DNA of 64,000 nt. Origin: an uncultured Lachnospiraceae bacterium (GTDB lineage Bacteria > Bacillota > Clostridia > Lachnospirales > Lachnospiraceae). The stretch's first letter is position 1. Every line of letters begins with the position of its first letter. This document shows, piece by piece, positions 1-64,000 of the stretch. The translations under genes and the position numbers were made by a program. The stretch lies in assembly GCA_947564735.1 (NCBI GenBank), contig CANOEC010000014.1:1-64000 (forward strand), written 5' to 3'. The notes below the pieces were generated by a model. That model ran no database searches, was not told where the DNA came from, and saw only the letters and a list, made by a program, of their open reading frames with translations.

Positions 1-79
1 GCTTGCTTTATGTTGCAAACTTGTTTTATATCATGTAAAATAATGCAGTATAGATCATATTAATTGAGAGTGTAAGTCA

Positions 80-228
80 ATGAATAATCGTATAATTACC
101 GATATAACAAACTTTATATTCGTATCTGATGAAGTTGAAAAAGTTGATGCCATTTTTCTGCCCGGCGGCTCACATCCTGAACAACCCGAATATGCTGCCA
201 AACTGTATCATCAGGGCTATGCAAAGTG
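80..228 (+). pseudogene. ydcF-like (DUF218) gene, 5' part, split by the mobile element
   Basis: The reading frame from the ATG at 80 encodes the N-terminal 49 residues of a YdcF/SanA-like DUF218 protein, including the family's IFLPGGS loop and the GYAK segment. After 228 the sequence belongs to the inserted element and the frame stops at 244. The matching C-terminal part begins at 14395. Joining 228 to 14395 restores one uninterrupted frame (GYAKWLIPSGG across the junction) of about 199 residues, the usual size for this family. The family is associated with envelope or metabolite functions, but no precise substrate is known, so the original role is unknown. Seen: two halves in one frame. Inferred: disruption by integration. 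Confidence 0.85.
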
Positions 229-244
229 TGTCATACCTAAATAG
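223..244. other. Left attachment junction (attL) of the integrated element
   Basis: AAAGTG at 223-228 is repeated at 14389-14394 and is the likely crossover core. Just inside the element lies ATACCTAAATAG (233-244), which is nearly the inverted copy of CTATTTGGGTAT at 14377-14388 at the other end (11 of 12 positions). Joined in the circular form, these arms flank AAAGTG almost symmetrically, as expected for a serine-integrase attP. Confidence 0.75.
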
Positions 245-360
245 TTGAATAATAATCGAAATGATTGTGAAACTTCAAGATTTGATTACGTTTTATAGAT
301 ATTTCTCCGCCACAGGGGATAAACCTCAATCCCCTGTATGCGTTTTTCAGAAACGAAAGC

Positions 361-1736
361 CTAACCTTTTACTGTTAATTGGCTTCCCTGTTTCATAAAG
401 TTAAAATGTATCTCCACTGTTGTATTGCGTCCGTCCTCCGTCATTTCCTCATGGACTACAATCTCCCTGATGAGCAGGTGCAGCATTTCCCTGTCAAGCT
501 CTTTAATGTCCGCATACTGCCTTATCAGTGACAGCCACTTAGAATTGTCCTCCTGCTCCTTTGCCGCCCCGTCAAGACGCTGGCGCATCATGTCCACCTT
601 TTTCTGTAATGTTTCCTGCTCTGCCTGCGCCTTTTCCATCATGCGGGTAAAATTTGCTTCGTTAATCCTGCCTGCAATCCAGTCTTCATAGAGTTTTGAT
701 ACAAGCGTGTCAAGTTCACTAAGGCGTTTTTCGCTTTCAGAAAGTTTTTCTTCCATGCGCCTGCGCTCGTCATCATTGTCACACTGGCAGCTTTTTCTTA
801 ATTCCTCCATGACTTTTGTTTCGTCTGCGAGGGCAAGCGCCGCACAGGTGCGTATCTGCTCCAGCACTATCTGATACAGCGTATCAAGTTCTAATCTGTG
901 CTGGCTGCAATGCGCCACTCCATAGCGGTTGTACTTTGCACAGGTCAGTATCCTTGTCTTTGCTTTCGCATTTGCCACACGCTGGTTCATGGAACTTCCG
1001 CATTCCCCACATTTGACAAGCCCTGCAAATATCCCATAATTGCCCCATGCGTCAGGTCTTTTCCGCATTTTCACTTTTTCCTGCACAAGATTGTAGGTGT
1101 CCTTATCGACAAGCGGCTCATGCACGTTCTCCACCTGTAACCATTCCTCCGGCTTCTTATCGCCAAGCCTGCGCCTAATCCAGTTCGTGCCATGCCCTTC
1201 GGCTGCCAAATTAAATATCTTTTTGACAATCCAAGCAGTGTCCTTATCCGGTATCAAAAAATTCTTGTCCTCCGGTGATTTCATGTAGCCGAACGGTGCA
1301 ACGCATCCGGTAAATTTCCCCTTTTTCGCCTTGATTACATAAGAGGAATGTACCTTTTTCCCAATGTCCTTTGAATAAATCTCATTGAAAACACTGCGGA
1401 ATGCGATAAGGTCATCATTTTTTCCCGTATCTACGCCGTCCGTCACGCCTATGTAGCGGATATGGTGCTTGGGAAAAATTCGTCCCTCTGCTTACAGTCC
1501 GCTAACATTCTCTGGAAGTCTGGTCTGTCCATATACAAGCCGGAATACCCGTCATCTGCATATACGCCTGCAACACTGAAACCATGTTCCTGACACCATG
1601 TTTCCAGCATATCACGCTGGTTCTGTATGCTTGCGCTTTCCCCATCAAGGTTGTCGTCTTTTGACAGCCTGCAATAGATAGCCACCCTCTGACTGCTGTG
1701 AAGCTGTTGTAATGCTGCAAAATTAGAATCCATCAT
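361..1736 (-). pseudogene. Large serine recombinase of the element, internal deletion and frameshift
   Basis: The N-terminal part (from the ATG at 1736, preceded by GGAGGT at a good distance) has the resolvase signature YCRLSKDD with the nucleophilic serine and DDGYSG. It then breaks near 1450-1480 and continues in another frame with FPKHHIRYIGVTDGVDTG, a recombinase domain, a zinc ribbon (CGECGSSM ... CAKYNRYGVAHCSQ), a coiled coil and a DUF4368-like tail. Roughly 35-40 residues expected between the halves are missing, including the conserved DLSRLGR-type segment that supplies catalytic arginines. The protein should be inactive. It lies at the left end of the element reading outwards, the normal place for the integrase of such elements. 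Confidence 0.85.
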
Positions 1737-1998
1737 ACTGACCTCCATTTTCCGCAAAACCAACAGTTGTACCGCCAACATCTGCTTCACTGTCTTTAGT
1801 ATAGCTTCTATATTGTGTTTTATCAATACTATGTTTTGATATGTCAATATCACTTGTTTCTTTATCCTCACCATTGATGCGGTACTTCCTTCGTATCAAC
1901 TGCATAAATGCATGCTGTCCGCTTTGTGTCCCATCAAAGACTGTCTTAACTGTAATAGCCGCTTTTGTATCGGTGCAATTACCTGTCATTTTATCCAT
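1723..1998 (-). CDS. Small protein of unknown function upstream of the recombinase
   Basis: The 91-residue product starts at the ATG at 1998, preceded by an AAAGGA ribosome site. It has a charged segment (LIRRKYR) and an acidic, hydrophilic C-terminus, with no membrane segment or recognised domain. Its end overlaps the start of the recombinase gene by 14 bases, which implies translational coupling. Small genes in this position in related elements often encode accessory proteins for integration or excision, but nothing in the sequence proves that here. Confidence 0.5.
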   Translation of the reverse strand: MDKMTGNCTDTKAAITVKTVFDGTQSGQHAFMQLIRRKYRINGEDKETSDIDISKHSIDKTQYRSYTKDSEADVGGTTVGFAENGGQYDGF

Positions 1999-2168
1999 AA
2001 TTATAATCCTTTCTATTTTCGTAATTGCCCTAACGCTGTATAAAGATACAGACTGATTGGCGATGCTGTATCCACAAGCTAAAATGCCGCAAAAAAGCAG
2101 GGAAACAAATCTGAAATTATCAGTTATTTCCCTGCTTGATAGCTGCAATATAAAATTTTTATTCCGTA

Positions 2169-3086
2169 TTACACTGTCTGAAGCCCTGCAAGCTGCTCAA
2201 CTTCCGCAATGCTAAGACCTGAATCCTCGGCAATCTCCTCGATTGTCATTTTCCCTCGTTTCAGCATTCTCAATGCAGTATTTCTCTTAGTTTCGTTTTC
2301 TGTTTCATTTTTTATTTTTCTTGCACTTGTTTCAATCAATGCTCCACTCATCATATCACCTACGCCTTTCTGCACATTCTTGTATTTCTCTGCAATCTCT
2401 TTAATTACATCGCCGGACAGCTCTATAATCGTCCTCTTGTCAAATGCCCCGATAACTCCCTGCTGTTCCAGTTCGTCAAGCCTTTCCAAGATAACCTGAT
2501 ACTCCGCTTTTAATTCTTCCAGCTTCTGCCCATTATTATTATACTCCGGAAAGCTGTTCTCATGTGAAAAAATATAAAAGGGAATCAGCATCAGCAGACG
2601 CTTTTCAAAAATATCATCAAGTGAATATTTCTGCACTTTCATAATCGGTATGTCATACTGCACCGTCCCGCCCGGTGTAACGATAACGTATTTCATTTTG
2701 TCCGGTGTCTTTTTGTAAGTCCGGAGATACAGAACCGCCGTATTGGGGAATGTCACTGTCAGCGTTTCTTCCGTAACTTCCCCTTCATCAAGCGCTATCT
2801 GTGCATCGTATTCAAAAAGCCTTATCGTCATCCTTCCGTCCGGCAGGCTGCTCTCGCACTCGATATGGTATTTCTTTGGTATTTTCCCGAAAACTGTAAA
2901 ATTGGTATCTGTAATGCGTTCCTTGTCCGCTTCGTCCTGCTGGTCTAAAAAATGCTCATTAGGAAAAAACTGTATTTCTTCCTCCCCTGTATATGTTTCT
3001 CCGAAAACCTCGTTAATTATAGGAATGACCAGTTTCCGGCAATCATTTAAGATTGTTCGGAACGCCCCATCATATATATTTGCCAT
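2169..3086 (-). CDS. Rpn-family PD-(D/E)XK nuclease / putative transposase protein
   Basis: This 305-residue protein resembles the Rpn (recombination-promoting nuclease, 'PD-(D/E)XK nuclease family transposase') proteins that are abundant in Lachnospiraceae. The N-terminal half carries the nuclease-type core with YHIECESS followed by MTIRLFEYD, where the family's acidic and ECxS residues fall. The C-terminal part is helical and charged and ends with a small helix-turn-helix-like segment (MTIEEIAEDSGLSIAEVEQL). Characterised Rpn proteins stimulate RecA-independent recombination and cleave DNA. It is a single gene within the element, with its own ribosome site and no obvious operon partner. Confidence 0.75.
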   Translation of the reverse strand: MANIYDGAFRTILNDCRKLVIPIINEVFGETYTGEEEIQFFPNEHFLDQQDEADKERITDTNFTVFGKIPKKYHIECESSLPDGRMTIRLFEYDAQIALDEGEVTEETLTVTFPNTAVLYLRTYKKTPDKMKYVIVTPGGTVQYDIPIMKVQKYSLDDIFEKRLLMLIPFYIFSHENSFPEYNNNGQKLEELKAEYQVILERLDELEQQGVIGAFDKRTIIELSGDVIKEIAEKYKNVQKGVGDMMSGALIETSARKIKNETENETKRNTALRMLKRGKMTIEEIAEDSGLSIAEVEQLAGLQTV

Positions 3087-3189
3087 GTGTGAATCCTTTC
3101 TGTATCTGTGATTTCATCATACCATTTTTTATGATAAATTCAAGGATTGTACGGCATTTCACAATCGTTTCACTTTGAAAACCATTTCC

Positions 3190-4005
3190 CTATCCCCTTA
3201 AAATGCCCGAAACGCTCTCCCTGTTTGCCCTGCCCCTGTCTGTCCGGTAATTTCTGCCCGAAAAGGCAACCGGAGTGCATCTCTCCATGATGCGGTCATA
3301 GATGCGCCCATGCTCCAAGTCTGCCGGATTCTGCAATTCCTGCAATGACAGGTTGGTAGTGATGATAAACGGTTTTCCGCTTTTATAACGCTCATCAATG
3401 ACAAGGTAGACTGTTTCCAGCACATACGGAGTATCCCTTTCCACTCCTAAATCGTCAATGATTAACAGCTTATATCGGTTCAGGCTTTGCAGGTACTCAT
3501 TCCTTTCGCCGCTGTATACCCCTCCGAGCGCATTTACCAGCTTCGGGAAACTTGTCATCAGGACAGGAATATTCCTGTCCATAAGCGCATTGGCAATACA
3601 GCCTGCAAGGAATGTCTTTCCGGTTCCCACATCTCCCCATAGCAATAATCCCTGCCCCTTTTTCTGAAATTCTTCAAAATGCTCCGCATAACGGTGTGCA
3701 TATCCGGCGCATGAGTGCGTTTCATCGCAGTTTATAAATGTGTAGCCGAAGAAAGTCTTGTCCTGCAGCCCTGCGCTTTTCAGCCTTGAAATGTCCTCCA
3801 GCGTTTCCCTATCCCTACGCTCTTTTTCTGCCTTTTCCAGTTCCTCCGCCGCACACCTGCAAAGGCAGCAGACAATGCGTTCTTCTCCCAAGAATGATAT
3901 TCTTTTCTGTTTCCTCGTGTGGCATTTTCCACAGACTAAAAGCCCTGTTTCAGCGTCTATGTAGTCATCAACCAACTTCATTCCCTCATCAGCGGCATTC
4001 CCCAT
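3190..4005 (-). CDS. DnaC/IstB-like ATP-binding replication protein
   Basis: This is an AAA+ ATPase of the DnaC helicase-loader type. It has an N-terminal zinc-binding segment (CGKCHTRKQ ... CCLCRC), Walker A GDVGTGKT, Walker B LLIIDDLG, a sensor segment FIITTNLS and an arginine-rich YDRIMERC box. It follows the replisome organizer gene, a pair typical of clostridial mobilizable elements. The start is uncertain. An ATG at 4040 overlaps the upstream stop (ATGA) and opens a frame (MIDAVVDEVLKK...) that would join this gene if the A6 run at 4005-4010 had one more base. The ATG at 4005 or 3981 is therefore the best intact start, possibly reached by reinitiation. Confidence 0.85.
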   Translation of the reverse strand: MGNAADEGMKLVDDYIDAETGLLVCGKCHTRKQKRISFLGEERIVCCLCRCAAEELEKAEKERRDRETLEDISRLKSAGLQDKTFFGYTFINCDETHSCAGYAHRYAEHFEEFQKKGQGLLLWGDVGTGKTFLAGCIANALMDRNIPVLMTSFPKLVNALGGVYSGERNEYLQSLNRYKLLIIDDLGVERDTPYVLETVYLVIDERYKSGKPFIITTNLSLQELQNPADLEHGRIYDRIMERCTPVAFSGRNYRTDRGRANRESVSGILRG

Positions 4006-4036
4006 TTTTTCAGCACTTCATCAACAACCGCATCAA

Positions 4037-4870
4037 TCATAAACTTTCCCCCTCTCTGAAATTACCGTTATAGGAATACCCCTTCCCTGTTTTCTGTGCC
4101 TTTTTCATATCTTCCTTTTTCCAAAGTTCCATAGTGGCTAAATGGTTCTTATATGTCCTTCCCTTGTATTCCATATATTCCGACAGATGTTCAATCATAG
4201 AAAGATAGTCCTCCGGAAAATCGCTTTTGAGTATTTCCATCTCCTGATCCGTAAGACGGACATTCCCATATCTGCCATAAAAATTTATTTCCTTACCCTG
4301 TCCGGTGGGTGTGGGTGCGCTTTTTTCTCTCAGGGACTGCTCCAGTCCCTTACTCTCTCTTTTATCTAAGTTCTTATCTCTATTCTCTAAACTCTTATCT
4401 CTAATCTCTGGTGGACAGAATTGGGACAAGGGTGGGACATTGTCCCGATTTTGTCCCATGCCCTGATTTTTGTCCTGCAAAAGCGGCATATTCCCTTCCA
4501 CTTTCTGCCTGCGGTATCTTGCCTTGCGTTCCCCGTCTGACGAGCCTTTTCCTGTCATTTCTTCAATCTCCGGCATATAAAAAGTATTGCCCTCCAACAC
4601 TTCCACAAGACCGAGCTGCATGAATGCCCGCATTGCCCTTTCCACTGTACCGACCTCGTGCCTTGTAAGCAGTGCAATCATCTCCGCCGAAAGCGGCGTT
4701 ACCTCGTTTAAGAGCAGTTTCCCATTGTGCTGCAATGATTTCAGATACAGCTTGAGCAGGATATTCACATATAAAACATCGTCCTTTGAGCCTTCCAGCA
4801 CTACAATCTCACGCTGGTCAAAAAAATCCTCTTTGAGTTTGAGGAAATAATATTTTTTGTTCTCTGCCAT
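4037..4870 (-). CDS. Phage-type replisome organizer / replication initiator
   Basis: The 277-residue protein has the N-terminal winged-helix domain of phage replisome organizers (KKYYFLKLKEDFFDQREI, residues about 5-24, through about residue 110). A low-complexity linker rich in RDK/ENRDK repeats and a short basic C-terminal domain follow. Such proteins bind the replication origin and recruit the DnaC-like loader encoded immediately downstream, whose reading frame overlaps its stop. The linker repeats are visible in DNA as repeated TTATCTCT-like units at about 4350-4405. AAGGAAAGAGG precedes the ATG at 4870. It probably supports autonomous replication of the excised circle. Confidence 0.8.
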   Translation of the reverse strand: MAENKKYYFLKLKEDFFDQREIVVLEGSKDDVLYVNILLKLYLKSLQHNGKLLLNEVTPLSAEMIALLTRHEVGTVERAMRAFMQLGLVEVLEGNTFYMPEIEEMTGKGSSDGERKARYRRQKVEGNMPLLQDKNQGMGQNRDNVPPLSQFCPPEIRDKSLENRDKNLDKRESKGLEQSLREKSAPTPTGQGKEINFYGRYGNVRLTDQEMEILKSDFPEDYLSMIEHLSEYMEYKGRTYKNHLATMELWKKEDMKKAQKTGKGYSYNGNFREGESL

Positions 4871-4939
4871 AATTACCTCTTTCCTTCAAAATGAAAAATC
4901 CCAATGTATAGCCACATTGGAATCCTTGTCAGTCTGCTG

Positions 4940-5134
4940 TTATGAAATTTCTTCCTGATGTCTGCACTTCTGTGCTGATACCTCCTTTTTGCTTTTTTCC
5001 TCCCCAAGATTGGGAAGTATTTCATTCTGTTTTACTTTTGCCCTCTGTACCATTGCCACCTTGTTTGCAATCTCCGCAAGTTCCCCAAGAATGGCATCAT
5101 TTTCTGCCAAATCGTGCTTAATCACTGCTTTTTT
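4940..5134 (-). pseudogene. Displaced C-terminal segment of the MobA/MobL relaxase
   Basis: The frame opened after the A7 run at 5129-5135 encodes KKAVIKHDLAENDAILGEL and further coiled-coil sequence to the stop at 4940. Removing one A from that run joins it to the relaxase frame, adding about 64 residues. There is no ribosome site of its own. It is therefore most simply the original relaxase tail, cut off by a one-base frameshift, unless ribosomal slippage on the A run still produces the fusion. Confidence 0.6.
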
Positions 5135-6245
5135 TCTTTGTTTCTTCCACCAGCTTCTGCAAATCATCAAGCGTTTCAATCTTATGCGATTGCAGAAATG
5201 AAACCATAGAGGAAAAGTCTTTTATGTTTCCGGTTTTTGTATCCATGCGCTGGCGAATTCCCTTATCCTGAATAAATGCACTCCGGTTTTTCTGCCATTC
5301 CATCAGGATTGATATAATGCTATCCAGTTCTTTTTTCAAGAGAACATCGTTCTTTGCCGTGTCTTTGCTTTCTTCCTGTTCTAAGGCTTTTTTAGCTTTC
5401 TCCAAGAAACTGATTTTCTCCGTAAGGCATTCCACATTTTTCATGCTGGATATGATAAGGGCATTGATTTTTTTGATTTCCCTGTTCATGTTCCCGACTT
5501 CGGTCTGAATGCCCCTTCTCTCCATTGCGGTCACTGCCACACCCATGTGGATCGTCGGTAAAAGGTCAATCCCCTGCCTTTCAAAAGAACGGTGTTCCGC
5601 CGTAATCTCATATCCGTTCTTTTTATAAAAATCCGTTTCAATATCCGCCCATAACGCCCGCCATTTTTCCACGTTTCCCTTATCGTCCCAGTCAGTGGCG
5701 TATACCTTATGCGATTTGTAATCGTTCCCTTTCTTTGTCGGGATTTTCTGACCGTTTTTGTCAAGCTCATATTCCCGCCAGCATTTCTTTTCTAAAAAAG
5801 TCCCGTCTTTTTGAAACGGGCGCATGGTGAGCATGAGATGACAGTGCGGATTCGGATTCTTATGGTCAGGATTATGCAGGTTCATGTCAACCACCATTCC
5901 CTTATCCCTAAAAAATCCCGCAAGTTTTTTGGCAGCATTTAACCTTTCGTCCGCATCCAGTTCACAGGGTAAAGAAAATTCAATCTCCCTTGAAAGCTGC
6001 GCCCTGCTCCCTTTCTCAAAATTTTCAACAGCATTCCATAAAACGGAACGGTCAGCAAATTCTTTTGGCGCATATTCGGGCAGTAAGATTTCAGAATATA
6101 TCACATGACTTTTCCTCGAAAAATCTTTTATCTCCCCGTCATATTCGCAATATATCTTTGTCCCGCTCCGGTATGCAGCGGAAGCCACAGCTGACTGCGG
6201 TTTTTCCCCGCCCCTGCTGATAATCTTTGCATTCAGATGTATCAT
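5118..6245 (-). CDS. mobA: MobA/MobL-family relaxase
   Basis: This conjugative relaxase of the MobA/MobL (MobQ) family nicks DNA at oriT. The N-terminus has the family start MIHLNAKIISRGG followed by SAVASAAYRSG. The metal-binding HUH motif is seen as NPNPHCHLMLTMRP with an upstream DMNLHNPDHK. The C-terminal third is coiled coil. The ATG at 6245 fits the family N-terminus, although the AAGGTG upstream is about 18 bases away; a GTG at 6266 is the alternative. The frame stops at 5118 directly after an A7 run, while a further coiled-coil segment continues in the next frame, so the protein may be shortened at its C-terminus. The relaxase domain itself is intact. Confidence 0.85.
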   Translation of the reverse strand: MIHLNAKIISRGGEKPQSAVASAAYRSGTKIYCEYDGEIKDFSRKSHVIYSEILLPEYAPKEFADRSVLWNAVENFEKGSRAQLSREIEFSLPCELDADERLNAAKKLAGFFRDKGMVVDMNLHNPDHKNPNPHCHLMLTMRPFQKDGTFLEKKCWREYELDKNGQKIPTKKGNDYKSHKVYATDWDDKGNVEKWRALWADIETDFYKKNGYEITAEHRSFERQGIDLLPTIHMGVAVTAMERRGIQTEVGNMNREIKKINALIISSMKNVECLTEKISFLEKAKKALEQEESKDTAKNDVLLKKELDSIISILMEWQKNRSAFIQDKGIRQRMDTKTGNIKDFSSMVSFLQSHKIETLDDLQKLVEETKKKSSD

Positions 6246-6319
6246 TTTCGTGCTTATATGTATCACCTTCTTTTTCTGCTTTTTTCTATCCCCGACGGAA
6301 AACACAGCGTAGCTGTATT

Positions 6320-6545
6320 TGACAAGGGCGCACTTATACACGCTTCGCGTGTGTGCGCCCTGTGGGGCTTTGCCTGCCTTGCGGCAGACAACAGGGGAAA
6401 AGGTCAGCAAGCTGCCCTACACAATTCCCCTACGGGCTTACGCCCTACCCTGAAGCGAAGCCTGCTTCGCTTTGTGGACATTTGTGTTCAGATAAAGACT
6501 AAAGTACAGCCTTTATCTGCCCACAAAGTTTTACAGTGCCAACCT
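6320..6545. other. Candidate origin of transfer (oriT) region
   Basis: The non-coding stretch upstream of the relaxase gene is packed with inverted repeats. GGGCGCAC/GTGCGCCC (6326-6333 and 6353-6360) encloses ACACGC/GCGTGT. CTGCC/GGCAG lies near 6378-6392. GGGC/GCCC occurs at 6434-6445. AAGCGAAGC/GCTTCGCTT (6453-6461 and 6464-6472) is perfect. Position beside mobA and the hairpin density suggest the nic region; the nic site itself cannot be named. Confidence 0.55.
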
Positions 6546-6564
6546 CCACGTTCCAGTAATAATT

Positions 6565-6900
6565 CTATTTCGTCGGGCATTGTGGTTTTGTTTTTTCTGT
6601 CAAAATATTCTGCATAATCCGTCGGAAAGACAAATCCGAAAACAGCGTGTTCAGAATGTCCTTCACCTTATCATCATCAAGCGTGGCAAGCTGTTCTTTG
6701 GAAACATTCAGCTTTTCCCTGATGAGATATTCAAAGTGGCTTCCCCATACAATGTTGCGGTGTCTGCGTTCTTTTTCCGTCATACCTTTTATCTGGTTAC
6801 GCAGCTTCGTTTCCCTGTGTTTTGCAATAATAAGTTCGGCTTTTGTTTTCCTTAATTCCGCATCAATCGCATCCCTGCTCTTTAATTTATTTTCACTCAT
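6565..6900 (-). CDS. Small basic mobilization accessory protein (DUF3847-like)
   Basis: This 111-residue highly charged protein has an N-terminal coiled coil (residues about 5-45, rich in K/R/E) and a helical C-terminus. Proteins of this shape, often assigned to DUF3847, commonly sit just upstream of MobA/MobL relaxases across the oriT region and are thought to act as relaxosome accessory DNA-binding proteins. The assignment rests on composition, size and position. A ribosome site (GGAGG) precedes the ATG at 6900. Confidence 0.6.
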   Translation of the reverse strand: MSENKLKSRDAIDAELRKTKAELIIAKHRETKLRNQIKGMTEKERRHRNIVWGSHFEYLIREKLNVSKEQLATLDDDKVKDILNTLFSDLSFRRIMQNILTEKTKPQCPTK

Positions 6901-6944
6901 TTTTTCACTTCCTCCCTGCCCTTAACGCTGTTAATAATAGATAG

Positions 6945-7011
6945 AAAAACAGGCGTATGAAAAGGGACACCCATTTCTGAATGCCCCTCCTGAGTTTCAT
7001 CGCGCCTGTTT
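6945..7011 (-). terminator. Rho-independent terminator after the HTH/sigma pair
   Basis: On the minus strand AAACAGGCG...GATGAAA pairs with TTTCAT...CGCCTGTTT and is followed by T residues. It lies directly downstream of the gene at 7010-7231. Confidence 0.65.
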
Positions 7012-7231
7012 ATTTTTCACTGTAATGCATATCAAATGTCCATGTAATATACATGAGTCTCTGCACCAGCCTTTCAAAAAGCTCTTTGTTAAATCTGCCA
7101 TCCTCCATGCTCAGCCTTGTTATATATGGTTTAAACAGATTTACCACTTCCTGCATGGCACTGCAATCGCTCGCTATCGCCTTTTCCAATGTATCAAAGG
7201 TAATGCTCCTTCCACTGTATTTATTTTCCAT
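7010..7231 (-). CDS. Conjugative-transposon helix-turn-helix protein
   Basis: The 73-residue protein fits the conjugative-transposon HTH family (HTH_16, as in Tn916-like elements), with the features ITFDTLEKAIASDCSAMQEVVNLFKPYI and a C-terminal LMYITWTFDM-type helix. Members are paired with a small sigma-70-like protein and regulate element genes. Its ATG overlaps the end of the sigma-like gene by 11 bases (ATGGAAAATAA), indicating coupled translation. Confidence 0.7.
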   Translation of the reverse strand: MENKYSGRSITFDTLEKAIASDCSAMQEVVNLFKPYITRLSMEDGRFNKELFERLVQRLMYITWTFDMHYSEK

Positions 7232-7564
7232 GATGTATTCCCTCCATTAGCAGCCGCAGCTTTTTTATGGCATTATTCCTTTGGTCACAAATGGTAGTTC
7301 TTCTTGTGCCATAAATTTCGCCAATCTCCCTGTCATTCAGACCGACAACATAATACAGTAACACAATCTGTATATATTTGTCTGACAGCCCCCTTAACGC
7401 CTGTGCCAGTTCACCGTCAACTATGCCGATTTCATATCCCATAACTGAAAAATAATCAGCATGGTAGGTATCAAAGATTTCTCCAATCATACCTGACTGT
7501 TTCAATGAAAGCGCCTCAATATGCGTTTCCCGTTCCGCACTGTCTTATCTTCCTTATCTGTCAT
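7221..7564 (-). pseudogene. Sigma-70-like factor of the element, N-terminus out of frame
   Basis: The main frame (7221-7505) encodes a sigma-70 region 4-type helix-turn-helix: LSDKYIQIVLLYYVVGLNDR, then EIGEIYGTRRTTICDQRNNA. A start with an ideal ribosome site (GGAGGT, ATG at 7564) opens MTDKEDKTVRNGKRI but stops after 20 codons. The downstream frame upstream of its first ATG reads IEALSLKQSG, which looks like coding sequence. A small indel near 7520-7530 (for example two extra T) would explain both. If translation begins at 7505, a 94-residue protein with an intact DNA-binding region could still be made. This is a moderate-confidence call. Confidence 0.6.
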
Positions 7565-7652
7565 TGTTCTAACCTCCATCTCTGAAATTGACTGCATCTG
7601 AAATGAAGTCGGGATTGGCGGGGAACGGCAGTGTATAGTTATCATTAAATGC

Positions 7653-7691
7653 AAAAAAGCGTTCATTGGTCTTTCCCTAATAAACGCTTTT
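7653..7691 (-). terminator. Terminator of the ABC/two-component operon
   Basis: AAAAGCGTTTATT pairs with AATGAACGCTTTTTT on the minus strand, ending in a T run, 70 bases downstream of the ABC ATPase stop. Confidence 0.75.
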
Positions 7692-7763
7692 CTGTCTGGT
7701 ACTCATTTCTTAGACCTTATAGGCATTTGAATATTTTATATCTATTTTCTTCCGATAACATGG

Positions 7764-8639
7764 TTACCATGATTGGTTAGTCAAATAGATATAGGCATCT
7801 TCTAATGTAGCCTTATCCGGTCTGCAATCAAGATTTGGTTTTTCTTTACTCAAAATCCGCATTTGTATCCCATTTTCTGTATGCTGTTTCGCAGAAATCA
7901 GATATTTTTTCTCTAATTCTTTCACTTGTGCAGAATCATCCGTGACAAAATCCCATACGTTTCCTTTTGCATACTCCAACAACTCCTGTATATTTCCCGC
8001 ATACAAAAAGCATCCTTTCTTCATAATGGCAAGTTGATTGCAAGTAGCCGCCAAATCTTCTACTACATGGGTTGAAAATAATATAGTACGTCCTTCTGAA
8101 AAATCAACCAGCAAATTTCTGATACGGATACGCTCTTCTGGGTCTAATCCAGTCGTAGGTTCATCTACAATTAAAAATTCTGGCTCATTTAAAAGTGCCT
8201 GAATAAGTCCGACTCTCCGTTTCATACCGCCGGATAATTGTTTCATCTTCTTTTTTCGATGCTCTGTCAAACTTGTTTTTTCAAGGTAATATTGAATACG
8301 TTCTTTGTAAATCTGTTTGGAAATACCTGATAAATCCCCCATGTATTCCAGACATTCCTGTACGGTCAGACTTGGATACAAGTCGATTTCCTGTGGCAGA
8401 TATCCTATTTTTCTCTGTATCTTTTCATAATTTCCCTCGCTGTAAAGTATTCCATCAAGTGTTACCGTTCCACTGGAAGGCGATAATACTGTTGTCAAAA
8501 CCCGCATCAATGTTGTCTTTCCTGCTCCGTTTTCTCCTAGCAGTCCAAAAATTCCCTTGGGAATCTCCAAATTCGCATGACCTACTGCTGTTACTTTATT
8601 CTTAAATGTTACTGTTAAATCTTCTATCATAATTCCCAT
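7764..8639 (-). CDS. ABC exporter ATP-binding protein (element cargo)
   Basis: The 291-residue ATPase has Walker A GENGAGKTT, Q-loop YLPQEIDL, signature LSGGMKRRVG, Walker B FLIVDEPTTGLDP and switch FSTHVVED. The roughly 80-residue C-terminal extension is typical of ABC-2 exporters acting on peptides or drugs. Two membrane proteins immediately upstream (8644-9315 and 9312-10379) are the likely permeases, and a sensor kinase/regulator pair precedes them. This architecture is common for antimicrobial-peptide resistance and lantibiotic self-protection systems, but the substrate is not shown by the sequence. AAGAGG precedes the ATG at 8639. Confidence 0.88.
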   Translation of the reverse strand: MGIMIEDLTVTFKNKVTAVGHANLEIPKGIFGLLGENGAGKTTLMRVLTTVLSPSSGTVTLDGILYSEGNYEKIQRKIGYLPQEIDLYPSLTVQECLEYMGDLSGISKQIYKERIQYYLEKTSLTEHRKKKMKQLSGGMKRRVGLIQALLNEPEFLIVDEPTTGLDPEERIRIRNLLVDFSEGRTILFSTHVVEDLAATCNQLAIMKKGCFLYAGNIQELLEYAKGNVWDFVTDDSAQVKELEKKYLISAKQHTENGIQMRILSKEKPNLDCRPDKATLEDAYIYLTNQSW

Positions 8640-8643
8640 AGCC

Positions 8644-9315
8644 TTAACCTCTTTTCCGAATTATATTAGGCAGCATTGCCATCATTATCACATCAACACA
8701 TATACAGACAATTTTTCCACATATCCATCTGAAATCACCGCTGTTTTCTACATCCCTGAATGTATAAGAAAATAAGTTCCATGCTCCTAAATATTTGTCA
8801 CCGATACTGGAATTAGCCGTCAGCCATAATATCAGGCAGCCCCCGATTCCTATCCACATATTTCGGAACAAACAGGAAAGCAAATTCGATAACAGCCCCC
8901 AAAATAAAAGCGTGACAGCAATAGCGGAAAGATATATAAAAAACTGCCCTGTTTCGTTTTCCAGACTATTTTGCCCCATATCAATCGTCCTTGGATTCTG
9001 AAACAGAAAAAATAATCCATATCCGACAACGGCGGCAAACAGCAGGAATATCCACTGTATCACAATTCTCCTGTATATAGAATACATTCTCTTTTTCAGA
9101 GGGCGCAGACGCCAAATTTCTGACCTCATACTGGTAATTTCCTTTGTATAAGTATCTGCAAATACGCAGACTGCAAGCATCGCCATTGGCGCTTCCGATG
9201 CAATACCTATTTCATAAGAATCCGTCACCCCTCTGACAAGGCTTAACATCACAATAAAAAATACTGCATAGGAAATTTTATAAACTGGAAGTGAAATTTT
9301 TACTTCATACTTCAA
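8644..9315 (-). CDS. ABC-2 type permease subunit
   Basis: This membrane protein has about six hydrophobic segments (for example VFFIVMLSLV, WIFLLFAAVVGYGLFF, AIAVTLLFWGLL, GIGGCLILWLT) and no enzymatic motif. It lies between the second permease and the ATPase. The best start is a TTG at 9315: AAAGGAGG lies just upstream and the codon overlaps the stop of the preceding gene (TTGA), giving LKYEVKISLPVYK as N-terminus. An ATG at 9336 lacks a ribosome site. It probably forms a heterodimeric membrane channel with the neighbouring permease. Confidence 0.75.
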   Translation of the reverse strand: MKYEVKISLPVYKISYAVFFIVMLSLVRGVTDSYEIGIASEAPMAMLAVCVFADTYTKEITSMRSEIWRLRPLKKRMYSIYRRIVIQWIFLLFAAVVGYGLFFLFQNPRTIDMGQNSLENETGQFFIYLSAIAVTLLFWGLLSNLLSCLFRNMWIGIGGCLILWLTANSSIGDKYLGAWNLFSYTFRDVENSGDFRWICGKIVCICVDVIMMAMLPNIIRKRG

Positions 9316-10379
9316 TATACCCGCCTCCTTTTCCATATCAGTATAGAAATAAAAATAATACCTGCAGAAGCTAAAACTAAAAAGCTCTGGTTTAGCAGTG
9401 CCATTGGAGGGGGAGTTGTATCAAAAAATGTTCCCGGAAACCGCACCATAATGGCTAAAGGTCTGCCATAATATCCATATACACCTTCTGCGTTCCTGCT
9501 TCCCGTATTTGAATACACCATATAGAGAAGCAAAAGCGGAACTGCTGGCAGCGGACTTTTGAACAGTAACGAAATCAAACAATAGACACTTACTATCATC
9601 AGCATATTAGGCAGAATATAAATACAGGTTGCCCATAGGAAGTCCGTCAGTTTTACTTCAAACCCACTGCTTTTTGTAAATATAACACACAGACCAAAAA
9701 ATATCAGATTCAAACTGGCAAGTATCATCAGGCAGACTGCAAACCCGCCTCCTACTTTGCCTAATATATAGTTTCCTGCACTGACAGGCTTTGTATGAAG
9801 AAGCTCATAGGTATTCTTCCTTGTATCCTGCATAAACAAAACAGAAAATAAAACCGTTGCAAAGAATCCCATAAACAGTCCTGTAAAGTCCGCAAATTTT
9901 CTTGAAAAATAATAGGAAAATGTGTGGTTTCCCAACTTTTTCCCAATATAGGAATTGATTTCTTCTGGTGTTCCCTTGCGGTAAGCGGTGTCCACATACT
10001 CAAAATATGCCCCATAAAAGCTATATTCTTCTTCCAAATAACTGCAAGCCACCGAAATATCCATTTTATCCATTTCACGGATAACCGTCTGAGCTTCTGC
10101 ATCGTTCATCTCGAATCCAGAAACCAACGTTTCCTGTATCCGTTCTTCCCAAGCTTTCCGCCTTTCTTCTTCATCTGCTGGCACATATCCGTCAAAAACA
10201 TCCCCATCGCGAAAGGTTTCTGGGTAATCATTCACAATTTCTTCCCCTTCCATAAGATAATGAATGCCCAGATAGGAGCTTAGATTCTGAAACATCATAA
10301 AGGCAACAACTACGATGCCAATCCAGAACAGAGGTCTTTTTATATAATTTTTTACCTCTCTTTTTAAAATGGAATACAT
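9312..10379 (-). CDS. ABC-2 type permease subunit with large extracellular loop
   Basis: The 355-residue protein starts at the ATG at 10379, preceded by AAGGAGGAAAAATC. One N-terminal membrane helix (LFWIGIVVVAFMMF) is followed by a hydrophilic loop of about 130 residues, then five or more helices including FMGFFATVLFSVLFMQDTRK. That pattern of a first helix, a long external domain and a DTRKxTYELLHTKP cytoplasmic segment is typical of ABC-2 exporters. It overlaps the next permease gene by four bases. Expression presumably depends on the adjacent two-component system. Confidence 0.8.
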   Translation of the reverse strand: MYSILKREVKNYIKRPLFWIGIVVVAFMMFQNLSSYLGIHYLMEGEEIVNDYPETFRDGDVFDGYVPADEEERRKAWEERIQETLVSGFEMNDAEAQTVIREMDKMDISVACSYLEEEYSFYGAYFEYVDTAYRKGTPEEINSYIGKKLGNHTFSYYFSRKFADFTGLFMGFFATVLFSVLFMQDTRKNTYELLHTKPVSAGNYILGKVGGGFAVCLMILASLNLIFFGLCVIFTKSSGFEVKLTDFLWATCIYILPNMLMIVSVYCLISLLFKSPLPAVPLLLLYMVYSNTGSRNAEGVYGYYGRPLAIMVRFPGTFFDTTPPPMALLNQSFLVLASAGIIFISILIWKRRRVY

Positions 10380-10514
10380 GATTTTTCCTCCTTTTCTTAG
10401 TTTTCGTCCATGCTTTTTGGACATCAGAGATACCCAAAGGATATTTCCTTATGATTTCATGATAAAAAAGAAATCACAATAAAAAGACAATGAGAAGAAA
10501 AATCGCCGGATTAT

Positions 10515-11696
10515 TTACACAATCCGACGAAATACCGCTGTTACCACAGCCCCTTTCTGTTTATCATTTTCCAAAATCAGTTTTCCCCCATGCTTTTCAC
10601 AGTACAGCCTGCTGATATACATCCCGATTCCTGCATGTTTCAAGCTGTCTTTTATATTCTGCTGATGAAACGCTTCCACAATTTTTTCTTCCGCTTCCTT
10701 AAATCCATCCCCATCATCCCTGACAGAAATGCTTAATTCAGAATATCCTGCCTTTGCTATAATTTCAACTTGATGTTTTGCATAGCGGAAAGCATTTGAC
10801 AGCAGATTTTCTGTTACCTCCAAAATAACTTCCTTATCCCCACAAAATATTTCATTTGATGCCTGCGCCTGTAAAACAGACGTTTTCCCATACTCTTTTT
10901 CAAAAACAGACAATTCCGCTTGGATATCTGTTTCTAATTGTTTTATGGAAATCTCCCAAGCAGCCAGCTTACGGTTTTCCAGACTGTTCATCTTCCTCAT
11001 GTTTTCCACGAACACATCCATCCGTTCAATCTGCCGGCTGCTTTCTGACAGCATTTCCATCGCCTGTTCCATATCAATGTCCGCATTTGGCAAATAATCC
11101 ATCAGCATTTCCTGATATCCTTTTAAGACAGACAATGGGGAACGGATATCATGGGCTATCGCTGCCCGAAGAATCTTTTCCTCCTCAATCGTTTTCCATA
11201 ACATCTGGTTGTTTTCGGCAAGCTGTCCACGCATTCTCTCAAATTCCATGCAAAGCATACCCATTTCATCCATATTTTCATAGCTGATTCGAAAATCCAG
11301 ATGATTCTCGGCAATCTTTTTTGAAGCTAATGCCAGTTCCTCAATCGGTTTTTTCAGCTTATTTTTGTAAAAAAAGAACACTGCCGCACAGCTTCCTGTC
11401 ATTGACAGAATCAGTATCGTATAAGTTTGCAAAAAGTCACAAAGCTCGGATACAAAATGGTCTGGCTGTGTCATCTCGTAAACGTTTGGTCTTGGAATAT
11501 CCGTCACATAATCAGATCTTTCATTTTCGACCGCCTTAAAGTATGCTTCTTCATCCACATAATTCCACCAGACACGCATCTGTGTCCGTGAGGCAATCCG
11601 GACAATCACTGCCGAGAGAATAAAACTACAAAGCAATGCAACTGACATATATAACAGAATCGTTTTTTTCAAGTCAAGATTTCTTATTTTATCCAT
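10515..11696 (-). CDS. Sensor histidine kinase of the cargo ABC system
   Basis: TM1 lies at about residues 10-32, an extracellular loop of about 65 residues follows, and TM2 lies near 90-112. A HAMP-like segment (KKPIEELALASKKIAENHLDF) comes next, then the dimerisation/phosphoacceptor box IAHDIRSPLSVLKG, and ATPase boxes N (VTENLLSNAFRYA), G1 (VRDDGDGF) and G2 (AGIGMYISR). The start at 11696 overlaps the end of the response regulator gene by 13 bases. The short sensor loop resembles kinases responding to membrane-active peptides, but this is inference. Together with the regulator it should control the ABC genes downstream. Confidence 0.88.
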   Translation of the reverse strand: MDKIRNLDLKKTILLYMSVALLCSFILSAVIVRIASRTQMRVWWNYVDEEAYFKAVENERSDYVTDIPRPNVYEMTQPDHFVSELCDFLQTYTILILSMTGSCAAVFFFYKNKLKKPIEELALASKKIAENHLDFRISYENMDEMGMLCMEFERMRGQLAENNQMLWKTIEEEKILRAAIAHDIRSPLSVLKGYQEMLMDYLPNADIDMEQAMEMLSESSRQIERMDVFVENMRKMNSLENRKLAAWEISIKQLETDIQAELSVFEKEYGKTSVLQAQASNEIFCGDKEVILEVTENLLSNAFRYAKHQVEIIAKAGYSELSISVRDDGDGFKEAEEKIVEAFHQQNIKDSLKHAGIGMYISRLYCEKHGGKLILENDKQKGAVVTAVFRRIV

Positions 11697-12358
11697 CGGT
11701 ATCCCATCCCCCATACAGTTTCAATATATTCTGTTTTTGTATATTTCCGAAACTTATTCCTAATTCTGCGGATTAGTTCTGTAATTACCCTGCTGTCCCC
11801 CTCTGCATCTAACCCGCAGACTTTCTCATATATCCTTTCTTTGTCGAAAACCATTCCCGGATTCATAGACAAAAATTCAATGATTCCATATTCCAATTTC
11901 GTTATTTCCATATAATCTGAGTGAATCTGCACAGTCTTTGCTTTATAATCAATAGATAATTCCCCCTGAAAGCAACATTCTGCCGTGCGTTTACGCCGTC
12001 CTTCCCGCTTCAGGTGTGCCGTAATTCTCGCATCAAGCTCTTTCAGACTGAATGGCTTTAAAATATAATCGTCACCGCCCGACAAAAGCCCATTTACAAC
12101 ATCCTGTTCTTCTACCCTCGCCGTTAAAAATAGAATGGGGCAAGCCACTTTATCCCGTATCCTGCGGCATACCTCTATCCCATCAATCCCCGGCATATTT
12201 ACATCTAATAATATTATATCTGGCTGTAATTTTATTTTGCCAAGCCCCTCTGCGCCATTTTCTGCCGTAACAATTTCGTAGTTCCTTATTTCAAAATATC
12301 TTCTCAACATTTTTAGAAGTTCTTTATCATTATCAATAACCAATATCTTATATTGCAT
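11684..12358 (-). CDS. OmpR-family response regulator
   Basis: The 224-residue protein has a receiver domain with acidic pocket (DNDKE), phospho-acceptor aspartate in IILLDVNMPG, LFLTAR and the conserved KPF lysine. A winged-helix DNA-binding domain ends in VWGMGYRWIK. AGGAGGA lies before the ATG at 12358. Its promoter region (12440-12475) has a pair of 8-bp direct repeats spaced like an OmpR-family binding site, which suggests autoregulation. Confidence 0.9.
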   Translation of the reverse strand: MQYKILVIDNDKELLKMLRRYFEIRNYEIVTAENGAEGLGKIKLQPDIILLDVNMPGIDGIEVCRRIRDKVACPILFLTARVEEQDVVNGLLSGGDDYILKPFSLKELDARITAHLKREGRRKRTAECCFQGELSIDYKAKTVQIHSDYMEITKLEYGIIEFLSMNPGMVFDKERIYEKVCGLDAEGDSRVITELIRRIRNKFRKYTKTEYIETVWGMGYRWIK

Positions 12359-12439
12359 AAAATTCCTCCTCGTTAATACCTTGAAATAGCTTTGGATATT
12401 ATTTCCACAATAGTCCTCGAGAAACTACCTTTCATAATA

Positions 12440-12475
12440 TAGCATAAAAAACAACCAATTAACAACCAGTTCTAA
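12440..12475 (-). promoter_or_regulatory. Promoter with paired direct repeats, likely response-regulator site
   Basis: On the minus strand TGGTTGTT occurs twice with an 11-bp period (+ strand 12450-12457 and 12461-12468), immediately upstream of a TATATT -10-like box. One helical turn between half sites is the usual layout for OmpR-type regulators. Confidence 0.55.
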
Positions 12476-12545
12476 ATTATCAAACTTTTCTTCTTTTTAG
12501 ATATTTCTCATTTATTTAGTCTATATATGCTTGATTTTGTAATCC

Positions 12546-12821
12546 TCATTCGGTTATTTTACGCCCTGTCTGTAACTCCTGTAAATGTCTAAGCTGTGCT
12601 TTGCTCAATGTTCTTGGCTTCCCAATCCTGACAAGGTTTTTAGGTAAAACATAAGTCTTGCTTACTTCCGTCCATGACTTTAACCGGATCACTTCTGGAA
12701 ACTCCTTACACAGCTTATCCATTTTCCGCATCCATGCCGGATTTGCTGTGTAAACCATTGCTTCGCTTTCATCTGCATTCAGGTTGATGACAACCTCCTG
12801 CTCATATCTTGATAACTTCAT
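12546..12821 (-). CDS. Small protein common to clostridial mobile elements, function unknown
   Basis: The 91-residue protein starts MKLSRYEQEVVINLNADE and has a conserved-looking core (VYTANPAWMRKMDKLCKEFP ... SKTYVLPKNLV) with a basic C-terminus. I recognise this as a protein often carried by clostridial integrative elements, but not its function. No membrane segment is present. AAGAGG precedes the start. It is separated from the HTH gene on the other strand by about 320 bases, which hold no convincing gene, only a startless 45-codon frame. Confidence 0.6.
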   Translation of the reverse strand: MKLSRYEQEVVINLNADESEAMVYTANPAWMRKMDKLCKEFPEVIRLKSWTEVSKTYVLPKNLVRIGKPRTLSKAQLRHLQELQTGRKITE

Positions 12822-13145
12822 TTTTCACCTCTTTTCCGCCCATTCTTGGACAATTTTTATTGTTGCTGTTCTCCCCCTCGCTGTTTCCCTGACAGGCAAC
12901 CCTTGTCGGCACTGTGTCGTCCAATATTGGCGCTCATATTTTTCTAAAATGGTCTTGGCGGTTTATGTCAGCTTGGACAGTCATTCAGTTGTACTGTCAT
13001 TATCTAACAAAACGCATCTTTTTCCCGTATATCCACCATGTCGGAAATCTGACCGAAAACAACTTTTTTCTATCATGCTGGAAATTTTTAATAGGAATCT
13101 GCCTATTTGTGTGCTATTCTGTTTTCATAAAGGAGAGATTTATCT

Positions 13146-13966
13146 ATGAAGACACAACTAAGCATACAAGAACGCTTAAAAGACTTGCGTGTGGAAAAAG
13201 GAATGACTTTGGAACAACTGTCACAACAAACAAAAATTCCTGCTTCCACACTTGGCTCTTATGAATCTGATGATTATAAAGAGATACCCCACAAAAACCT
13301 TGTTGTTTTGGCAAAATACTATGAAGTATCAACGGATTATCTGCTTGATCTGACCGAAAGCAGACAGCTTGGCAATATTTCCTTATCCAATCTGCACCTA
13401 AGTGATACCGCTTTAACACTTCTCAAAGAAAGGAAAATCAACTCGCTGCTTTTGTCAGAGCTTATTACACATGAGCAGTTCCGAAAACTCATGCTCGATT
13501 TGGAGATATATGTTGACGGTCTTGCCGATATGCAGGTCAAATCACTCAATTTTGTGGTAGATACAGGCAGGAAACGATTGATAAAAAAACATAATCCTGA
13601 TGAATATGACCTTATGCTGAATACGCTGAAAGCACAGCACCTTGAATTGAATGAGTATTTTGCCCATATAATTGATGATGATATACACACCATCATCCAT
13701 GACATCAGAAACGCCCACAAAGGCGATATTGATTCTGCCCGCCTAAAACTGTAACAGACTATTGGGAAGATATTCTTGAAAAAGCCGAATCCTTTGCAGG
13801 CACATCCAAACAGAAACTTGCCTATATCTTTAACCAACTGCTAAAAATAAAGCCAACTGACAAGAATATTGACGATATGGCAGATGTGCTTGGACAGTCA
13901 GTAATCTTAGAGCCTGATGTAAAAAAACGCCGGAACAGTGCCAGACGGAAACATTCTAAGGACTGA
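13146..13966 (+). pseudogene. XRE-type HTH regulator with late frameshift
   Basis: The first frame (13146-13754) encodes an N-terminal Cro/C1 helix-turn-helix (MTLEQLSQQTKIPASTLGSY, then the YYEVSTDYLLDLT segment) and a helical region. It stops at 13754. The +2 frame continues immediately with TVTDYWEDILEKAESFAGTS through RRNSARRKHSKD to a stop at 13966, clearly coding in character. Adding one A to the AAAA run at 13745-13748 joins the two into a protein of about 273 residues. A well-placed AAAGGAGAG precedes the ATG. The DNA-binding part could still be made as a 202-residue protein. It faces the opposite way from most element genes, as a regulator often does. Confidence 0.7.
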
Positions 13967-14023
13967 ATGGCTGCAAAAGAAAAAAGAACTGCGTTTTGTG
14001 CAATTCCCATTACTGTACTGTAT

Positions 14024-14239
14024 TTATTGTTCCTCTGCCTTGACTAGCTCTACCACATCATTCAGGTCACAGTCAAGCGCATCACATATCCGTATGAGCG
14101 ATTCCATAGAAATATGCTGCCCTTTGTTCATGTTGGCAAGTACATTTGTGGTAAGCCCCGCTTCAATGCGCATCTGGCTCTTGGTCATTCCTCTTTCCAA
14201 GAGCAAATGCCACAGAGGTAAATAACTGACTTTCCTCAT
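14024..14239 (-). CDS. Small XRE-family regulator at the right end of the element
   Basis: The 71-residue Cro/C1-type protein has a helix-turn-helix in MTKSQMRIEAGLTTNVLANM and NKGQHISMESLIRICDALDC, the standard layout for this short family. The start at 14239 is chosen because GGAGG lies eight bases upstream. It sits next to the right attachment site and is the last gene of the element. Confidence 0.8.
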   Translation of the reverse strand: MRKVSYLPLWHLLLERGMTKSQMRIEAGLTTNVLANMNKGQHISMESLIRICDALDCDLNDVVELVKAEEQ

Positions 14240-14376
14240 AACAGTCCTCCATTGTCCGGCAGGTGTTTTTTCTGCCTTTGTTTTTCCTATTCTATCAGAA
14301 ATATTGTCTTTTATCAATCAAATCTTGACTGTTGGCGGTATTTCCTGTCGTTTTGCTAATCATATTTTTGTTACAT

Positions 14377-14403
14377 CTATTTGGGTATAAAGTGGCTTAT
14401 ACC
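14377..14403. other. Right attachment junction (attR) of the element
   Basis: CTATTTGGGTAT (14377-14388) is followed by the core AAAGTG (14389-14394) and then chromosomal ydcF sequence. It mirrors the left end. ATACC is also shared with the left end (233-237 and 14399-14403), so a crossover there cannot be fully excluded. Confidence 0.75.
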
Positions 14404-14845
14404 ATCCGGTGGAATCAGCGTAAAACGTGATAAATGGCCCGGCGTCCGTTCAAAGGCGGATGTATACAACGGCAATTATCAATCCGACTGTGGATTCTTT
14501 ACGGATGTGTTTCTGAAAAATGGCGTGCCTGTCTCGGCAATTATTGGAGAAGATAAGTCCGGTCACACCCGTGATAACGCCTTCCTCACACGAAAAGTCG
14601 TTGACGAAAGAGGAGTCGATATAAAAACAGCGTTGATTGTCTGTAAAGCGTTTCACGCTCGACGGTGTCTCATGTTATACCAAATGGCTTTTCCTAATGT
14701 GGAGATAAAAGTGTGCCCCGTTCATTGTTATAACATCACCAAAGATAATTGGTATAAAAGCGAAACAGGAATAGACCGTGTTCTTGGCGAATTAGCTCGG
14801 TGTGGTAATCAATTTATTGGGGACATTAAGCAATACATATTGTAA
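14395..14845 (+). pseudogene. ydcF-like (DUF218) gene, 3' part
   Basis: This is the C-terminal three quarters of the DUF218 protein whose start lies at 80. It includes DVYNGNYQSDCGFFTDVFLK, the DNAFLTR and ICKAFHARRCLMLYQ segments and the terminal DNWYKSETGIDRVLGEL typical of the family. A TTG at 14381 inside the element end could initiate in frame, but no ribosome site is apparent. The gene is therefore presumed non-functional. Confidence 0.85.
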
Positions 14846-15003
14846 GTACAATTAGTAATTCATGGAGCCATACCATTTTTATAGAGATAGTTCATGTGGA
14901 GGTTAAGAGGTATACTGAGTACAAACCGTAGTTTTGCGGAAAAGTAGAAAATCGAAATTCTATTGAGCAGATTATTTATATTAACGGAGGTTATTAGATT
15001 GCA

Positions 15004-15026
15004 GACGCAAATTTGAAATTTGCGTC
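15004..15026. repeat. Perfect 11-bp inverted repeat with one-base loop
   Basis: GACGCAAATTT and AAATTTGCGTC are separated by a single G, 26 bases upstream of the next gene's start. It could be an operator for that gene or part of a small mobile palindromic repeat. No T run follows, so it is not a terminator. Confidence 0.7.
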
Positions 15027-15051
15027 GCCCCGTCGCGTAAAACGCTCCGGA

Positions 15052-15399
15052 ATGGAGATTAGTATACAAAAATGGTGTACGGAAGATTGGCAATTTGAAT
15101 TAACAGCAATAGAGGGAAAAGCAGGTCACTGTCGGCTTGGATTGGAAAAAGGAGATAAATTTGTCTTTTCATATGAATGTCCTGCTGGAATGTGTCCTAA
15201 AACAATGATACAAGTATACACATGGTGCGAAGTTATCCGATGTGGTGGCGATTTTACATATAGAGGTGAAAAAGAGAAATATGAAATGAATATCTCATGT
15301 GCTGATGGCTGTATACTATTTCATCTTAAGGCAACTCCTATTAACCGAGATAAAAATGGAAAACCGCTGCCAAGTGGTCCCAGACCAAAAGATGAGTAA
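15052..15399 (+). CDS. TIGR04076-family protein
   Basis: The 115-residue protein has the family pattern GKAGHCRLGLEKGDKFVFSY, a cysteine-containing PAGMCPKTM segment and CGGDFTYRGE. Family members are small cytoplasmic proteins of unknown function found across anaerobes. The ATG at 15052 is preferred from alignment to the family's beginning, though its ribosome site is weak; the upstream ATG at 15013 would place part of the palindrome in the coding region. It is a single gene between the ydcF remnant and the APH/GNAT pseudogene. Confidence 0.65.
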   Translation: MEISIQKWCTEDWQFELTAIEGKAGHCRLGLEKGDKFVFSYECPAGMCPKTMIQVYTWCEVIRCGGDFTYRGEKEKYEMNISCADGCILFHLKATPINRDKNGKPLPSGPRPKDE

Positions 15400-15457
15400 C
15401 TTTCGATTACAAATATAATCTTTATCCAGATAAATTCATATTTGTCGGATAGTAAGA

Positions 15458-17061
15458 TTAAAGTGTCTTAAGTGTACCATGCTTAGTCAAAGCTTTTATA
15501 ATTTTCCAACCTTCATAACTATGTTTCAAATTCTTCTTAACTGGTATAAAACCTAAATCCATGTACACCTTACAAGCTAACCATGTATTCGTCTGTGTAG
15601 GAATTTAGCGTGCACATACCCTAATTTATTCATTGCTCGAAGGACATACGTTATCAACGGTTTTGACAGTCCATTTCCCTGATATTCTCGCTTAACAGCC
15701 ACCCAATGAAGCCAACCATCACCAGATGTATCACGCCCATAAATATCATAGAATGCGGTAGCTGTAGCTATTTTCTCACCTTCATCAGTTTCAATAAAAA
15801 ACATTCTGCTTGGAAGTTCACCCAGCTTTGCTGCATAATAATGATTCCATGCTTCTAATCCTTGAGCATAGCTTGCAAACTCTTTGGCGGACATTTCAAT
15901 ATCAATCCATGCATCTCTGTCATTGTCAGTATATGAAACGAAACGGTAACCTTTTGGAAGTTCATATTGTTGCACTTCAGTAATATTACTTTCCAGCAAA
16001 AGTTCATAATAACATATTCTCTCATCGTGATTATCATATCTTTCAGCCTTGATCTCAGGCAAAAGAGAATTCAAAGCTTCTTTAATTTCTTTTTCAATAT
16101 TCCGAATATATTTTATCCTCTCGACCGTATTCCGTACCTCAGAAATTCCCATCATTCTTTCTGTTTCATCAATACATGCTCCAAGCGCCCTTTGAATATT
16201 ATACTCTAACCATTCTACCCAAGTATATGCCAACCCAAATACACCGTTGTACGCCCGAAAACAATTATCATACGCCTCCAGATAACCGCCAAAGAAAGCA
16301 ACCATCTTTTCAATGTCCATATTACAGGTTGTAATTCCCGACCATTGAAGCGCCAGTTGAAGTGCATGGGAGATCGGATTGCCGTAGTCGAGGCATTCTA
16401 AATCTATTACCCATGGATTACCGTTATCCCACATAATGTTTTTAGGGTCCATATCCTCGTTGGATACACACATGATATCCGGCAAAAATGTTCTTGCCTT
16501 ATTCAGCTCCTTCTCGGCATAGACTAAAAGCTTCTCATTGTCAACCAAAAGAGGGGCAATCTCGCTTTTTTCTTCGTTCGCTTTATGGATATACCCGTGC
16601 CAATTAATTTTACTTAATTCAGGCTCTTTATGGGAAACATTCTCAGGACTGATTGCATGAATCCTTCCAAGAATATTTCCGGCTATATTACACTGGGCGT
16701 TTGAAATATTATTCCAATCAGTAATCTGTCCATCATGCCAATTGAATATATAAAAATAGTGTCCATCTACAATTTGCATTTTTTTACCAAGAACTGTTAG
16801 GGCAGGCACGATAGGAATATCCTCTTTTTCCAGAAGACATTCAATTTTTTCTGCTCTATCGAAATTATCATGCACACCTTCCCTACCCATTATTTCAGGA
16901 TTCAGATGTTTTACTGCATATATTCCAGATTTTGTTGTTACGCGGTACATTCTATGCATTAAACCGCCAGATACTGGTTCAATTGGCAAAATAACAGCTC
17001 CAAACCCACATTTTGTCATCAAGTCTGCAATCAATTCGTCTATATTATAATCTTTCAACAT
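15458..17061 (-). pseudogene. Aminoglycoside phosphotransferase-GNAT fusion, frameshifted near the end
   Basis: The N-terminal domain (about residues 20-310) is APH/choline-kinase-like: ATP-loop region EPVSGGLMHRMYRV, lysine in YAVKHLN, catalytic loop CVSNEDMDPKNIMW and metal-binding VIDLE. The C-terminal domain is a GNAT acetyltransferase ending ... WVAVKREYQGNGLSKPLI. The frame stops at 15577, but another frame continues TQTNTWLACKVYMDLGFIPV to 15458, the expected end of a GNAT domain. One missing A near 15596 (AAA for AAAA) explains the break. The APH part is complete. The start at 17061 has GCGAGGAA upstream. The substrate of such fusions is unknown; drug resistance should not be assumed. 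Confidence 0.75.
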
Positions 17062-17181
17062 TTTTTCCTCGCTTTGCATGCAAAATTGCATCCGAAAATT
17101 TCCACTTGAGTGTAGCATATGTTTCTATTGGTTTCACCGCATAATTATACTATAATTGTGCCAAAAATGAAGTGAAGCATT

Positions 17182-17375
17182 ATGCCACTTATTATGCCTA
17201 TCAAGGATTTACGTAATACAACCGAAGCGACCTGGTTGTAATGAGTAGTGAATTATATGATAAATTCGCAAGGATTAACCGCATTGACCAAGCTATTTAC
17301 GAATCCGAACAGGAAATTGCAAACGGAGCAGAAGCAGTCAATCTTACCCAGACTTTCAACGACTTGTTCTTTTAA
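17182..17375 (+). pseudogene. Phd/YefM-type antitoxin remnant
   Basis: The start MPLIMPIKDLRNTTEA is the Phd/YefM antitoxin N-terminus. After an out-of-frame deletion of roughly 20-25 codons the sequence resumes as DLVVMSSELYDKFARINRID and continues through QEIANGAEAVNLTQTFNDLF. The deleted part would hold the central strand of the fold. No toxin gene is adjacent, so the module has lost its partner. Confidence 0.7.
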
Positions 17376-17596
17376 GCGACTATTTTGGACTAACATTAGA
17401 CGAATTAGTAAAAGACATTGATGTGCAGGAAGTCAGGGAAAGGAATATGAACAACGAAAAAATCAATTCTATATATGATGATGTAAACAAAGCCAAAGGT
17501 ATTGTGAAAGGATATTTGATAGGCGCTGGTGCTATGGCAGGTATTGTATTAATATGTCTTATATACTATATTATAAATATCATTTTCATCTGGTAA
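17376..17596 (+). pseudogene. C-terminal remnant of an XRE regulator with a membrane tail
   Basis: Immediately after the antitoxin remnant, another frame reads LLSDYFGLTLDELVKDIDVQ, a familiar end of clostridial XRE DNA-binding domains, then a linker and one membrane helix (IGAGAMAGIVLICLIYYIIN). The helix-turn-helix itself is absent, so the 5' part was deleted when the two remnants were fused. Confidence 0.65.
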
Positions 17597-17642
17597 GAGG
17601 CAATGCTATCAAATTTCGATTTATAAAGCCAAAACATAAAAG

Positions 17643-17693
17643 TCCCAAATTTTGCAGAGGCAGAAATATATGCGCCTCTGCAGAATTTTGGGA
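17643..17693. repeat. Near-perfect 19-20 bp inverted repeat
   Basis: TCCCAAATTTTGCAGAGGC and GCCTCTGCAGAATTTTGGGA pair with one mismatch and a one-base bulge around an 11-base A/T-rich loop. It lies between the gene remnants and the MBL-fold gene. It could act as a transcription barrier for both strands or be a mobile palindromic repeat. Confidence 0.65.
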
Positions 17694-17781
17694 ACAAACC
17701 TGCCCTCCTGCCCCATGCGGTACAGACAAGGCTTGGTGGACACAGCATATGGGATTTCAGATTTTCCTTACTTTCCCGATA

Positions 17782-18660
17782 CTACACCCTCTGCCACAGC
17801 AGCATACTGTCTTGAAATACAACATCCGCCTTCCCATTGTCTTTCAGCCATGACAGGTAGGATCGTACCGTACTGCCCACCAGTACATACTGCTCAAAAT
17901 TCATGGTAAGCCCATAGCCGTTGAACACTTCCTGCAAAATTTTTTCAAAACAGGCAGGCTTCTCACAGATGGATAAAATCCTGTCGGCAATGCTCCATAC
18001 TTTATCCCTGTTAAACTGTACAAGTTCCCTGATATCAGCAGAAGCTTCCGCATGGGCAGGGACAAACATGGTCGCTTCCATCCCTTCCACCTTATCCAGC
18101 GTTTCCAGATAGGCGCCCACATCATAAATAAAAGATACCGCATATTTTTCCAGCGTCTCCCTGCTGCTGATACAGTCCGCAAGGAACACCACGTTATCCG
18201 GCATACGGAAGCCCACCATATCCAAGAAATGCCCGGTAAGCGGTATCACTTCGATCTCTTTCGGGAACTCTGCATCGGAAAAATCCGTCACATCACTCTC
18301 CTGCGCCATCAGAAATTTATGCCGTAAATCCTTACACGGATACCCTCCATAAAGGAAGGACGGCTCCAAAACCGGATACTTTGTAAATGCCGCCTCGATT
18401 CCGCCGGAATAAACCCTGCATCCCGTCTGTCCCTGCAGATAACGGTTCCCGCCGATATGGTCTGCATTGGAATGGGTATTCAGAATCGCCTTCAGATGCC
18501 AGCCGTTTTTATCCAGAATCTGCCTGACCTTTCTCCCCGCATCCTTATCATTTCCGCTGTCAACCAGATAGACATTGTCCTTGTCCGGGACATAGACGCC
18601 TATCTTCGCCGGACAATTTATGTAATAACACTTTTCACTGACCCTAATCAATTCGTACAT
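17782..18660 (-). CDS. MBL-fold metallo-hydrolase
   Basis: The 292-residue protein has the metallo-beta-lactamase-fold metal ligands THSNADHIGG, a further histidine in LTGHFLDMVGF, aspartate in VFLADCIS and histidine in VPAHAE. The first histidine of the classic HxHxDH motif is aligned as THSNADH, so it keeps two of the usual ligands there. A C-terminal helical extension of about 80 residues (from FNRDKVWSIADRIL) may be a small DNA-binding-like or dimerisation domain. Such proteins include hydrolases and lactonases; the substrate is not predictable. The ribosome site AGGAGG lies upstream of 18660. It is monocistronic and divergent from the ABC operon. Confidence 0.85.
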   Translation of the reverse strand: MYELIRVSEKCYYINCPAKIGVYVPDKDNVYLVDSGNDKDAGRKVRQILDKNGWHLKAILNTHSNADHIGGNRYLQGQTGCRVYSGGIEAAFTKYPVLEPSFLYGGYPCKDLRHKFLMAQESDVTDFSDAEFPKEIEVIPLTGHFLDMVGFRMPDNVVFLADCISSRETLEKYAVSFIYDVGAYLETLDKVEGMEATMFVPAHAEASADIRELVQFNRDKVWSIADRILSICEKPACFEKILQEVFNGYGLTMNFEQYVLVGSTVRSYLSWLKDNGKADVVFQDSMLLWQRV

Positions 18661-18848
18661 GATATGTTTCCTCCTTTAATCATTCAGACAAAATGCTGTA
18701 AAAGATTCCATTTTTATACTGTCCTCTATACTTACATTCATACTCTATATATCGGTTTCTTTTTCTGATTTAAAGATTGGATGACTGAAATTATAAAGCA
18801 TATATTGTGTAGAAGAAACTCAAAACATTTTATTCTTGCAAAAATTTC

Positions 18849-18877
18849 TTGAAAATTTTATTTTCTAGTGTTACAAT
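18849..18877 (+). promoter_or_regulatory. Sigma-A-type promoter of the ABC-2 operon
   Basis: TTGAAA (18849-18854) and TACAAT (18872-18877) are spaced by 17 bases in the divergent region 18661-19000, which is otherwise A/T-rich and without genes. The ABC ATPase start follows after a leader of about 115 bases. Confidence 0.65.
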
Positions 18878-19000
18878 AAATTTCCAACTTTTTGTTCAGA
18901 AAACTAAATATTTTACCTTCGGTATTTGATTGTCTAAAATCAATCAAAACCAGACCGACTTGGCAAGATATGAAAATATAACTACCAGGAGGAAGTAACT

Positions 19001-19789
19001 ATGATTACAATGGAGAACGTTTGTAAATCATACAAGGTTGCAAAAAGAAATGCCGGCTTTAAAGCCGCCTGTAAAGCATTCTTTCACAGAGAGTATGAAA
19101 TCATAAATGCTCTGTCAGATGTCAGCTTCACCATAAACGACGGGGAGATGGTGGGCTATATCGGACCGAACGGAGCCGGAAAAAGCTCCACAATCAAAAT
19201 TCTAAGTGGAATTTTAACACCAGACAGCGGAACCGTTCTGGTAGATGGACGGATACCGTATCAAGACAGGATTAACCATGTCAGTAACATCGGCGTTGTC
19301 TTCGGACAGCGTTCGCAATTATGGTGGGATGTTCCAGTCATTGATTCTTTTGAATTGTTAAGGGATATTTATTCCATTCCCGGTAACCTTTATAAAAACA
19401 ACGTTGAAGAACTCACAGAATTATTAGGATTGCAGGAACTGCTGCGTTCACCGGCAAGGCAGTTATCGCTCGGACAGCGTATGCGCTGTGAGATAGCCGC
19501 TTCACTGATACATAGTCCCAAAATATTATTTTTGGATGAACCGACTATCGGATTAGACGCAGTGTCTAAAATTGCCGTGCGTGAGTTTATCAAAAAGCAG
19601 AACGAGCTTCATGGAACAACGGTCATTCTGACCACACACGACATGCAGGATATCGAAGCGCTGTCAAAACGTATCATCCTTGTGGGAAAAGGGAAAATCC
19701 TGTTGGACGGCAGCCTCGAAGAGATAAAAAAAGGCAATGCCAACATAGATGAAACTGTAGCGGAACTCTACCGCTCCTTTGAAATATAG
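19001..19789 (+). CDS. ABC-2 exporter ATP-binding protein
   Basis: The 262-residue ATPase has Walker A GPNGAGKSS, signature LSLGQRMRCE (Q in place of the usual second G), Walker B ILFLDEPTIGLDA and switch LTTHDMQD. The FGQRSQLWWDVP segment around the Q-loop is characteristic of the ATPases that partner COG4587/COG3694 permeases. It is the first of three genes transcribed together; the two permeases follow with short gaps. AGGAGGA precedes the start. Substrates of this family have not been well defined. Confidence 0.9.
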   Translation: MITMENVCKSYKVAKRNAGFKAACKAFFHREYEIINALSDVSFTINDGEMVGYIGPNGAGKSSTIKILSGILTPDSGTVLVDGRIPYQDRINHVSNIGVVFGQRSQLWWDVPVIDSFELLRDIYSIPGNLYKNNVEELTELLGLQELLRSPARQLSLGQRMRCEIAASLIHSPKILFLDEPTIGLDAVSKIAVREFIKKQNELHGTTVILTTHDMQDIEALSKRIILVGKGKILLDGSLEEIKKGNANIDETVAELYRSFEI

Positions 19790-19801
19790 GAGGTGCCGGT
19801 G

Positions 19802-20605
19802 ATGAGAAAATACCTTGCTTTTTTCAGACTTCGCTTTACCATGGGGCTTCAGTACCGGACGGCTGCAATTGCAGGCATGACTACGCAGTTTGCGTGGGGA
19901 TTTATGCAGATAATGATTTATAAGGCGTTCTACGAAACGCAACCTGATGCTTTCCCGATGACCTTTTCCGCGACAACCTCTTATATCTGGCTCCAGCAGG
20001 CTTTTTTGGCATTGTTTGACGCATGGATGATGGAAACTGAAATCTTTGATTCTATTTTGAATGGAAACATCGCCTATGAACTGTGCCGACCGATACGAAT
20101 TTATAATATGTGGTTTTCACGCAGTCTTGCAAACAGAATTTCGAGAGCTGCACTCAGATGTCTGCCGATTCTGCTCATCGCGGTATTCCTGCCCTATCCG
20201 TACGGAATATCTGCACCGGTCAGTGTCATCCACTTCATGCTTTTTAGCATGACACTGGTTCTTGGTCTGCTTGTAACCGTGGCTTTTTGCATGTTAATCT
20301 ACGGTCTGACTTTTTTAACCATATCTCCACAGGGACTGCGAATTATGTTTACATCTATGGTTGAACTTTTTGCCGGTGCAGTCATTCCGCTTCCGTTTTT
20401 CCCGGAAAAGGTACAGAAGATTATGGAGATTTTACCCTTTGCCGCCATGCAGAACGTTGCTTTGAGAATATACAGCGGAAGCATGTCCGCCACAGAAATG
20501 GAGAAGGCAGTCCTGCTGCAAGTGATATGGCTTATCATTTTGACATCCGGCGGGAGTCTGTTATGCAGATATGCCGAGAAAAAAATAACGGTGCAGGGAG
20601 GCTGA
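19802..20605 (+). CDS. ABC-2 family permease (COG4587-like)
   Basis: The 267-residue protein has six predicted membrane helices, starting RKYLAFFRLRFTMGLQYRTA and including YIWLQQAFLALFDAWM, the recognisable family segment. The ATG at 19802 is preferred because TAGGAGGT, overlapping the ATPase stop, lies about seven bases upstream; a GTG at 19793 is too close to it. It forms the membrane pore with the next gene's product. Confidence 0.85.
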   Translation: MRKYLAFFRLRFTMGLQYRTAAIAGMTTQFAWGFMQIMIYKAFYETQPDAFPMTFSATTSYIWLQQAFLALFDAWMMETEIFDSILNGNIAYELCRPIRIYNMWFSRSLANRISRAALRCLPILLIAVFLPYPYGISAPVSVIHFMLFSMTLVLGLLVTVAFCMLIYGLTFLTISPQGLRIMFTSMVELFAGAVIPLPFFPEKVQKIMEILPFAAMQNVALRIYSGSMSATEMEKAVLLQVIWLIILTSGGSLLCRYAEKKITVQGG

Positions 20606-20636
20606 GAAACACAAACTTACTGATTAAGAAGGAGGC

Positions 20637-21446
20637 ATGGTGATAAGAATGGAACGATTAAAACACGGCTTAAAACTTTACTGCCATTATGTATCCATTA
20701 GCATAAAGAGTATGATGCAGTACAAAACTTCATTTTTTCTGACCGCATTAGGGCAGTTTTTAGTCTCGTTTAACGTATTTCTGGGAATCCATTTTATGTT
20801 CTTAAGGTTCCACACGGTAAACGGATTTACCTACAGTGAAGTTTTGCTCTGTTTTTCAATTGTATTGCTGGAATTTTCGGTGGCGGAGATGATTGCCAGA
20901 GGTTTTGACACTTTTTCACAAATGGTCCGGACAGGAAGCTTTGATACCATTTTAGTAAGACCGCGAAATGAAATTTTGCAGGTTTTGGGGAGCAAATTTG
21001 AACTTACAAGAATTGGCAGAATGTTGCAGGCAACGATTGTGTTTCTATATGCCGTTCTGCACTGTAATGTAGGATGGAATTTTGCCAAAGTCATGACGGT
21101 TATCTTCATGATTGTGGGCGGAACCGCAGTGTTTTCCGGACTGTTTACGGTATATGCCGCATTCTGCTTCTTCACGCTTGACGGTCTCGAATTTATGAAT
21201 GTGTTTACCGACGGTGCAAGAGAGTTCGGTAAATATCCCATTGGCATCTACGGAAAGAAAATGCTGCTGTTTACAACATTTGTGATTCCGTATGCTTTGG
21301 TACAGTATTATCCTCTGCTCTATCTCACAAACCGAACCGACGATGTTATCAATATATTGATACCTTTATGCGCAGTCTTTTTTCTGATTCCGTGTTATGC
21401 TTTTTGGAAATTTGGTGTAAGACATTATAAATCAAGCGGTTCCTAA
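20637..21446 (+). CDS. ABC-2 family permease (COG3694-like)
   Basis: This protein of about 265 residues has six membrane helices: MQYKTSFFLTALGQFLVSFN, a cytoplasmic ARGFDTFSQMVRTGSFDTIL loop that marks the family, and a terminal helix before RHYKSSGS. The start is uncertain among 20637 (ATG), 20640 (GTG) and 20649 (ATG) because AAGGAGG ends at 20635. It completes the three-gene exporter. Confidence 0.85.
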   Translation: MVIRMERLKHGLKLYCHYVSISIKSMMQYKTSFFLTALGQFLVSFNVFLGIHFMFLRFHTVNGFTYSEVLLCFSIVLLEFSVAEMIARGFDTFSQMVRTGSFDTILVRPRNEILQVLGSKFELTRIGRMLQATIVFLYAVLHCNVGWNFAKVMTVIFMIVGGTAVFSGLFTVYAAFCFFTLDGLEFMNVFTDGAREFGKYPIGIYGKKMLLFTTFVIPYALVQYYPLLYLTNRTDDVINILIPLCAVFFLIPCYAFWKFGVRHYKSSGS

Positions 21447-21472
21447 TACTTTCACAAATATGACGGCATTTT

Positions 21473-22057
21473 TTAAAATACGCCCGCCACAAAAATTTCC
21501 AGTCCGATTACAATCAGTATCACACCGCCGAGTATCGCTGCCTGATTAGAAAACCGTGTGCCGAATTTCCTGCCGATTATCAGTCCCGCAATGCAGATGA
21601 CAAACGTTACCGCCGCAATGATGAGCGCACACACGAAAGCCATACCCAGCCCATATCCGGCAATCGTAAATCCGACGGACAATGCATCTATGGAGGTCGC
21701 CACTCCCTGTACAAACAGAGCTGCCATGCCCACTTTAGGCTTTTGCGTCTCATCGCCTTTACTCTTGATTCCCTCTAGCAGCATCTTTCCCCCTATGAAA
21801 AGAAGCAGCGCTAAGGCAATCCACGGAATCAGCCTTTCAAATGCCTGAAAATATTGTAGTATGGTATGCACGCATATCCATCCGGTCATCGGCATGAACG
21901 CCTGAAAAAAGGCGAATACCCCGGCAATACCGCACATCCTGCGCTTCCTCATTCCGGGCTCGTTCAGTCCGTTTGCCAAAGACACCGAGAAAGCGTCCAT
22001 CGCCAGTCCCACACCAAGCAGTATACTGTTAAAGAAAAATAAAATACTCCATTCCAT
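21473..22057 (-). CDS. mntP: Manganese efflux pump MntP
   Basis: The 194-residue inner-membrane protein has six helices and the MntP repeat features GVGLAMDAFSVSLANG and GVATSIDALSVGFTIAGYG, whose aspartates are the metal-site residues in the family. It exports Mn2+ when the cell is overloaded. The leader carries a yybP-ykoY riboswitch and terminator, which matches the established Mn2+-dependent control of mntP. GTAGGAGGAAC precedes the ATG. The gene is monocistronic. Confidence 0.93.
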   Translation of the reverse strand: MEWSILFFFNSILLGVGLAMDAFSVSLANGLNEPGMRKRRMCGIAGVFAFFQAFMPMTGWICVHTILQYFQAFERLIPWIALALLLFIGGKMLLEGIKSKGDETQKPKVGMAALFVQGVATSIDALSVGFTIAGYGLGMAFVCALIIAAVTFVICIAGLIIGRKFGTRFSNQAAILGGVILIVIGLEIFVAGVF

Positions 22058-22076
22058 CTTTTGTTCCTCCTACACC

Positions 22077-22110
22077 AAAAAACCAAGTACAGCCGTGAAC
22101 TATACTTGGT
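22077..22110 (-). terminator. Riboswitch-controlled terminator in the mntP leader
   Basis: ACCAAGTA pairs with TACTTGGT and is followed by TTTTTT, ending about 20 bases before the mntP start. A short upstream segment AACTAT (about 22143-22149) could pair with ATAGTT in this stem and act as antiterminator; that part is inference. Confidence 0.8.
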
Positions 22111-22156
22111 CATATGTCTTAAGAGAAAACAGACCTCATGCATAGTTTCAGCTATA

Positions 22157-22239
22157 CATGAGTCTCGCAATTTAAAACAAGCCAGACCCTGAGGTCAGTA
22201 TGTTGACTTGCTACGATATACGCTTGCTACTCCCTCATG
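22157..22239 (-). promoter_or_regulatory. yybP-ykoY manganese riboswitch
   Basis: On the minus strand the aptamer begins CATGAG, then GGGAGTAGC (conserved L1), then GTCAACATACTGACC and TCTGGCTTG stems, and closes with GCGAGACTCATG (conserved L3 plus the 3' side of P1). CATGAG/CTCATG form P1. A second CATGAG at about 22134-22139 can compete for the P1 3' strand. These features and the position before mntP fit the Mn2+-sensing yybP-ykoY class, in which metal binding turns expression on. Confidence 0.85.
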
Positions 22240-22310
22240 GGATGATATTGATATTAATCTACCATCAAGAACCTCTTTTGTCAATCACGTTTTATCTATA
22301 TTGATACCTT

Positions 22311-23168
22311 TTATGACGGCTGTCTCTCACTCTTTTGTCCCGTCGCCGCAAAGCCCACACAAATAGCCCCTTCGGGACATGCCTTGGCACATTCGCCGCA
22401 CCGGATACATTCTGCGGAATCCGGCGACTTGACAGGGTCAACCTCCATCCTGCATATCTGCCTGCACTTCCCGCATCCTATGCACTTATGTCCATCCACC
22501 TTTAGTCCGTATATGCTGATTTTATTGAGCAGTCCGTAAATTGCACCGAGCGGACAGAGCGTCTTACAGAAAAAGCGATAGACCAGCACACATCCAATCA
22601 CCGTCACAATCAGAATCGCCATTTTCAGCGTAAAAAGCGAACCTACCGTCTGTCTGAGCGCCCCGTTGGCTAACAGCAGGGGAACTCCTCCCTCCAATGT
22701 ACCCGCCGGGCAGATATACTGGCAGAAAGCCGGTTTGCCCATCCCCATATAGTCTGTGACCGCAATCGGCAGCACGAAGGCAAATACGACGAGGACAACA
22801 TACTTCACATACAGAAACACTTTTTTTAACTTGAACTTCGGCGTAGGAATCCTATGGATAAGTTCCTGCACAAGCCCAAACGGGCACAGCCAGCCGCAGA
22901 CCGCCCTGCCAAAGAGTACCCCGAAAGCCAGAAGCAAGCCCGTCACATAAAAGCTGACCGTAAAGTTTTTTGAGCCATTCACAGACTGCAGCGCACCAAT
23001 CGGGCAGGCAAGAGAAGCCGCCGGACAGGAATAACAGTTGAGTCCGGGATTGCAGAACTGTTTCCATTTCCCCTGATACAGTTTTCCGCCTTTGAAATTC
23101 ATCAGATAGGGATTGGAATAGCCGAACGCCACTATCTGTATCAATTTTCTTTTTAGTGCATGTTTCAT
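22311..23168 (-). CDS. Membrane 4Fe-4S protein (NapH-like)
   Basis: The 285-residue protein starts at the ATG at 23168, which has AGAAGGG upstream. Several membrane helices alternate with cysteine motifs: CNPGLNCYSCPAASLACP near the start, CGWLCPFG, CQYICPAG, CKTLCPLGAIYG, and two ferredoxin clusters at the C-terminus (CIGCGKCRQIC and CIRCGECAKACPEG). It resembles NapH/RnfB-like electron-transfer proteins. It is the last gene of a trio with a CXXC peptide and a TlpA-like lipoprotein, so it may deliver electrons across the membrane to the thioredoxin-like partner. Confidence 0.82.
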   Translation of the reverse strand: MKHALKRKLIQIVAFGYSNPYLMNFKGGKLYQGKWKQFCNPGLNCYSCPAASLACPIGALQSVNGSKNFTVSFYVTGLLLAFGVLFGRAVCGWLCPFGLVQELIHRIPTPKFKLKKVFLYVKYVVLVVFAFVLPIAVTDYMGMGKPAFCQYICPAGTLEGGVPLLLANGALRQTVGSLFTLKMAILIVTVIGCVLVYRFFCKTLCPLGAIYGLLNKISIYGLKVDGHKCIGCGKCRQICRMEVDPVKSPDSAECIRCGECAKACPEGAICVGFAATGQKSERQPS

Positions 23169-23264
23169 CTGCCCTTCTCCCAAACCATCATTTCTTCAAC
23201 ACAGACGCTTTTCTTCTATTACAATTTCCTGCGTGCGCAATATCTCTTTTTTCTATGCGGAACA

Positions 23265-23411
23265 CTATCCCAGCCCGATGCACTCAAAACAGAGATTGAC
23301 CGCTTTATTCAACACAACTGACACCTCGCCTCTGAGCGCTCCATACAAAACAAACCCGCAGGCAGTAAACAGCCCCGCAATCCTCGCAACCCTTTTTGCC
23401 CTACTGTCCAT
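23265..23411 (-). CDS. CD1871A-family CXXC membrane peptide
   Basis: The 48-residue peptide has one hydrophobic helix (IAGLFTACGFVLYGAL), then RGEVSVVLNKAVNLCFECIG, the CxxC signature of the family. Its ATG overlaps the end of tlpA by 11 bases, so the two are translationally coupled. In Clostridioides and relatives this peptide accompanies TlpA-like and 4Fe-4S proteins, as here. It is probably a thiol relay between the membrane Fe-S protein and the lipoprotein (inference). Confidence 0.75.
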   Translation of the reverse strand: MDSRAKRVARIAGLFTACGFVLYGALRGEVSVVLNKAVNLCFECIGLG

Positions 23412-24030
23412 CCAGATACTCCTCCACGAACTTCTTATATGCATCCACATCCGCACCAATCACGGGGTCGCCCACGATGTTACCGTCTTTGTCAATAAAT
23501 ATCGTGGTTGGCACGCCAATGACATCCTTCAGGATATCGGCAAAATCCGCATTTGCAATCATCTGTAAGAAATCCGCATCGGCGCTTTCCATAATTTCTA
23601 CCGCCAAGTCATGATGTTCCGTATCCTCGTCCCCTGCGATATCAATCACCAGTCCGACTATCTGCACGTTGTCGGGCATCTTACTCGCCCATTCTCCGAG
23701 TTCCGGCATCTCTCTGATACACGGACCGCAGAAGGTGCCCCAGATATTCAGCACGGTCAAGTCTTTCTCTGCAAAAATACTTTCAGTGACTGTGTTGCCT
23801 TCTAGGTCTTTTGCCGTGAAAGCAAGCGTTACCCCAGAACTATCCTCCTGCTCTGCCGCACTGCCTATATCTGTCTGGCTTCCTGTCGCCGCTTCCGTAT
23901 CCGTCCGGTTTGCCGTCGTCCCATTTGTATCCGTTTGATTGCCTGTCGTATCATTTGTTCCACCGCATCCTGCCATCGCAATCCCCGCGGCAAGAAGCAC
24001 GCTGCATAATTTCATCTGCACTCTTTTCAT
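23401..24030 (-). CDS. TlpA-type thiol-disulfide lipoprotein
   Basis: The 209-residue protein has a lipobox ending at Cys22 (AMAGCGG). A low-complexity linker of TDT repeats (about residues 25-60) is followed by a thioredoxin fold with the active site WGTFCGPC (Cys101, Cys104) and the cis-proline loop GVPTTIFID. It is anchored outside the membrane and reduces or exchanges disulfides. It heads the trio with the CXXC peptide and the Fe-S membrane protein. AAAAGGAT lies upstream of the start. Confidence 0.88.
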   Translation of the reverse strand: MKRVQMKLCSVLLAAGIAMAGCGGTNDTTGNQTDTNGTTANRTDTEAATGSQTDIGSAAEQEDSSGVTLAFTAKDLEGNTVTESIFAEKDLTVLNIWGTFCGPCIREMPELGEWASKMPDNVQIVGLVIDIAGDEDTEHHDLAVEIMESADADFLQMIANADFADILKDVIGVPTTIFIDKDGNIVGDPVIGADVDAYKKFVEEYLDGQ

Positions 24031-24035
24031 TTTGA

Positions 24036-24482
24036 TTATATCCTTTTCAATATGTCTTTTTTCTTTTCGTCATACTCTTCATTTGTAATAGCGCCCTTAT
24101 CACGTAATTGCAATAAGTATTCCAATTTTGCCAGTTCATCAAGCGCTGAATCATTACTTGCAGACGATGCCATATTTTCATCGTTTTCATGTAACTCTCT
24201 CGCCAGCTTATCCATTACGCTAAATACCTGTTTCGCATTCAGGCTAAAAGCGCGTCTCACATTTTTGTCATCAACAATACGGACATTTTTCATCAACTTA
24301 TTTTGCTGCAGTTTCCATCCGTCCGACTCCGCTAAAGTCGTCCAGAGCTCATCTCCCGTCAGCACAGTCGCATCAATATTATAGGGTAGTTCGCTTTCCA
24401 AAACAGCCCTAAACTCATCGCTTTTCTTTGAGTTCTCCGCTAATACTTTCAAAACCGCCTCATAATCTTTTCTTTTTCCCAT
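24036..24482 (-). CDS. SHOCT-domain protein, third gene of an unknown operon
   Basis: The 148-residue protein has an N-terminal mixed domain (about residues 5-95) and an acidic linker. The C-terminal SHOCT domain begins LDELAKLEYLLQLRDKGAIT and has EYDEKKKDIL, the short helical pair that often ends membrane- or oligomer-associated proteins. The start at 24482 lies 9 bases after the stop of the preceding gene. Its function is unknown. It belongs with the two genes upstream. Confidence 0.7.
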   Translation of the reverse strand: MGKRKDYEAVLKVLAENSKKSDEFRAVLESELPYNIDATVLTGDELWTTLAESDGWKLQQNKLMKNVRIVDDKNVRRAFSLNAKQVFSVMDKLARELHENDENMASSASNDSALDELAKLEYLLQLRDKGAITNEEYDEKKKDILKRI

Positions 24483-24490
24483 AATAAACC

Positions 24491-25534
24491 TCATTTCTGC
24501 ACACGCTTTTGATTCAATTGATTGAGTCTGTCATGAACCGCATTTACTCTATCCCTGACTGCATTCACCCTGTCGCTGACCGCATTCCTATTACATATCA
24601 CCCTATCGTTCATATCTCCTATCACAGCGTTTACTCTGGATTCGATGGGACTGACTGCGGATTCCCCTTCCAAAATCTGTTTATGGGACAACACATCGAC
24701 AACGGATTGTTCTAACTCAACAAACACGTCACCCATCGCAAAAGAAACACGGTCAGTTAAGCGGCAGGTATCCATTGCCTCATGAATGACTTTTTCCGAC
24801 ATATCCGGTTTCTCTGACTTAAGCGCATAAAAGTATTTTTCTATCAGACAGCACGCATATGCCAGAACTCCTATCTGCATATGATTCTGTGAAAACAAAT
24901 AGATTCTGCCGACCGATTCCTCTGGAAGCGCCAAAACCTGTTCACCGAATCTGACTGCATCAACCGATTCATCAAAATCAAAATTATTGTTTTCCATTGT
25001 CTCCCTGATTCTTCTCAATCGTCCGGCATCTTTCGCCGTCCTTTCATCCACTCTGGAAAAGATATCTATTACCCCTATCAGTGAACCGTTTCTATGAAAG
25101 ATACCATTCTGGATATCCGTAATCAGATTCTGGTAACTATCAACACTGCTTATTTTCTCATCCAGTTTTTTAGCCAGACGATAGGTAACTTGCTGCAGCT
25201 GGTTATGCAGGATACTCATATTTCTTACAGATGCGGTCAGCGACACAAGCATCGCATCAGACAGCGTTTTCTGCTGCACCAGCCGGGTCAGTACATGAAC
25301 GCAGTACATTGAAAGCTTGTCACGATTCATCTGCATTTCCTTGACCGTCGCACTGTTTTTCCGGGTAATCGTATACCAGATGCGTTGAAACCACTTCTGA
25401 TTTTTCATTGCCGCATATGCATTTTCACTTTCTTCTATCAACGCCCTCATGCCGGCAATCATTTTATCCGTTTCCGACAAATCCTGTGCTAGAAAAAAAT
25501 CGAAATCCTCGTTTGACACAATCTCATTTCCCAT
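24491..25534 (-). CDS. Unknown helical protein with C-terminal DRVNAV repeats
   Basis: The 347-residue mostly alpha-helical protein has no membrane helix or recognised catalytic motif. Its C-terminus (about residues 305-345) contains heptad-like repeats SDRVNAV, RDRVNAV and HDRLNQL, preceded by SRVNAVIGDMNDRV, likely a coiled coil for oligomerisation. It sits between a possible nuclease/membrane protein and a SHOCT protein with gaps of 8-9 bases, so the three are co-transcribed. I do not recognise the family. Confidence 0.7.
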   Translation of the reverse strand: MGNEIVSNEDFDFFLAQDLSETDKMIAGMRALIEESENAYAAMKNQKWFQRIWYTITRKNSATVKEMQMNRDKLSMYCVHVLTRLVQQKTLSDAMLVSLTASVRNMSILHNQLQQVTYRLAKKLDEKISSVDSYQNLITDIQNGIFHRNGSLIGVIDIFSRVDERTAKDAGRLRRIRETMENNNFDFDESVDAVRFGEQVLALPEESVGRIYLFSQNHMQIGVLAYACCLIEKYFYALKSEKPDMSEKVIHEAMDTCRLTDRVSFAMGDVFVELEQSVVDVLSHKQILEGESAVSPIESRVNAVIGDMNDRVICNRNAVSDRVNAVRDRVNAVHDRLNQLNQKRVQK

Positions 25535-25542
25535 ACCGTCAC

Positions 25543-26946
25543 CTAAATGCTTTCTAATAATTCTTCTAAATCCTGCTGGTTTTCTACACTCTGCCTCATA
25601 TTCCCGTCAATCTCGTCCATGTATAACATAAAGCGCCTTCCATTCTCTTCAAACTTCTGCTGACTCCTCTCCAAAGCGTCAACAAGCGTCATGTAAGTTG
25701 CCGAAATTTTATATTCATATCCGGCGTTACCAAGCGATACATAATATCCTCCTCCAAACACCTTATCTTTGATAACTCCCAGAACAGTCGTTGAAACAAG
25801 CGCACCTACCATGGCGCCTGCTACCGGTATGGGAATAATCATCTGCCCAGCCGCCGCACCGACTCCGCTGGCTGCAGCATTTACCGCTAACTCCGGTATA
25901 TTATAAAGAAAATCATCCACGCTGATATTTCTCTTTGCCAGTTGTATTGCCTGTGAGACCATCCCGATTGTCGTGGAAAGTAAACCTGCCGCAAGGGGAG
26001 CGGACATGCCGGCATGATTCGTCAATGCATAAATCCCTCCGCCTGTTACACCGCCCCTAACAACACCGATGCCCGTATTCTTAAATATATCCGCCCAGTC
26101 TTCTTTATCGAAATCACCCAGCATCTTTCCTTGGTGCAGTTTACCAAATACAGAGGTGCCAAAGGATAATACACCGTCAATGGCGGCTGAGATGCCTGCA
26201 GCAACGATTCCTTCCTTCAGCGAAGCCTTTGCCTGTTCCTGATACTTCTGCCGCTCTTCATGATCCACTTCATTTATCTCTTGTTCTTTGGCGCCAACTG
26301 TATGATCGACCGTGCCAAGCTGCACCTCATCATAATTCACTTGCGCCGGATGAACCACATCCTCGAATTGAACGTTATTTGCCCTTTCAAATTCCCTCAC
26401 CTTTGCTACAACCCTGCATGCAACATCACCATTTTCAGATTTTGAAAGCTTATTCAGCTCTTCGGGAGATAATTTTAGCCATTGTTGTATCTGCTCATAA
26501 TAATCCTGCGGTATATCATAACTTCCGCCTCTTGCCAGAAAGTCAGGATAATCTTTTAAATGTGCATTTATCGCATCCATAGACAAATTCTTCTGTACAA
26601 ATTTCGATTGAACCGGCATCCCATTTTTTAAATAATCCACCGAAGCAGTCCTGTCAACTCCCTCGAAGGTATGGGTTGCCTGCTGACCGACAATGAGATT
26701 GTCTGCATTCTCAAAGCCGACCTGCACATGCTCAGCTATCTCTCCATGTTTCGTGCCCTGTGAACCTAGAATATGTTCCGGATGTGCATAAAATTCCCTC
26801 ACCTGCTTCAATTCATTCAAGGCATTCTCAAGATTGACATCCTGCACTCTCAGATTATTCAATAGTTCATCCGCCCGCAACTGGTTTAAATGCCGGGATA
26901 CGTCGCCAATCCCCTGCATGGTGACATTTACCTTGTTATCCATCAT
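25543..26946 (-). CDS. Unknown protein: possible PD-(D/E)XK-like domain plus glycine-rich hydrophobic region
   Basis: In this 467-residue protein, residues about 60-130 read GSQGTKHGEIAEHVQ, then ASVDYLKNGMPVQSKF: a helix with glutamate, then D-x(n)-QxK, a spacing seen in PD-(D/E)XK nucleases. Residues about 235-390 are glycine/alanine-rich hydrophobic helices (AGISAAIDGVLSFG, GVVRGGVTGGGIYAL, ASGVGAAAGQMIIPIPVAGA), suggesting membrane insertion or glycine-zipper packing. The tail is helical and charged. It is the first gene of a three-gene operon of unknown function. The nuclease idea rests on motif spacing only. A defence or toxin role is possible but unproven. Confidence 0.65.
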   Translation of the reverse strand: MMDNKVNVTMQGIGDVSRHLNQLRADELLNNLRVQDVNLENALNELKQVREFYAHPEHILGSQGTKHGEIAEHVQVGFENADNLIVGQQATHTFEGVDRTASVDYLKNGMPVQSKFVQKNLSMDAINAHLKDYPDFLARGGSYDIPQDYYEQIQQWLKLSPEELNKLSKSENGDVACRVVAKVREFERANNVQFEDVVHPAQVNYDEVQLGTVDHTVGAKEQEINEVDHEERQKYQEQAKASLKEGIVAAGISAAIDGVLSFGTSVFGKLHQGKMLGDFDKEDWADIFKNTGIGVVRGGVTGGGIYALTNHAGMSAPLAAGLLSTTIGMVSQAIQLAKRNISVDDFLYNIPELAVNAAASGVGAAAGQMIIPIPVAGAMVGALVSTTVLGVIKDKVFGGGYYVSLGNAGYEYKISATYMTLVDALERSQQKFEENGRRFMLYMDEIDGNMRQSVENQQDLEELLESI

Positions 26947-27143
26947 TTTCTTCCCTGCCCGACAGCCATTTGTCTCTTCCCTATCAGTTATATGTCCACG
27001 CTGTTTTTTTCAATCATTCATTTACATATACATGATACGAATGCATTTTACCATGGATTTGAAGATTTTTCAACGCGAGCGGCTATCTGACCGCATACAT
27101 CCATATAAGGATATGCAGAAAAAAACTTATCACAAAATTTTGA

Positions 27144-27194
27144 TTGACATTAAGAGTACAATCTGTTATCTTATCATTAAGATTACAATCTGTA
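27144..27194 (+). promoter_or_regulatory. Promoter with overlapping BlaI-type operators
   Basis: TTGACA (27144-27149) and TATCTT (27167-27172) are 17 bases apart. TACAATCTGT lies inside the spacer (27157-27166), and TACAATCTGTA, a TACA-N3-TGTA dyad, lies just past the start site (27184-27194). Together they form a longer inverted repeat AAGAGTACA...TGTACTCTT. TACA/TGTA dyads are the known recognition core of BlaI/MecI repressors, encoded here downstream. Confidence 0.7.
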
Positions 27195-27251
27195 CTCTTA
27201 CTTTTACATATCAAAATCTACAGAAGCAAACTGCTCTGCCACAAAGGTAAC

Positions 27252-27341
27252 GATTGAAAATATAAACTTTCAATCACGAGATTTGTGACTGCGCGTTGCT
27301 TGACACAAACTCGTTTATGCGAATCTCAGCCATGCTGAGAT
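27252..27341 (+). other. Structured leader of the BlaI/BlaR1 operon
   Basis: Two perfect 8-bp hairpins lie in the untranslated leader: GATTGAAA/TTTCAATC (27252-27275) and ATCTCAGC/GCTGAGAT (27323-27341). The second ends about 13 bases before the GGAGGG ribosome site. No T run follows either. The rest of 26947-27143 shows nothing beyond A/T-rich sequence. Confidence 0.5.
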
Positions 27342-27368
27342 AAAAGCAGCACAGAAATGGAGGGAATC

Positions 27369-27743
27369 ATGCAGCAAATATCAGACTACGAACTGGAACT
27401 TATGAAGGTCATCTGGACAAACGGCGGGACTGCGCTCTACGCAGAGATTGTCTCTGCATTATCCGCAAAGGGCATGGACTGGACGAAGAATACCGTCATT
27501 ACCCTGCTCTCCCGGCTGATTGACAAAGGGCTTCTTAAAACAAACAAAATCGGACACCGCAACAAATATACCGCTATCGTGTCAGAAGGCGAATACCAGT
27601 CATCCCAGACCGAAACCTTTCTCCACAAAGTCTATGAGGGCAATGCCAAGGGGCTCGTCTCCGCGCTGATTCAAAAAGACCTGCTGTCCGCCGCAGACTA
27701 TGAAGATTTAAAAGCATACTGGGAATCGAGGACTTCACGATGA
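27369..27743 (+). CDS. BlaI/MecI/CopY-family repressor
   Basis: The 124-residue winged-helix repressor has YELELMKVIWTNGGTALYAE, the recognition helix region WTKNTVITLLSRLIDKGLLK and a C-terminal dimerisation domain. The ATG at 27369 is chosen because GGAGGG precedes it; the ATG at 27357 overlaps that site. It overlaps the BlaR1-like gene by four bases (ATGA). Family members bind TACA/TGTA dyads and are cleaved after their BlaR1 partner senses a signal. Matching dyads lie in the operon's promoter. Confidence 0.9.
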   Translation: MQQISDYELELMKVIWTNGGTALYAEIVSALSAKGMDWTKNTVITLLSRLIDKGLLKTNKIGHRNKYTAIVSEGEYQSSQTETFLHKVYEGNAKGLVSALIQKDLLSAADYEDLKAYWESRTSR

Positions 27744-30388
27744 ATGAATTACTGAAAATAATCTTATCCCTGTCATTGTCGGGAACCATACTGATTCTGT
27801 CCCTGTTCCTGCTCAGACCGATCTATCAGAGCAGGCTGAGCAAACGCTGGCAGTACTATATCTGGCTCTTGGTCATCCTGCGCCTGCTTCTGCCCTTTAC
27901 GCCAGAAACAAGCGTTGTCGGGAATCTTTTTGGGCAGATAGAACAGCGAATCGAACAAGATACCGCTACCTCCCCGGTCACCGCTACAGTGGACATGGAA
28001 TCTCCCGCCCCTCTTCGGACAGGACACGATACCACAGTGGACGGCACACCTAATACCATCACCTCCGATGCCGTTCCGGATGCCGGCACTGACAATGATG
28101 CGCCAGCCGCCAAAACCCCGCCTGCCGGAAACCGGGCTGTTCAACTGCCGGGAAACCTGCCTTCTACACTTGGTATTCTCTGGCTTGTTATCGCCCTGCT
28201 CTTGTTTGTCCGCAAGATAACCATCTACCAGAGCTTTGTAAAATATGTCAAAGCTGGCGGCGCTCCCGTCGAAGACATGGATTTGCTGGAACGTTTCGGA
28301 CGGATACTTGCTAAGAACCATGTACATGCCGCCATCGACCTTCGCGCCAACAGCCTTGTCTCTTCGCCGCTGCTAATGGGATTCTTCCATGCCTGTATCG
28401 TTCTGCCGACTACAGAATTATCGGATGATGATTTCTATTACACGGCACTGCACGAACTGACACATTACAAGCGAAAGGATATGTTCTACAAATGGCTTGT
28501 GCAGCTTACCATCTGTCTGCATTGGTTTAATCCTTTTGTCTATCTCATGGGACGGGAGATAAACCGCCTCTGCGAACTCTCCTGTGACGAGAGAGTTATT
28601 TCAACTTTTACTGAAAAATCACGTAAATCTTACGGGGATACTCTCCTGCACGCAATCAGTGAGGGCGGCTCCTACAAAGATGCTCTCGCTTCTATCACTT
28701 TACATGAGAGCAAAGAATTATTGAAAGGCAGGTTAGATGCAATTATGAAATACCAGAAAATCCCAAAACTCATACAGACCGCCGGTATCTTCCTCACTGG
28801 CATACTAATCGGCGGCGCAGTCGTTCTTGGCGCATATGCCGCGCCAAAAAAGGACGGCACAGATTCAGCCGGCGCTTCTGTGCACAATCCAATTAATTAT
28901 GATTCCCTTCCGGACTATACCATACAATATGAAGACGGCACCTATTATATTATGGTCGATGACGCCACGGAATTTGACAAACCCATATCCAACGTTACCG
29001 AAGGTTATAAACATCTCGTTTTAGTCCGTAAGGGCTATTACGCCACATTTGGAACCTTTGACGACCATGACATGACCTCCCTTGCCCGACATATCAAAGA
29101 GCAATGCAGAACACGGCTTAATAACAATGAGCTTACACAGGAAAATGCAGATATCGTCATGCATGCTGCTGAAAAAATCCAGGCTTACTATTGTTCATTA
29201 GAAGAAAGCGGAACCTCTCTATACAGATATACACAGTCCGGCTATTGCCAGTACCCTTACTTAATCTGGATTGGATATAATCTATCCTCCGACGCCCAGA
29301 CCGGCTACGACAGTACGCTGCTTACCCTGCCAGACCAGAGCACAATGCGTATCTGGTTCAATCAGGATGCCGAGGCATATCTGTCCGACCCAGACGCTCT
29401 TTCGGCTGTGGCTGCCCTCGCCGGACGCATCCAGACAAAGAAAGCGGATTCTTCTATTCCATTTGAAGCGCCGATTATCACACAAATAGAATATATCGGT
29501 GATACCGACTTAAATACATTGGCACAGGACTATTACTCCGAAGACAATCTGACCTATTTCATTGCCGTCTTCCCGGAACTGGACAGCCAGACACAGCAGG
29601 ACTATCTCGACCGCATGTATGAAGATGACAACATCTCATTCTTCGCCGCCTGCATTGATATACCGGAGGATGCACAGTTACGAAAAGAACTTACCGACCG
29701 TTATATGCTGAAAGCATATGAAGAAGATAACATCAGCTTTTTCTCTGTTTTATCTTCCATAATGCTTGACGATACGTCGCGGACAAAATGGAAAGAACGA
29801 TGCAGGAAAGACGGTAAATCCAACTTCTATGCCATGCTCAATGACTATGAGACCCCCATTGACGAAGAATTTTCAAACGAGACTATTCTCAATGAAGATT
29901 TCGTTGATACTGATTTCACTGACTGGAATTTCCCGGATAAGAATTTCACTGATGATGGTTTCTTGGATGAATGGTTCCAGAATCCTACAAACAAACAGCA
30001 GGATACCACTAACATCATAGACCTGAACCGCCTGTTAAAAAAGGAAATCCCTAACGACCTGCAAACGTTTCTGGATACCTGTGACAATCGGAAGTGGTAT
30101 TTGATTGACGACGGCAACGGACTGCAATATATCTACTACAACGGACTGCCGCATACCTATACCTACGAACCGAACCTCATACAAAAGGGGGAGAAGAATC
30201 TGATTTCCATCGACATTTTTAACGCTGAATTATTGAACTCTCCCCGCGACCGGGACACCGACGAATCACTAGACAATTATGTATTGCTGGCATTCTCATA
30301 CGTTTCTGATAAGTCAGAAAATGGATACAGCCTTGAAATCACGTATAACGGCTACCCTGTCACTTATGAAATTGTACAGTGCAGATAG
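27740..30388 (+). CDS. BlaR1-type M56 metallopeptidase sensor with atypical C-terminal domain
   Basis: The 882-residue protein has an N-terminal membrane part with the M56 zinc motif HELTHYKRKD, the LSCDERV segment with the third ligand region, and a further membrane helix at about residue 350 (IFLTGILIGGAVVLGAYA). A Thr/Pro/Asp-rich loop lies between the first helices. The extracellular C-terminal half is not a penicillin-binding domain. It contains repeated acidic segments (YEDDNISFFAAC, YEEDNISFFSVL) and a run of NEDFVDTDFTDWNFPDKNF-type motifs. The sensed signal is therefore unlikely to be a beta-lactam. Pairing with BlaI and the operator sites suggests a signal-induced proteolytic switch. 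Confidence 0.85.
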   Translation: MNELLKIILSLSLSGTILILSLFLLRPIYQSRLSKRWQYYIWLLVILRLLLPFTPETSVVGNLFGQIEQRIEQDTATSPVTATVDMESPAPLRTGHDTTVDGTPNTITSDAVPDAGTDNDAPAAKTPPAGNRAVQLPGNLPSTLGILWLVIALLLFVRKITIYQSFVKYVKAGGAPVEDMDLLERFGRILAKNHVHAAIDLRANSLVSSPLLMGFFHACIVLPTTELSDDDFYYTALHELTHYKRKDMFYKWLVQLTICLHWFNPFVYLMGREINRLCELSCDERVISTFTEKSRKSYGDTLLHAISEGGSYKDALASITLHESKELLKGRLDAIMKYQKIPKLIQTAGIFLTGILIGGAVVLGAYAAPKKDGTDSAGASVHNPINYDSLPDYTIQYEDGTYYIMVDDATEFDKPISNVTEGYKHLVLVRKGYYATFGTFDDHDMTSLARHIKEQCRTRLNNNELTQENADIVMHAAEKIQAYYCSLEESGTSLYRYTQSGYCQYPYLIWIGYNLSSDAQTGYDSTLLTLPDQSTMRIWFNQDAEAYLSDPDALSAVAALAGRIQTKKADSSIPFEAPIITQIEYIGDTDLNTLAQDYYSEDNLTYFIAVFPELDSQTQQDYLDRMYEDDNISFFAACIDIPEDAQLRKELTDRYMLKAYEEDNISFFSVLSSIMLDDTSRTKWKERCRKDGKSNFYAMLNDYETPIDEEFSNETILNEDFVDTDFTDWNFPDKNFTDDGFLDEWFQNPTNKQQDTTNIIDLNRLLKKEIPNDLQTFLDTCDNRKWYLIDDGNGLQYIYYNGLPHTYTYEPNLIQKGEKNLISIDIFNAELLNSPRDRDTDESLDNYVLLAFSYVSDKSENGYSLEITYNGYPVTYEIVQCR

Positions 30389-30468
30389 CCGAACCGGCAA
30401 ATTTTTCACCCATGCATTTTCCATGCATAAAATAGAGTAAAACCACATAGGATTATAGGTTACAGATT

Positions 30469-31425
30469 ATGTACTATGCTCTATTTATCTTATTGATACT
30501 CGTTCTTTTCGGCATGATATTCTCCTGTATCCGCAGGAGAAGAATCATCTGCCGCATCAAATGTATGGACAAATGCCAGAAGTGCTCCAAAATACAGGAA
30601 CTCGCTATCCCGTTCGGCTATGATTATCACTGCCGCTGCGGCTTCTTTTCTTCTTCGATCGACGCGTGGCAGAAAGCAGCCGGCTACACTTGGCTTTATG
30701 ACTATCTGGCGCCGCGCTTTCAGATGGTGTTCGATGCACTACCCGTTTATTTTGACTATCGAGGCAGAACTTGGCTGATTGAACTATGGAAAGGTCAGTA
30801 CGGCATTAATACCGGAGCTGAACTTGGTATCTACCACGCCGACAGGATTCTTTCCGAATCAGAATGCAAAAGCACCCTTTTTACCGCAGTTGAAGATTCC
30901 GAAATGCTTCCCTGCACGATACGTCTTTGCAGTTATAACGAACAGAATTGTGATCAGATTTCCGAGCGTCACTGGTGGCTCACCATATTTCTACCCGGTC
31001 TTTTTTCTGAACCGTCACAGCTGTTTCTGGAGGCATCCATCTGTTTTCCCAACTCACAAATGTGCGACGCATTCTACGATGCATTATGCCGAATCGGCTA
31101 TACTCCGAAGGATATTTCCATTCATGGACTCTGCCTTACTTTCATATTTCTTACTCCCAAAAATGTGCATTTCGATTTGCTGACACGCATTCACCGTCGT
31201 CTTTCCCAGTGCTCCAACCGTATATTCTGCAAATTATATGTATGGGTTACGAGACCTTTTATCTGTACGGAAGACCGCATTCTTTTCTTATACTATTATC
31301 TTCCAGCAGCTTTCAGAAAACTCTTCAGAATGCACAGATTCAACCGGCGCTGCCATAAGAAACACGGATGCCGTCCGCCTGAATGTTATCATAAATGCAG
31401 ACCATCCAGAAAGGAACGGGCATGA
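30469..31425 (+). CDS. DUF4474-domain membrane-anchored protein
   Basis: The 318-residue protein has an N-terminal membrane helix (FILLILVLFGMIFSCI), basic and cysteine-rich segments (CRIKCMDKCQKCSKIQ) and a central DUF4474-type domain (FGYDYHCRCGFFSSSIDAWQ through YRGRTWLIELWKGQYGINTG). A Cys/His/Arg-rich tail follows. The function is unknown. It starts 81 bases after the BlaR1-like gene and overlaps the phosphoesterase by four bases (ATGA), so it probably belongs to the same operon. Confidence 0.75.
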   Translation: MYYALFILLILVLFGMIFSCIRRRRIICRIKCMDKCQKCSKIQELAIPFGYDYHCRCGFFSSSIDAWQKAAGYTWLYDYLAPRFQMVFDALPVYFDYRGRTWLIELWKGQYGINTGAELGIYHADRILSESECKSTLFTAVEDSEMLPCTIRLCSYNEQNCDQISERHWWLTIFLPGLFSEPSQLFLEASICFPNSQMCDAFYDALCRIGYTPKDISIHGLCLTFIFLTPKNVHFDLLTRIHRRLSQCSNRIFCKLYVWVTRPFICTEDRILFLYYYLPAAFRKLFRMHRFNRRCHKKHGCRPPECYHKCRPSRKERA

Positions 31426-32231
31426 GCACATCATACCGCTTAGACCGCGCTTTCTCACAGGCTCCTGTTCTCCCTCTGACACGCCGTACCAAATATGTAC
31501 TCGTAAGCGACTGTCACAGGGGCGTTGGAACCTCCTCCGACAACTTCCTAAAAAATCAACACCTTTACTTTGCCGCATTGGAATATTATTATCGGAACGG
31601 CTTTTGCTACATTGAACTGGGAGATGGAGAAGAATTATGGGAAAACCGGCATCTGCGTAATATCACCGAGATACACAGCGACGTCTATGAAATGCTCGCC
31701 TGCTTTGGCGCACACGACAGGCTTCATCTGCTTTACGGCAATCACGATATGATACAAAAGAAAAACCCTGCCTATCATGAAGCGCTCATTCTTCGCTCGG
31801 AATCATTCCCCGAAACCTCATTGTATCTGACCCACGGTCATCAGGCAAGCCTGCTCAATTCTACATTCTGGCGCGTAGCGCGCTTTCTGGTACGTTATTT
31901 CTGGAATCCTTTAGAAAACCTCGGCATCCTAGACCCCACCAGTGCGGCAAAGAACTATGAAGTAAAAGAAAAATGTGAAGAAAGCTTACGCCGGTGGGCA
32001 GAAGAAAACCGGCACATCCTGATTACCGGTCATACCCATCGCCCGGTCATGCCCGAAGAAGCCGCATATTATTATAATACCGGAAGCTGTGTTCATCCAC
32101 GCTGCATCACATGTATTGAAGTGGAACATGGTAAACTGACATTGGTGAAATGGAGTATGCAGGCAAGGGCTGACAGTGTACTCTATGTGGAAAGAGAAGT
32201 AATCGGCGGACCGATTGATGTGCTGTCATAA
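31422..32231 (+). CDS. Metallophosphoesterase
   Basis: The 269-residue calcineurin-like phosphoesterase has metal-site motifs LVSDCHRGVG, GDGEELW, YGNHDMI, LTHGHQ and GHTHRPV. Canonical D-x-H is SDCHRG, and GNHD and GHTH are intact, so it should be catalytically competent. Related proteins hydrolyse UDP-diacylglucosamine-like or nucleotide substrates, but the substrate cannot be assigned. The start at 31422 overlaps the DUF4474 stop, giving MSTSYRLDRAFSQAP. It is the last gene of the operon. Confidence 0.88.
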   Translation: MSTSYRLDRAFSQAPVLPLTRRTKYVLVSDCHRGVGTSSDNFLKNQHLYFAALEYYYRNGFCYIELGDGEELWENRHLRNITEIHSDVYEMLACFGAHDRLHLLYGNHDMIQKKNPAYHEALILRSESFPETSLYLTHGHQASLLNSTFWRVARFLVRYFWNPLENLGILDPTSAAKNYEVKEKCEESLRRWAEENRHILITGHTHRPVMPEEAAYYYNTGSCVHPRCITCIEVEHGKLTLVKWSMQARADSVLYVEREVIGGPIDVLS

Positions 32232-32248
32232 GCTTATTCGCGCACAAA

Positions 32249-32293
32249 GAGACTGCCGCTTCTGTCGGAACATCCGGCATTGGCAGCAGTCTC
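32249..32293. other. Hairpin between convergent genes
   Basis: GAGACTGC (32249-32256) pairs with GCAGTCTC (32286-32293), with further pairing inside. It lies between the phosphoesterase and the permease gene, which converge. No T run follows, so it is at best a weak bidirectional terminator. Confidence 0.45.
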
Positions 32294-32323
32294 AATAGCA
32301 TTGGAGTGTATGCCCTTATTTAA

Positions 32324-33211
32324 TTAGCCCTTAACCGCTCCTGCCGTCATACCTTCGATAAAGTATCTCTGGAAGCAGAGGAATACGATAAATACAGGGA
32401 TAATACCAAACATAGACCCGGCAATCAATACATCGTAGTTATTGCCATAAGGTGTAAGCAGGGTATTCAGACCAATGGGAAGTGTAAATTTCTCTGCACT
32501 TCTGAATACAAGCATCGGCCACAACACATTATTCCATGCGCCCATTGCGCAGAGGATGGACATTGCCGCGAACGCCGGCTTGGTAATCGGGAGCATAATC
32601 TTAAAGCAGATACCATACTCCGTTGCGCCATCGATACGTCCCGCATCCAACAGTTCCTTGGGAAGACCCGTCATATACTGTCTGAAGAAGAATATGGTGG
32701 ACGCCCCGCATAACCCCGGTAAGACAACGCCTGCCATCGTGTCGATGAGCTTGAAGCTGATCATTTCCTTATACAACGGAAGAATCAAAATCTCGAAAGG
32801 AACCATCATCGTTGCAATTACCAAGAAGAACAGGAAATTCTTCAATTTATAGTTGTACATGGTCAGACCGTAAGCGACTATGTAACAGATGAACAATGTA
32901 CCTACGACGGAAATCGCCGTCAGAATCAAGCTGTTCTTATACCACATGAAATACTTCTGACCGTCTACGTTATTGCCAAACAAATATTTGTAGTTCGCCA
33001 ATGTCATGGAACTGAAATCGAAGTCCACGCTTAAGCCCCTACGAATCAGTTCCGTACCGGGTCTGAAAGATGCTATGAGTCCGGCAACCAGAGGAAACAC
33101 AATAATAAATGATAATACTGCAAAAAATGCTGTCGCAATGATGGACAAAACAGTTCTTTTCGTCTTCATGCCCATTGTATCTTTTCCATTTACAGAGGAT
33201 GTGCTCGCCAT
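32324..33211 (-). CDS. Carbohydrate ABC permease (MalG type)
   Basis: The 295-residue inner-membrane permease has six helices and the EAA loop KELLDAGRIDGATEYGICFK that contacts the ATPase. The C-terminus (FIEGMTAGAVKG) is typical of the CUT1 family. It lies two bases downstream of the MalF-type permease stop and has AAGGAGGAAG upstream. The operon has no ATPase gene, as is usual in Lachnospiraceae, where a shared MsmK-like ATPase serves many importers. Next to GH51 and GH43 genes, it probably imports arabino-oligosaccharides. Confidence 0.9.
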   Translation of the reverse strand: MASTSSVNGKDTMGMKTKRTVLSIIATAFFAVLSFIIVFPLVAGLIASFRPGTELIRRGLSVDFDFSSMTLANYKYLFGNNVDGQKYFMWYKNSLILTAISVVGTLFICYIVAYGLTMYNYKLKNFLFFLVIATMMVPFEILILPLYKEMISFKLIDTMAGVVLPGLCGASTIFFFRQYMTGLPKELLDAGRIDGATEYGICFKIMLPITKPAFAAMSILCAMGAWNNVLWPMLVFRSAEKFTLPIGLNTLLTPYGNNYDVLIAGSMFGIIPVFIVFLCFQRYFIEGMTAGAVKG

Positions 33212-33212
33212 A

Positions 33213-34112
33213 TTAATCTTCCTCCTTCTTAAATGTTCCGTTCAAAACAAGCTGAACTATATTAATAGCTAATGCAATTACAAGCAGTACTATACCGACC
33301 GCGCTGCCGTAGCCTAACTGGTTCTTGGTAATACCACGTTTGTACAAATAACCTACGATGGTCAGACCGATATTGTTCGGCGAATCGGGACCTGCCCATA
33401 ACATGTAAGCTTCCATAAACATTGCCAGACCTGCATATACACTGATTGTAAGTACATAGATAGTAGTCGGTTTTAATAAAGGGATGGTAACATATCTAAA
33501 CTTCTGCCAAGCCGTCGCACCATCAATGTCGGCTGACTCATATAATGCCGTATCAATCGCTTTCAGACCGGAAATGAAATAAAGCATATTGACACCGGTC
33601 CATCTCCAGCATGCAACAATTAAAAGCGCTGCAAGTCCGGTTGCTTTCATTTTCAGCCACTTAAAGGTTCCAAGTCCCAACGCCGCCGTGATCACGTTCA
33701 TCTGACCTGTCTGATACTCAGAAAACATCAGTCTGAACAATGTACCGGAGATAACTACGGAAGTCAGTGCCGGAACATACAGACACGCTTTCCAGAATCC
33801 TTTTGCCTTCACCAGTCTGGAATCCATCAGCACTGCAAAAAGCATCGGGAACGGTATCAATAATACCAATGTCAGAATCATGTATTCAAAGCTGTTTAAA
33901 ATTGCTGTGTGGAAAACGGTGTCCTTTGTTAATTTAACAAAGTTAGCAAATCCAACCCACTCCGTACCTGCGGGTTTGATATCTTGAAAACTCATTGTGA
34001 TTGTGCTGCACAGCGGATAAATCCAGAATAATGCAAAACTTAAAATAAACGGAAGAACAAACACATAGGGTGCTGCCTTCTGTGAATAGAAAAATTTCTT
34101 AAATTTACTCAT
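33213..34112 (-). CDS. Sugar ABC permease (MalF type)
   Basis: The 299-residue CUT1 permease has six helices, N-terminal AAPYVFVLPFILSFALFWIY and the EAA loop YESADIDGATAWQKFRYVTI. AAGGAG precedes the ATG at 34112, which is preferred over the ATG at 34133. It follows the solute-binding protein gene across a strong hairpin and precedes the MalG-type gene. Confidence 0.9.
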   Translation of the reverse strand: MSKFKKFFYSQKAAPYVFVLPFILSFALFWIYPLCSTITMSFQDIKPAGTEWVGFANFVKLTKDTVFHTAILNSFEYMILTLVLLIPFPMLFAVLMDSRLVKAKGFWKACLYVPALTSVVISGTLFRLMFSEYQTGQMNVITAALGLGTFKWLKMKATGLAALLIVACWRWTGVNMLYFISGLKAIDTALYESADIDGATAWQKFRYVTIPLLKPTTIYVLTISVYAGLAMFMEAYMLWAGPDSPNNIGLTIVGYLYKRGITKNQLGYGSAVGIVLLVIALAINIVQLVLNGTFKKEED

Positions 34113-34147
34113 ACGCACACACTCCTTACCCAATACATTTTGACAAA

Positions 34148-34173
34148 ATAGGGCAGCTTCAAAGCTGCCCTAT
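34148..34173 (-). other. RNA hairpin between binding-protein and permease genes
   Basis: A perfect 12-bp inverted repeat, ATAGGGCAGCTT/AAGCTGCCCTAT with a two-base loop, lies in the short gap between the solute-binding protein stop and the permease start. No T run follows. It likely protects the upstream mRNA end or reduces read-through, so that more binding protein than permease is made. Confidence 0.65.
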
Positions 34174-34188
34174 ACTGTTATACGTTTA

Positions 34189-35670
34189 CTACTGCTCGAG
34201 GTCTACTACATCCTGAGCTGCCTGTAAAGCTTCGTCAACAGAAACGCCGTTCTCGAGAACGTCATTCAATGTTACGTTACACATCTGTTCGTTGATTGTC
34301 GGGCTGATTCTTACAGTGTAAATCGTGCCGATATCATCTTTGATGCTATAAAGAACATCGTAAGGATAATTTCTGAAGAACTGATTGTACTGGTTGTTGT
34401 CATCATGTGCAAATGCATCATCATTCCAAAGTACTGTGTTACATACGTCGAATCCAAGGTTATCCCAGATTAACTGCTCACCTTCTTCGGACATCTTCGC
34501 CCAGCAAAGGAATTCAGAAGCAAGATCCTTGTCAACTGCCTGCTGTGTTACAACAGTACCTGTACCACCGATACCTACAGAACATTTCTGACCTGCTTCA
34601 AATACAGGACATTTCGCAATGTACCAGTTGCCTTTTTCTTCCGGCATATAGTTGGTGAAACGGCTCATGTACCACATAGCCTTCGGGAAGGATACGATAT
34701 TGTGGTCAAGGATATTCTGGAAGCCAGCCTCTAAGTCAACGTGTCCGTCAGGAGAAACCTGTGCAAGCCCACTATTAACCCAGTTCTGCTGCATGGTCAG
34801 CATCTTCTTTACAGAATCAAGCTGTACGTTTGCTGTACCACCAAAACCACCTGTCCAGTCTTCGCCATGCTCAGCCATGGAAATCCATAACCAGTCACAG
34901 CCTGCCGTATCAACGGATGTCCAGTATTTGCCTTCCGGATTGCCGATTGCTGCAAGATATTTCTCGCCGAGTGCCTGATAGTCATCCCATGTTACAACTG
35001 CGTCAACTTCTTCCTGCGTAATGCCTGCCTCTTCAAGAACAGCCATGTTGTAGTACATAACAGTTGCGCCTACATGGTAAGGAATACCATAATAATGTCC
35101 GTCAGAACCTGAATATACATCCATTCTTGCCTGTACCATTGTGTCTAAGTAAGGCGCTGCCATATCATCCTGAGGAACAAGCCATGTGTCAAGACCCTCG
35201 ATTACGTTCGGGAACTGACCAATCTCAACGTCACAGATATCAGGCGCACCTGTACCTGCTGTCAGAGATGTAAGTAACTTTGTATGCATGTCTGCATAAG
35301 GATATGTAGTACAGGTAATCTCGATTGTTCTGTCAGGATTCTGCTCATTCCATTTCTCAACCATGTTACCGTAATGCTGTCCGTGTAATTCTACGAATGT
35401 CCACATCTCCATATGCGTACCGTTGGGATCGCCAAAAGTACTTGTAGGAATCTCTTCCTCTGCTGCCGCATCGTCTGCCGGAGCCTCTTCCCCTGCATCT
35501 GCTGCGCCATCGTCTGCCGCGCCGTCGTCTGCCGGTGCTGCTGCGCCGTCATCTGTAGTTGCTGCTGCATCGCCGTCTGCTGCCGGAGCATCGCTGCCGC
35601 CGCCGCATCCTGCAAGTACTGAAGCAATCATTGTGACACTTAACAAAGTCGCCAATACTTTCTTTTTCAT
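34189..35670 (-). CDS. Extracellular sugar-binding lipoprotein of the arabinoside importer
   Basis: The 493-residue protein has a signal peptide with lipobox SVLAGCGGG (Cys about residue 22), an acidic low-complexity linker (Ala/Asp-rich, about residues 27-75) and a family 1 solute-binding fold with aromatic residues for sugar stacking (MWTFVELHGQHYG, YPYADMHTK). AAAGGAGGAAAAGG precedes the ATG at 35670. It is the first gene of the importer operon. Its promoter has a G9 tract in the spacer. The substrate is inferred from the GH51 and GH43 genes upstream. Confidence 0.9.
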   Translation of the reverse strand: MKKKVLATLLSVTMIASVLAGCGGGSDAPAADGDAAATTDDGAAAPADDGAADDGAADAGEEAPADDAAAEEEIPTSTFGDPNGTHMEMWTFVELHGQHYGNMVEKWNEQNPDRTIEITCTTYPYADMHTKLLTSLTAGTGAPDICDVEIGQFPNVIEGLDTWLVPQDDMAAPYLDTMVQARMDVYSGSDGHYYGIPYHVGATVMYYNMAVLEEAGITQEEVDAVVTWDDYQALGEKYLAAIGNPEGKYWTSVDTAGCDWLWISMAEHGEDWTGGFGGTANVQLDSVKKMLTMQQNWVNSGLAQVSPDGHVDLEAGFQNILDHNIVSFPKAMWYMSRFTNYMPEEKGNWYIAKCPVFEAGQKCSVGIGGTGTVVTQQAVDKDLASEFLCWAKMSEEGEQLIWDNLGFDVCNTVLWNDDAFAHDDNNQYNQFFRNYPYDVLYSIKDDIGTIYTVRISPTINEQMCNVTLNDVLENGVSVDEALQAAQDVVDLEQ

Positions 35671-35883
35671 TCCTTTTCCTCCTTTTATAAATGAAAAAAT
35701 AATGTTCGACATCCGGTCAAAATAGTAAAGTGACGAAAGGACAACTTAACAATTAAACTAATTTAGCTAATTATATAAAGCTGTTACTTTGCCAAATAAA
35801 TGTATGCAATTTTACTCTCGCTACCACCCAGCATTTAAGCAACTTGCATATTTTTTCTTGTCTGACCGTTGTCTTATGTCCAT

Positions 35884-35913
35884 ATTGTACAATACCCCCC
35901 CCCAATACGTCAA
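35884..35913 (-). promoter_or_regulatory. Candidate promoter with a G9 tract in its spacer
   Basis: On the minus strand TTGACG (-35, 35908-35913) and TACAAT (-10, 35884-35889) are 18 bases apart, and nine consecutive G residues (35895-35903) lie in the spacer. Slippage in the tract would change the spacing and so promoter strength. The rest of the gap 35714-35978 is A/T-rich and holds no gene. Confidence 0.6.
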
Positions 35914-35978
35914 TACCTTTTTTGAAACATTTTATATCTTTTTAGACTGTTTTAGATTTTTCTAAACATTTTAGGTTG

Positions 35979-36254
35979 TCATAAAATATTTATGCTCTTC
36001 CATTTGTCATACGGGCATCCGTTTTTACGTATAGCGGCACGCAGCTCTACATAGCATCCGCACGCCCGGCACATACCATCCGCCAAAAGATCGCATTCTT
36101 TGCACAGAGAAAGCCGCTCTTCGTAAAGCGGCTTCTCAACTTTTATCTCATCATCCAAATTGGCGATATAGGTATGCAGATTCTCGAAATACGCGTCTTT
36201 ATCCATGTCCCTTGTCAGACATTTGCGGCAGATGCGTTTTGTCTCTATCTCCAT
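35979..36254 (-). CDS. DUF6171-family cysteine-rich protein
   Basis: The 91-residue protein has an N-terminal CRKCL motif, a central helical segment and a C-terminal cysteine cluster CKECDLLADGMCRACGCYVE, suggesting zinc binding. It matches the small DUF6171 family of Clostridia, which has no known function. It lies between the GH51 gene and the importer operon; the G-tract promoter follows it. AAAGGCG-type purines precede the start. Confidence 0.75.
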   Translation of the reverse strand: MEIETKRICRKCLTRDMDKDAYFENLHTYIANLDDEIKVEKPLYEERLSLCKECDLLADGMCRACGCYVELRAAIRKNGCPYDKWKSINIL

Positions 36255-36351
36255 ATCTTACATACACGCCTTTCCTTATCCTCAAGTCAGCACTCCGCCG
36301 CAAGCATGGCTGTTTTCCACATTGCCCGCGGGAATAAACTGCTCCGCCCAA

Positions 36352-37875
36352 TTACTTCGTCTTGATGCGCAGGCTGATGACACTGCACGCCGGCGCCGTT
36401 AAGCAGATTGTGCCATCCTTCATCTCATAGGAATCAAATACCTGCTCTTTTACATTCTCCGGCTCGTCAAAAGTATTGTGCGCGTGCATCTCCTGATGCA
36501 GAATAGCCCCATCAATCTGTTCCGGAATACTCTCTGCCAGCGCAATCTCCACCGGTACATCCTCCGTCACCGACAGATTGCTGAGGGTTACATTGATATA
36601 TCCCTGCGCATCTACCGATACGGATTCACTCAGAAGCGGCACCTGATACTCCTCTTCTTCGCCAATCATCTGATTGCCTTCAATATAGCTGTCCACAAGC
36701 TCTGCATCCTGATGATTCTTGTACATGCGGAATACATAGTAGGTCGGTGTGAGAATCATCTTCGCACCTTCGGTCAGAATCACGGCCTGCAGCACATTGA
36801 CCATCTGTGCGATACATGCCATTTTCACGCGGTCGCAGTGCTTATTGAAAATATTCAGTGTCAGACCGGCAACAAGCGCATCGCGCATGGTGTTCTGCTG
36901 GTATAAGAAGCCCGGATTGGTTCCCGGTTCCACCGTAAACCAGCAGCCCCATTCATCGACAATCATGCCAATCTTTTTATCCGGGTCATACTGATCCATG
37001 ATTGCACCATGACGGTTAATCAGCTCTTCCATATAGGCAGCCTTTGCCATCGTCTTATACCATGTTTTCTCATCAAATTCAGTAGCGCTTCCCTTCACCT
37101 TCCATCCTTCCGGGTGCACATAGTAGTGCAGTGACAGTCCGTCCATGAATCCACCCGGACCAAACTCAATATCCGGCTGCGGCTGTGCGAAACAGGTCTT
37201 CAAAACGCCCTCTGTCCAGAAATAATCTGCCACGTTCGCCCCACAACATATCTTCTGAATTGGTGCGGTATGGTCGTAATGTCTGACATAAGTCTGGTAT
37301 CTTCTGTAAAGATTCGCATAATATTCCGGCGTCATATTGCCGCCGCATCCCCAGTTCTCATTGCCAACCCCGAAATAGTCAATCTTCCACGGCTTCTCAT
37401 GTCCGTTTTTCTTTCTTAAATCCGCCATCGGTGAAACACCGTTAAACGTGATGTATTCCACCCACTCGCTCATCTCCTGCACGGTGCCGCTGCCCACATT
37501 GCCATTGACATAGGTTTTACAGCCCAACTGCTCGCACAGTTCAAAAAATTCATGCGTTCCGAAGCTGTTATCTTCCACCACGCCGCCCCAGTGCGTATTA
37601 ATCATTTTCTTGCGGTTTTCCTTCGGTCCGATGCCGTCCATCCAGTGATACTCATCCGCAAAACAACCGCCGGGCCAGCGGAGTACCGGAATCTTCATGT
37701 CTTTTAACGCATCAACCACATCTTTTCGCATACCGTTCACATTAGGAATCTCAGAATCCTCCCCCACATACAGCCCTTCATAAATACATCTCCCAAGATG
37801 TTCCGAGAAATGACCGTATATCTCAGCGTTGATGTGTCCCTTCTTGTTTTTCTCATTAATAAATAATTTCGCCAT
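36352..37875 (-). CDS. abfA: Alpha-L-arabinofuranosidase, GH51
   Basis: This 507-residue cytoplasmic enzyme removes L-arabinofuranosyl groups from arabino- and arabinoxylo-oligosaccharides. GH51 features: [40 protein letters not shown], acid/base Glu173 in [11 protein letters not shown], and nucleophile Glu308 in VDEWGCWF. Length is normal for the family and there is no signal peptide, so it acts on imported sugars. It follows the GH43 gene and precedes the importer. AAGGTAG lies upstream of the start. Confidence 0.95.
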
Positions 37876-37966
37876 ACTTTTACTCTGCTACCTTTCTTTT
37901 TATATTTGCCGTTTTCTTTTTCTTCCCCTTCGACACATTCCTATCCACTGTTTCCTCTATGTATCT

Positions 37967-38926
37967 TTAGAAATGAAAATCAGGTCTGCCATCCTTCCAG
38001 CCAAATTTCATCAGCATTGCATGACGATTCGGATTGTAGAGCGGGTCGCCGACAATCTCCGTCTCTGTCCTCGCATGATAAACCAGAATATCATTGCCCT
38101 CTTCGTCCACGGTAAAGCTGTTGTGTCCCGGACCGTATGTTCCAACGGACGCATCCGACTGAAGCACCGGGTATCTCTCTTTACGCCATGACAAAGGATC
38201 CAAAAGATCGGCATCTTCATCCGCCGTCAACATTCCCATACAATACGCTACTCCGGTCTCCGAAGCAGAATATGTCATGAAAATCTTACCGTTTCGCTTG
38301 AGTACGGCGGGACCCTCATTCACCCAGAATCCTACCCGCTCCCAGTCATAGTCCGGCGTCGTCAGGAGCACCTGCACTGTCTTCAACTGATACGGCGTCT
38401 CCAGTTCACCGATATAGAGATTGGAAACCTGTTTCCCTACGCCAACCTTCTCTGCCCAGATATAGTACCACCTGCCCTTGTTCTCAAACACGGTGGCATC
38501 CAGCGAAAACCCTTCAAAAGAAAATTCATCTTCCGGCGCCCTTCTCATCTTGCCTTTCTCCACCCATGTACCGGTCATCGGGTCATCATCCTTACACTCA
38601 AGTACATAAGGTCTGATTGCCCATACATCATCCTTGTCGCCGCCCGCATAGTATATGTACCATGCCCCGTCTATATAGTGCAATTCCGGCGCCCAGATAT
38701 GACAGCTCATAATACCAGATTCATGTTTGTGCCATATCTCGACTTCTTCGGCGTCTGCAAGCCCTGCAAGCGTATCAGACTTGCGGAGCACAATTCCGTC
38801 ATAGGCAGGCACGGAGGCGGTAAAATAATAACTCCCGTCCGAGTGTCTGTATACATACGGATCTGCTCTCTGCATAATCCATGGCTTGTTGTAAATCAGC
38901 TCTTTTCCATTACCCATTTTGTCCAC
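37967..38926 (-). CDS. GH43-family arabinosidase/xylosidase
   Basis: The 319-residue five-bladed beta-propeller glycosidase has general base Asp22 in QRADPYVYR, pKa-modulating Asp143 in FSLDATVF and general acid Glu204 in WVNEGPAVLK. No signal peptide is seen, so it is intracellular. The GH43 family includes arabinofuranosidases and beta-xylosidases; co-location with GH51 favours action on arabinose-bearing oligosaccharides. It is first in the GH43-GH51 unit, and its promoter lies in the divergent region 38927-39091. Confidence 0.9.
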   Translation of the reverse strand: MDKMGNGKELIYNKPWIMQRADPYVYRHSDGSYYFTASVPAYDGIVLRKSDTLAGLADAEEVEIWHKHESGIMSCHIWAPELHYIDGAWYIYYAGGDKDDVWAIRPYVLECKDDDPMTGTWVEKGKMRRAPEDEFSFEGFSLDATVFENKGRWYYIWAEKVGVGKQVSNLYIGELETPYQLKTVQVLLTTPDYDWERVGFWVNEGPAVLKRNGKIFMTYSASETGVAYCMGMLTADEDADLLDPLSWRKERYPVLQSDASVGTYGPGHNSFTVDEEGNDILVYHARTETEIVGDPLYNPNRHAMLMKFGWKDGRPDFHF

Positions 38927-39091
38927 ACTCCCATATTTTTTAATATTTATAAAATATTTTAATCATAACTAAATTATATTTGATTATCACTGATAAAGCA
39001 ACCTGTATTTTTCATTTTAAACAAAGTTATCCTATTTTTCATCTAAAATATAGGCACTTTTACGGTTTTACCGTTTGTATAGCTTTGTCCG

Positions 39092-39120
39092 CTGACAATT
39101 TGCCATCCGATACATACTAT
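39092..39120 (+). promoter_or_regulatory. Promoter of the C26 hydrolase gene
   Basis: CTGACA (39092-39097) and TACTAT (39115-39120) have a 17-base spacer; the gene's GGAGG ribosome site follows 20 bases later. Confidence 0.55.
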
Positions 39121-39153
39121 ATAGTAACATCATCCGTCCGGAGGAACTGATTT

Positions 39154-39795
39154 ATGTCTTCTCCTTTCATCGCAATTGTGGGACGCGCCAAGGACACCGT
39201 TAACTATGAAAGGGCGATGCACCGGCTGAATATCCCCTGCTTTACCACACTTAGCATTGAACAATCAGAGCACGCCACTCATTTGCTTCTGCCCGGCGGC
39301 GGCGATATCACCCCTGCTTTTTTCGGTCAAATCAACTACGGATCCCACAACATTGACACAGAACTGGACATCTTGCAAATACAGGCATTTTCCTCATTTA
39401 TGGTGCAAAAAAAACCCGTACTCGGCATCTGCAAAGGACTTCAGATTATCAATGTGCAACTGGGCGGTACCATCCGGCAGCACATCGACACTGCTTCCAC
39501 ACACATGTGGAACGGCGCAGACAAACATCACTATGTCTACCACAGCGGTACAGACCTCAGCGACTTCTTCTATCAGCTCTACGGCACCAGCACGCGCGTA
39601 AACTCCGCTCACCATCAGGCAGTTGACCGATTAGGACGCGGTCTTCTCCCCGTATGCCGCGCCGGGGACGGCACCATCGAAGGCATCCAGCATACAGTCC
39701 TTCCCATTATCGCCGTACAATGGCATCCCGAACGTATCATGGATGAGGGCGGTGAACAGCTCCTTGCCTGTTTCACAGATATGAAAGCCATGTAA
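39154..39795 (+). CDS. Class I glutamine amidotransferase-like hydrolase (peptidase C26 / PuuD-like)
   Basis: The 213-residue protein has the gamma-glutamyl hydrolase fold: LLLPGGGDITP, nucleophile Cys93 in LGICKGLQIIN, AHHQAV and the His-Glu pair IAVQWHPE. PuuD and related enzymes cleave gamma-glutamyl bonds such as gamma-glutamyl-GABA. The triad residues are present. The gene stands alone, so the physiological substrate is unknown. GGAGGAAC precedes the start. Confidence 0.88.
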   Translation: MSSPFIAIVGRAKDTVNYERAMHRLNIPCFTTLSIEQSEHATHLLLPGGGDITPAFFGQINYGSHNIDTELDILQIQAFSSFMVQKKPVLGICKGLQIINVQLGGTIRQHIDTASTHMWNGADKHHYVYHSGTDLSDFFYQLYGTSTRVNSAHHQAVDRLGRGLLPVCRAGDGTIEGIQHTVLPIIAVQWHPERIMDEGGEQLLACFTDMKAM

Positions 39796-39806
39796 ATATA
39801 ACACTG

Positions 39807-40970
39807 CTATTTCATGAACATCTGCTCCAACTGAACAATGCCCTGTTCAAACTTCTCCCTCTGCTGCTCATTCCTGCTCCTCATCCGTTCCTTCATATGA
39901 AGAGAAATGATTTCAAACAGAGATTTCATAATCCGGATAATTGCTTTACGTGTCTGTGGGTCAATCTCCTTGAGCGCAGCGCCAATCTTGTGTATACTCT
40001 GAAACCAGTTTGCCGTGAAATCAATCAGATTATCCGTCTCCGACGCGAGAATCACCTGATACAATGTATCCGAAAATGTGCGCACCTGTTCCTGCGAAAG
40101 CGAAAGTATCCATTGGTTCAACGCCTCGTCCATGAACTTTCGTCCCGCATACAGCTCATTGACTATCTTGAAATGTTCCTCTTTCACCAGCCATGTGTAC
40201 GGATTATGCTGTGCCAAACCAATCGTCTTACTCTCCACCACGCGGTATGTGCCATCCGAATATAAAAGCATCCCCACCAACGATGAATGCGGTATTGTCT
40301 TATGGATTCTGTCCACAATCTCGTCGTAGTATCCCCTCGCTCTTACCTCCGGTCGGAATCCCGGTCCGTCATGGTCATAAATTGCGAGAATACGGCTGCG
40401 CACCTGCGCGTCACAGTTCATACTTGCGTAAGTTGCCAGATTACCGCCTTTGGAATGACCGCCAACATAAAACGGTCCCTCAATGTCTTCCGCCACGCGG
40501 TTTAAATAGTCCACACTCATCCGCTGTCCCGGGACCGGTTCGGAAAAGGCAAGATTCAAGTCCTCTTTCCACCCCACAATCGACTCGTCCGTTCCGCGGT
40601 ACGCCACGTAACAGACGCCGTTTGGCAGGCGGAACGTCACTGCCGAAAACTGGGTCTCGTTCTCAAGGTCAATTAGGTTTACATAATTATAAATCTTCAT
40701 GCCGCCAAACCGCTTGCTTTGGCTCAGTCCCAGAAACAACGCCGTATTGTCCTCCCGATAACGTTCATCCGCATACAGATGGTCATAATCCTTATGCTCC
40801 ATCATTTCCTGCAGTCCTGCCATCGGTCTTTCTTCCCCTACTGACGGTGCAAAATCATCAAACTTCAAATAAGCAAACTGGCTCAGCGCCAGACTGTCCA
40901 CCTCGCTAAACGGCATCTCATCCAGTGTGTAGTCACCGTAATTTTTCAGATAATCTATGATCGTCCCCAT
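39807..40970 (-). CDS. DUF2974 / Mbeg1-like alpha/beta-hydrolase
   Basis: This 387-residue lipase-like protein has YVAYRGTDESIVGWKEDLNL and the nucleophile elbow GGHSKGGNLATYAS, followed by IYDHDGPGFRP. The family (DUF2974, Mbeg1-like) is found in Firmicutes without a defined substrate. The C-terminal roughly 70 residues form a charged helical tail (MKERMRSRNEQQREKFEQGI). There is no signal peptide. Its leader contains a 15-bp tandem repeat shared with the end of the upstream gene. Confidence 0.82.
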   Translation of the reverse strand: MGTIIDYLKNYGDYTLDEMPFSEVDSLALSQFAYLKFDDFAPSVGEERPMAGLQEMMEHKDYDHLYADERYREDNTALFLGLSQSKRFGGMKIYNYVNLIDLENETQFSAVTFRLPNGVCYVAYRGTDESIVGWKEDLNLAFSEPVPGQRMSVDYLNRVAEDIEGPFYVGGHSKGGNLATYASMNCDAQVRSRILAIYDHDGPGFRPEVRARGYYDEIVDRIHKTIPHSSLVGMLLYSDGTYRVVESKTIGLAQHNPYTWLVKEEHFKIVNELYAGRKFMDEALNQWILSLSQEQVRTFSDTLYQVILASETDNLIDFTANWFQSIHKIGAALKEIDPQTRKAIIRIMKSLFEIISLHMKERMRSRNEQQREKFEQGIVQLEQMFMK

Positions 40971-40979
40971 ACCGCCACC

Positions 40980-41079
40980 ATATCCTGTTCCCTTATATTC
41001 TGTTCTTATATATTCTGTTCTTATATATCCTCTTCTTAATAATTCTCTTCTTTGTATATTCTCTTCTTTTATATTCTGG
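40980..41079. repeat. 15-bp tandem repeat, about five copies
   Basis: Units TATATTCTGTTCTTA at 40994-41008 and 41009-41023 are identical; 41024-41038, 41039-41053 and 41055-41069 are diverged copies, with partial units at both ends. The array spans the gap between two minus-strand genes and includes the stop codon of the NA37-type gene at 41069. Confidence 0.8.
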
Positions 41080-42094
41080 CTTCCAGATGCTCGATATTCT
41101 TAATCAGCACCGAAATTGTTCCATCCGGATTCGTAATAAATTCCACGCTTTTCGGATTCTTATACTGTTCCATCGGTATCTTGATTTCGATTCCCGTGTC
41201 GGTATACAAATGTTGGTTCTGATATTTTCGTACCGTGTTTTCGCTCTGCGGCTGTATCTGCTCTTTCACCATATCATACTTTTCCATCTTATCCTGAAAA
41301 GCTACTTTTAATTCCGGCTGTTCATCAAATATTTTTTCCGCCAGCTCTTCCACCACAAAACCGCCCTTCTCTTCGATTTCTTCCTGAATAATGCTTTTGG
41401 CGCGCATCTGTTTCTCGAAACGTTCCGTTTCATTATATCCTTCCTTCTGTATGCTCTCCACCGCCTTACTCACGATGGCAAGCTTGGACTTATGTGACAG
41501 ATGCGCACTGCATTTTAGGAAGAGAAATGAAAAGTAGTTTGTTTTTTCCCCATTCACATCGTATTTTTTCTCGATTACCCACAGGGCAAGATCGTCCAGA
41601 CGGATGACCGCCGCCTCCGTCAGCCGCTGGCTCTCCGAGGGAAGAATCGACTTATGCCTGATAATCTCATTGCTGTTGCCCTCACCGTCCTCAAGCGCCA
41701 TCGTCCTGTGGGTATAGAGCGATTTGTAATTCATCTTCAGAAGCGCCAGATATTCGTCCTCGCCTTCCTTGAAGCGAACCACCATCAAATCCGCCGGCGG
41801 AATGTCAATATTGCTGCTCATAATCTCATACAGCATCGCCGCAATATCCTTGCTGACCGCTACAAATTCTTCATCCGCATAGGAATTAAGCATCTGATAG
41901 ACTTCTGATTCCTCCTTATAGAATCTGCATTCCTTCGCATCATCCCCGGAGCTTACTTTCGCGATATGCTCCTTTAAAAAATCGGCAATCTCCGAACCAT
42001 ATTCCAGTTCCGTATCCGACAGCACCGGCATACCAATCGTAGAATCCAGAATGTGTACGATTACGTGTTTGATTCTGATATCTTCTTTATTCAT
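41069..42094 (-). CDS. Nucleoid-associated protein, NA37/NdpA family
   Basis: The 341-residue protein has the family N-terminus IKHVIVHILDSTIGMPVLSD and the conserved central FLFLKCSAHLSHKSKLAIVS region. NA37/YejK proteins bind the nucleoid; the Pseudomonas and E. coli forms are DNA-binding proteins of unclear role. The product is cytoplasmic with no membrane segment. The 124-residue gene upstream lies 58 bases away and is probably co-transcribed. The last codons lie within the tandem repeat. Confidence 0.85.
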   Translation of the reverse strand: MNKEDIRIKHVIVHILDSTIGMPVLSDTELEYGSEIADFLKEHIAKVSSGDDAKECRFYKEESEVYQMLNSYADEEFVAVSKDIAAMLYEIMSSNIDIPPADLMVVRFKEGEDEYLALLKMNYKSLYTHRTMALEDGEGNSNEIIRHKSILPSESQRLTEAAVIRLDDLALWVIEKKYDVNGEKTNYFSFLFLKCSAHLSHKSKLAIVSKAVESIQKEGYNETERFEKQMRAKSIIQEEIEEKGGFVVEELAEKIFDEQPELKVAFQDKMEKYDMVKEQIQPQSENTVRKYQNQHLYTDTGIEIKIPMEQYKNPKSVEFITNPDGTISVLIKNIEHLEARI

Positions 42095-42152
42095 CGCATG
42101 TTTCTCCTGTTCTTTCCCTTTTGTCTGATTCGGGCATAAGCAATCAAACGAT

Positions 42153-42527
42153 TCAGTTATACTTTCCGGGATAGTCAGTTCCCGTCTCGGTCTGCATTAA
42201 GTTTACATAATATTCCGTGTTCTGCTCCATTTTAAGCATGGTATCAAATGCCATCAGCAACATTTTATCCCCGTTATTCTTCATATCATCTTTGCCTCTG
42301 TCCATCTGCGCCTTAAAATGGTCCATCTGCCAGACCATAATGTCCACCACACTGTATCCTGCCACTTTATATGCACAGAGAAACTGCTGGTGCTCCAGAT
42401 AATATAAATATTCCCTATATATCCCTTCCGACTGTCCAAGCATCTGCCAGAAATTCTGCAGAAACGCTTCATCTTCTCCCGCATAATAGCACAAAGCCTT
42501 TGCCCACTCATACGCTCTTTCTTCCAT
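42153..42527 (-). CDS. Small acidic protein of unknown function
   Basis: The 124-residue helical protein (YEWAKALCYYAGEDEAFLQN, then many aromatic residues) has no membrane helix and no motif I recognise. It lies immediately upstream of the NA37-type gene on the same strand, so a related role is plausible but unproven. The DNA divergent from it toward 42638 carries the promoter of the symporter gene. Confidence 0.65.
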   Translation of the reverse strand: MEERAYEWAKALCYYAGEDEAFLQNFWQMLGQSEGIYREYLYYLEHQQFLCAYKVAGYSVVDIMVWQMDHFKAQMDRGKDDMKNNGDKMLLMAFDTMLKMEQNTEYYVNLMQTETGTDYPGKYN

Positions 42528-42637
42528 AATAAAATACGCTCTCTTTCTCTCCCGATTTCCCTTACTTACAGTTCTTTTTGCCGCCTTCGCACTATATAAT
42601 ATGATATCAGTAATCTTTTCACAGAAAGCGGCATTTC

Positions 42638-43933
42638 ATGACGATATTAGAACAACTCAATGACTTTATCTGGGGTATGCCCCTTCTCGTCCTCCTGCTC
42701 GGGACGCATATTTATTTTACCATAAAATTGCATTTTCCACAGCGCAATCTTCTCTATGCGCTGAAACTCTCTTTTGGCAAAGCAGAAAATACGGGCATGA
42801 ATCTCTCGCCCTTCTCCGCACTTGCCACCACCCTTGCCGCCACCCTTGGCACCGGTAATATCATAGGCGTTTCCACCGCCGTAGCGCTGGGCGGACCGGG
42901 GGCTGTCTTCTGGTGCTGGATTACCGGTATCCTCGGCATGGCTACCGCCTACAGCGAATGTTACTTAAGTGTATTGTACCGCAGCCGGAGCAAAGATGGT
43001 ACCTACAAAGGCGGTCCAATGTATGTTCTGAAAAATGGTTTACATAATAATTTCCTCGGTGGAATGTACGCATTCTGCACATTGATTGCTGCTTTCGGCG
43101 TAGGCTGCACCACACAGGCAAATTCCGTCTCTCAGGCAGCCGCGGAATCTTTCCGCCTGTCGCCCCATCTTGTCGGAATCACACTTGCATTCTTAACCGG
43201 ACTGGTAATTCTGGGCGGCATGAAAAGCATCGCTAACCTGTGCGAACGCACGGTTCCCGCCATCAGCTTTGTCTATCTGTTCGGCTGCGGGCTGCTGTTA
43301 ATTCTCTATCGAAGCGTTTTACCTGACGCCTGCCTGCTCATCATAAAAGAGGCGTTCTCCTTCACCTCCATAGCCGGAGGCATTACCGGCGCCGCCTTAC
43401 AACGTGCCGTGCGCTACGGCATCGCCAGAGGGCTGTTTACCAATGAAGCCGGCATCGGCACCTCCGCCATTGCCGCCGCTGCCTCCCATGTCAACGAACC
43501 GCGCATTCAAGCGTATGTATCCATGACCGCCGTATTCTGGGATACCGTGGTGATGTGCCTGATTACCGGACTGGTCGTCGTCTCCAACATGCTCTATGAT
43601 CCCGCCTCCGTCACCGGTGTAAAGGAGACCGGTCTGACTGCCGCCGCGTTCAACCACCTGCCCTATGTTGGCGACGCTTTTCTGACAATCTCGCTTGCCG
43701 CCTTTGCCGTCACAACCTTGATCGGCTGGTCCTATTTTGGAGAAAAAGCAACGGAATACCTTGTAGGAACAAAAGGTATTCCGCTCTATAAACTTGCTTA
43801 TATCCTGATGATTTACCTCGGCGCTATCATACCCATGCATCTTGTCTGGGAAAGCACCGACCTCATCAACGCGCTCATGGTATTCCCTAATGTGCTTGCG
43901 CTGTACTGCCTAAGAGACAAAATCAAATCGTAG
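42638..43933 (+). CDS. Sodium:alanine/glycine symporter (AGCS family)
   Basis: The 431-residue membrane transporter has about ten helices and AGCS signatures GTGNIIGVSTAVALGGPGAVFW, split here as GTGNIIGVSTAV and GGPGAVFW, plus GLFTNEAGIGTSAIAAAA. It imports alanine or glycine with sodium. Length is near the lower end for the family, with the C-terminal helix ending ... ALYCLRDKIKS. The gene is monocistronic with a T/A-rich promoter region. Confidence 0.92.
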   Translation: MTILEQLNDFIWGMPLLVLLLGTHIYFTIKLHFPQRNLLYALKLSFGKAENTGMNLSPFSALATTLAATLGTGNIIGVSTAVALGGPGAVFWCWITGILGMATAYSECYLSVLYRSRSKDGTYKGGPMYVLKNGLHNNFLGGMYAFCTLIAAFGVGCTTQANSVSQAAAESFRLSPHLVGITLAFLTGLVILGGMKSIANLCERTVPAISFVYLFGCGLLLILYRSVLPDACLLIIKEAFSFTSIAGGITGAALQRAVRYGIARGLFTNEAGIGTSAIAAAASHVNEPRIQAYVSMTAVFWDTVVMCLITGLVVVSNMLYDPASVTGVKETGLTAAAFNHLPYVGDAFLTISLAAFAVTTLIGWSYFGEKATEYLVGTKGIPLYKLAYILMIYLGAIIPMHLVWESTDLINALMVFPNVLALYCLRDKIKS

Positions 43934-43962
43934 GCTTAAGTCTGCATCTGAATCTGCGTCCG

Positions 43963-45240
43963 TTATATTTTAAAGTTCGAGGCAATCTCCTGCAAAGAAC
44001 GGCTGCTCCTCTCCAGAATTGCCATCTTGCGCAGGATTTCTTCCGAGCCGACATTGGTATTCTGCATTGCCTCCGCCACATGACGGACTTCCTCCACGAT
44101 CACACCGTTCAACTCTGTCACGGTATGCAGTGAAGCCAGCATTTCCTCCACCGATGCGCCCATCTGCTCCGACGAAAAGCCCAAGTCAGTTGCAATGTTC
44201 GCAAAAAATACGGCATCCTTCTGATACTGTTCAGCGGTGTCCACCATCGCATGATAATCTTTCACGACATGATCCCGCATAAAGGTCAGAAGCTTCGTTG
44301 CGCTGTCTTTCAATTCCATAACGGAACCCACTACTTCATCGATTACTTTCTGAATCTTATCCACCGTACTCTGGGAATTTTCCGCAAGATTTCTGACTTC
44401 ATCCGCAACGACCGCAAAGCCTTTGCCTGCTTCTCCTGCCCTCGCCGCTTCAATTGCCGCATTCAATGCAATCAGATTCGTCTGGCTGGCAATACCGCCA
44501 ATCTCCTGCGACAAACTCTTGATAATTTCTATCTTCTCTACACCCTTTAAAGAGTGCTCCAGCTCATCTTCCGCACTGTGATAAATAACGCTTGCCTGTT
44601 TCTTGGACTCCACTGTGTTCTGATACAATTCTTCTGCACGGGTATGAATCTCCTTGGAAGCCCCAGTCGACTCAGACGACTTACTGGATACGTCATCCAC
44701 CTCTGCACCAATTTCGGTGCTCGCCTCACTGATGCTTTGTGTCACATCCGCCGCTTCTCTGACCTTGTCAATCAGCCCCTCCATTATCTGATCCATCGCG
44801 TCAATATTATTGTTCAGCTCCGCCATCTCGGCATAGGTTTCCGATACCGTTTCCGCTATATTTGATGCCTCTTCGTTTGTACCGTTGATTGTTTCTTTAA
44901 TCTGCTTCTTAATGCTTCTCGTTGCATGCGTAACTTCTTCAATTTCATCCTTGAATCCTGCCGCCACCTTGGACTTGCCGCCGGCTGCATCCTGCCCGCT
45001 GAAATTACCGGTTGCAAACTGCTTCAATTCCGCAAGCGGCACGAAAGCTTTTCTAAATATGGCTCCTACAACCAAATCAATCAACACTGTTCCAATCACA
45101 CTGACAAGCAGCGACATACCGACTGCGCTTCCCACACCTGCATTTCCGACAACAACAGCACTCACCACCGAACCTGCCAGCAAGGTGAAAAAAGCTGCCA
45201 TCGAAACGGTAATCATAAGTTTACCTCTAATTGTTTTCAT
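43963..45240 (-). CDS. Methyl-accepting chemotaxis protein without periplasmic sensor
   Basis: In this 425-residue protein two membrane helices lie close together ([16 protein letters not shown] and [22 protein letters not shown]), with no extracellular domain. A HAMP-like segment and a long coiled-coil signalling domain follow, with the hairpin tip [25 protein letters not shown], split here as [20 protein letters not shown] and [15 protein letters not shown]. It signals to CheA/CheW. GGGAGGTTACGG precedes the ATG at 45240. It must sense an internal, membrane or protein-borne signal. No other chemotaxis genes are nearby. Confidence 0.9.
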
Positions 45241-45404
45241 CCGTAACCTCCCCAACCTCATAAATGTAGAGCAAGAATATTAGATATAGTATACCACAAA
45301 CTATTCGACCTCGTCCAGTAGCAGTGCAGACTATCTCAAATACGGGTAACGATTCAGCCTTTCTTGTCAGTCAGTGAAACCATTTCACAGCCTTCTTCGG
45401 ATAA

Positions 45405-46757
45405 CTACATCCTGTCAGACGTTTCCTTCTCTCTTCCCCGATAATACAGATAGAATCCGACGCATATTATCGCCGACAGCAGTGAACCGAGCGGCGCCGC
45501 CCAGCCCATCGGATAAAGTGAATCCGGAAAACATTTACTCGCAAGCCACGCTCCGGGAATACGGACAAGAAGGATTGCGGTAATATTATGTATAAATGAG
45601 ATCATCGACTTCTGATCCCCGCAAAAATATCCGCTGAAACAAAAGTGAACTGCTGCGAAGACACAGTCAAAGGCATAGGCTCGCATATACTCGCATCCTG
45701 CTGCCAGTACCGCCGCATCCCTCGTAAAGATACCGACAAGCGTATGCGGCAGAAACTGGTTATATAACGCGCACATCATCCCCCAGCCGACGGTAATGAC
45801 AAGACCATAATACAATGACCGTCTTGCCCGCTGCGCCTTGTTGGCGCCCATATTCTGCGCCGTAACGGTAGAAATCGCCGACAGAAATGCCGAAGGGACA
45901 AGAAACATAAACCCGATTAATTTCTCTACAATCCCTACCGCCGCCGAAGTGATCAGTCCGCGGCTGTTGGCAATTACGGTAATCACGATGAATGCAATCT
46001 GAATCAGACCGTCCTGCATGGCAATCGGTGCGCCCACCCTTAATATCTGTAAAATAACTTCCCGTTTTGCACGGATATCCCGTCTGGCAATGCGTATCCC
46101 CATATTTCGTCTGCACATCATAAACAGAGAAACGGCTACACTCACCGCCTGTCCACATACGGTTCCGAGCGCAGCTCCTGCCGCTCCCATACCGCACAGA
46201 CCAATAAACACAAAATCCAGCGCGATATTGACCACGCAGGCGATTCCCACAAAATACATGGGGCGTCTGGAATCTCCCGCGCCCCGAAAAATACTGCTTA
46301 TCACATTGTATGCCGTAATGAACGGAACTCCCGCAAAGCATATGATAAGATAAATTTTTGTCTCTGATACCGCTTCCACCGGAGTTAACATAACTTTAGC
46401 AATCGCTGACGTACTGACAAGCAGAGCTCCTGTCATTACCGCCGCAAAGATTGCAAAGAAGACAATGGATGTTCCCACCGTCTCCGATACCGCTTTGTCG
46501 TCACCGGCGCCCACACTCCGCCCGATGCGCACGGTAGTCCCCATGGCGAATCCTACAATAATTACAGTCAGCATATGCATAACCTGACTGCCGATGGATA
46601 CTGCCGTGGTTGTCTCCGAACCGTTGTACAAGCCTACCACAAATAAGTCCGCCATACCATAAAAGGTCTGCATAAAGCAGGATAACAGATATGGCATAGC
46701 AAACAACAGCAGGTTCTTTCCCACACTCCCTTGTGTCAAATCATTCTTTTCATTCAT
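45405..46757 (-). CDS. MATE-family efflux transporter
   Basis: The 450-residue protein has twelve membrane helices in two related halves. The first begins LLLFAMPYLLSCFMQTFYGMADLFVVGL and is followed by the family-typical AVSIGSQVM and FRGAGDSRRPMYFVGI. MATE proteins expel organic cations or drugs using Na+ or H+ gradients. Substrate unknown. The last residues (GREKETSDRM) are charged and cytoplasmic. No regulator is adjacent. Confidence 0.92.
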   Translation of the reverse strand: MNEKNDLTQGSVGKNLLLFAMPYLLSCFMQTFYGMADLFVVGLYNGSETTTAVSIGSQVMHMLTVIIVGFAMGTTVRIGRSVGAGDDKAVSETVGTSIVFFAIFAAVMTGALLVSTSAIAKVMLTPVEAVSETKIYLIICFAGVPFITAYNVISSIFRGAGDSRRPMYFVGIACVVNIALDFVFIGLCGMGAAGAALGTVCGQAVSVAVSLFMMCRRNMGIRIARRDIRAKREVILQILRVGAPIAMQDGLIQIAFIVITVIANSRGLITSAAVGIVEKLIGFMFLVPSAFLSAISTVTAQNMGANKAQRARRSLYYGLVITVGWGMMCALYNQFLPHTLVGIFTRDAAVLAAGCEYMRAYAFDCVFAAVHFCFSGYFCGDQKSMISFIHNITAILLVRIPGAWLASKCFPDSLYPMGWAAPLGSLLSAIICVGFYLYYRGREKETSDRM

Positions 46758-47066
46758 CTGTCTGTCATCCCTTTATTACCATATTCAAATCAATAACTAT
46801 CTTCTCTCAACAGGCTCTCCCGTTCTTCTTTTAACTGTCCTACTTGCCGAAATACCCTGCCACTTCCTTCAGATGCTCGATAATCGGAAGGTGCTGCAAT
46901 ATTATTACACCGAAATTATACATGATAAGATAACCTTCCGCAACACAAACCTCTCAATGCCCTAAGACTGCTCTAAAACACTCTAAAATACTCCGAACGG
47001 CTTCAAAATTAATATGCTTATTTTCACTCTTACATATGCACGCCGACTAAACAAGTAAAACGCCGT
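46758..47066. other. Intergenic region without a recognised gene
   Basis: These 309 bases separate the MATE and ZIP genes, which lie on the same strand. A 27-codon minus-strand frame at 46840-46923 (MYNFGVIILQHLPIIEHLKE...) has protein-like composition but no ribosome site and no recognised family. The repeated CTAAAACACTCTAAAATACTC stretch near 46970-46990 is simple sequence. Nothing else is evident. Confidence 0.4.
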
Positions 47067-47843
47067 CTACCCAAGCGCAACATCCAGTATCATCATGATT
47101 ACAAAGCCCAAGGCTACACCAATTGTCCCGATATTCGTGTGTTCACCTGTCTGTGACTCCGGAATCAGTTCCTCCACCACCACATAAATCATTGCCCCTG
47201 CCGCAAAGGCTAACAGGTATGGAAGCGCCGGCACAATCCGGCTGGCAAGCAGTATGGTGGCTGTTGCCGCAATCGGCTCCACAATCCCGGATAAAGAGCC
47301 GTATACAAAAGAACGAATCCTCGACATTCCCTCTGTGCGAAGCGGCATCGAAATAATCGCTCCCTCCGGGAAATTCTGGATTGCAATTCCCACTGCCAGC
47401 GCAAACGCACCCGCCATTGTAATTCCGGCATTTCCCAGTAACGCACCCGCAAAGGTAACGCCCACAGACATTCCTTCCGGAATATTATGCAGCGTCACCG
47501 CAAGGACAAGCATAGTTGTTTTTTTTAAATTCGCCTCAATCCCCTCCGGGTGTGTACTTTCCAGATGCAGATGCGGAATGATGCTGTCCAGCACAAGCAA
47601 AAACAGCATTCCGCCTAAAAATCCCACAGTGGCAGGCATCCACCCAGCCTTGCCCTGTTCCGCCGCCATATCGATTGCCGGAAGCAAAAGCGACCAGACG
47701 GAAGCTGCTATCATCACGCCGGACGCAAAGCCCAGAAGCATCTTCTCCAGTTTCCTATTCATTTCCCTCCTCAGGCAGAATACCATTGCGGATCCCAACG
47801 TTGTCCCTGCAAACGGAATTAATAACCCAAGCGCCAACTGCAT
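47067..47843 (-). CDS. ZIP-family divalent metal transporter
   Basis: The 258-residue protein has eight membrane helices. The metal-binding helices IV and V appear as LAVTLHNIPEGMSVGV and VGIAIQNFPEGAIISMPLR, and a histidine-containing loop is HLHLESTHPEG. Members import zinc, iron or manganese (ZupT-like). Length is normal. The gene is apparently monocistronic. Its metal specificity is not evident; no metal-responsive operator was recognised upstream. Confidence 0.92.
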   Translation of the reverse strand: MQLALGLLIPFAGTTLGSAMVFCLRREMNRKLEKMLLGFASGVMIAASVWSLLLPAIDMAAEQGKAGWMPATVGFLGGMLFLLVLDSIIPHLHLESTHPEGIEANLKKTTMLVLAVTLHNIPEGMSVGVTFAGALLGNAGITMAGAFALAVGIAIQNFPEGAIISMPLRTEGMSRIRSFVYGSLSGIVEPIAATATILLASRIVPALPYLLAFAAGAMIYVVVEELIPESQTGEHTNIGTIGVALGFVIMMILDVALG

Positions 47844-48057
47844 ATTATCACCCTATCCTTACTTAAGTCTCACGCAGATATTTTATCCTATGCGCAATCT
47901 CATGTCACGCTACATACCGGATAGTAATCTTGGTTCAAAACCAAAACAGAAATACTTCCAGATAAAGTATACCACACCAAATCCTGTTCCATACCAGACG
48001 ATGTGCAGATATGGCTTTCACAACGCCTGTGATAATTCTACGGTCCATGCCGGACGA

Positions 48058-48090
48058 ACAAAAACAGCAGAGGTATCACTCCTCCGCTGT
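48058..48090 (-). terminator. Terminator of the GH3 gene
   Basis: On the minus strand ACAGCGGAGG pairs with CCTCTGCTGT and is followed by TTTTTG, about 70 bases downstream of the GH3 stop. The rest of the gap 47844-48158 holds no gene. Confidence 0.7.
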
Positions 48091-48158
48091 CTTGTTTTTA
48101 TTGTCCTACGGTTTTCTCCCTGTTACAGAATAATGCCCTGCTGCTATGGGCAGACTTC

Positions 48159-50279
48159 CTACAGACAGATATCCATCTCCACCGGCTCCATTCCCGTCAA
48201 TTCTCTGCTTCTTGCATCCGGCTGCATTGTGCCGGCATACAGCTTGAAATGTTCTCCGTCCGCAATACGCTCACCGTTATCGTTCACAACCGTGAAAGCT
48301 CTGTCCGAAACCGTCAGTTCCACCTCAACGCTCTGCCCGGCTTTGACATGGATTCTCTGAAAAGCACATAATGCCGGATTCTTCACTGCATGGGCGGAGT
48401 CCGTATTCTTGACATAAATCTGTATCACGTCATCGGTATCGCAGGTACCGCTATTTGCCGCCACAACCCTGACCTTCACTTCAGGCAGTCCGAACGGCTC
48501 CTTCTTATCCGATACCTCTGCCACCACAGCCTCTGTGACTGCTACCCGTCCGTATGTCAGACCGAAACCGAAGGGATACTGCGCCTCCCCTTCCATATAA
48601 CGATAGGTTCTTCCTTTCATTGCATAATCCGTAAATTCCGGAAGCTGCTCAAGACCGTTGTAGAAAGTAACTGGAAGTTTTCCGGAAGGGGAAACCTCGC
48701 CGAACAGAACCTCTGCAATACTCTTTCCGCCTCTGGCGCCGGGATACCACAACTGCACGATGGCATTAAAATGCTCCGCCGCATAACTTAAATCAATGGC
48801 GCTTCCCGCCATCAGACAGCAGATTACCGGCTTACCGACTAAGGCAACAGCCTCCATCAAATCCCTCTGCACCTTTGGAAGCAGTAAATCCACTTTATCC
48901 CCGGAAGCATAACTGTTGCCGGTATCTCCTTCTTCGCCCTCCAGCGTCTCGTCCAGACCAAGGCACAGCACGACAATATCGCTGTTTTTTGCCACAATCC
49001 TTGCTTCCGCCAGTCTGTCGCCTTCAAATGCAAGATTTTCCGTCTTCTCTTCAAACAGCGCGCAGCCTTCCGAGAAGAGTACCCGCGCCCTTCCCTCTGC
49101 ATATCTCTGGATGCCCTCGGATACGGTTATGTACTCAGATGAAGTACCATGGTAATTCCCCATCAACGCCCTCCTGCTGTTGGCGTTAGGTCCAATCACA
49201 CCAATCGTCTTCACCCGACTGATATCAATCGGCAAAATACCGTCATTTTTTAACAGCACAAGACTTTCCTTCGTAATCTTATCTGCTAATGCCATATGCT
49301 CTTTACATTCCACCACGTCATAGGGGATCGAATCATACTGCGTCTTATCGAACAATCCCAGCATGTAACGGGTCGTATACAGACGAACCGCAGCCTCCGT
49401 GATTGCCTCTTCCGTCACCAGTCCCTGCTCGTATGCCGCCAAAAGATGCAGATAGGTATTGCCGCAGTTTAAATCACATCCGGCATTTAACGCCATCGCC
49501 GCCGATTCCGCCGGGGTTGACGTCACCATATGATGCGAATGAAAGTCCGCGATCGCCCAGCAGTCGGATACGTAGTGCCCCTCAAAGCCCCATCTGCCGC
49601 GCAAAATATCCTGCATCAAAGTCTTGCTTCCGCAGCACGGCTCGCCGTTCGTCCTGTTGTATGCACCCATAACCGCCTCCACATGCGCTTCCGTCACCAG
49701 CGCCTCAAATGCCGGAAGATACGTTTCTTCCATATCTTTCGCTGAAGCCTCCGCATTAAACTCATGGCGCACCGCCTCCGGTCCAGAATGCACCGCAAAG
49801 TGCTTGGCACATGCCGCCGCCTTCATGACTTCACCGTCTCCCTGCAGCCCCTTGACATACGCCACACCGAGTCTCGATGTCAGATAAGGATCTTCGCCGT
49901 AGGTTTCATGCCCGCGCCCCCACCTGGGATCACGGAAAATATTGACATTGGGCGACCAGAAGGTAAGTCCCTTGTAAATATCCCTGTCGTTCTCTGCCGA
50001 ATACGCATTGTACTTCGCCCTGCCTTCTGTGGAAATACAATCGGCAATCTGTTCTAACAATTCATCATCAAATGCCGCCGCCATACCGACCGCCTGCGGG
50101 AATACGGTCGCAATGCCTGCTCTTGCCACTCCGTGCAGACTCTCTCCCCACCAGTTATATGCCGGGATTCCAAGCCGCTCTATCGCCGGCGCATCATATT
50201 TGAGCTGTCCGGCACGCTCCTCCACTGTCATCTGGCTCACAAGCTCTTTTGCCCTGCGCCTTGCCTCTTCTCTCTTCAT
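48159..50279 (-). CDS. GH3 beta-xylosidase/beta-glucosidase
   Basis: This 706-residue two-domain GH3 enzyme has nucleophile Asp239 in HYVSDCWAIADF. The family-typical FPQAVGMAAAFDDEL, GRGHETYGEDPYLTS and HFAVHSGPEAVRHEFNA resemble the plant-type xylan beta-1,4-xylosidase group. The second domain (from about residue 350) begins ESLVLLKNDGILPI, and a fibronectin-III-like domain ends the protein. No signal peptide is present, so it acts on imported oligosaccharides. It is divergent from an AraC regulator and close to a sugar importer, consistent with xylo-oligosaccharide use. Confidence 0.92.
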   Translation of the reverse strand: MKREEARRRAKELVSQMTVEERAGQLKYDAPAIERLGIPAYNWWGESLHGVARAGIATVFPQAVGMAAAFDDELLEQIADCISTEGRAKYNAYSAENDRDIYKGLTFWSPNVNIFRDPRWGRGHETYGEDPYLTSRLGVAYVKGLQGDGEVMKAAACAKHFAVHSGPEAVRHEFNAEASAKDMEETYLPAFEALVTEAHVEAVMGAYNRTNGEPCCGSKTLMQDILRGRWGFEGHYVSDCWAIADFHSHHMVTSTPAESAAMALNAGCDLNCGNTYLHLLAAYEQGLVTEEAITEAAVRLYTTRYMLGLFDKTQYDSIPYDVVECKEHMALADKITKESLVLLKNDGILPIDISRVKTIGVIGPNANSRRALMGNYHGTSSEYITVSEGIQRYAEGRARVLFSEGCALFEEKTENLAFEGDRLAEARIVAKNSDIVVLCLGLDETLEGEEGDTGNSYASGDKVDLLLPKVQRDLMEAVALVGKPVICCLMAGSAIDLSYAAEHFNAIVQLWYPGARGGKSIAEVLFGEVSPSGKLPVTFYNGLEQLPEFTDYAMKGRTYRYMEGEAQYPFGFGLTYGRVAVTEAVVAEVSDKKEPFGLPEVKVRVVAANSGTCDTDDVIQIYVKNTDSAHAVKNPALCAFQRIHVKAGQSVEVELTVSDRAFTVVNDNGERIADGEHFKLYAGTMQPDARSRELTGMEPVEMDICL

Positions 50280-50494
50280 ACAGTCATTTTATCCTTTCTT
50301 AACCTTTTTCTGTGTCCGGAAAATACTGCCTCCGCTGCGGTGGACATTTTCCTTTTATCATAACATCTTAGCATATCTTCCGCTTCTTGTAAGCATCTTC
50401 TTTTCATTTTCTTCTTTTGGACTGCCTTTTATCTAATCTCTGTTTTTACATCTAAACCGTAAAAATTATACAATATGGAAATCATGCTAGAAGA

Positions 50495-50523
50495 TTGCAC
50501 CTTTTTTCTCTATGAGCTATAAT
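50495..50523 (+). promoter_or_regulatory. Promoter of the AraC-family regulator
   Basis: TTGCAC (50495-50500) and TATAAT (50518-50523) are 17 bases apart in the 315-base divergent region between the GH3 and araC genes (50280-50594). The remainder is A/T-rich, without another gene. Confidence 0.7.
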
Positions 50524-50594
50524 ATTGTTGGTATATTTCAGAAACATTTTGTCATCATATAACAAATTACGCACATATAACAGGAGTACACAAT

Positions 50595-51527
50595 ATGGAA
50601 GCAGATAAGATTTTCACCCCGCCTCACTATGAACAGCCCGTCCCAAGCTTTTTAGAACGGTCTTTAAACGGCACGCAGGAATATGTAAATTATATTCCCG
50701 AATCGCATCTTCGCATCTGGTATAACAACCAGATTGAAGGCTATGCAAATCACTATCACAATGCCTTGGAAATCATTGTCTGCACTGAGAATCAATATAT
50801 CATCATCACGAACAACCAGACCTACACATTGAATGCGGGGGATATTTTGATCATTCCGCCCTATATGTTGCACGAACTCCACAGCCGTCCCACCGGCGCA
50901 CGTTTTATTTATCTCATAGATATTGATATGCTTCGCTGTTTTTCTGATTTTAAAACAATCGACCCCATCCTGATGGATCCTTATCTTTGCACGGCATCTT
51001 CGCATCTCAAAATCTATCAGCATATTCATGATTCGCTGATGCAGATGGCTGAAACCTATTTTTCCCATAAAATTTTCTGGGAAACCGCCATCTATTCCAC
51101 TTTACTGGACATTTTCATGACCATCGGGGTCGATTATTATACAAAAAGTGCAAATGAAGACGACAATCCGGCAGACGACAAACCGACAGAAAACTATGTT
51201 CTGTTCACCAACCTGCTCCATTTCATTGACGCCCACTATACAGATGACCTGTCGCTGGAGCAGGTTGCCGATTATATCGGTTTTTCCAAATATCATTTTA
51301 CCCGTCTGTTTAAGCAGCACACCAACACGACTTTTCATAATTACTTATGTCACAAACGCATTCAGGCGGCGCAGTCCATGCTTACAGCGGATATGGACCT
51401 GCCGGTCACGGATATCGCCTTCCGCATCGGCTTCAACAATCTGACAACATTCAGCCGGTGCTTTAATAAATACACCGGCTGTTCCCCCACAGAATATCGT
51501 AATAAGCTGCGGCAGGAGGAGTTGTAA
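50595..51527 (+). CDS. AraC-family transcriptional regulator
   Basis: The 310-residue protein has an N-terminal cupin sensor domain (ANHYHNALEIIVCTENQYII, LNAGDILIIPPYMLHEL) and two C-terminal AraC helix-turn-helix motifs (LSLEQVADYIGFSKYHFTRLF and VTDIAFRIGFNNLTTFSRCF, each shortened here). It probably activates the neighbouring GH3 gene and xyloside importer when sugar is bound. AGGAGTA precedes the start. Its 3' end lies directly against the converging permease gene. Confidence 0.9.
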   Translation: MEADKIFTPPHYEQPVPSFLERSLNGTQEYVNYIPESHLRIWYNNQIEGYANHYHNALEIIVCTENQYIIITNNQTYTLNAGDILIIPPYMLHELHSRPTGARFIYLIDIDMLRCFSDFKTIDPILMDPYLCTASSHLKIYQHIHDSLMQMAETYFSHKIFWETAIYSTLLDIFMTIGVDYYTKSANEDDNPADDKPTENYVLFTNLLHFIDAHYTDDLSLEQVADYIGFSKYHFTRLFKQHTNTTFHNYLCHKRIQAAQSMLTADMDLPVTDIAFRIGFNNLTTFSRCFNKYTGCSPTEYRNKLRQEEL

Positions 51528-51528
51528 C

Positions 51529-52371
51529 CTATCCTTTGACACCGCCGAGCGCTACGCCTGCTATGATGTACTTGGACAAAAGGAAATATACAATAAAGAG
51601 CGGTAATACCGTCAATGTCAGTCCCATGTAAATTGAGCCATACTCGGTCTTATAGATATCGCCCTTTAGCAGACTTACCATAATCGGCATCGTATATTTC
51701 TTCTGGTCTGTCAAAAGTACTAACGGCGTGAACAAATTGTTCCAGCTTGCCACAAAACTGAAGATTGCCTGTGTTGCAATCGCCGGTTTCATAATCGGGA
51801 GCACAATTCTGTTAAAAATCATAAACTCTTTGGCACCGTCAATTCTTGCCGACTGTACAATTTCCATAGAAAGTGTCGGCTGTAAATACTGTCTCATGAA
51901 GAACACCATCGTTGGTGATGCGATTGCCGGCAGAATCAGCATTGACAAACGATTCGTCATATGTATCTTATATACCATCTGATAGAAACCAATCATTGTT
52001 ACCTGCGCCGGAATCATCATGACTACCATAATAAAACTGAAAAACACATTTCGCAGCCGCCAGTTATACGCAACCTGCGCATATGCCGTCAACGAAGAAA
52101 AATACAACGCCAATCCGGTCGCACCCACAGAAATAATAATGGAATTCATAAAACCAACTGCCGGATTAAAGCTCTTGCCAAGCAGTATCTTGATATTGTT
52201 CATCATATAGCTTGAGGGAATCAATGAGATTGCGTGCTGCTGTATCTCGGTCGTCGATCTTGTGGCGTTCACAATCATAATCCAGAAAGGCAGGATGCTC
52301 AAAGCCGCCAAGAAAATACATACTACATAAATAACAACTTTCATGATTCTGTTCTCTTTATTCTTTAACAT
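51529..52371 (-). CDS. Carbohydrate ABC permease (MalG type), xyloside locus
   Basis: The 280-residue CUT1 permease has six helices, the EAA loop EIVQSARIDGAKEFMIFNRI and C-terminus IAGVALGGVKG. Its ATG overlaps the upstream stop (TAATG). It works with the MalF-type permease upstream and the binding protein encoded before that. The genes surrounding it (GH3, AraC) suggest xylo-oligosaccharides as cargo. Confidence 0.9.
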   Translation of the reverse strand: MLKNKENRIMKVVIYVVCIFLAALSILPFWIMIVNATRSTTEIQQHAISLIPSSYMMNNIKILLGKSFNPAVGFMNSIIISVGATGLALYFSSLTAYAQVAYNWRLRNVFFSFIMVVMMIPAQVTMIGFYQMVYKIHMTNRLSMLILPAIASPTMVFFMRQYLQPTLSMEIVQSARIDGAKEFMIFNRIVLPIMKPAIATQAIFSFVASWNNLFTPLVLLTDQKKYTMPIMVSLLKGDIYKTEYGSIYMGLTLTVLPLFIVYFLLSKYIIAGVALGGVKG

Positions 52372-53369
52372 TATGCATTCTCCTTTCCGGCTTTCTGGCG
52401 CATTCTATACTCCTTCTGCTGCCGCTTAATCTGTTTCTTAAGCTCTGCCTCATCCTTATCCCTCATGACGAAGAACATTATTGCGGAAAGAATGGCGATA
52501 ATCACAAACATTACCATACTGGCCGCTGCTGCCCTGTTATACATGTAGCTTCCGCTGAATGCCTGCTTGTAAATAAACAAACTGGTCGTCAGCGTAGCGT
52601 CGTCCGGTTTGCCGTCCTGGAACAGTCTTGGAATATCAAACATATTCAAGCCGCCAATCAAACTCGTAACAAGCGTAAACAGCATAATCGTCTTCACGTT
52701 AGGAAGCGTAATGTAGAAAAATGTCTGCACCCGGTTTGCACCGTCCACTTCCGCCGATTCAAAAATCTCCGTGCTGATGCCCAGAATACCGGAAATCAAT
52801 GTAATCATGGTAGAACCATACCACATCCATGTCTGGATAAAAATGACTACGCCTCTTGCCACTGCTTTGCTTCTCAATAATTCTATAGGTTTATCCGTAA
52901 ACCCGAATCTGACCAAAAGGTCGTTGACAGGTCCCATCGGATAACCGAAAAATCCGCTGAACAAAATCGCAATTGTTGCTGCCGTAATGATGTTCGGCAT
53001 GTAAAGTAATACCTTGAATACACCTTGTCCTTTGACCTTGCTTCTCCTGTCCGTAAACCATGCCGCCAGCAAAAGCGCAAGGAGCATCTGCGGAATAAAA
53101 TTCGCAACCCATATTCCAACCGTATTTTTAAACGCCTGCTGGAACGACGGGCTTGACAATACAGTCTTAAAATTTCTGAACAAGTCGTCTGTAAGGAAAT
53201 GAATATCCGTCATCCCCAGACCCTTTAAATCAGTAAAGCCGATGACTGCCGTATATACAGTCGGATAAAGTGAAAACAGTAAAAATGCAACTACAAACGG
53301 AATGCTGAAAATATAACCGTATTTTGCATATCTGTCATACCCCGGTTTTTTACTTTTCATATAATCCAC
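52371..53369 (-). CDS. Sugar ABC permease (MalF type), xyloside locus
   Basis: The 332-residue permease has six helices, the EAA loop IFESAEVDGANRVQTFFYIT and a long basic C-terminal tail (KKQIKRQQKEYRMRQKAGKE). It follows the binding-protein gene after a gap that carries a strong hairpin. No ATPase gene accompanies the operon. Confidence 0.9.
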   Translation of the reverse strand: MDYMKSKKPGYDRYAKYGYIFSIPFVVAFLLFSLYPTVYTAVIGFTDLKGLGMTDIHFLTDDLFRNFKTVLSSPSFQQAFKNTVGIWVANFIPQMLLALLLAAWFTDRRSKVKGQGVFKVLLYMPNIITAATIAILFSGFFGYPMGPVNDLLVRFGFTDKPIELLRSKAVARGVVIFIQTWMWYGSTMITLISGILGISTEIFESAEVDGANRVQTFFYITLPNVKTIMLFTLVTSLIGGLNMFDIPRLFQDGKPDDATLTTSLFIYKQAFSGSYMYNRAAAASMVMFVIIAILSAIMFFVMRDKDEAELKKQIKRQQKEYRMRQKAGKENA

Positions 53370-53401
53370 CTTCCCAAGAAAATTATCCCGTATAGGAGAA
53401 T

Positions 53402-53428
53402 AGGGCGGACGTTTAAGCGTTCCGCCCT
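53402..53428 (-). other. RNA hairpin between binding-protein and permease genes (xyloside locus)
   Basis: AGGGCGGA (53402-53409) pairs with TCCGCCCT (53421-53428), extended by a few inner pairs, in the gap between the binding-protein stop and the permease start. No T run follows on the minus strand. Same position and kind as the hairpin at 34148-34173. Confidence 0.65.
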
Positions 53429-53475
53429 GATTCCCTATGCAATATCACTTATGTTATTTTAAGAGAGTAAATTAA

Positions 53476-54897
53476 TTACTCAACAATAACATCCAAATTA
53501 TCAGCTACCTGCTGCTTAAAGTCTGCAATCGCATCTTCACGGGACTTATTGCCTGCCGTGTACTCACGAACCTGATCTCTCCAGTACTGGTTGATTGTCT
53601 CGTCGTACTGTGTAAGGTTTGTACCTTTTGCAAACTGGTTCGCCGGAACAAATGCTTCAAACATGTTCTGTCCGCCGAGGAACTCTACGGAACCGTCAGA
53701 CATTGACATTACCGTGCCGCTTGCTACAGCATCCTTTGTACCGCCTTCGCCGTTCAATGTACCATTCGCCCACTTATACTGAAGCCCTTCCTCTGTGCAG
53801 TCTAATGTAATCCAGTTAATGATTTCGCCGATTGCGTCTGCCTTCTGTGTATCTTTGTTTGCAAGAATCCATGTACCGCCCCAGAAGAAACCGATCGGAG
53901 GCTCACATACTGCCCAGTCACCATATGTTCCCTCTCCGACAGCTTCGCCGCCGCAGTTAGGAGCCATTGTGTAGTTGATCAGCCATGCCGGACCAAAGAA
54001 ACCAAAAATCTCCTTTTCTCCTTCACCCTTCATGTCTGCAAACCATGCATCCTGCCAGTCCTGTGTATCGTTGTGATAGCCATTGTCTTTTAACTTCTTG
54101 GATAAATCAAGGAACTCTTCACGCTTCGGGTCGATGTTCAACTTACCGTCAACAATCCATCCCGTGTCAGAACTGTTTTCCACTGCATGCCAAATATCGC
54201 CGTCACCGGAAACAATACCGTAATTCTTCGCCTTCAACTCTTCTGCCGCTGTAAAGAACTGATCCCAGCCGGGTCCAATCTTCTTAGCGATTTCAGCCGG
54301 GTCATCTGTTCCCCAGACATCCTTCGCGATAGAGCGACGATAGATGAACGCGCCGCCTGTTGCCTGATAACCCAAAGCAACCAGTTTACCGTCAGGATTT
54401 GTTCCGATATCAACTGTATACTGCGCAATGTCTGCTGCCTTTAAGGATGCGTCTACGTCGATTCCCATATCTTCGTAAGGCATTGCGTACTGGCTTGCAT
54501 CACCCTGCGTATACTTTAATACGAAAGCTGCCTCTGCACAGTAAATATCCGGAGCGTCTGCGCCGCCCGCAGCCAGTGCCTGATCCAGAGCAGGCTGATA
54601 TGCGCCGTCCGTGGTAGCAATGATTGTTGTGTTAATGTCATATCCGAAATTCGGATGTGCTTCTACAAACTTGTCAATCATGCCCGGTACTTCGTCTGTG
54701 AAAGCCCAAAGATTGATGGTATTGGAACCACCGCCTGAAGATGTGCTCGCGCTGTCATCTGCCGCACCGGCATCACCAGATTCCGCCGTGCCTGCATTCG
54801 TGTCATTGGTCGCTGCATTTCCGCCGTCATTTCCACAGCCAGCTAAGAGACCGGACACCATACATGCACATAACATACATGCTACTAACTTTTTCAT
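53476..54897 (-). CDS. Extracellular sugar-binding lipoprotein of the xyloside importer
   Basis: The 473-residue family 1 solute-binding protein has a signal peptide with lipobox GLLAGCGND (Cys about 21), a Ser/Ala/Asp-rich linker, and binding-domain features TINLWAFTDEVPGMIDKF and PAWLINYTMAP. AAGAAGGAGGAAG lies before the ATG. It is the first gene of the importer operon and is separated from the permeases by a hairpin. Its promoter region includes a cre-like dyad at 55029-55046. Confidence 0.9.
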   Translation of the reverse strand: MKKLVACMLCACMVSGLLAGCGNDGGNAATNDTNAGTAESGDAGAADDSASTSSGGGSNTINLWAFTDEVPGMIDKFVEAHPNFGYDINTTIIATTDGAYQPALDQALAAGGADAPDIYCAEAAFVLKYTQGDASQYAMPYEDMGIDVDASLKAADIAQYTVDIGTNPDGKLVALGYQATGGAFIYRRSIAKDVWGTDDPAEIAKKIGPGWDQFFTAAEELKAKNYGIVSGDGDIWHAVENSSDTGWIVDGKLNIDPKREEFLDLSKKLKDNGYHNDTQDWQDAWFADMKGEGEKEIFGFFGPAWLINYTMAPNCGGEAVGEGTYGDWAVCEPPIGFFWGGTWILANKDTQKADAIGEIINWITLDCTEEGLQYKWANGTLNGEGGTKDAVASGTVMSMSDGSVEFLGGQNMFEAFVPANQFAKGTNLTQYDETINQYWRDQVREYTAGNKSREDAIADFKQQVADNLDVIVE

Positions 54898-55028
54898 GTT
54901 CTTCCTCCTTCTTACTTCTACAATAAGTTTTTTTGCACCCGTTATCTCATGTGATAACGTAATTTAATTGTAGCATTTATGTTTTTTTATACTTTACACT
55001 TTTTGCGCTTGATTTAACAAATATTGCT

Positions 55029-55046
55029 TATCGAAAACGTTTAACC
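55029..55046 (-). promoter_or_regulatory. cre- or LacI-type operator candidate
   Basis: TCGAAAACGTTTAAC contains the AAACGTTT dyad typical of LacI/GalR-family regulators and CcpA cre sites, about 130 bases upstream of the binding-protein gene. It does not match the full cre consensus. Confidence 0.4.
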
Positions 55047-55073
55047 CGATTATTGTTTGTGAAGTTGCACAAG

Positions 55074-55119
55074 AAAAAAACACCTTTGTGCAGGAGAAAC
55101 CCGCCATTCAAGGTGTTTT
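55074..55119 (-). terminator. Terminator downstream of the rlmD-type gene
   Basis: AACACCTT and AAGGTGTT form the stem; the minus strand ends in TTTTTTT (55074-55080). A T run on the other side makes it potentially bidirectional. Confidence 0.75.
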
Positions 55120-55185
55120 TGCCGAAAAAGTCCGATATTTATTATGCAATTTATTTCATTTTATCCAAAAGTATTTTAGTTAATT

Positions 55186-56400
55186 CTATACTATTTTCCG
55201 CATCTTCTTTTTTAAAATACATACCATTTCAATATCATCCGTAAACGGAAACATATCAACAGGCGTCATCTCCTGCACATGGTATGTCCTCCGGGTAAGA
55301 TACTCCAAATCCCTCGCCAGCGTCTCCAGATTGCAGGATATGTAGACAATCCTCTCCGGCTGCAAACAAAGTAAGGCATCCATAAATTCCTCTGTGCTGC
55401 CGCTTCTGGGCGGGTCCATGAAGACCACGTCTATTTTTTCTCCTGCCTCGGCAAGCTGCCCCATAAACCGTCCTGCGTCATTCTGGTAAATATCCACGTT
55501 TTTGACGCCGTTACGCTTCGCATTGACGACAGCGTCTTTTACCGCCGTCTGGTTTAGCTCCACGCCAATTACCCTTTTCACACGATCCGACACCGCAATT
55601 CCTATAGTCCCAATGCCGCAATAGGCATCAATCACCGTCTCTCTCCCCGAAAGCGACGCGTACGCCATCGCCTGATTGTACAGTTTTTCGGTCTGCACCG
55701 CATTGACCTGATAAAATGATTGCGGTGAGATGCGGAATGTCCTGCCACACAGCCGGTCTTCGATATATCCCTTGCCGTAAAGCACCTGCTGCTTGTCACC
55801 GAGTACCATGCTTGTCCGTTTGTTGTTGACATTCAGGACTATTGTTGTGATCTCAGGATGTAGTTTACATAACTCATTTACGAAATTCTTTTTGGACGGA
55901 AGAACTGGCGACCCTAACACGAGCACAACCATAATCTGACCGGTGACATGTCCTGTCCTGACAAGCACATGACGGAGCAGTCCATAGCCACTGTCCTCAT
56001 CATATGCCTTTATCTTAAAAGCTTTCGCCAGTTTACGGACCGACAAGATAATCTCATCCGCTTTGGCATCTTCTAACAGACAAGAATCCACCGGCACCAC
56101 ATGATGGGTTCCTTCCTCATAGATTCCGGAAACGATCCCCTTTCCTTTATAAAAAGCAAAAGCGGCGTGCACCTTGTTGCGGTAATGCTCCGGATTTTCC
56201 ATACCAATAATCCGATTCACCCTGCCATACTTTTTCAAAAGCCGTTCGGCAGTCTTCTGTTTTTTCTTTAATTGGTCGGCGTAAGGCATTTCTATATACC
56301 GGCATCCGCCACACTTTTTTGATACGGGGCAATTCATCATATCTGCAGTTCTCCCACTCTTTCCATGTTCTCCTGTGTTCTTATATGAAATATCCTTCAT
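55186..56400 (-). CDS. rlmD: 23S rRNA (uracil-C5)-methyltransferase RlmD/RumA family
   Basis: This 404-residue SAM-dependent methyltransferase has an iron-sulfur cysteine cluster near the N-terminus (CPVSKKCGGC plus a later cysteine), SAM motif DAYCGIGTIGIA, catalytic loop FMDPPRSG, nucleophile cysteine in VYISCNLETLARDL and the terminal DMFPFTDDIEMVC. The usual N-terminal TRAM domain is absent or very short, as in some Firmicute paralogues. The exact target uridine (1939 or 747) cannot be told from sequence alone. AGAGGAA precedes the start. Confidence 0.88.
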   Translation of the reverse strand: MKDISYKNTGEHGKSGRTADMMNCPVSKKCGGCRYIEMPYADQLKKKQKTAERLLKKYGRVNRIIGMENPEHYRNKVHAAFAFYKGKGIVSGIYEEGTHHVVPVDSCLLEDAKADEIILSVRKLAKAFKIKAYDEDSGYGLLRHVLVRTGHVTGQIMVVLVLGSPVLPSKKNFVNELCKLHPEITTIVLNVNNKRTSMVLGDKQQVLYGKGYIEDRLCGRTFRISPQSFYQVNAVQTEKLYNQAMAYASLSGRETVIDAYCGIGTIGIAVSDRVKRVIGVELNQTAVKDAVVNAKRNGVKNVDIYQNDAGRFMGQLAEAGEKIDVVFMDPPRSGSTEEFMDALLCLQPERIVYISCNLETLARDLEYLTRRTYHVQEMTPVDMFPFTDDIEMVCILKKKMRKIV

Positions 56401-56451
56401 ATTCCTCTATACGACCTATCATCTTATACCAATCTGAAAAAGTCAATACAT

Positions 56452-56496
56452 AAAAAAACTGCCGCTCATCCGATACATCACCAAATCAGCCGCAGT
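56452..56496 (-). terminator. Terminator after the 89-residue gene
   Basis: GACTGCGGC pairs with GCGGCAGT on the minus strand, followed by seven T residues (56453-56459), just past the stop at 56511. Confidence 0.75.
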
Positions 56497-56510
56497 CCCG
56501 TTTTCCCTTC

Positions 56511-56780
56511 TTATGAAATCTTCTCACAGTCAATCCCTTCCAGCAGACCGCTTGCAAGTCCGCTGTCCGCCTCGTTAATGCAAATCGTAAACTCACTCCT
56601 CGCTTTGCCGGCGCTGCCCAAAAATCGCTGCCACAACTTCTTCTCCTGCCACTCCACAAAGAAAGAAATGCGGTTTGTGACAAGCCGTTTTTCCAGCTTA
56701 TCCTTGCTCTCGATACCGTAAACCTTGCATAAGGGAATCTCGTGATTAAAAAACATTGCGTTAAAGTTGATTGCTTCCAC
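56511..56780 (-). CDS. Small protein of unknown function
   Basis: The 89-residue protein starts at a GTG preceded by TGGAGGTGG. It has a mixed alpha/beta look (INFNAMFFNHEIPLCKVYGI, RISFFVEWQEKKLWQRFLGS, FTICINEADSG) and no membrane segment. I do not recognise the family. A strong terminator follows, so it is a separate unit. Confidence 0.6.
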   Translation of the reverse strand: MEAINFNAMFFNHEIPLCKVYGIESKDKLEKRLVTNRISFFVEWQEKKLWQRFLGSAGKARSEFTICINEADSGLASGLLEGIDCEKIS

Positions 56781-56983
56781 AATACCACCTCCATAAAACT
56801 AAATCGTGGTCTTTCTCTTCTCTGCTATATTTTGGCTTTATGTTAACTTGCACGTTCATTATACCCTACATAATGTGGAAAAATCAACCTATTCTGACAT
56901 TTTCTACAATTTGACTAAATATTTATGTAAATCTTGTGTACATTTCCTTGTGACAGATGAAATATTCGCATGTCAGCCGAATT

Positions 56984-57292
56984 TTAATATGCAATTTCCG
57001 TCCATGGGCGCTTCAGTCTGTCCAGCCAGTAGTCTTTGCGGCTCTCATACTGCTCGTTGAGCCAGTCCGCCGCCTGTCCGACGCCATCCGCCGTCAGCGG
57101 CACATCAATCGACTCCCTTAAATGTTCCGGCGTGCGCAGCATATTAAGCGGCTCCGGCCATATCGTCACCCGAATGACGTCCTCCTCACCCTTTCGTACC
57201 TTCTTAAGCATATAGCGCATACCTTCCATGCTGCCGGAGTATTCTTCTTTCTTAATATAATTAAGCGGATGAAATGTCTCTTTGTCTATCAT
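56984..57292 (-). CDS. Small protein of unknown function
   Basis: The 102-residue protein begins MIDKETFHPLNYIKKEEYSG and has the segments MRYMLKKVRKGEEDVIRVTI and LTADGVGQAADWLNEQYESR. It resembles a conserved small Lachnospiraceae protein but shows no catalytic motif that I can name. AAAGGAG precedes the start. It stands alone downstream of the tRNA gene. Confidence 0.6.
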   Translation of the reverse strand: MIDKETFHPLNYIKKEEYSGSMEGMRYMLKKVRKGEEDVIRVTIWPEPLNMLRTPEHLRESIDVPLTADGVGQAADWLNEQYESRKDYWLDRLKRPWTEIAY

Positions 57293-57358
57293 GGTAAACT
57301 CCTTTACAGATACATATGATATCTAATACATCCCTCTATATAAACTATATATAAATAA

Positions 57359-57406
57359 GAAAAGCCTTGAACCACTACTTTATACATAGCGTTCACAGGC
57401 TTTTCC
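57359..57406 (-). terminator. Terminator downstream of the tRNA-Pro gene
   Basis: AAAAGCCTGTGAAC pairs with GTTCAAGGCTTTT on the minus strand, ending in TTTTC. It is placed 6 bases beyond the tRNA 3' end. Confidence 0.75.
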
Positions 57407-57411
57407 TCATA

Positions 57412-57484
57412 TCGGAATGACAAGACTTGAACTTGCGACCTCTACTTCCCTAAAGTAGCGCTCTACCACCTGAGCCACATCCCG
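57412..57484 (-). tRNA. tRNA-Pro(AGG)
   Basis: The 73-base cloverleaf has acceptor stem CGGGATG/CATTCCG with one G-T pair, D arm GCTC/GAGC with loop AGGTGGTA, anticodon stem CTACT/AGTAG with loop TTAGGGA (anticodon AGG, G37), and T arm GCAAG/CTTGT with loop TTCAAGT. The C1-G72 pair and the A discriminator base suit proline. No CCA is encoded. A34 would be read as inosine or as A depending on a TadA-type deaminase. Confidence 0.9.
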
Positions 57485-57528
57485 AAAGCAGTTATCATTA
57501 TAACCAATTATCGGGAAAATTGCAAGCA

Positions 57529-58893
57529 CTATTTCTTCCGATCCATAAATTCTTCAAAATCCCTCTGCGAAATGGGTTTGGAGAAATAATATCCCTGTTG
57601 AATCTGACAGCCCACTTCCTTCAGATAATCGCTCTGCTCAATCGTTTCAACGCCCTCGCACAGTGAAGTGATGCTAAGGCGTTTCGCCATATCCACTACA
57701 CAGGAAATAATAATCTTATCACTTTCCTGCAAATCCATATCCTTTAAAAATACCTTGTCTAACTTAATGATATCGATCGGTAGCCTGCTTAACAGATTCA
57801 AGGATGAATAGCCGGAACCGAAATCATCCATAGAAACCCTCGTTCCTAACTTATGTAAACCTTTCACCAGTTCAAGCGCGCGCTCCGTATTGTCAAGATA
57901 GATACTCTCCGTCAACTCAAATTCAATCATGCCGGCTGGTATCTGAAACTCTTCAAACAGCTCCTGTATGTATTTCAGAATATTCATCTTATTCAGATGC
58001 ACGCGGGATACATTCAGGGAAATCGGAACCATGTTCTTACCGGCGGTCATCCGCTCTGCCACAAACTTAAAGACCTCTCTGTAAACGTAATAGTCTACAT
58101 CCACCACCTGCCCGCTCCGTTCGATCAGCGGTATGAACTGGTCCGGGTAGATAAAAGAGCCATCCGGCTTCTGCCAGCGTACAAGCGCCTCCGCACCAAT
58201 CAGCCTGAGCGTATCCGTCTCTATCTTTGGCTGATAATATACTTGAAATTCATGATTCGCGATTGCCTTCGGAACCCGGGAGGTAATCTCCACCTCCCGT
58301 TTGATTCCCTCCATCATACTGCTGTCAAACAGGATGCAGCAGTCCTCATCCATCTCCTTCGCAACTTTTCTTGCCAGATTCGCGTTAGACACCACAGTCT
58401 CGGCATCCAGACTCCTGCTGTTCTTATCAATGATAGTGATGCCGGTACAAAATTGCAGTCTGCTGTTTAAATACTTTTCTCGGAATTTCGCTTCTCTTTC
58501 CAAATTAACAGAATGAATATAATCCCTAAAAGCCTCGTTGGTCAAATCCTCACGCAGGAAATTCGCCGTCACAAAATTATCCGAATACACTCTGGAACAG
58601 CATATGAGGCGTACACTGTTCTTCATGATTTCCGCCACAAAATCTTTGAGCAGCACATCTCCCACCTGATACCCATATGTGTCATTGATGTATTTGAAAT
58701 ATTTGATATCCGTATATACAATCGCAATACGCCTGTCACCGATTTCCCCGATACCTTTCTCCAGCTTTTCAAGGAAAACTTCATATTTATCCAGTCCGGT
58801 CAAAGAATCCCGCATCAACAACTGTTCTGCCGACAATGTTTCCTGCCCGTCTGTCTGTTCTATCAATGAATCTTTTATCCCTGTCGTTTCCAA
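57529..58893 (-). CDS. Degenerate-GGDEF / EAL phosphodiesterase
   Basis: The product is about 454 residues. The N-terminal GGDEF-like domain keeps DSLTGLDKYEVF but has YSDNF where GGDEF should be, so it cannot make c-di-GMP. The EAL domain is complete: GAEALVRW, LNVSRVHL, FELTESIY, MDDFGSGYSSLN, IIKLDKVF, CEGVET and QGYYFSKP. It should hydrolyse c-di-GMP. A TTG at 58893 with AGGAGAAGAG upstream is the likely start; an ATG at 58980 would overlap pepD and lacks a ribosome site. No transmembrane sensor is attached. Confidence 0.85.
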   Translation of the reverse strand: METTGIKDSLIEQTDGQETLSAEQLLMRDSLTGLDKYEVFLEKLEKGIGEIGDRRIAIVYTDIKYFKYINDTYGYQVGDVLLKDFVAEIMKNSVRLICCSRVYSDNFVTANFLREDLTNEAFRDYIHSVNLEREAKFREKYLNSRLQFCTGITIIDKNSRSLDAETVVSNANLARKVAKEMDEDCCILFDSSMMEGIKREVEITSRVPKAIANHEFQVYYQPKIETDTLRLIGAEALVRWQKPDGSFIYPDQFIPLIERSGQVVDVDYYVYREVFKFVAERMTAGKNMVPISLNVSRVHLNKMNILKYIQELFEEFQIPAGMIEFELTESIYLDNTERALELVKGLHKLGTRVSMDDFGSGYSSLNLLSRLPIDIIKLDKVFLKDMDLQESDKIIISCVVDMAKRLSITSLCEGVETIEQSDYLKEVGCQIQQGYYFSKPISQRDFEEFMDRKK

Positions 58894-58943
58894 AACTCTT
58901 CTCCTATCCGCTTCCCTCTGCCGCCGTCCAAAACCCGGCGCCT

Positions 58944-60395
58944 CTAGCGATACGAAAGAACCGCAAGCAGATACTTCCACATTCTCTGTACAGAAGCAAT
59001 GTCAATACTTTCTTCCGCCGTATGCACATGTGACATATCCGGTCCAATCGACACACAGTCCAGACCTTCTATCTTTGCCGCAAGGATTCCGCACTCCACC
59101 CCTGCATGGATTGCCTCCAAAACCGGCTTCTTTCCGTACATCTTCTCATAGACCGCCACTATAATATCCCTAAGCGGGGATTCTGCACGATACGCCCAGC
59201 CGGTATAGGAATTTCTGACTTTTGCCGCTGCGCCCGCGTCTTTTGCAATCTCCTGCATCTGCACGCACAACTGTTCCCTCTCTGCATCAACGGAACTTCT
59301 GACGGCATAGGATAACATCAGCTTATCCTGTTCCATCGTAACAACTCCCAGATTCAGCGAAGTCTGCACCAGTCCTTCCAGCTCTTTGCTCATGGCGACG
59401 ATGCCGTTCGGAAGCCTGCACAGACAATCAAGCGCCTGCACGGTAGATACCGCATCATAGCAGTCATCCTGCCAAGCCGCCTCGCTGCATGCTGCCGCAA
59501 AATCCGGGTCTTTGTCTCCAAGTTCCTGACAAATAGCTCTTTCATACTCTTTTACAAGGTCAACAACCCGCTCTTTCTTATTTATGTCAATCGCTATGAC
59601 TGCCTCCGCCTCCCGCGGAATCGCATTATCCGCCAGACCGCCTTTCATGGAAGCCATGTGTACATCAAACTGCTCCGACAAGCCCTTCAGAATGCGTCCC
59701 AGCAGACAGTTTGCATTGCCTCTGCCCTTGTCAATCTCAATGCCGGAATGTCCGCCCTGCAGACCTTTGACTGTAAGCTTCACAAACTGCAACGTACCCG
59801 CCTCTGCCTTTTCGCGGTTTAAAGGAAGCTCCACGTCTACTCTGGCGCCTCCTGCACAGCTTGTAATGATAATGCCTTCTTCCTCCTGATCCAGATTGAT
59901 GAGCCGCCTGCCGCGCAGCATGGACAAATCAATGCCCTTCGCCCCTTCCATTCCGGTCTCCTCGTCCACCGTCAGGACAACTTCCAGACGCGGATGACTG
60001 ATATCGTCCGCATCCAGCAGCGCAAGCACATAGGCGATTGCAATGCCATCATCACCTCCAAGGCTTGTTCCTTTGGCATGAATCCGGTTATCCTCCACAT
60101 ACAACTGCAAAGGATCCTTCGTCATATCAATATCGCACTCCGGCGTCTTCACGGCAACCATATCCATATGTCCCTGCAGGATATAAGGTTCTTCCTTCTC
60201 ATACCCCTCTGATGCTTCTTTGATGATAATAATATTGTACAAATCATCCTGTATGCAAGTAAGCCCTCTGTCTGTAGCAAACTTTTTCAAATAATCGCTG
60301 ATTTGTCTGACATTGCCGGAACCGTGGGGAATCCGGGTAATTTCCTCAAAATAATAAAATACATTCTGTGGTTCTAATCCATCCAAAACTCTCAT
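58944..60395 (-). CDS. pepD: Aminoacyl-histidine dipeptidase
   Basis: This 483-residue M20-family peptidase hydrolyses Xaa-His dipeptides in the cytoplasm. Motifs: GHMDMVAVK, GTSLGGDDGIAIAYVL, VDEETGMEG, LINLDQEEEG, GGHSGIEIDKGRGNA and the C-terminal IHAGVECGIL with DMSHVHTAEES. Metal ligands and catalytic residues are present, and length is normal for PepD. GGAGAG precedes the start. The EAL gene lies downstream in the same direction. Confidence 0.93.
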   Translation of the reverse strand: MRVLDGLEPQNVFYYFEEITRIPHGSGNVRQISDYLKKFATDRGLTCIQDDLYNIIIIKEASEGYEKEEPYILQGHMDMVAVKTPECDIDMTKDPLQLYVEDNRIHAKGTSLGGDDGIAIAYVLALLDADDISHPRLEVVLTVDEETGMEGAKGIDLSMLRGRRLINLDQEEEGIIITSCAGGARVDVELPLNREKAEAGTLQFVKLTVKGLQGGHSGIEIDKGRGNANCLLGRILKGLSEQFDVHMASMKGGLADNAIPREAEAVIAIDINKKERVVDLVKEYERAICQELGDKDPDFAAACSEAAWQDDCYDAVSTVQALDCLCRLPNGIVAMSKELEGLVQTSLNLGVVTMEQDKLMLSYAVRSSVDAEREQLCVQMQEIAKDAGAAAKVRNSYTGWAYRAESPLRDIIVAVYEKMYGKKPVLEAIHAGVECGILAAKIEGLDCVSIGPDMSHVHTAEESIDIASVQRMWKYLLAVLSYR

Positions 60396-60516
60396 GACTA
60401 CTCTCCATTCCGAAGCGTTTCAACGACTCCTGTCAGTTGTATTATGTCAACCTACGTACATGCGCCGCAGGCGTCTTTATATGTATTGTACCATAATTTT
60501 CATATTTTACACTACC

Positions 60517-60548
60517 CAAAAAAAAGATAGCGGAAACCACTATCTTTT
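60517..60548 (-). terminator. Terminator of the PadR/FtsW-like operon
   Basis: AAAAGATAG pairs with CTATCTTTT and the minus strand ends in T residues. It overlaps the last codons of the gene at 60540. Confidence 0.75.
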
Positions 60549-61892
60549 CTCTAGCTTAATATTCACCTTTAATCTCCATCCCCGCTGTTCTGACGGCTCC
60601 TGCGTTACAATCCTCTCGTTTCTGTAGATACTGAGCAGCAGTCCGATAATCGCCGCATAAGTGATTGCCGTACACGCTCCCTGTGACAGAAACGGAAACT
60701 GCATACTGCTTATCAGATAATACCCGCTGTTCATCAGAATCCCCTCCGTACAGTTTGCGAAAAGCACCACGAAACACGCCGCTGCTATCATAAAGCCGAG
60801 CTGGTTTCTCTGGCGTCTGACAATCTGAAACGCCCGTATGATAACTGCCGTAAACGCCAAGACGACAAGAATCCCCGCTAGAATTCCATATTCACATATG
60901 ACTTGAAAAAGCACAAAGGGTTCTGTCGGAAACGGCATCTCCCCGCCAATTAAGGTTCCATCCATAAAAGCATCTGACGCCCCGATGAATTTTACCGTCT
61001 TAAGCGTATTGCGTATCCACATATAAGTATAGCCGGCGCCCTCGGCATATTTCTCCGGTTGCAGCCATCCAAGCAGTCTTTGTGTCTTAAATCCATTCTC
61101 CCATCCGGGTCTGTAAACCCCAAACACAAATACCGCCGCCGTAAACAGCGCAAACACCCCTGCAAAGAACAGAAACAGCGTCCTTTTGCCAGCACCAAAC
61201 CACCCTTTCCACACCGCAATCACAAAAAGCACCGTACACATCAGACAGATGTGTATCATCATATGTATGGAAATAGCCCCTGCGAGCAGTGTGGTAACAA
61301 TCATCATCGCAATCGCTGCCGCAACTGCAGCGTATCCTCTTCTCCGCAGCCGGTATAAGATTCCCGCATAAACCGGAACATACAGATAGAGCAGCATAAA
61401 AGAAATCGACACAGTCCCCTTGCGCGCCGCCACTGCCGTGCTGCAATAGACTATAATTGTCAAAAACACATAGATTCCGTAAGCATAACGCCCAATAAAA
61501 GTATAATCCAGAAAATACATACCCGCCATTACCCCGAAGGATAACAAAAGGATAATCCGCTGTCTCGTCAGATATTCCGGGTGCTGCGCCATCCCCTCCG
61601 CATTTACCGCGCAGAGCAGAAAATATCCTAAAATGCTAAATACAAATGCCATGCCAATCATCTTATAATCTATCTGCGGGCGGTGAATCCTGTCCAGTTC
61701 CACTCCGACCGCCACCGGATCGCCCATCTCCTGCACCGCTTTTCTGACCGCCTCCTCATGGGCTTCCCCTGCCTCCTCATAGGCTGCGGTCTGATCTGCG
61801 ATATGGTCTGCCAGCTCCCGTTCAATACCGGCACGCGCCCTTATACATCGAATCTGTTCGGTAACATTCTTAATAAACTGTTCCTCCGTCAT
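60540..61892 (-). CDS. HAAS-domain fused to FtsW/RodA-like (SEDS) membrane protein
   Basis: The 450-residue protein has an N-terminal helical HAAS/permease-prefix domain (about residues 1-70: IRARAGIERELADHIADQTA, AVQEMGDPVAVGVELDRIHR). About ten membrane helices with the pattern of FtsW/RodA/SpoVE proteins follow, including the final YYLISSMQFPFLSQGACTAI, a SEDS-like end. HAAS domains are known to pair with PadR regulators, and the padR gene overlaps this start by four bases (ATGA). Its role could be in cell-wall synthesis or a membrane-stress module; catalytic residues were not verified. The basic C-terminal tail is cytoplasmic. Confidence 0.75.
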   Translation of the reverse strand: MTEEQFIKNVTEQIRCIRARAGIERELADHIADQTAAYEEAGEAHEEAVRKAVQEMGDPVAVGVELDRIHRPQIDYKMIGMAFVFSILGYFLLCAVNAEGMAQHPEYLTRQRIILLLSFGVMAGMYFLDYTFIGRYAYGIYVFLTIIVYCSTAVAARKGTVSISFMLLYLYVPVYAGILYRLRRRGYAAVAAAIAMMIVTTLLAGAISIHMMIHICLMCTVLFVIAVWKGWFGAGKRTLFLFFAGVFALFTAAVFVFGVYRPGWENGFKTQRLLGWLQPEKYAEGAGYTYMWIRNTLKTVKFIGASDAFMDGTLIGGEMPFPTEPFVLFQVICEYGILAGILVVLAFTAVIIRAFQIVRRQRNQLGFMIAAACFVVLFANCTEGILMNSGYYLISSMQFPFLSQGACTAITYAAIIGLLLSIYRNERIVTQEPSEQRGWRLKVNIKLEKR

Positions 61893-62221
61893 AATACCGC
61901 CTCCCATAGTACGTTAAGCACTGCAGCCTGATACTCCTGCCACTCTTCTTTTCTGGACTGTAAATACTTTCTTCCCGCCTTCGTAATGCTGTAATATCTG
62001 CGCTGCTTCCCGTTCACCTCACTCTCATAGGAAATCAGATAATTCTTCGCCTCCAGAGAATGGAGCAGCGGATAAAGTGTTCCCGCTTTTAACATAAAGA
62101 CATTGTTTGACTTCTTCTGCAGCGTCTCAATCATCTCATATCCGTACATATCTTTGTCTTCCAGTAAACGGAGTAAAAGCATGGACGTGCTTCCCGAAAT
62201 CAATGCTTTATCTATCGCCAT
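61889..62221 (-). CDS. PadR-family repressor
   Basis: The 110-residue winged-helix protein has LLLLRLLEDKDMYGYEMIET, recognition region KAGTLYPLLHSLEAKNYL and the wing RRYYSITKAGRKYLQ. It controls genes encoding HAAS-domain membrane proteins, here the SEDS-like gene it overlaps. Two dyad sites in its own promoter (62355-62408) suggest autorepression. GGAGGCTGTACT precedes the start. Confidence 0.9.
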   Translation of the reverse strand: MAIDKALISGSTSMLLLRLLEDKDMYGYEMIETLQKKSNNVFMLKAGTLYPLLHSLEAKNYLISYESEVNGKQRRYYSITKAGRKYLQSRKEEWQEYQAAVLNVLWEAVL

Positions 62222-62354
62222 AGTACAGCCTCCTTTCTATCCTGACTGTGTGTATGAATCCGTGTCGCCACCAGTTATCCTTATATTTCACGATGTATGC
62301 GACTGCATGGATATTGCCGTTGGATATGTAGATGGGTGATGTACCTCTGCCATT

Positions 62355-62413
62355 ATATATAGATTATCTACATATTCTGTTCTTATTATATGTAGATAAT
62401 CTATATATGTCAA
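62355..62413 (-). promoter_or_regulatory. Consensus promoter with two inverted PadR operator copies
   Basis: On the minus strand TTGACA (62408-62413) and TATAAT (62385-62390) are 17 bases apart, both perfect. The spacer carries TAGATTATCTA, and an inverted copy lies downstream (21-bp arms 62355-62375 and 62388-62408). The padR start follows about 135 bases later. The remainder of 62222-62620 shows only the rplT terminator. Confidence 0.8.
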
Positions 62414-62551
62414 GTAAAAATCACCGGCGCACCTTTTTATACAAGTACACCTTTTGACGTCCGAATCCTATAAACACAAGAAAATCCGCTTCGCAGATTA
62501 TCTTGGGAAGACCCTTCAGTTCTTCCACTTTTGTCGAAATATCTACAGCAT

Positions 62552-62581
62552 AAAAAAGAGACACGGCGTTCTGCCATGTCC
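62552..62581 (-). terminator. Terminator of the infC-rpmI-rplT operon
   Basis: GACATGGC pairs with GCCGTGTC, one mismatch, followed by TCTTTTTT on the minus strand, about 40 bases after the rplT stop. Confidence 0.75.
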
Positions 62582-62620
62582 CTTTACTTTTCTATATCCA
62601 ATTCAAATGCACTTTCGTCC

Positions 62621-62977
62621 TTACTGCAGATTTGCTTTTGCAAGCTCCGCTAAGGTTGTAAACCCTGCCGCATCATTGACTGCCATCTCAGCTAACATCT
62701 TTCTGTTGATATCAACGCCAGCATTCTTAAGCCCATACATAAATCTGCTGTAGGACAAGCCGTTCATCCTTGCTGCCGCATTGATACGTGCAATCCATAA
62801 CTGTCTGAACTGACGCTTTCTCTGTTTTCTTCCTTCATAGGAAGATGTCAAAGCTCTCATTACGGACTGCTTAGCCACCCTGTATTGTTTTGATCTTGCG
62901 CCTCTGTAACCTTTCGCAAGCTTTAATACTCTATTATGTTTCTTCTTAGCGTTTACACCGCCTTTAATTCTTGCCAT
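62621..62977 (-). CDS. rplT: 50S ribosomal protein L20
   Basis: The 118-residue protein has the typical N-terminus [20 protein letters not shown] and the conserved [20 protein letters not shown]. It binds 23S rRNA early in assembly and, in several bacteria, represses its own operon by binding the leader. It is third gene of the infC operon. GGAGGAAAAAG precedes the start. Confidence 0.98.
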
Positions 62978-63122
62978 GTCTTTTTCCTCCTTATGACCTA
63001 AAACTTTGGCTCATGCTGCCTTTACCCATCGCAAAGAATACCTGTCATCGACCCTCTCCGGTATGAGACTTGGATTTTCTTAAAAAACGCCCTGCGACGC
63101 CTTGAAAAATCTTCCCATACCT

Positions 63123-63320
63123 TTACAGATAAGGTAAAATCTTCTTCATATTCTTAACATTCGTTGCGTCTGTCATAGCAGGCTTTCTAAGATTTCTCTT
63201 CTTCTTAGTCGTTTTCTTGGCTAAGATATGGCGTTTATAAGCTTTATTTCTTTTCAACTTACCCGTTCCAGTCACTTTAAAACGTTTTGCAGCTGATCTG
63301 CTTGTCTTCATTTTTGGCAT
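63123..63320 (-). CDS. rpmI: 50S ribosomal protein L35
   Basis: The 65-residue basic protein is [20 protein letters not shown] then [20 protein letters not shown], the standard L35. It is second gene of the operon between infC and rplT. AGGAGGAATT lies upstream. Confidence 0.98.
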
Positions 63321-63393
63321 TTCAAAATTCCTCCTATATTAATAAATTTTGTGAGATATCAATCCAAGATATCAGTTTATTTCAACTGAAAAA

Positions 63394-63900
63394 CTAACGC
63401 TTCTCAGCCAAAAACATCGTCATGCTTCTGCCCTCCACCTTCGGCGCCTTATCAACAACTGCAATGTCTGCAAGCGCCTCTGCGATATCGTCCAGAATAT
63501 GTTTGCTGTTATTCATATGCGCCATCTCACGGCCGCGGAAACGAAGTGTAATCTTCACTCTGTCACCTTTGCCGATAAACTTTCGGGCAGCATTGATTTT
63601 CGTATTCAAATCGTTGGTATCAATATTGGGAGACAGACGAATCTCCTTGATTTCAACCGTCTTCTGCTTCTTCTTAGCTTCCTTCTCTTTTCTGGTCTGC
63701 TCATACTTGAACTTTCCATAATCCACAATCTTACATACCGGCGGTTTCGCAGTCGGAGCAATTTTGACCAAATCTACGCCGGCTTCCTCCGCCAGCCTCA
63801 TAGCCTCCCTAGAGCTCATGATTCCTAACTGTTCGCCGTTCTCGCCAATCACGCGCACTTCTTTGTCTCTAATCTGTTCGTTAATGAATAAATCGCTAAT
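63394..63900 (-). CDS. infC: Translation initiation factor IF-3 (ATT start)
   Basis: The 168-residue product has an N-domain with INEQIRDKEVRVIGENGEQL and a linker, and a C-domain with RFRGREMAHMN. The start is ATT at 63900: GGGAGGG lies eight bases before it and the protein then begins at the conserved position (ISDLFINEQIRDKEV). ATT or another non-standard start is a known feature of infC, letting IF-3 control its own translation by discriminating against it. An in-frame ATG at 63963 would add 21 residues that overlap the leader terminator and are not family-like. Confidence 0.93.
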   Translation of the reverse strand: MSDLFINEQIRDKEVRVIGENGEQLGIMSSREAMRLAEEAGVDLVKIAPTAKPPVCKIVDYGKFKYEQTRKEKEAKKKQKTVEIKEIRLSPNIDTNDLNTKINAARKFIGKGDRVKITLRFRGREMAHMNNSKHILDDIAEALADIAVVDKAPKVEGRSMTMFLAEKR

Positions 63901-63917
63901 GGTTCTTCCCTCCCATA

Positions 63918-63954
63918 GAAAAAAATAAAAGTGGACAGCATATCTATCCACTTT
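63918..63954 (-). terminator. Leader terminator (attenuator) of the infC operon
   Basis: AAAGTGGA pairs with TCCACTTT and is followed by TATTTTTTT, 18 bases before the infC start on the minus strand. Such attenuators occur in infC-rpmI-rplT leaders, where L20 or related signals decide read-through. The rest of the leader runs off the window end. Confidence 0.75.
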
Positions 63955-64000
63955 CTTCATCATACTTTCTCTCCAACACTCTCCCCTTATAGTAGAGTTC

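Follow-up and report, generated by a model that had tools for sequence, protein, structure and literature searches.

Organization of the three-gene locus

The stretch of DNA analysed here (hereafter the window; 64,000 nucleotides from an uncultured Lachnospiraceae bacterium) carries three intact open reading frames on the minus strand, which the ORF listing places in the transcription order P1 (25543-26946, 467 aa), P2 (24491-25534, 347 aa) and P3 (24036-24494, 152 aa). These are the same frames that an earlier note, made from the letters alone, had described as one unit with gaps of 8-9 bases. The spacing between P1 and P2 is indeed 8 bases, whereas the stop of P2 and the start of P3 share a 4-base overlap (ATGA). 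A redoxin-like gene (23401-24030) lies 5 bases beyond P3, and a simple scan detected no terminator-like site 3' of P3; because of this 5-base gap, the operon transcript may extend past P3 into the redoxin-like gene. The segment 22311-24030, downstream of P3 and on its strand, holds this gene, encoding a redoxin-like lipoprotein, together with a gene for a 4Fe-4S membrane protein.

On the other side, BlaI/BlaR-type genes (27357-30388) are divergent from P1. The interval between them and P1 holds two direct repeats of 27 bases (27148-27200) that carry TACAATCTGTA-like sites; these may be operators of the BlaI/BlaR-type repressor and could touch the P1 promoter region too. Pfam scans of seven flanking genes in the window revealed no defence, integrase or plasmid gene. 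In the host genome (4.5 Mb, 102 contigs), P1 and P3 are each single-copy.

P1 belongs to the PDC-M09B family

P1 matches the PADLOC model PDC-M09B (PDLC04409, 9.3e-117) over residues 2-395, and three PDC-M09B models of PADLOC-DB match it (9e-117 to 8e-67), so the operon is not the unrecognised one that the earlier note took it for. We refer below to PDC-M09B proteins as B and to their usual partner, PDC-M09A, as A. An excerpt of PMC11811056 calls the PDC systems of PADLOC unpublished candidates and traces them to Payne et al. 2021. A full-text search of accessible main texts returned neither an occurrence of "PDC-M09" nor a published mechanism for the family. Nothing in Pfam or NCBIfam matched P1 over the curated cut-off, and the best PHROG match was 0.025. 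Across 77 relatives of P1, Pfam gave weak matches only, the commonest being DUF3482 (12/77, best 1.7e-4). The best PDB match to the P1 family (E 0.043) fell on hydrophobic or helical segments of toxin chains and was judged to be due to chance. The glycine-rich hydrophobic region noticed earlier in P1 is there: hydropathy of the family mean and of the window sequence places it at about residues 240-390 (25777-26229, minus strand), with a hydrophobic stretch over about residues 354-389 and a Kyte-Doolittle maximum of 1.86 inside residues 366-385.

The distribution of B is patchy. Counting the window's own genome, B was found in 5/299 genomes of the family and 9/391 of the class, being near full length in just four of those nine; a same-genus genome (G060) is without a B relative. 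No clean empty site was found in the latter: its matches are limited to pieces of MntP and BlaI/BlaR, spread over two contigs, and on the BlaI side only about 1.5 kb is left before the contig end. B occurs in 60 plasmid records, 46 of them from Klebsiella, and most of an A-B pair is present in 5 of the 5426 complete E. coli genomes. A scan of a species-level genome collection, selected on the pattern [TS]KHGEIAE, yielded 110 B relatives, of which 80 were retained; these come from Bacillota, Bacteroidota, Cyanobacteriota, Pseudomonadota and other phyla, and some relatives lie on long, apparently chromosomal contigs in several phyla. Four records were collected twice (L020, L021, L023 and L024 are the same as L034, L048, L033 and L096). 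Scans of genome-contig and viral-contig collections with the single P1 sequence gave no match; the B alignment found seven matches in the viral contigs, four of them near full length. For the large B alignment, 77 of 84 extracted proteins were used, the seven left out being cyanobacterial (six close to kept rows, plus L091).

Two variant arrangements were seen among B loci. Three Enterobacter-type loci (L063, L070, L111) have a second ORF of about 840 aa matching the B profile directly after B. The Rhodococcus plasmid pDF03 (L206, 3345-4726) carries a 246-aa B relative after a gene annotated as TnsA-like, and this relative has neither the D283-W284 region nor the bulk of the membrane part.

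A conserved nuclease-like site in P1

The motifs GEIAE, VDY and QSK, in which the earlier note had seen a spacing compatible with a PD-(D/E)XK nuclease, are present in P1, and their conservation goes beyond chance. They contain a putative active site, E72 ... D104 ... Q113-S-K115 (26602-26733, minus strand), all four residues of which are invariant in 18/18 B proteins, namely that of the window and 17 relatives found without the motif by tblastn, HMM or DNA similarity. These proteins span Clostridia, Bacilli, Actinomycetota, Cyanobacteriota and Enterobacterales; G68, A71, N80 and P146 are likewise invariant in all 18. The same four putative catalytic residues are invariant in 77/77 rows of the large alignment, where the count for E72 is biased by the [TS]KHGEIAE search pattern and those for D104, Q113 and K115 are free of this bias. 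We take the E/D/QxK spacing to fit the site of Mrr-type PD-(D/E)XK enzymes. Profile comparison of the P1 N-domain with Mrr_cat (13 sequences), NERD (6) and UPF0102 (18) detected no similarity, the hhalign probabilities being below 1%; of the three control pairs, two scored 73% (Mrr-UPF0102) and 65% (NERD-UPF0102), and the third was weak as well at 5.6% (Mrr-NERD). Chou-Fasman averages over the B alignment gave a weak signal that allows no judgement on the core. Given the invariance of E72, D104 and QxK115 in 18/18 proteins, the N-domain of P1 is likely a PD-(D/E)XK-like nuclease.

Joint exchange of the partner and the C-terminal tail of B

In other genomes, B is accompanied by A, a glycine-rich membrane protein that matched PADLOC PDC-M09A in both members scanned and has a long conserved glycine-rich hydrophobic core in five sequences. 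A lies upstream of B in 78 of the 80 fetched loci: directly upstream in 74 (gaps of -20 to 187 bases), fused to B in one, recovered by six-frame search in two where antisense ORFs had at first hidden it, and present as an end at the contig edge in one. A is missing from L031 (Eubacterium plexicaudatum) and from L091 (Nostoc). In 14/80 loci, the gene after B is of the DUF697 type (own profile; Pfam for two). A GTPase as a general partner of B was considered and rejected, as a gene with a G1 motif lies within 3 kb of B only in L031 (1/80). The window thus resembles PDC-M09 (A + B) in that P1 is a B homologue, and differs from it in lacking A, in having P2 downstream of P1 and in its non-canonical P1 tail; an A-profile search of the whole window in six frames found nothing at E <= 1e-3. 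P2 itself was discarded as an A relative (0.5% probability).

A P2 homologue is found directly after B in three other records: L031, G068 (L019) and MT838879 (L018), the last being a 4.8-kb metagenomic record labelled as bacteriophage. The P1-P2 sample therefore consists of four records from two lineages. The L018 match to P2 is weak (1.2e-6 over about 90 residues), and that record has only 84 bases before B, too short to show A.

The exchange of partner goes along with a difference in the tail of B. We built a canonical tail profile in five folds from A-partnered B proteins, taking the final 95 residues of each, with a cut-off of E < 1e-3. It recognised 73/75 held-out A-partnered tails, and the two exceptions (L065, L077) are shortened, having 413 and 421 aa. 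All ten further A-partnered B proteins outside the training set were recognised as well (L016, L017, L021, L025, L118, L119, L202-L205), and in each of them the A profile matches the adjoining gene or fused part; the seven left-out cyanobacterial tails and the fused L048 (the same record as L021), which is outside the length limit, also matched. In contrast, 0/4 of the P2-partnered B proteins have the canonical tail (E 0.22-8.2), P1 of the window giving E 0.74-2.7, over the cut-off. Its variant tail (residues 392-467; 25546-25773, minus strand) is common to the L031 and G068 homologues, and a search of 2049 locus ORFs with a profile built from these three gave no further match below E 0.15. 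In a maximum-likelihood tree of 82 B proteins, the window, L031 and G068 form one clade (support 100/100), while L018 sits at a distance from it on a long branch; placing the P2 label on this tree needs two changes, and two are forced by the starred branches. Since in each of two unrelated lineages a different partner goes with a different tail, we infer that the tail of B docks its partner protein. Alternatively, an A-docking tail may simply have been lost after A was gone, a view mildly opposed by L091, which is without A yet keeps the canonical tail. The concerted change in both partner and tail indicates a possible control site of the B effector.

P2 is a module with changing C-termini

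The shared part of P2 is its helical module, about the first 280 residues (24695-25534, minus strand); in L018 only the first ~120 are shared. Elsewhere this module stands N-terminal to GTPase, Sel1 or repeat-rich C-termini. The C-terminus is a GTPase domain in the G068 homologue (PF01926, 1.9e-10) and in that of L031 (own GTPase profile, 3.1e-10; degenerate by eye), and two further GTPase genes follow in both records. At the place where these two nearest relatives have the GTPase domain, P2 of the window carries the DRVNAV heptads that the earlier note had pointed out (24494-24664, minus strand), encoded by a 21-base tandem repeat (24537-24587) at the end of the gene. The L018 homologue ends in a repeat-rich part, beta-helix-like by eye and without a Pfam match. 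That of G253, which is preceded by a different putative membrane protein, ends in Sel1 repeats (PF08238, 1.4e-60), and G741, G759 and G795 have tandem P2-module genes with Sel1 repeats recognised by eye. B adjoins the module in four of these eight records and not in G253, G741, G759 and G795; no B was seen in the fetched regions of the last three. P2 is hence not tied to B, and offers a named module that would link one effector to GTPase and repeat-type proteins.

P2 is also rare, the module being found in 3/299, 2/391 and 4/334 genomes with the window's own in each count. No P2 was detected in viral contigs (P2 alignment scan) or in plasmids (window P2 as query), and the L031 module was found in no phage or plasmid either, though MT838879 turned up through B. 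Two candidates did not hold up. A weak P2 match in G348 (8.7e-5) falls on the N-terminal part of a protein from the dynamin family (PF00350, 1e-18). A 382-aa protein of G253 (L030), tried as a B homologue, scored 22.8%, which does not establish homology, and its C-terminus aligns with the P1 tail only at E 0.81.

Several neighbourhoods of P2-like genes were recorded. The tandem P2-Sel1 genes of G741 and G759 (L221, 3416-11356; L222, 7064-16161) lie near Hsp70-like and metallo-beta-lactamase-like genes, both recognised by eye. The B-P2-GTPase cluster of G068 (L019, 34-7013; L210) is preceded, immediately upstream and in the same orientation, by a phage-baseplate-like cluster (PF04717, 1.1e-7) that includes an Hsp70-like gene (by eye); PF04717 had no match in the window's genome. 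Upstream of the A-B-DUF697 cluster in L054 lie two genes (1212-3889), one patatin-like by eye and the other encoding 553 aa that weakly resemble the P2 module (E 0.02).

P3 combines a SHOCT domain with a domain of LRAT and patatin proteins

P3 ends in a SHOCT domain, as had been proposed (24048-24110, minus strand; PF09851, 7.8e-7), scoring 29.1 bits against a gathering cut-off of 27. It differs from other SHOCT proteins in its N-terminal domain (residues 16-100; 24195-24449, minus strand), otherwise seen here on two LRAT-type proteins (G035, G112) and at the C-terminus of a patatin-like phospholipase (G039). Pfam identifies LRAT in G035 and patatin in G039, and G112 was named by similarity to G035. 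In a 150-genome sample, P3 matches came from five genomes: besides the window's own and those of the three proteins just named, there was one that matched at the SHOCT end only. An N-domain shared with lipases suggests that P3 may be an effector-linked adaptor. P3 was found in no plasmid and next to P1 in no other fetched locus. Co-occurrence of all three families is thus not supported, with P1-P2 recurring in three other records and P3 beside P1 in no other fetched locus. The mixture of parts on which the earlier note based its comparison with defence systems is otherwise in place, comprising the nuclease-like residues, the membrane-type region and SHOCT, and a link to a defence-candidate family was found.

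Genomic settings of B

In one E. coli strain, B lies between integrases, in an island that also holds a toxin-antitoxin pair, and on a Klebsiella plasmid it is a few kilobases from a McrC-type gene and insertion sequences. On the Lactococcus plasmid pSD96_06 (L118, 3798-11463), a dynamin-family gene stands on either side of the A-B pair, and these two genes closely resemble each other; further B-bearing plasmids come from Niallia, Rhodococcus and Curtobacterium. Such settings favour a conflict role for B. Among the top 25 families listed, PADLOC matches were not visibly more frequent in the genes sampled around A-B loci than in controls, WYL regulators apart. This comparison set 140/369 eligible neighbour ORFs against 140/172 control ORFs from Clostridia, not phylum-matched, with Pfam run on the same sets; the neighbour ORFs were called mechanically, at least one being antisense to A, and the controls happened to contain Cas1 and AbiE genes. 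A WYL-type regulator is found within 2.5 kb upstream in 6/80 loci, three of which are the profile's own seeds.

Possible mechanism and alternative explanations

The match of P1 to PDC-M09B, the missing A, the recurrent P1-P2 adjacency and the tail difference together suggest that the window holds a rare derivative of PDC-M09A/B, a candidate defence pair, in which the partner has been swapped, with P1 as a membrane-associated, nuclease-like effector gated via its tail; we give this reading an even chance. P1 would most likely act as a membrane-associated effector through the PD-(D/E)XK-like active site of its N-domain. In ordinary relatives, the C-terminal tail of B most likely binds the membrane protein A, and in the window the new tail most likely binds P2 instead. 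P2 would then be an adaptor, and by way of the GTPase, Sel1 or repeat ends of its relatives, effectors could be connected to various inputs. An accessory adaptor is the most likely role of P3, which would use SHOCT for oligomerisation alongside its LRAT/patatin-associated domain. The trigger would be a phage signal or damage to the membrane; sensed via P2/P3, it would set P1 free to cut nucleic acid at the membrane, so that the cell is killed or arrested. This sequence of sensing by P2/P3, tail gating of P1 and nucleic-acid damage at the membrane is the best-fitting mechanism, with prospects that we regard as roughly balanced. More tentatively, and with somewhat less than an even chance of being right, PDC-M09B may be a modular effector with a tail that serves as a socket specific to its partner. 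Two or more exchanges of this tail would have allowed it to dock P2, a general input device that in other proteins ends in GTPase, Sel1 or solenoid-like parts; the operon would then stand for a new class of membrane-nuclease immunity, one that is GTPase-related yet has no GTPase of its own.

P1 might instead damage the membrane itself, its N-domain being another enzyme or a binding domain and A or P2 gating pore formation. The long glycine-rich core of A, the hydrophobic stretch of P1 and the negative nuclease profile tests all agree with this, but a pore alone has no obvious need for E72, D104, Q113 and K115 to be invariant in 18/18 proteins, and we consider a pore-forming P1 rather unlikely. 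The role of the family could also lie in serving mobile elements, by stabilisation or by exclusion of competing plasmids, rather than in phage defence. Its many plasmid copies, from Klebsiella to Lactococcus, Niallia, Rhodococcus and Curtobacterium, the E. coli copy between integrases and a recombinase-like ORF (by eye) at the end of MT838879 are what one would expect of such a role; the chromosomal-type contigs of several phyla and the seven flanking window genes, none of them a plasmid gene, speak against it, and it seems improbable to us.

The remaining alternative concerns the window only, where the operon could be a decaying copy whose P2 has lost its GTPase domain and whose P3 is an unrelated neighbour. 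Decay would account for the contrast with L031 and G068, whose P2 homologues have GTPase domains and are followed by two GTPase genes, especially as the L031 domain is already degenerate by eye, and for a P3 that adjoins P1 nowhere else. Against it stand the three intact frames, the ATGA overlap of P2 and P3, the four putative catalytic residues retained in P1 and the Sel1-type P2 proteins, in which the module occurs without a GTPase domain; we regard decay as doubtful at best.

According to an excerpt of PMC8195603, bacterial conflict systems contain GTPase switches and chaperone pairs that set thresholds. Pfam scans found no GTPase domain in P1-P3, which sets the window apart from the dynamin/AIG-like GTPase systems LeoA/LeoBC and Eleos. 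The likeness to these systems lies in the two nearest relatives of P2, where the GTPases, both those fused to them and those encoded next, match dynamin, AIG1 and septin weakly, and in PDC-M09A, which gives a weak match to LeoBC (2.6e-6).
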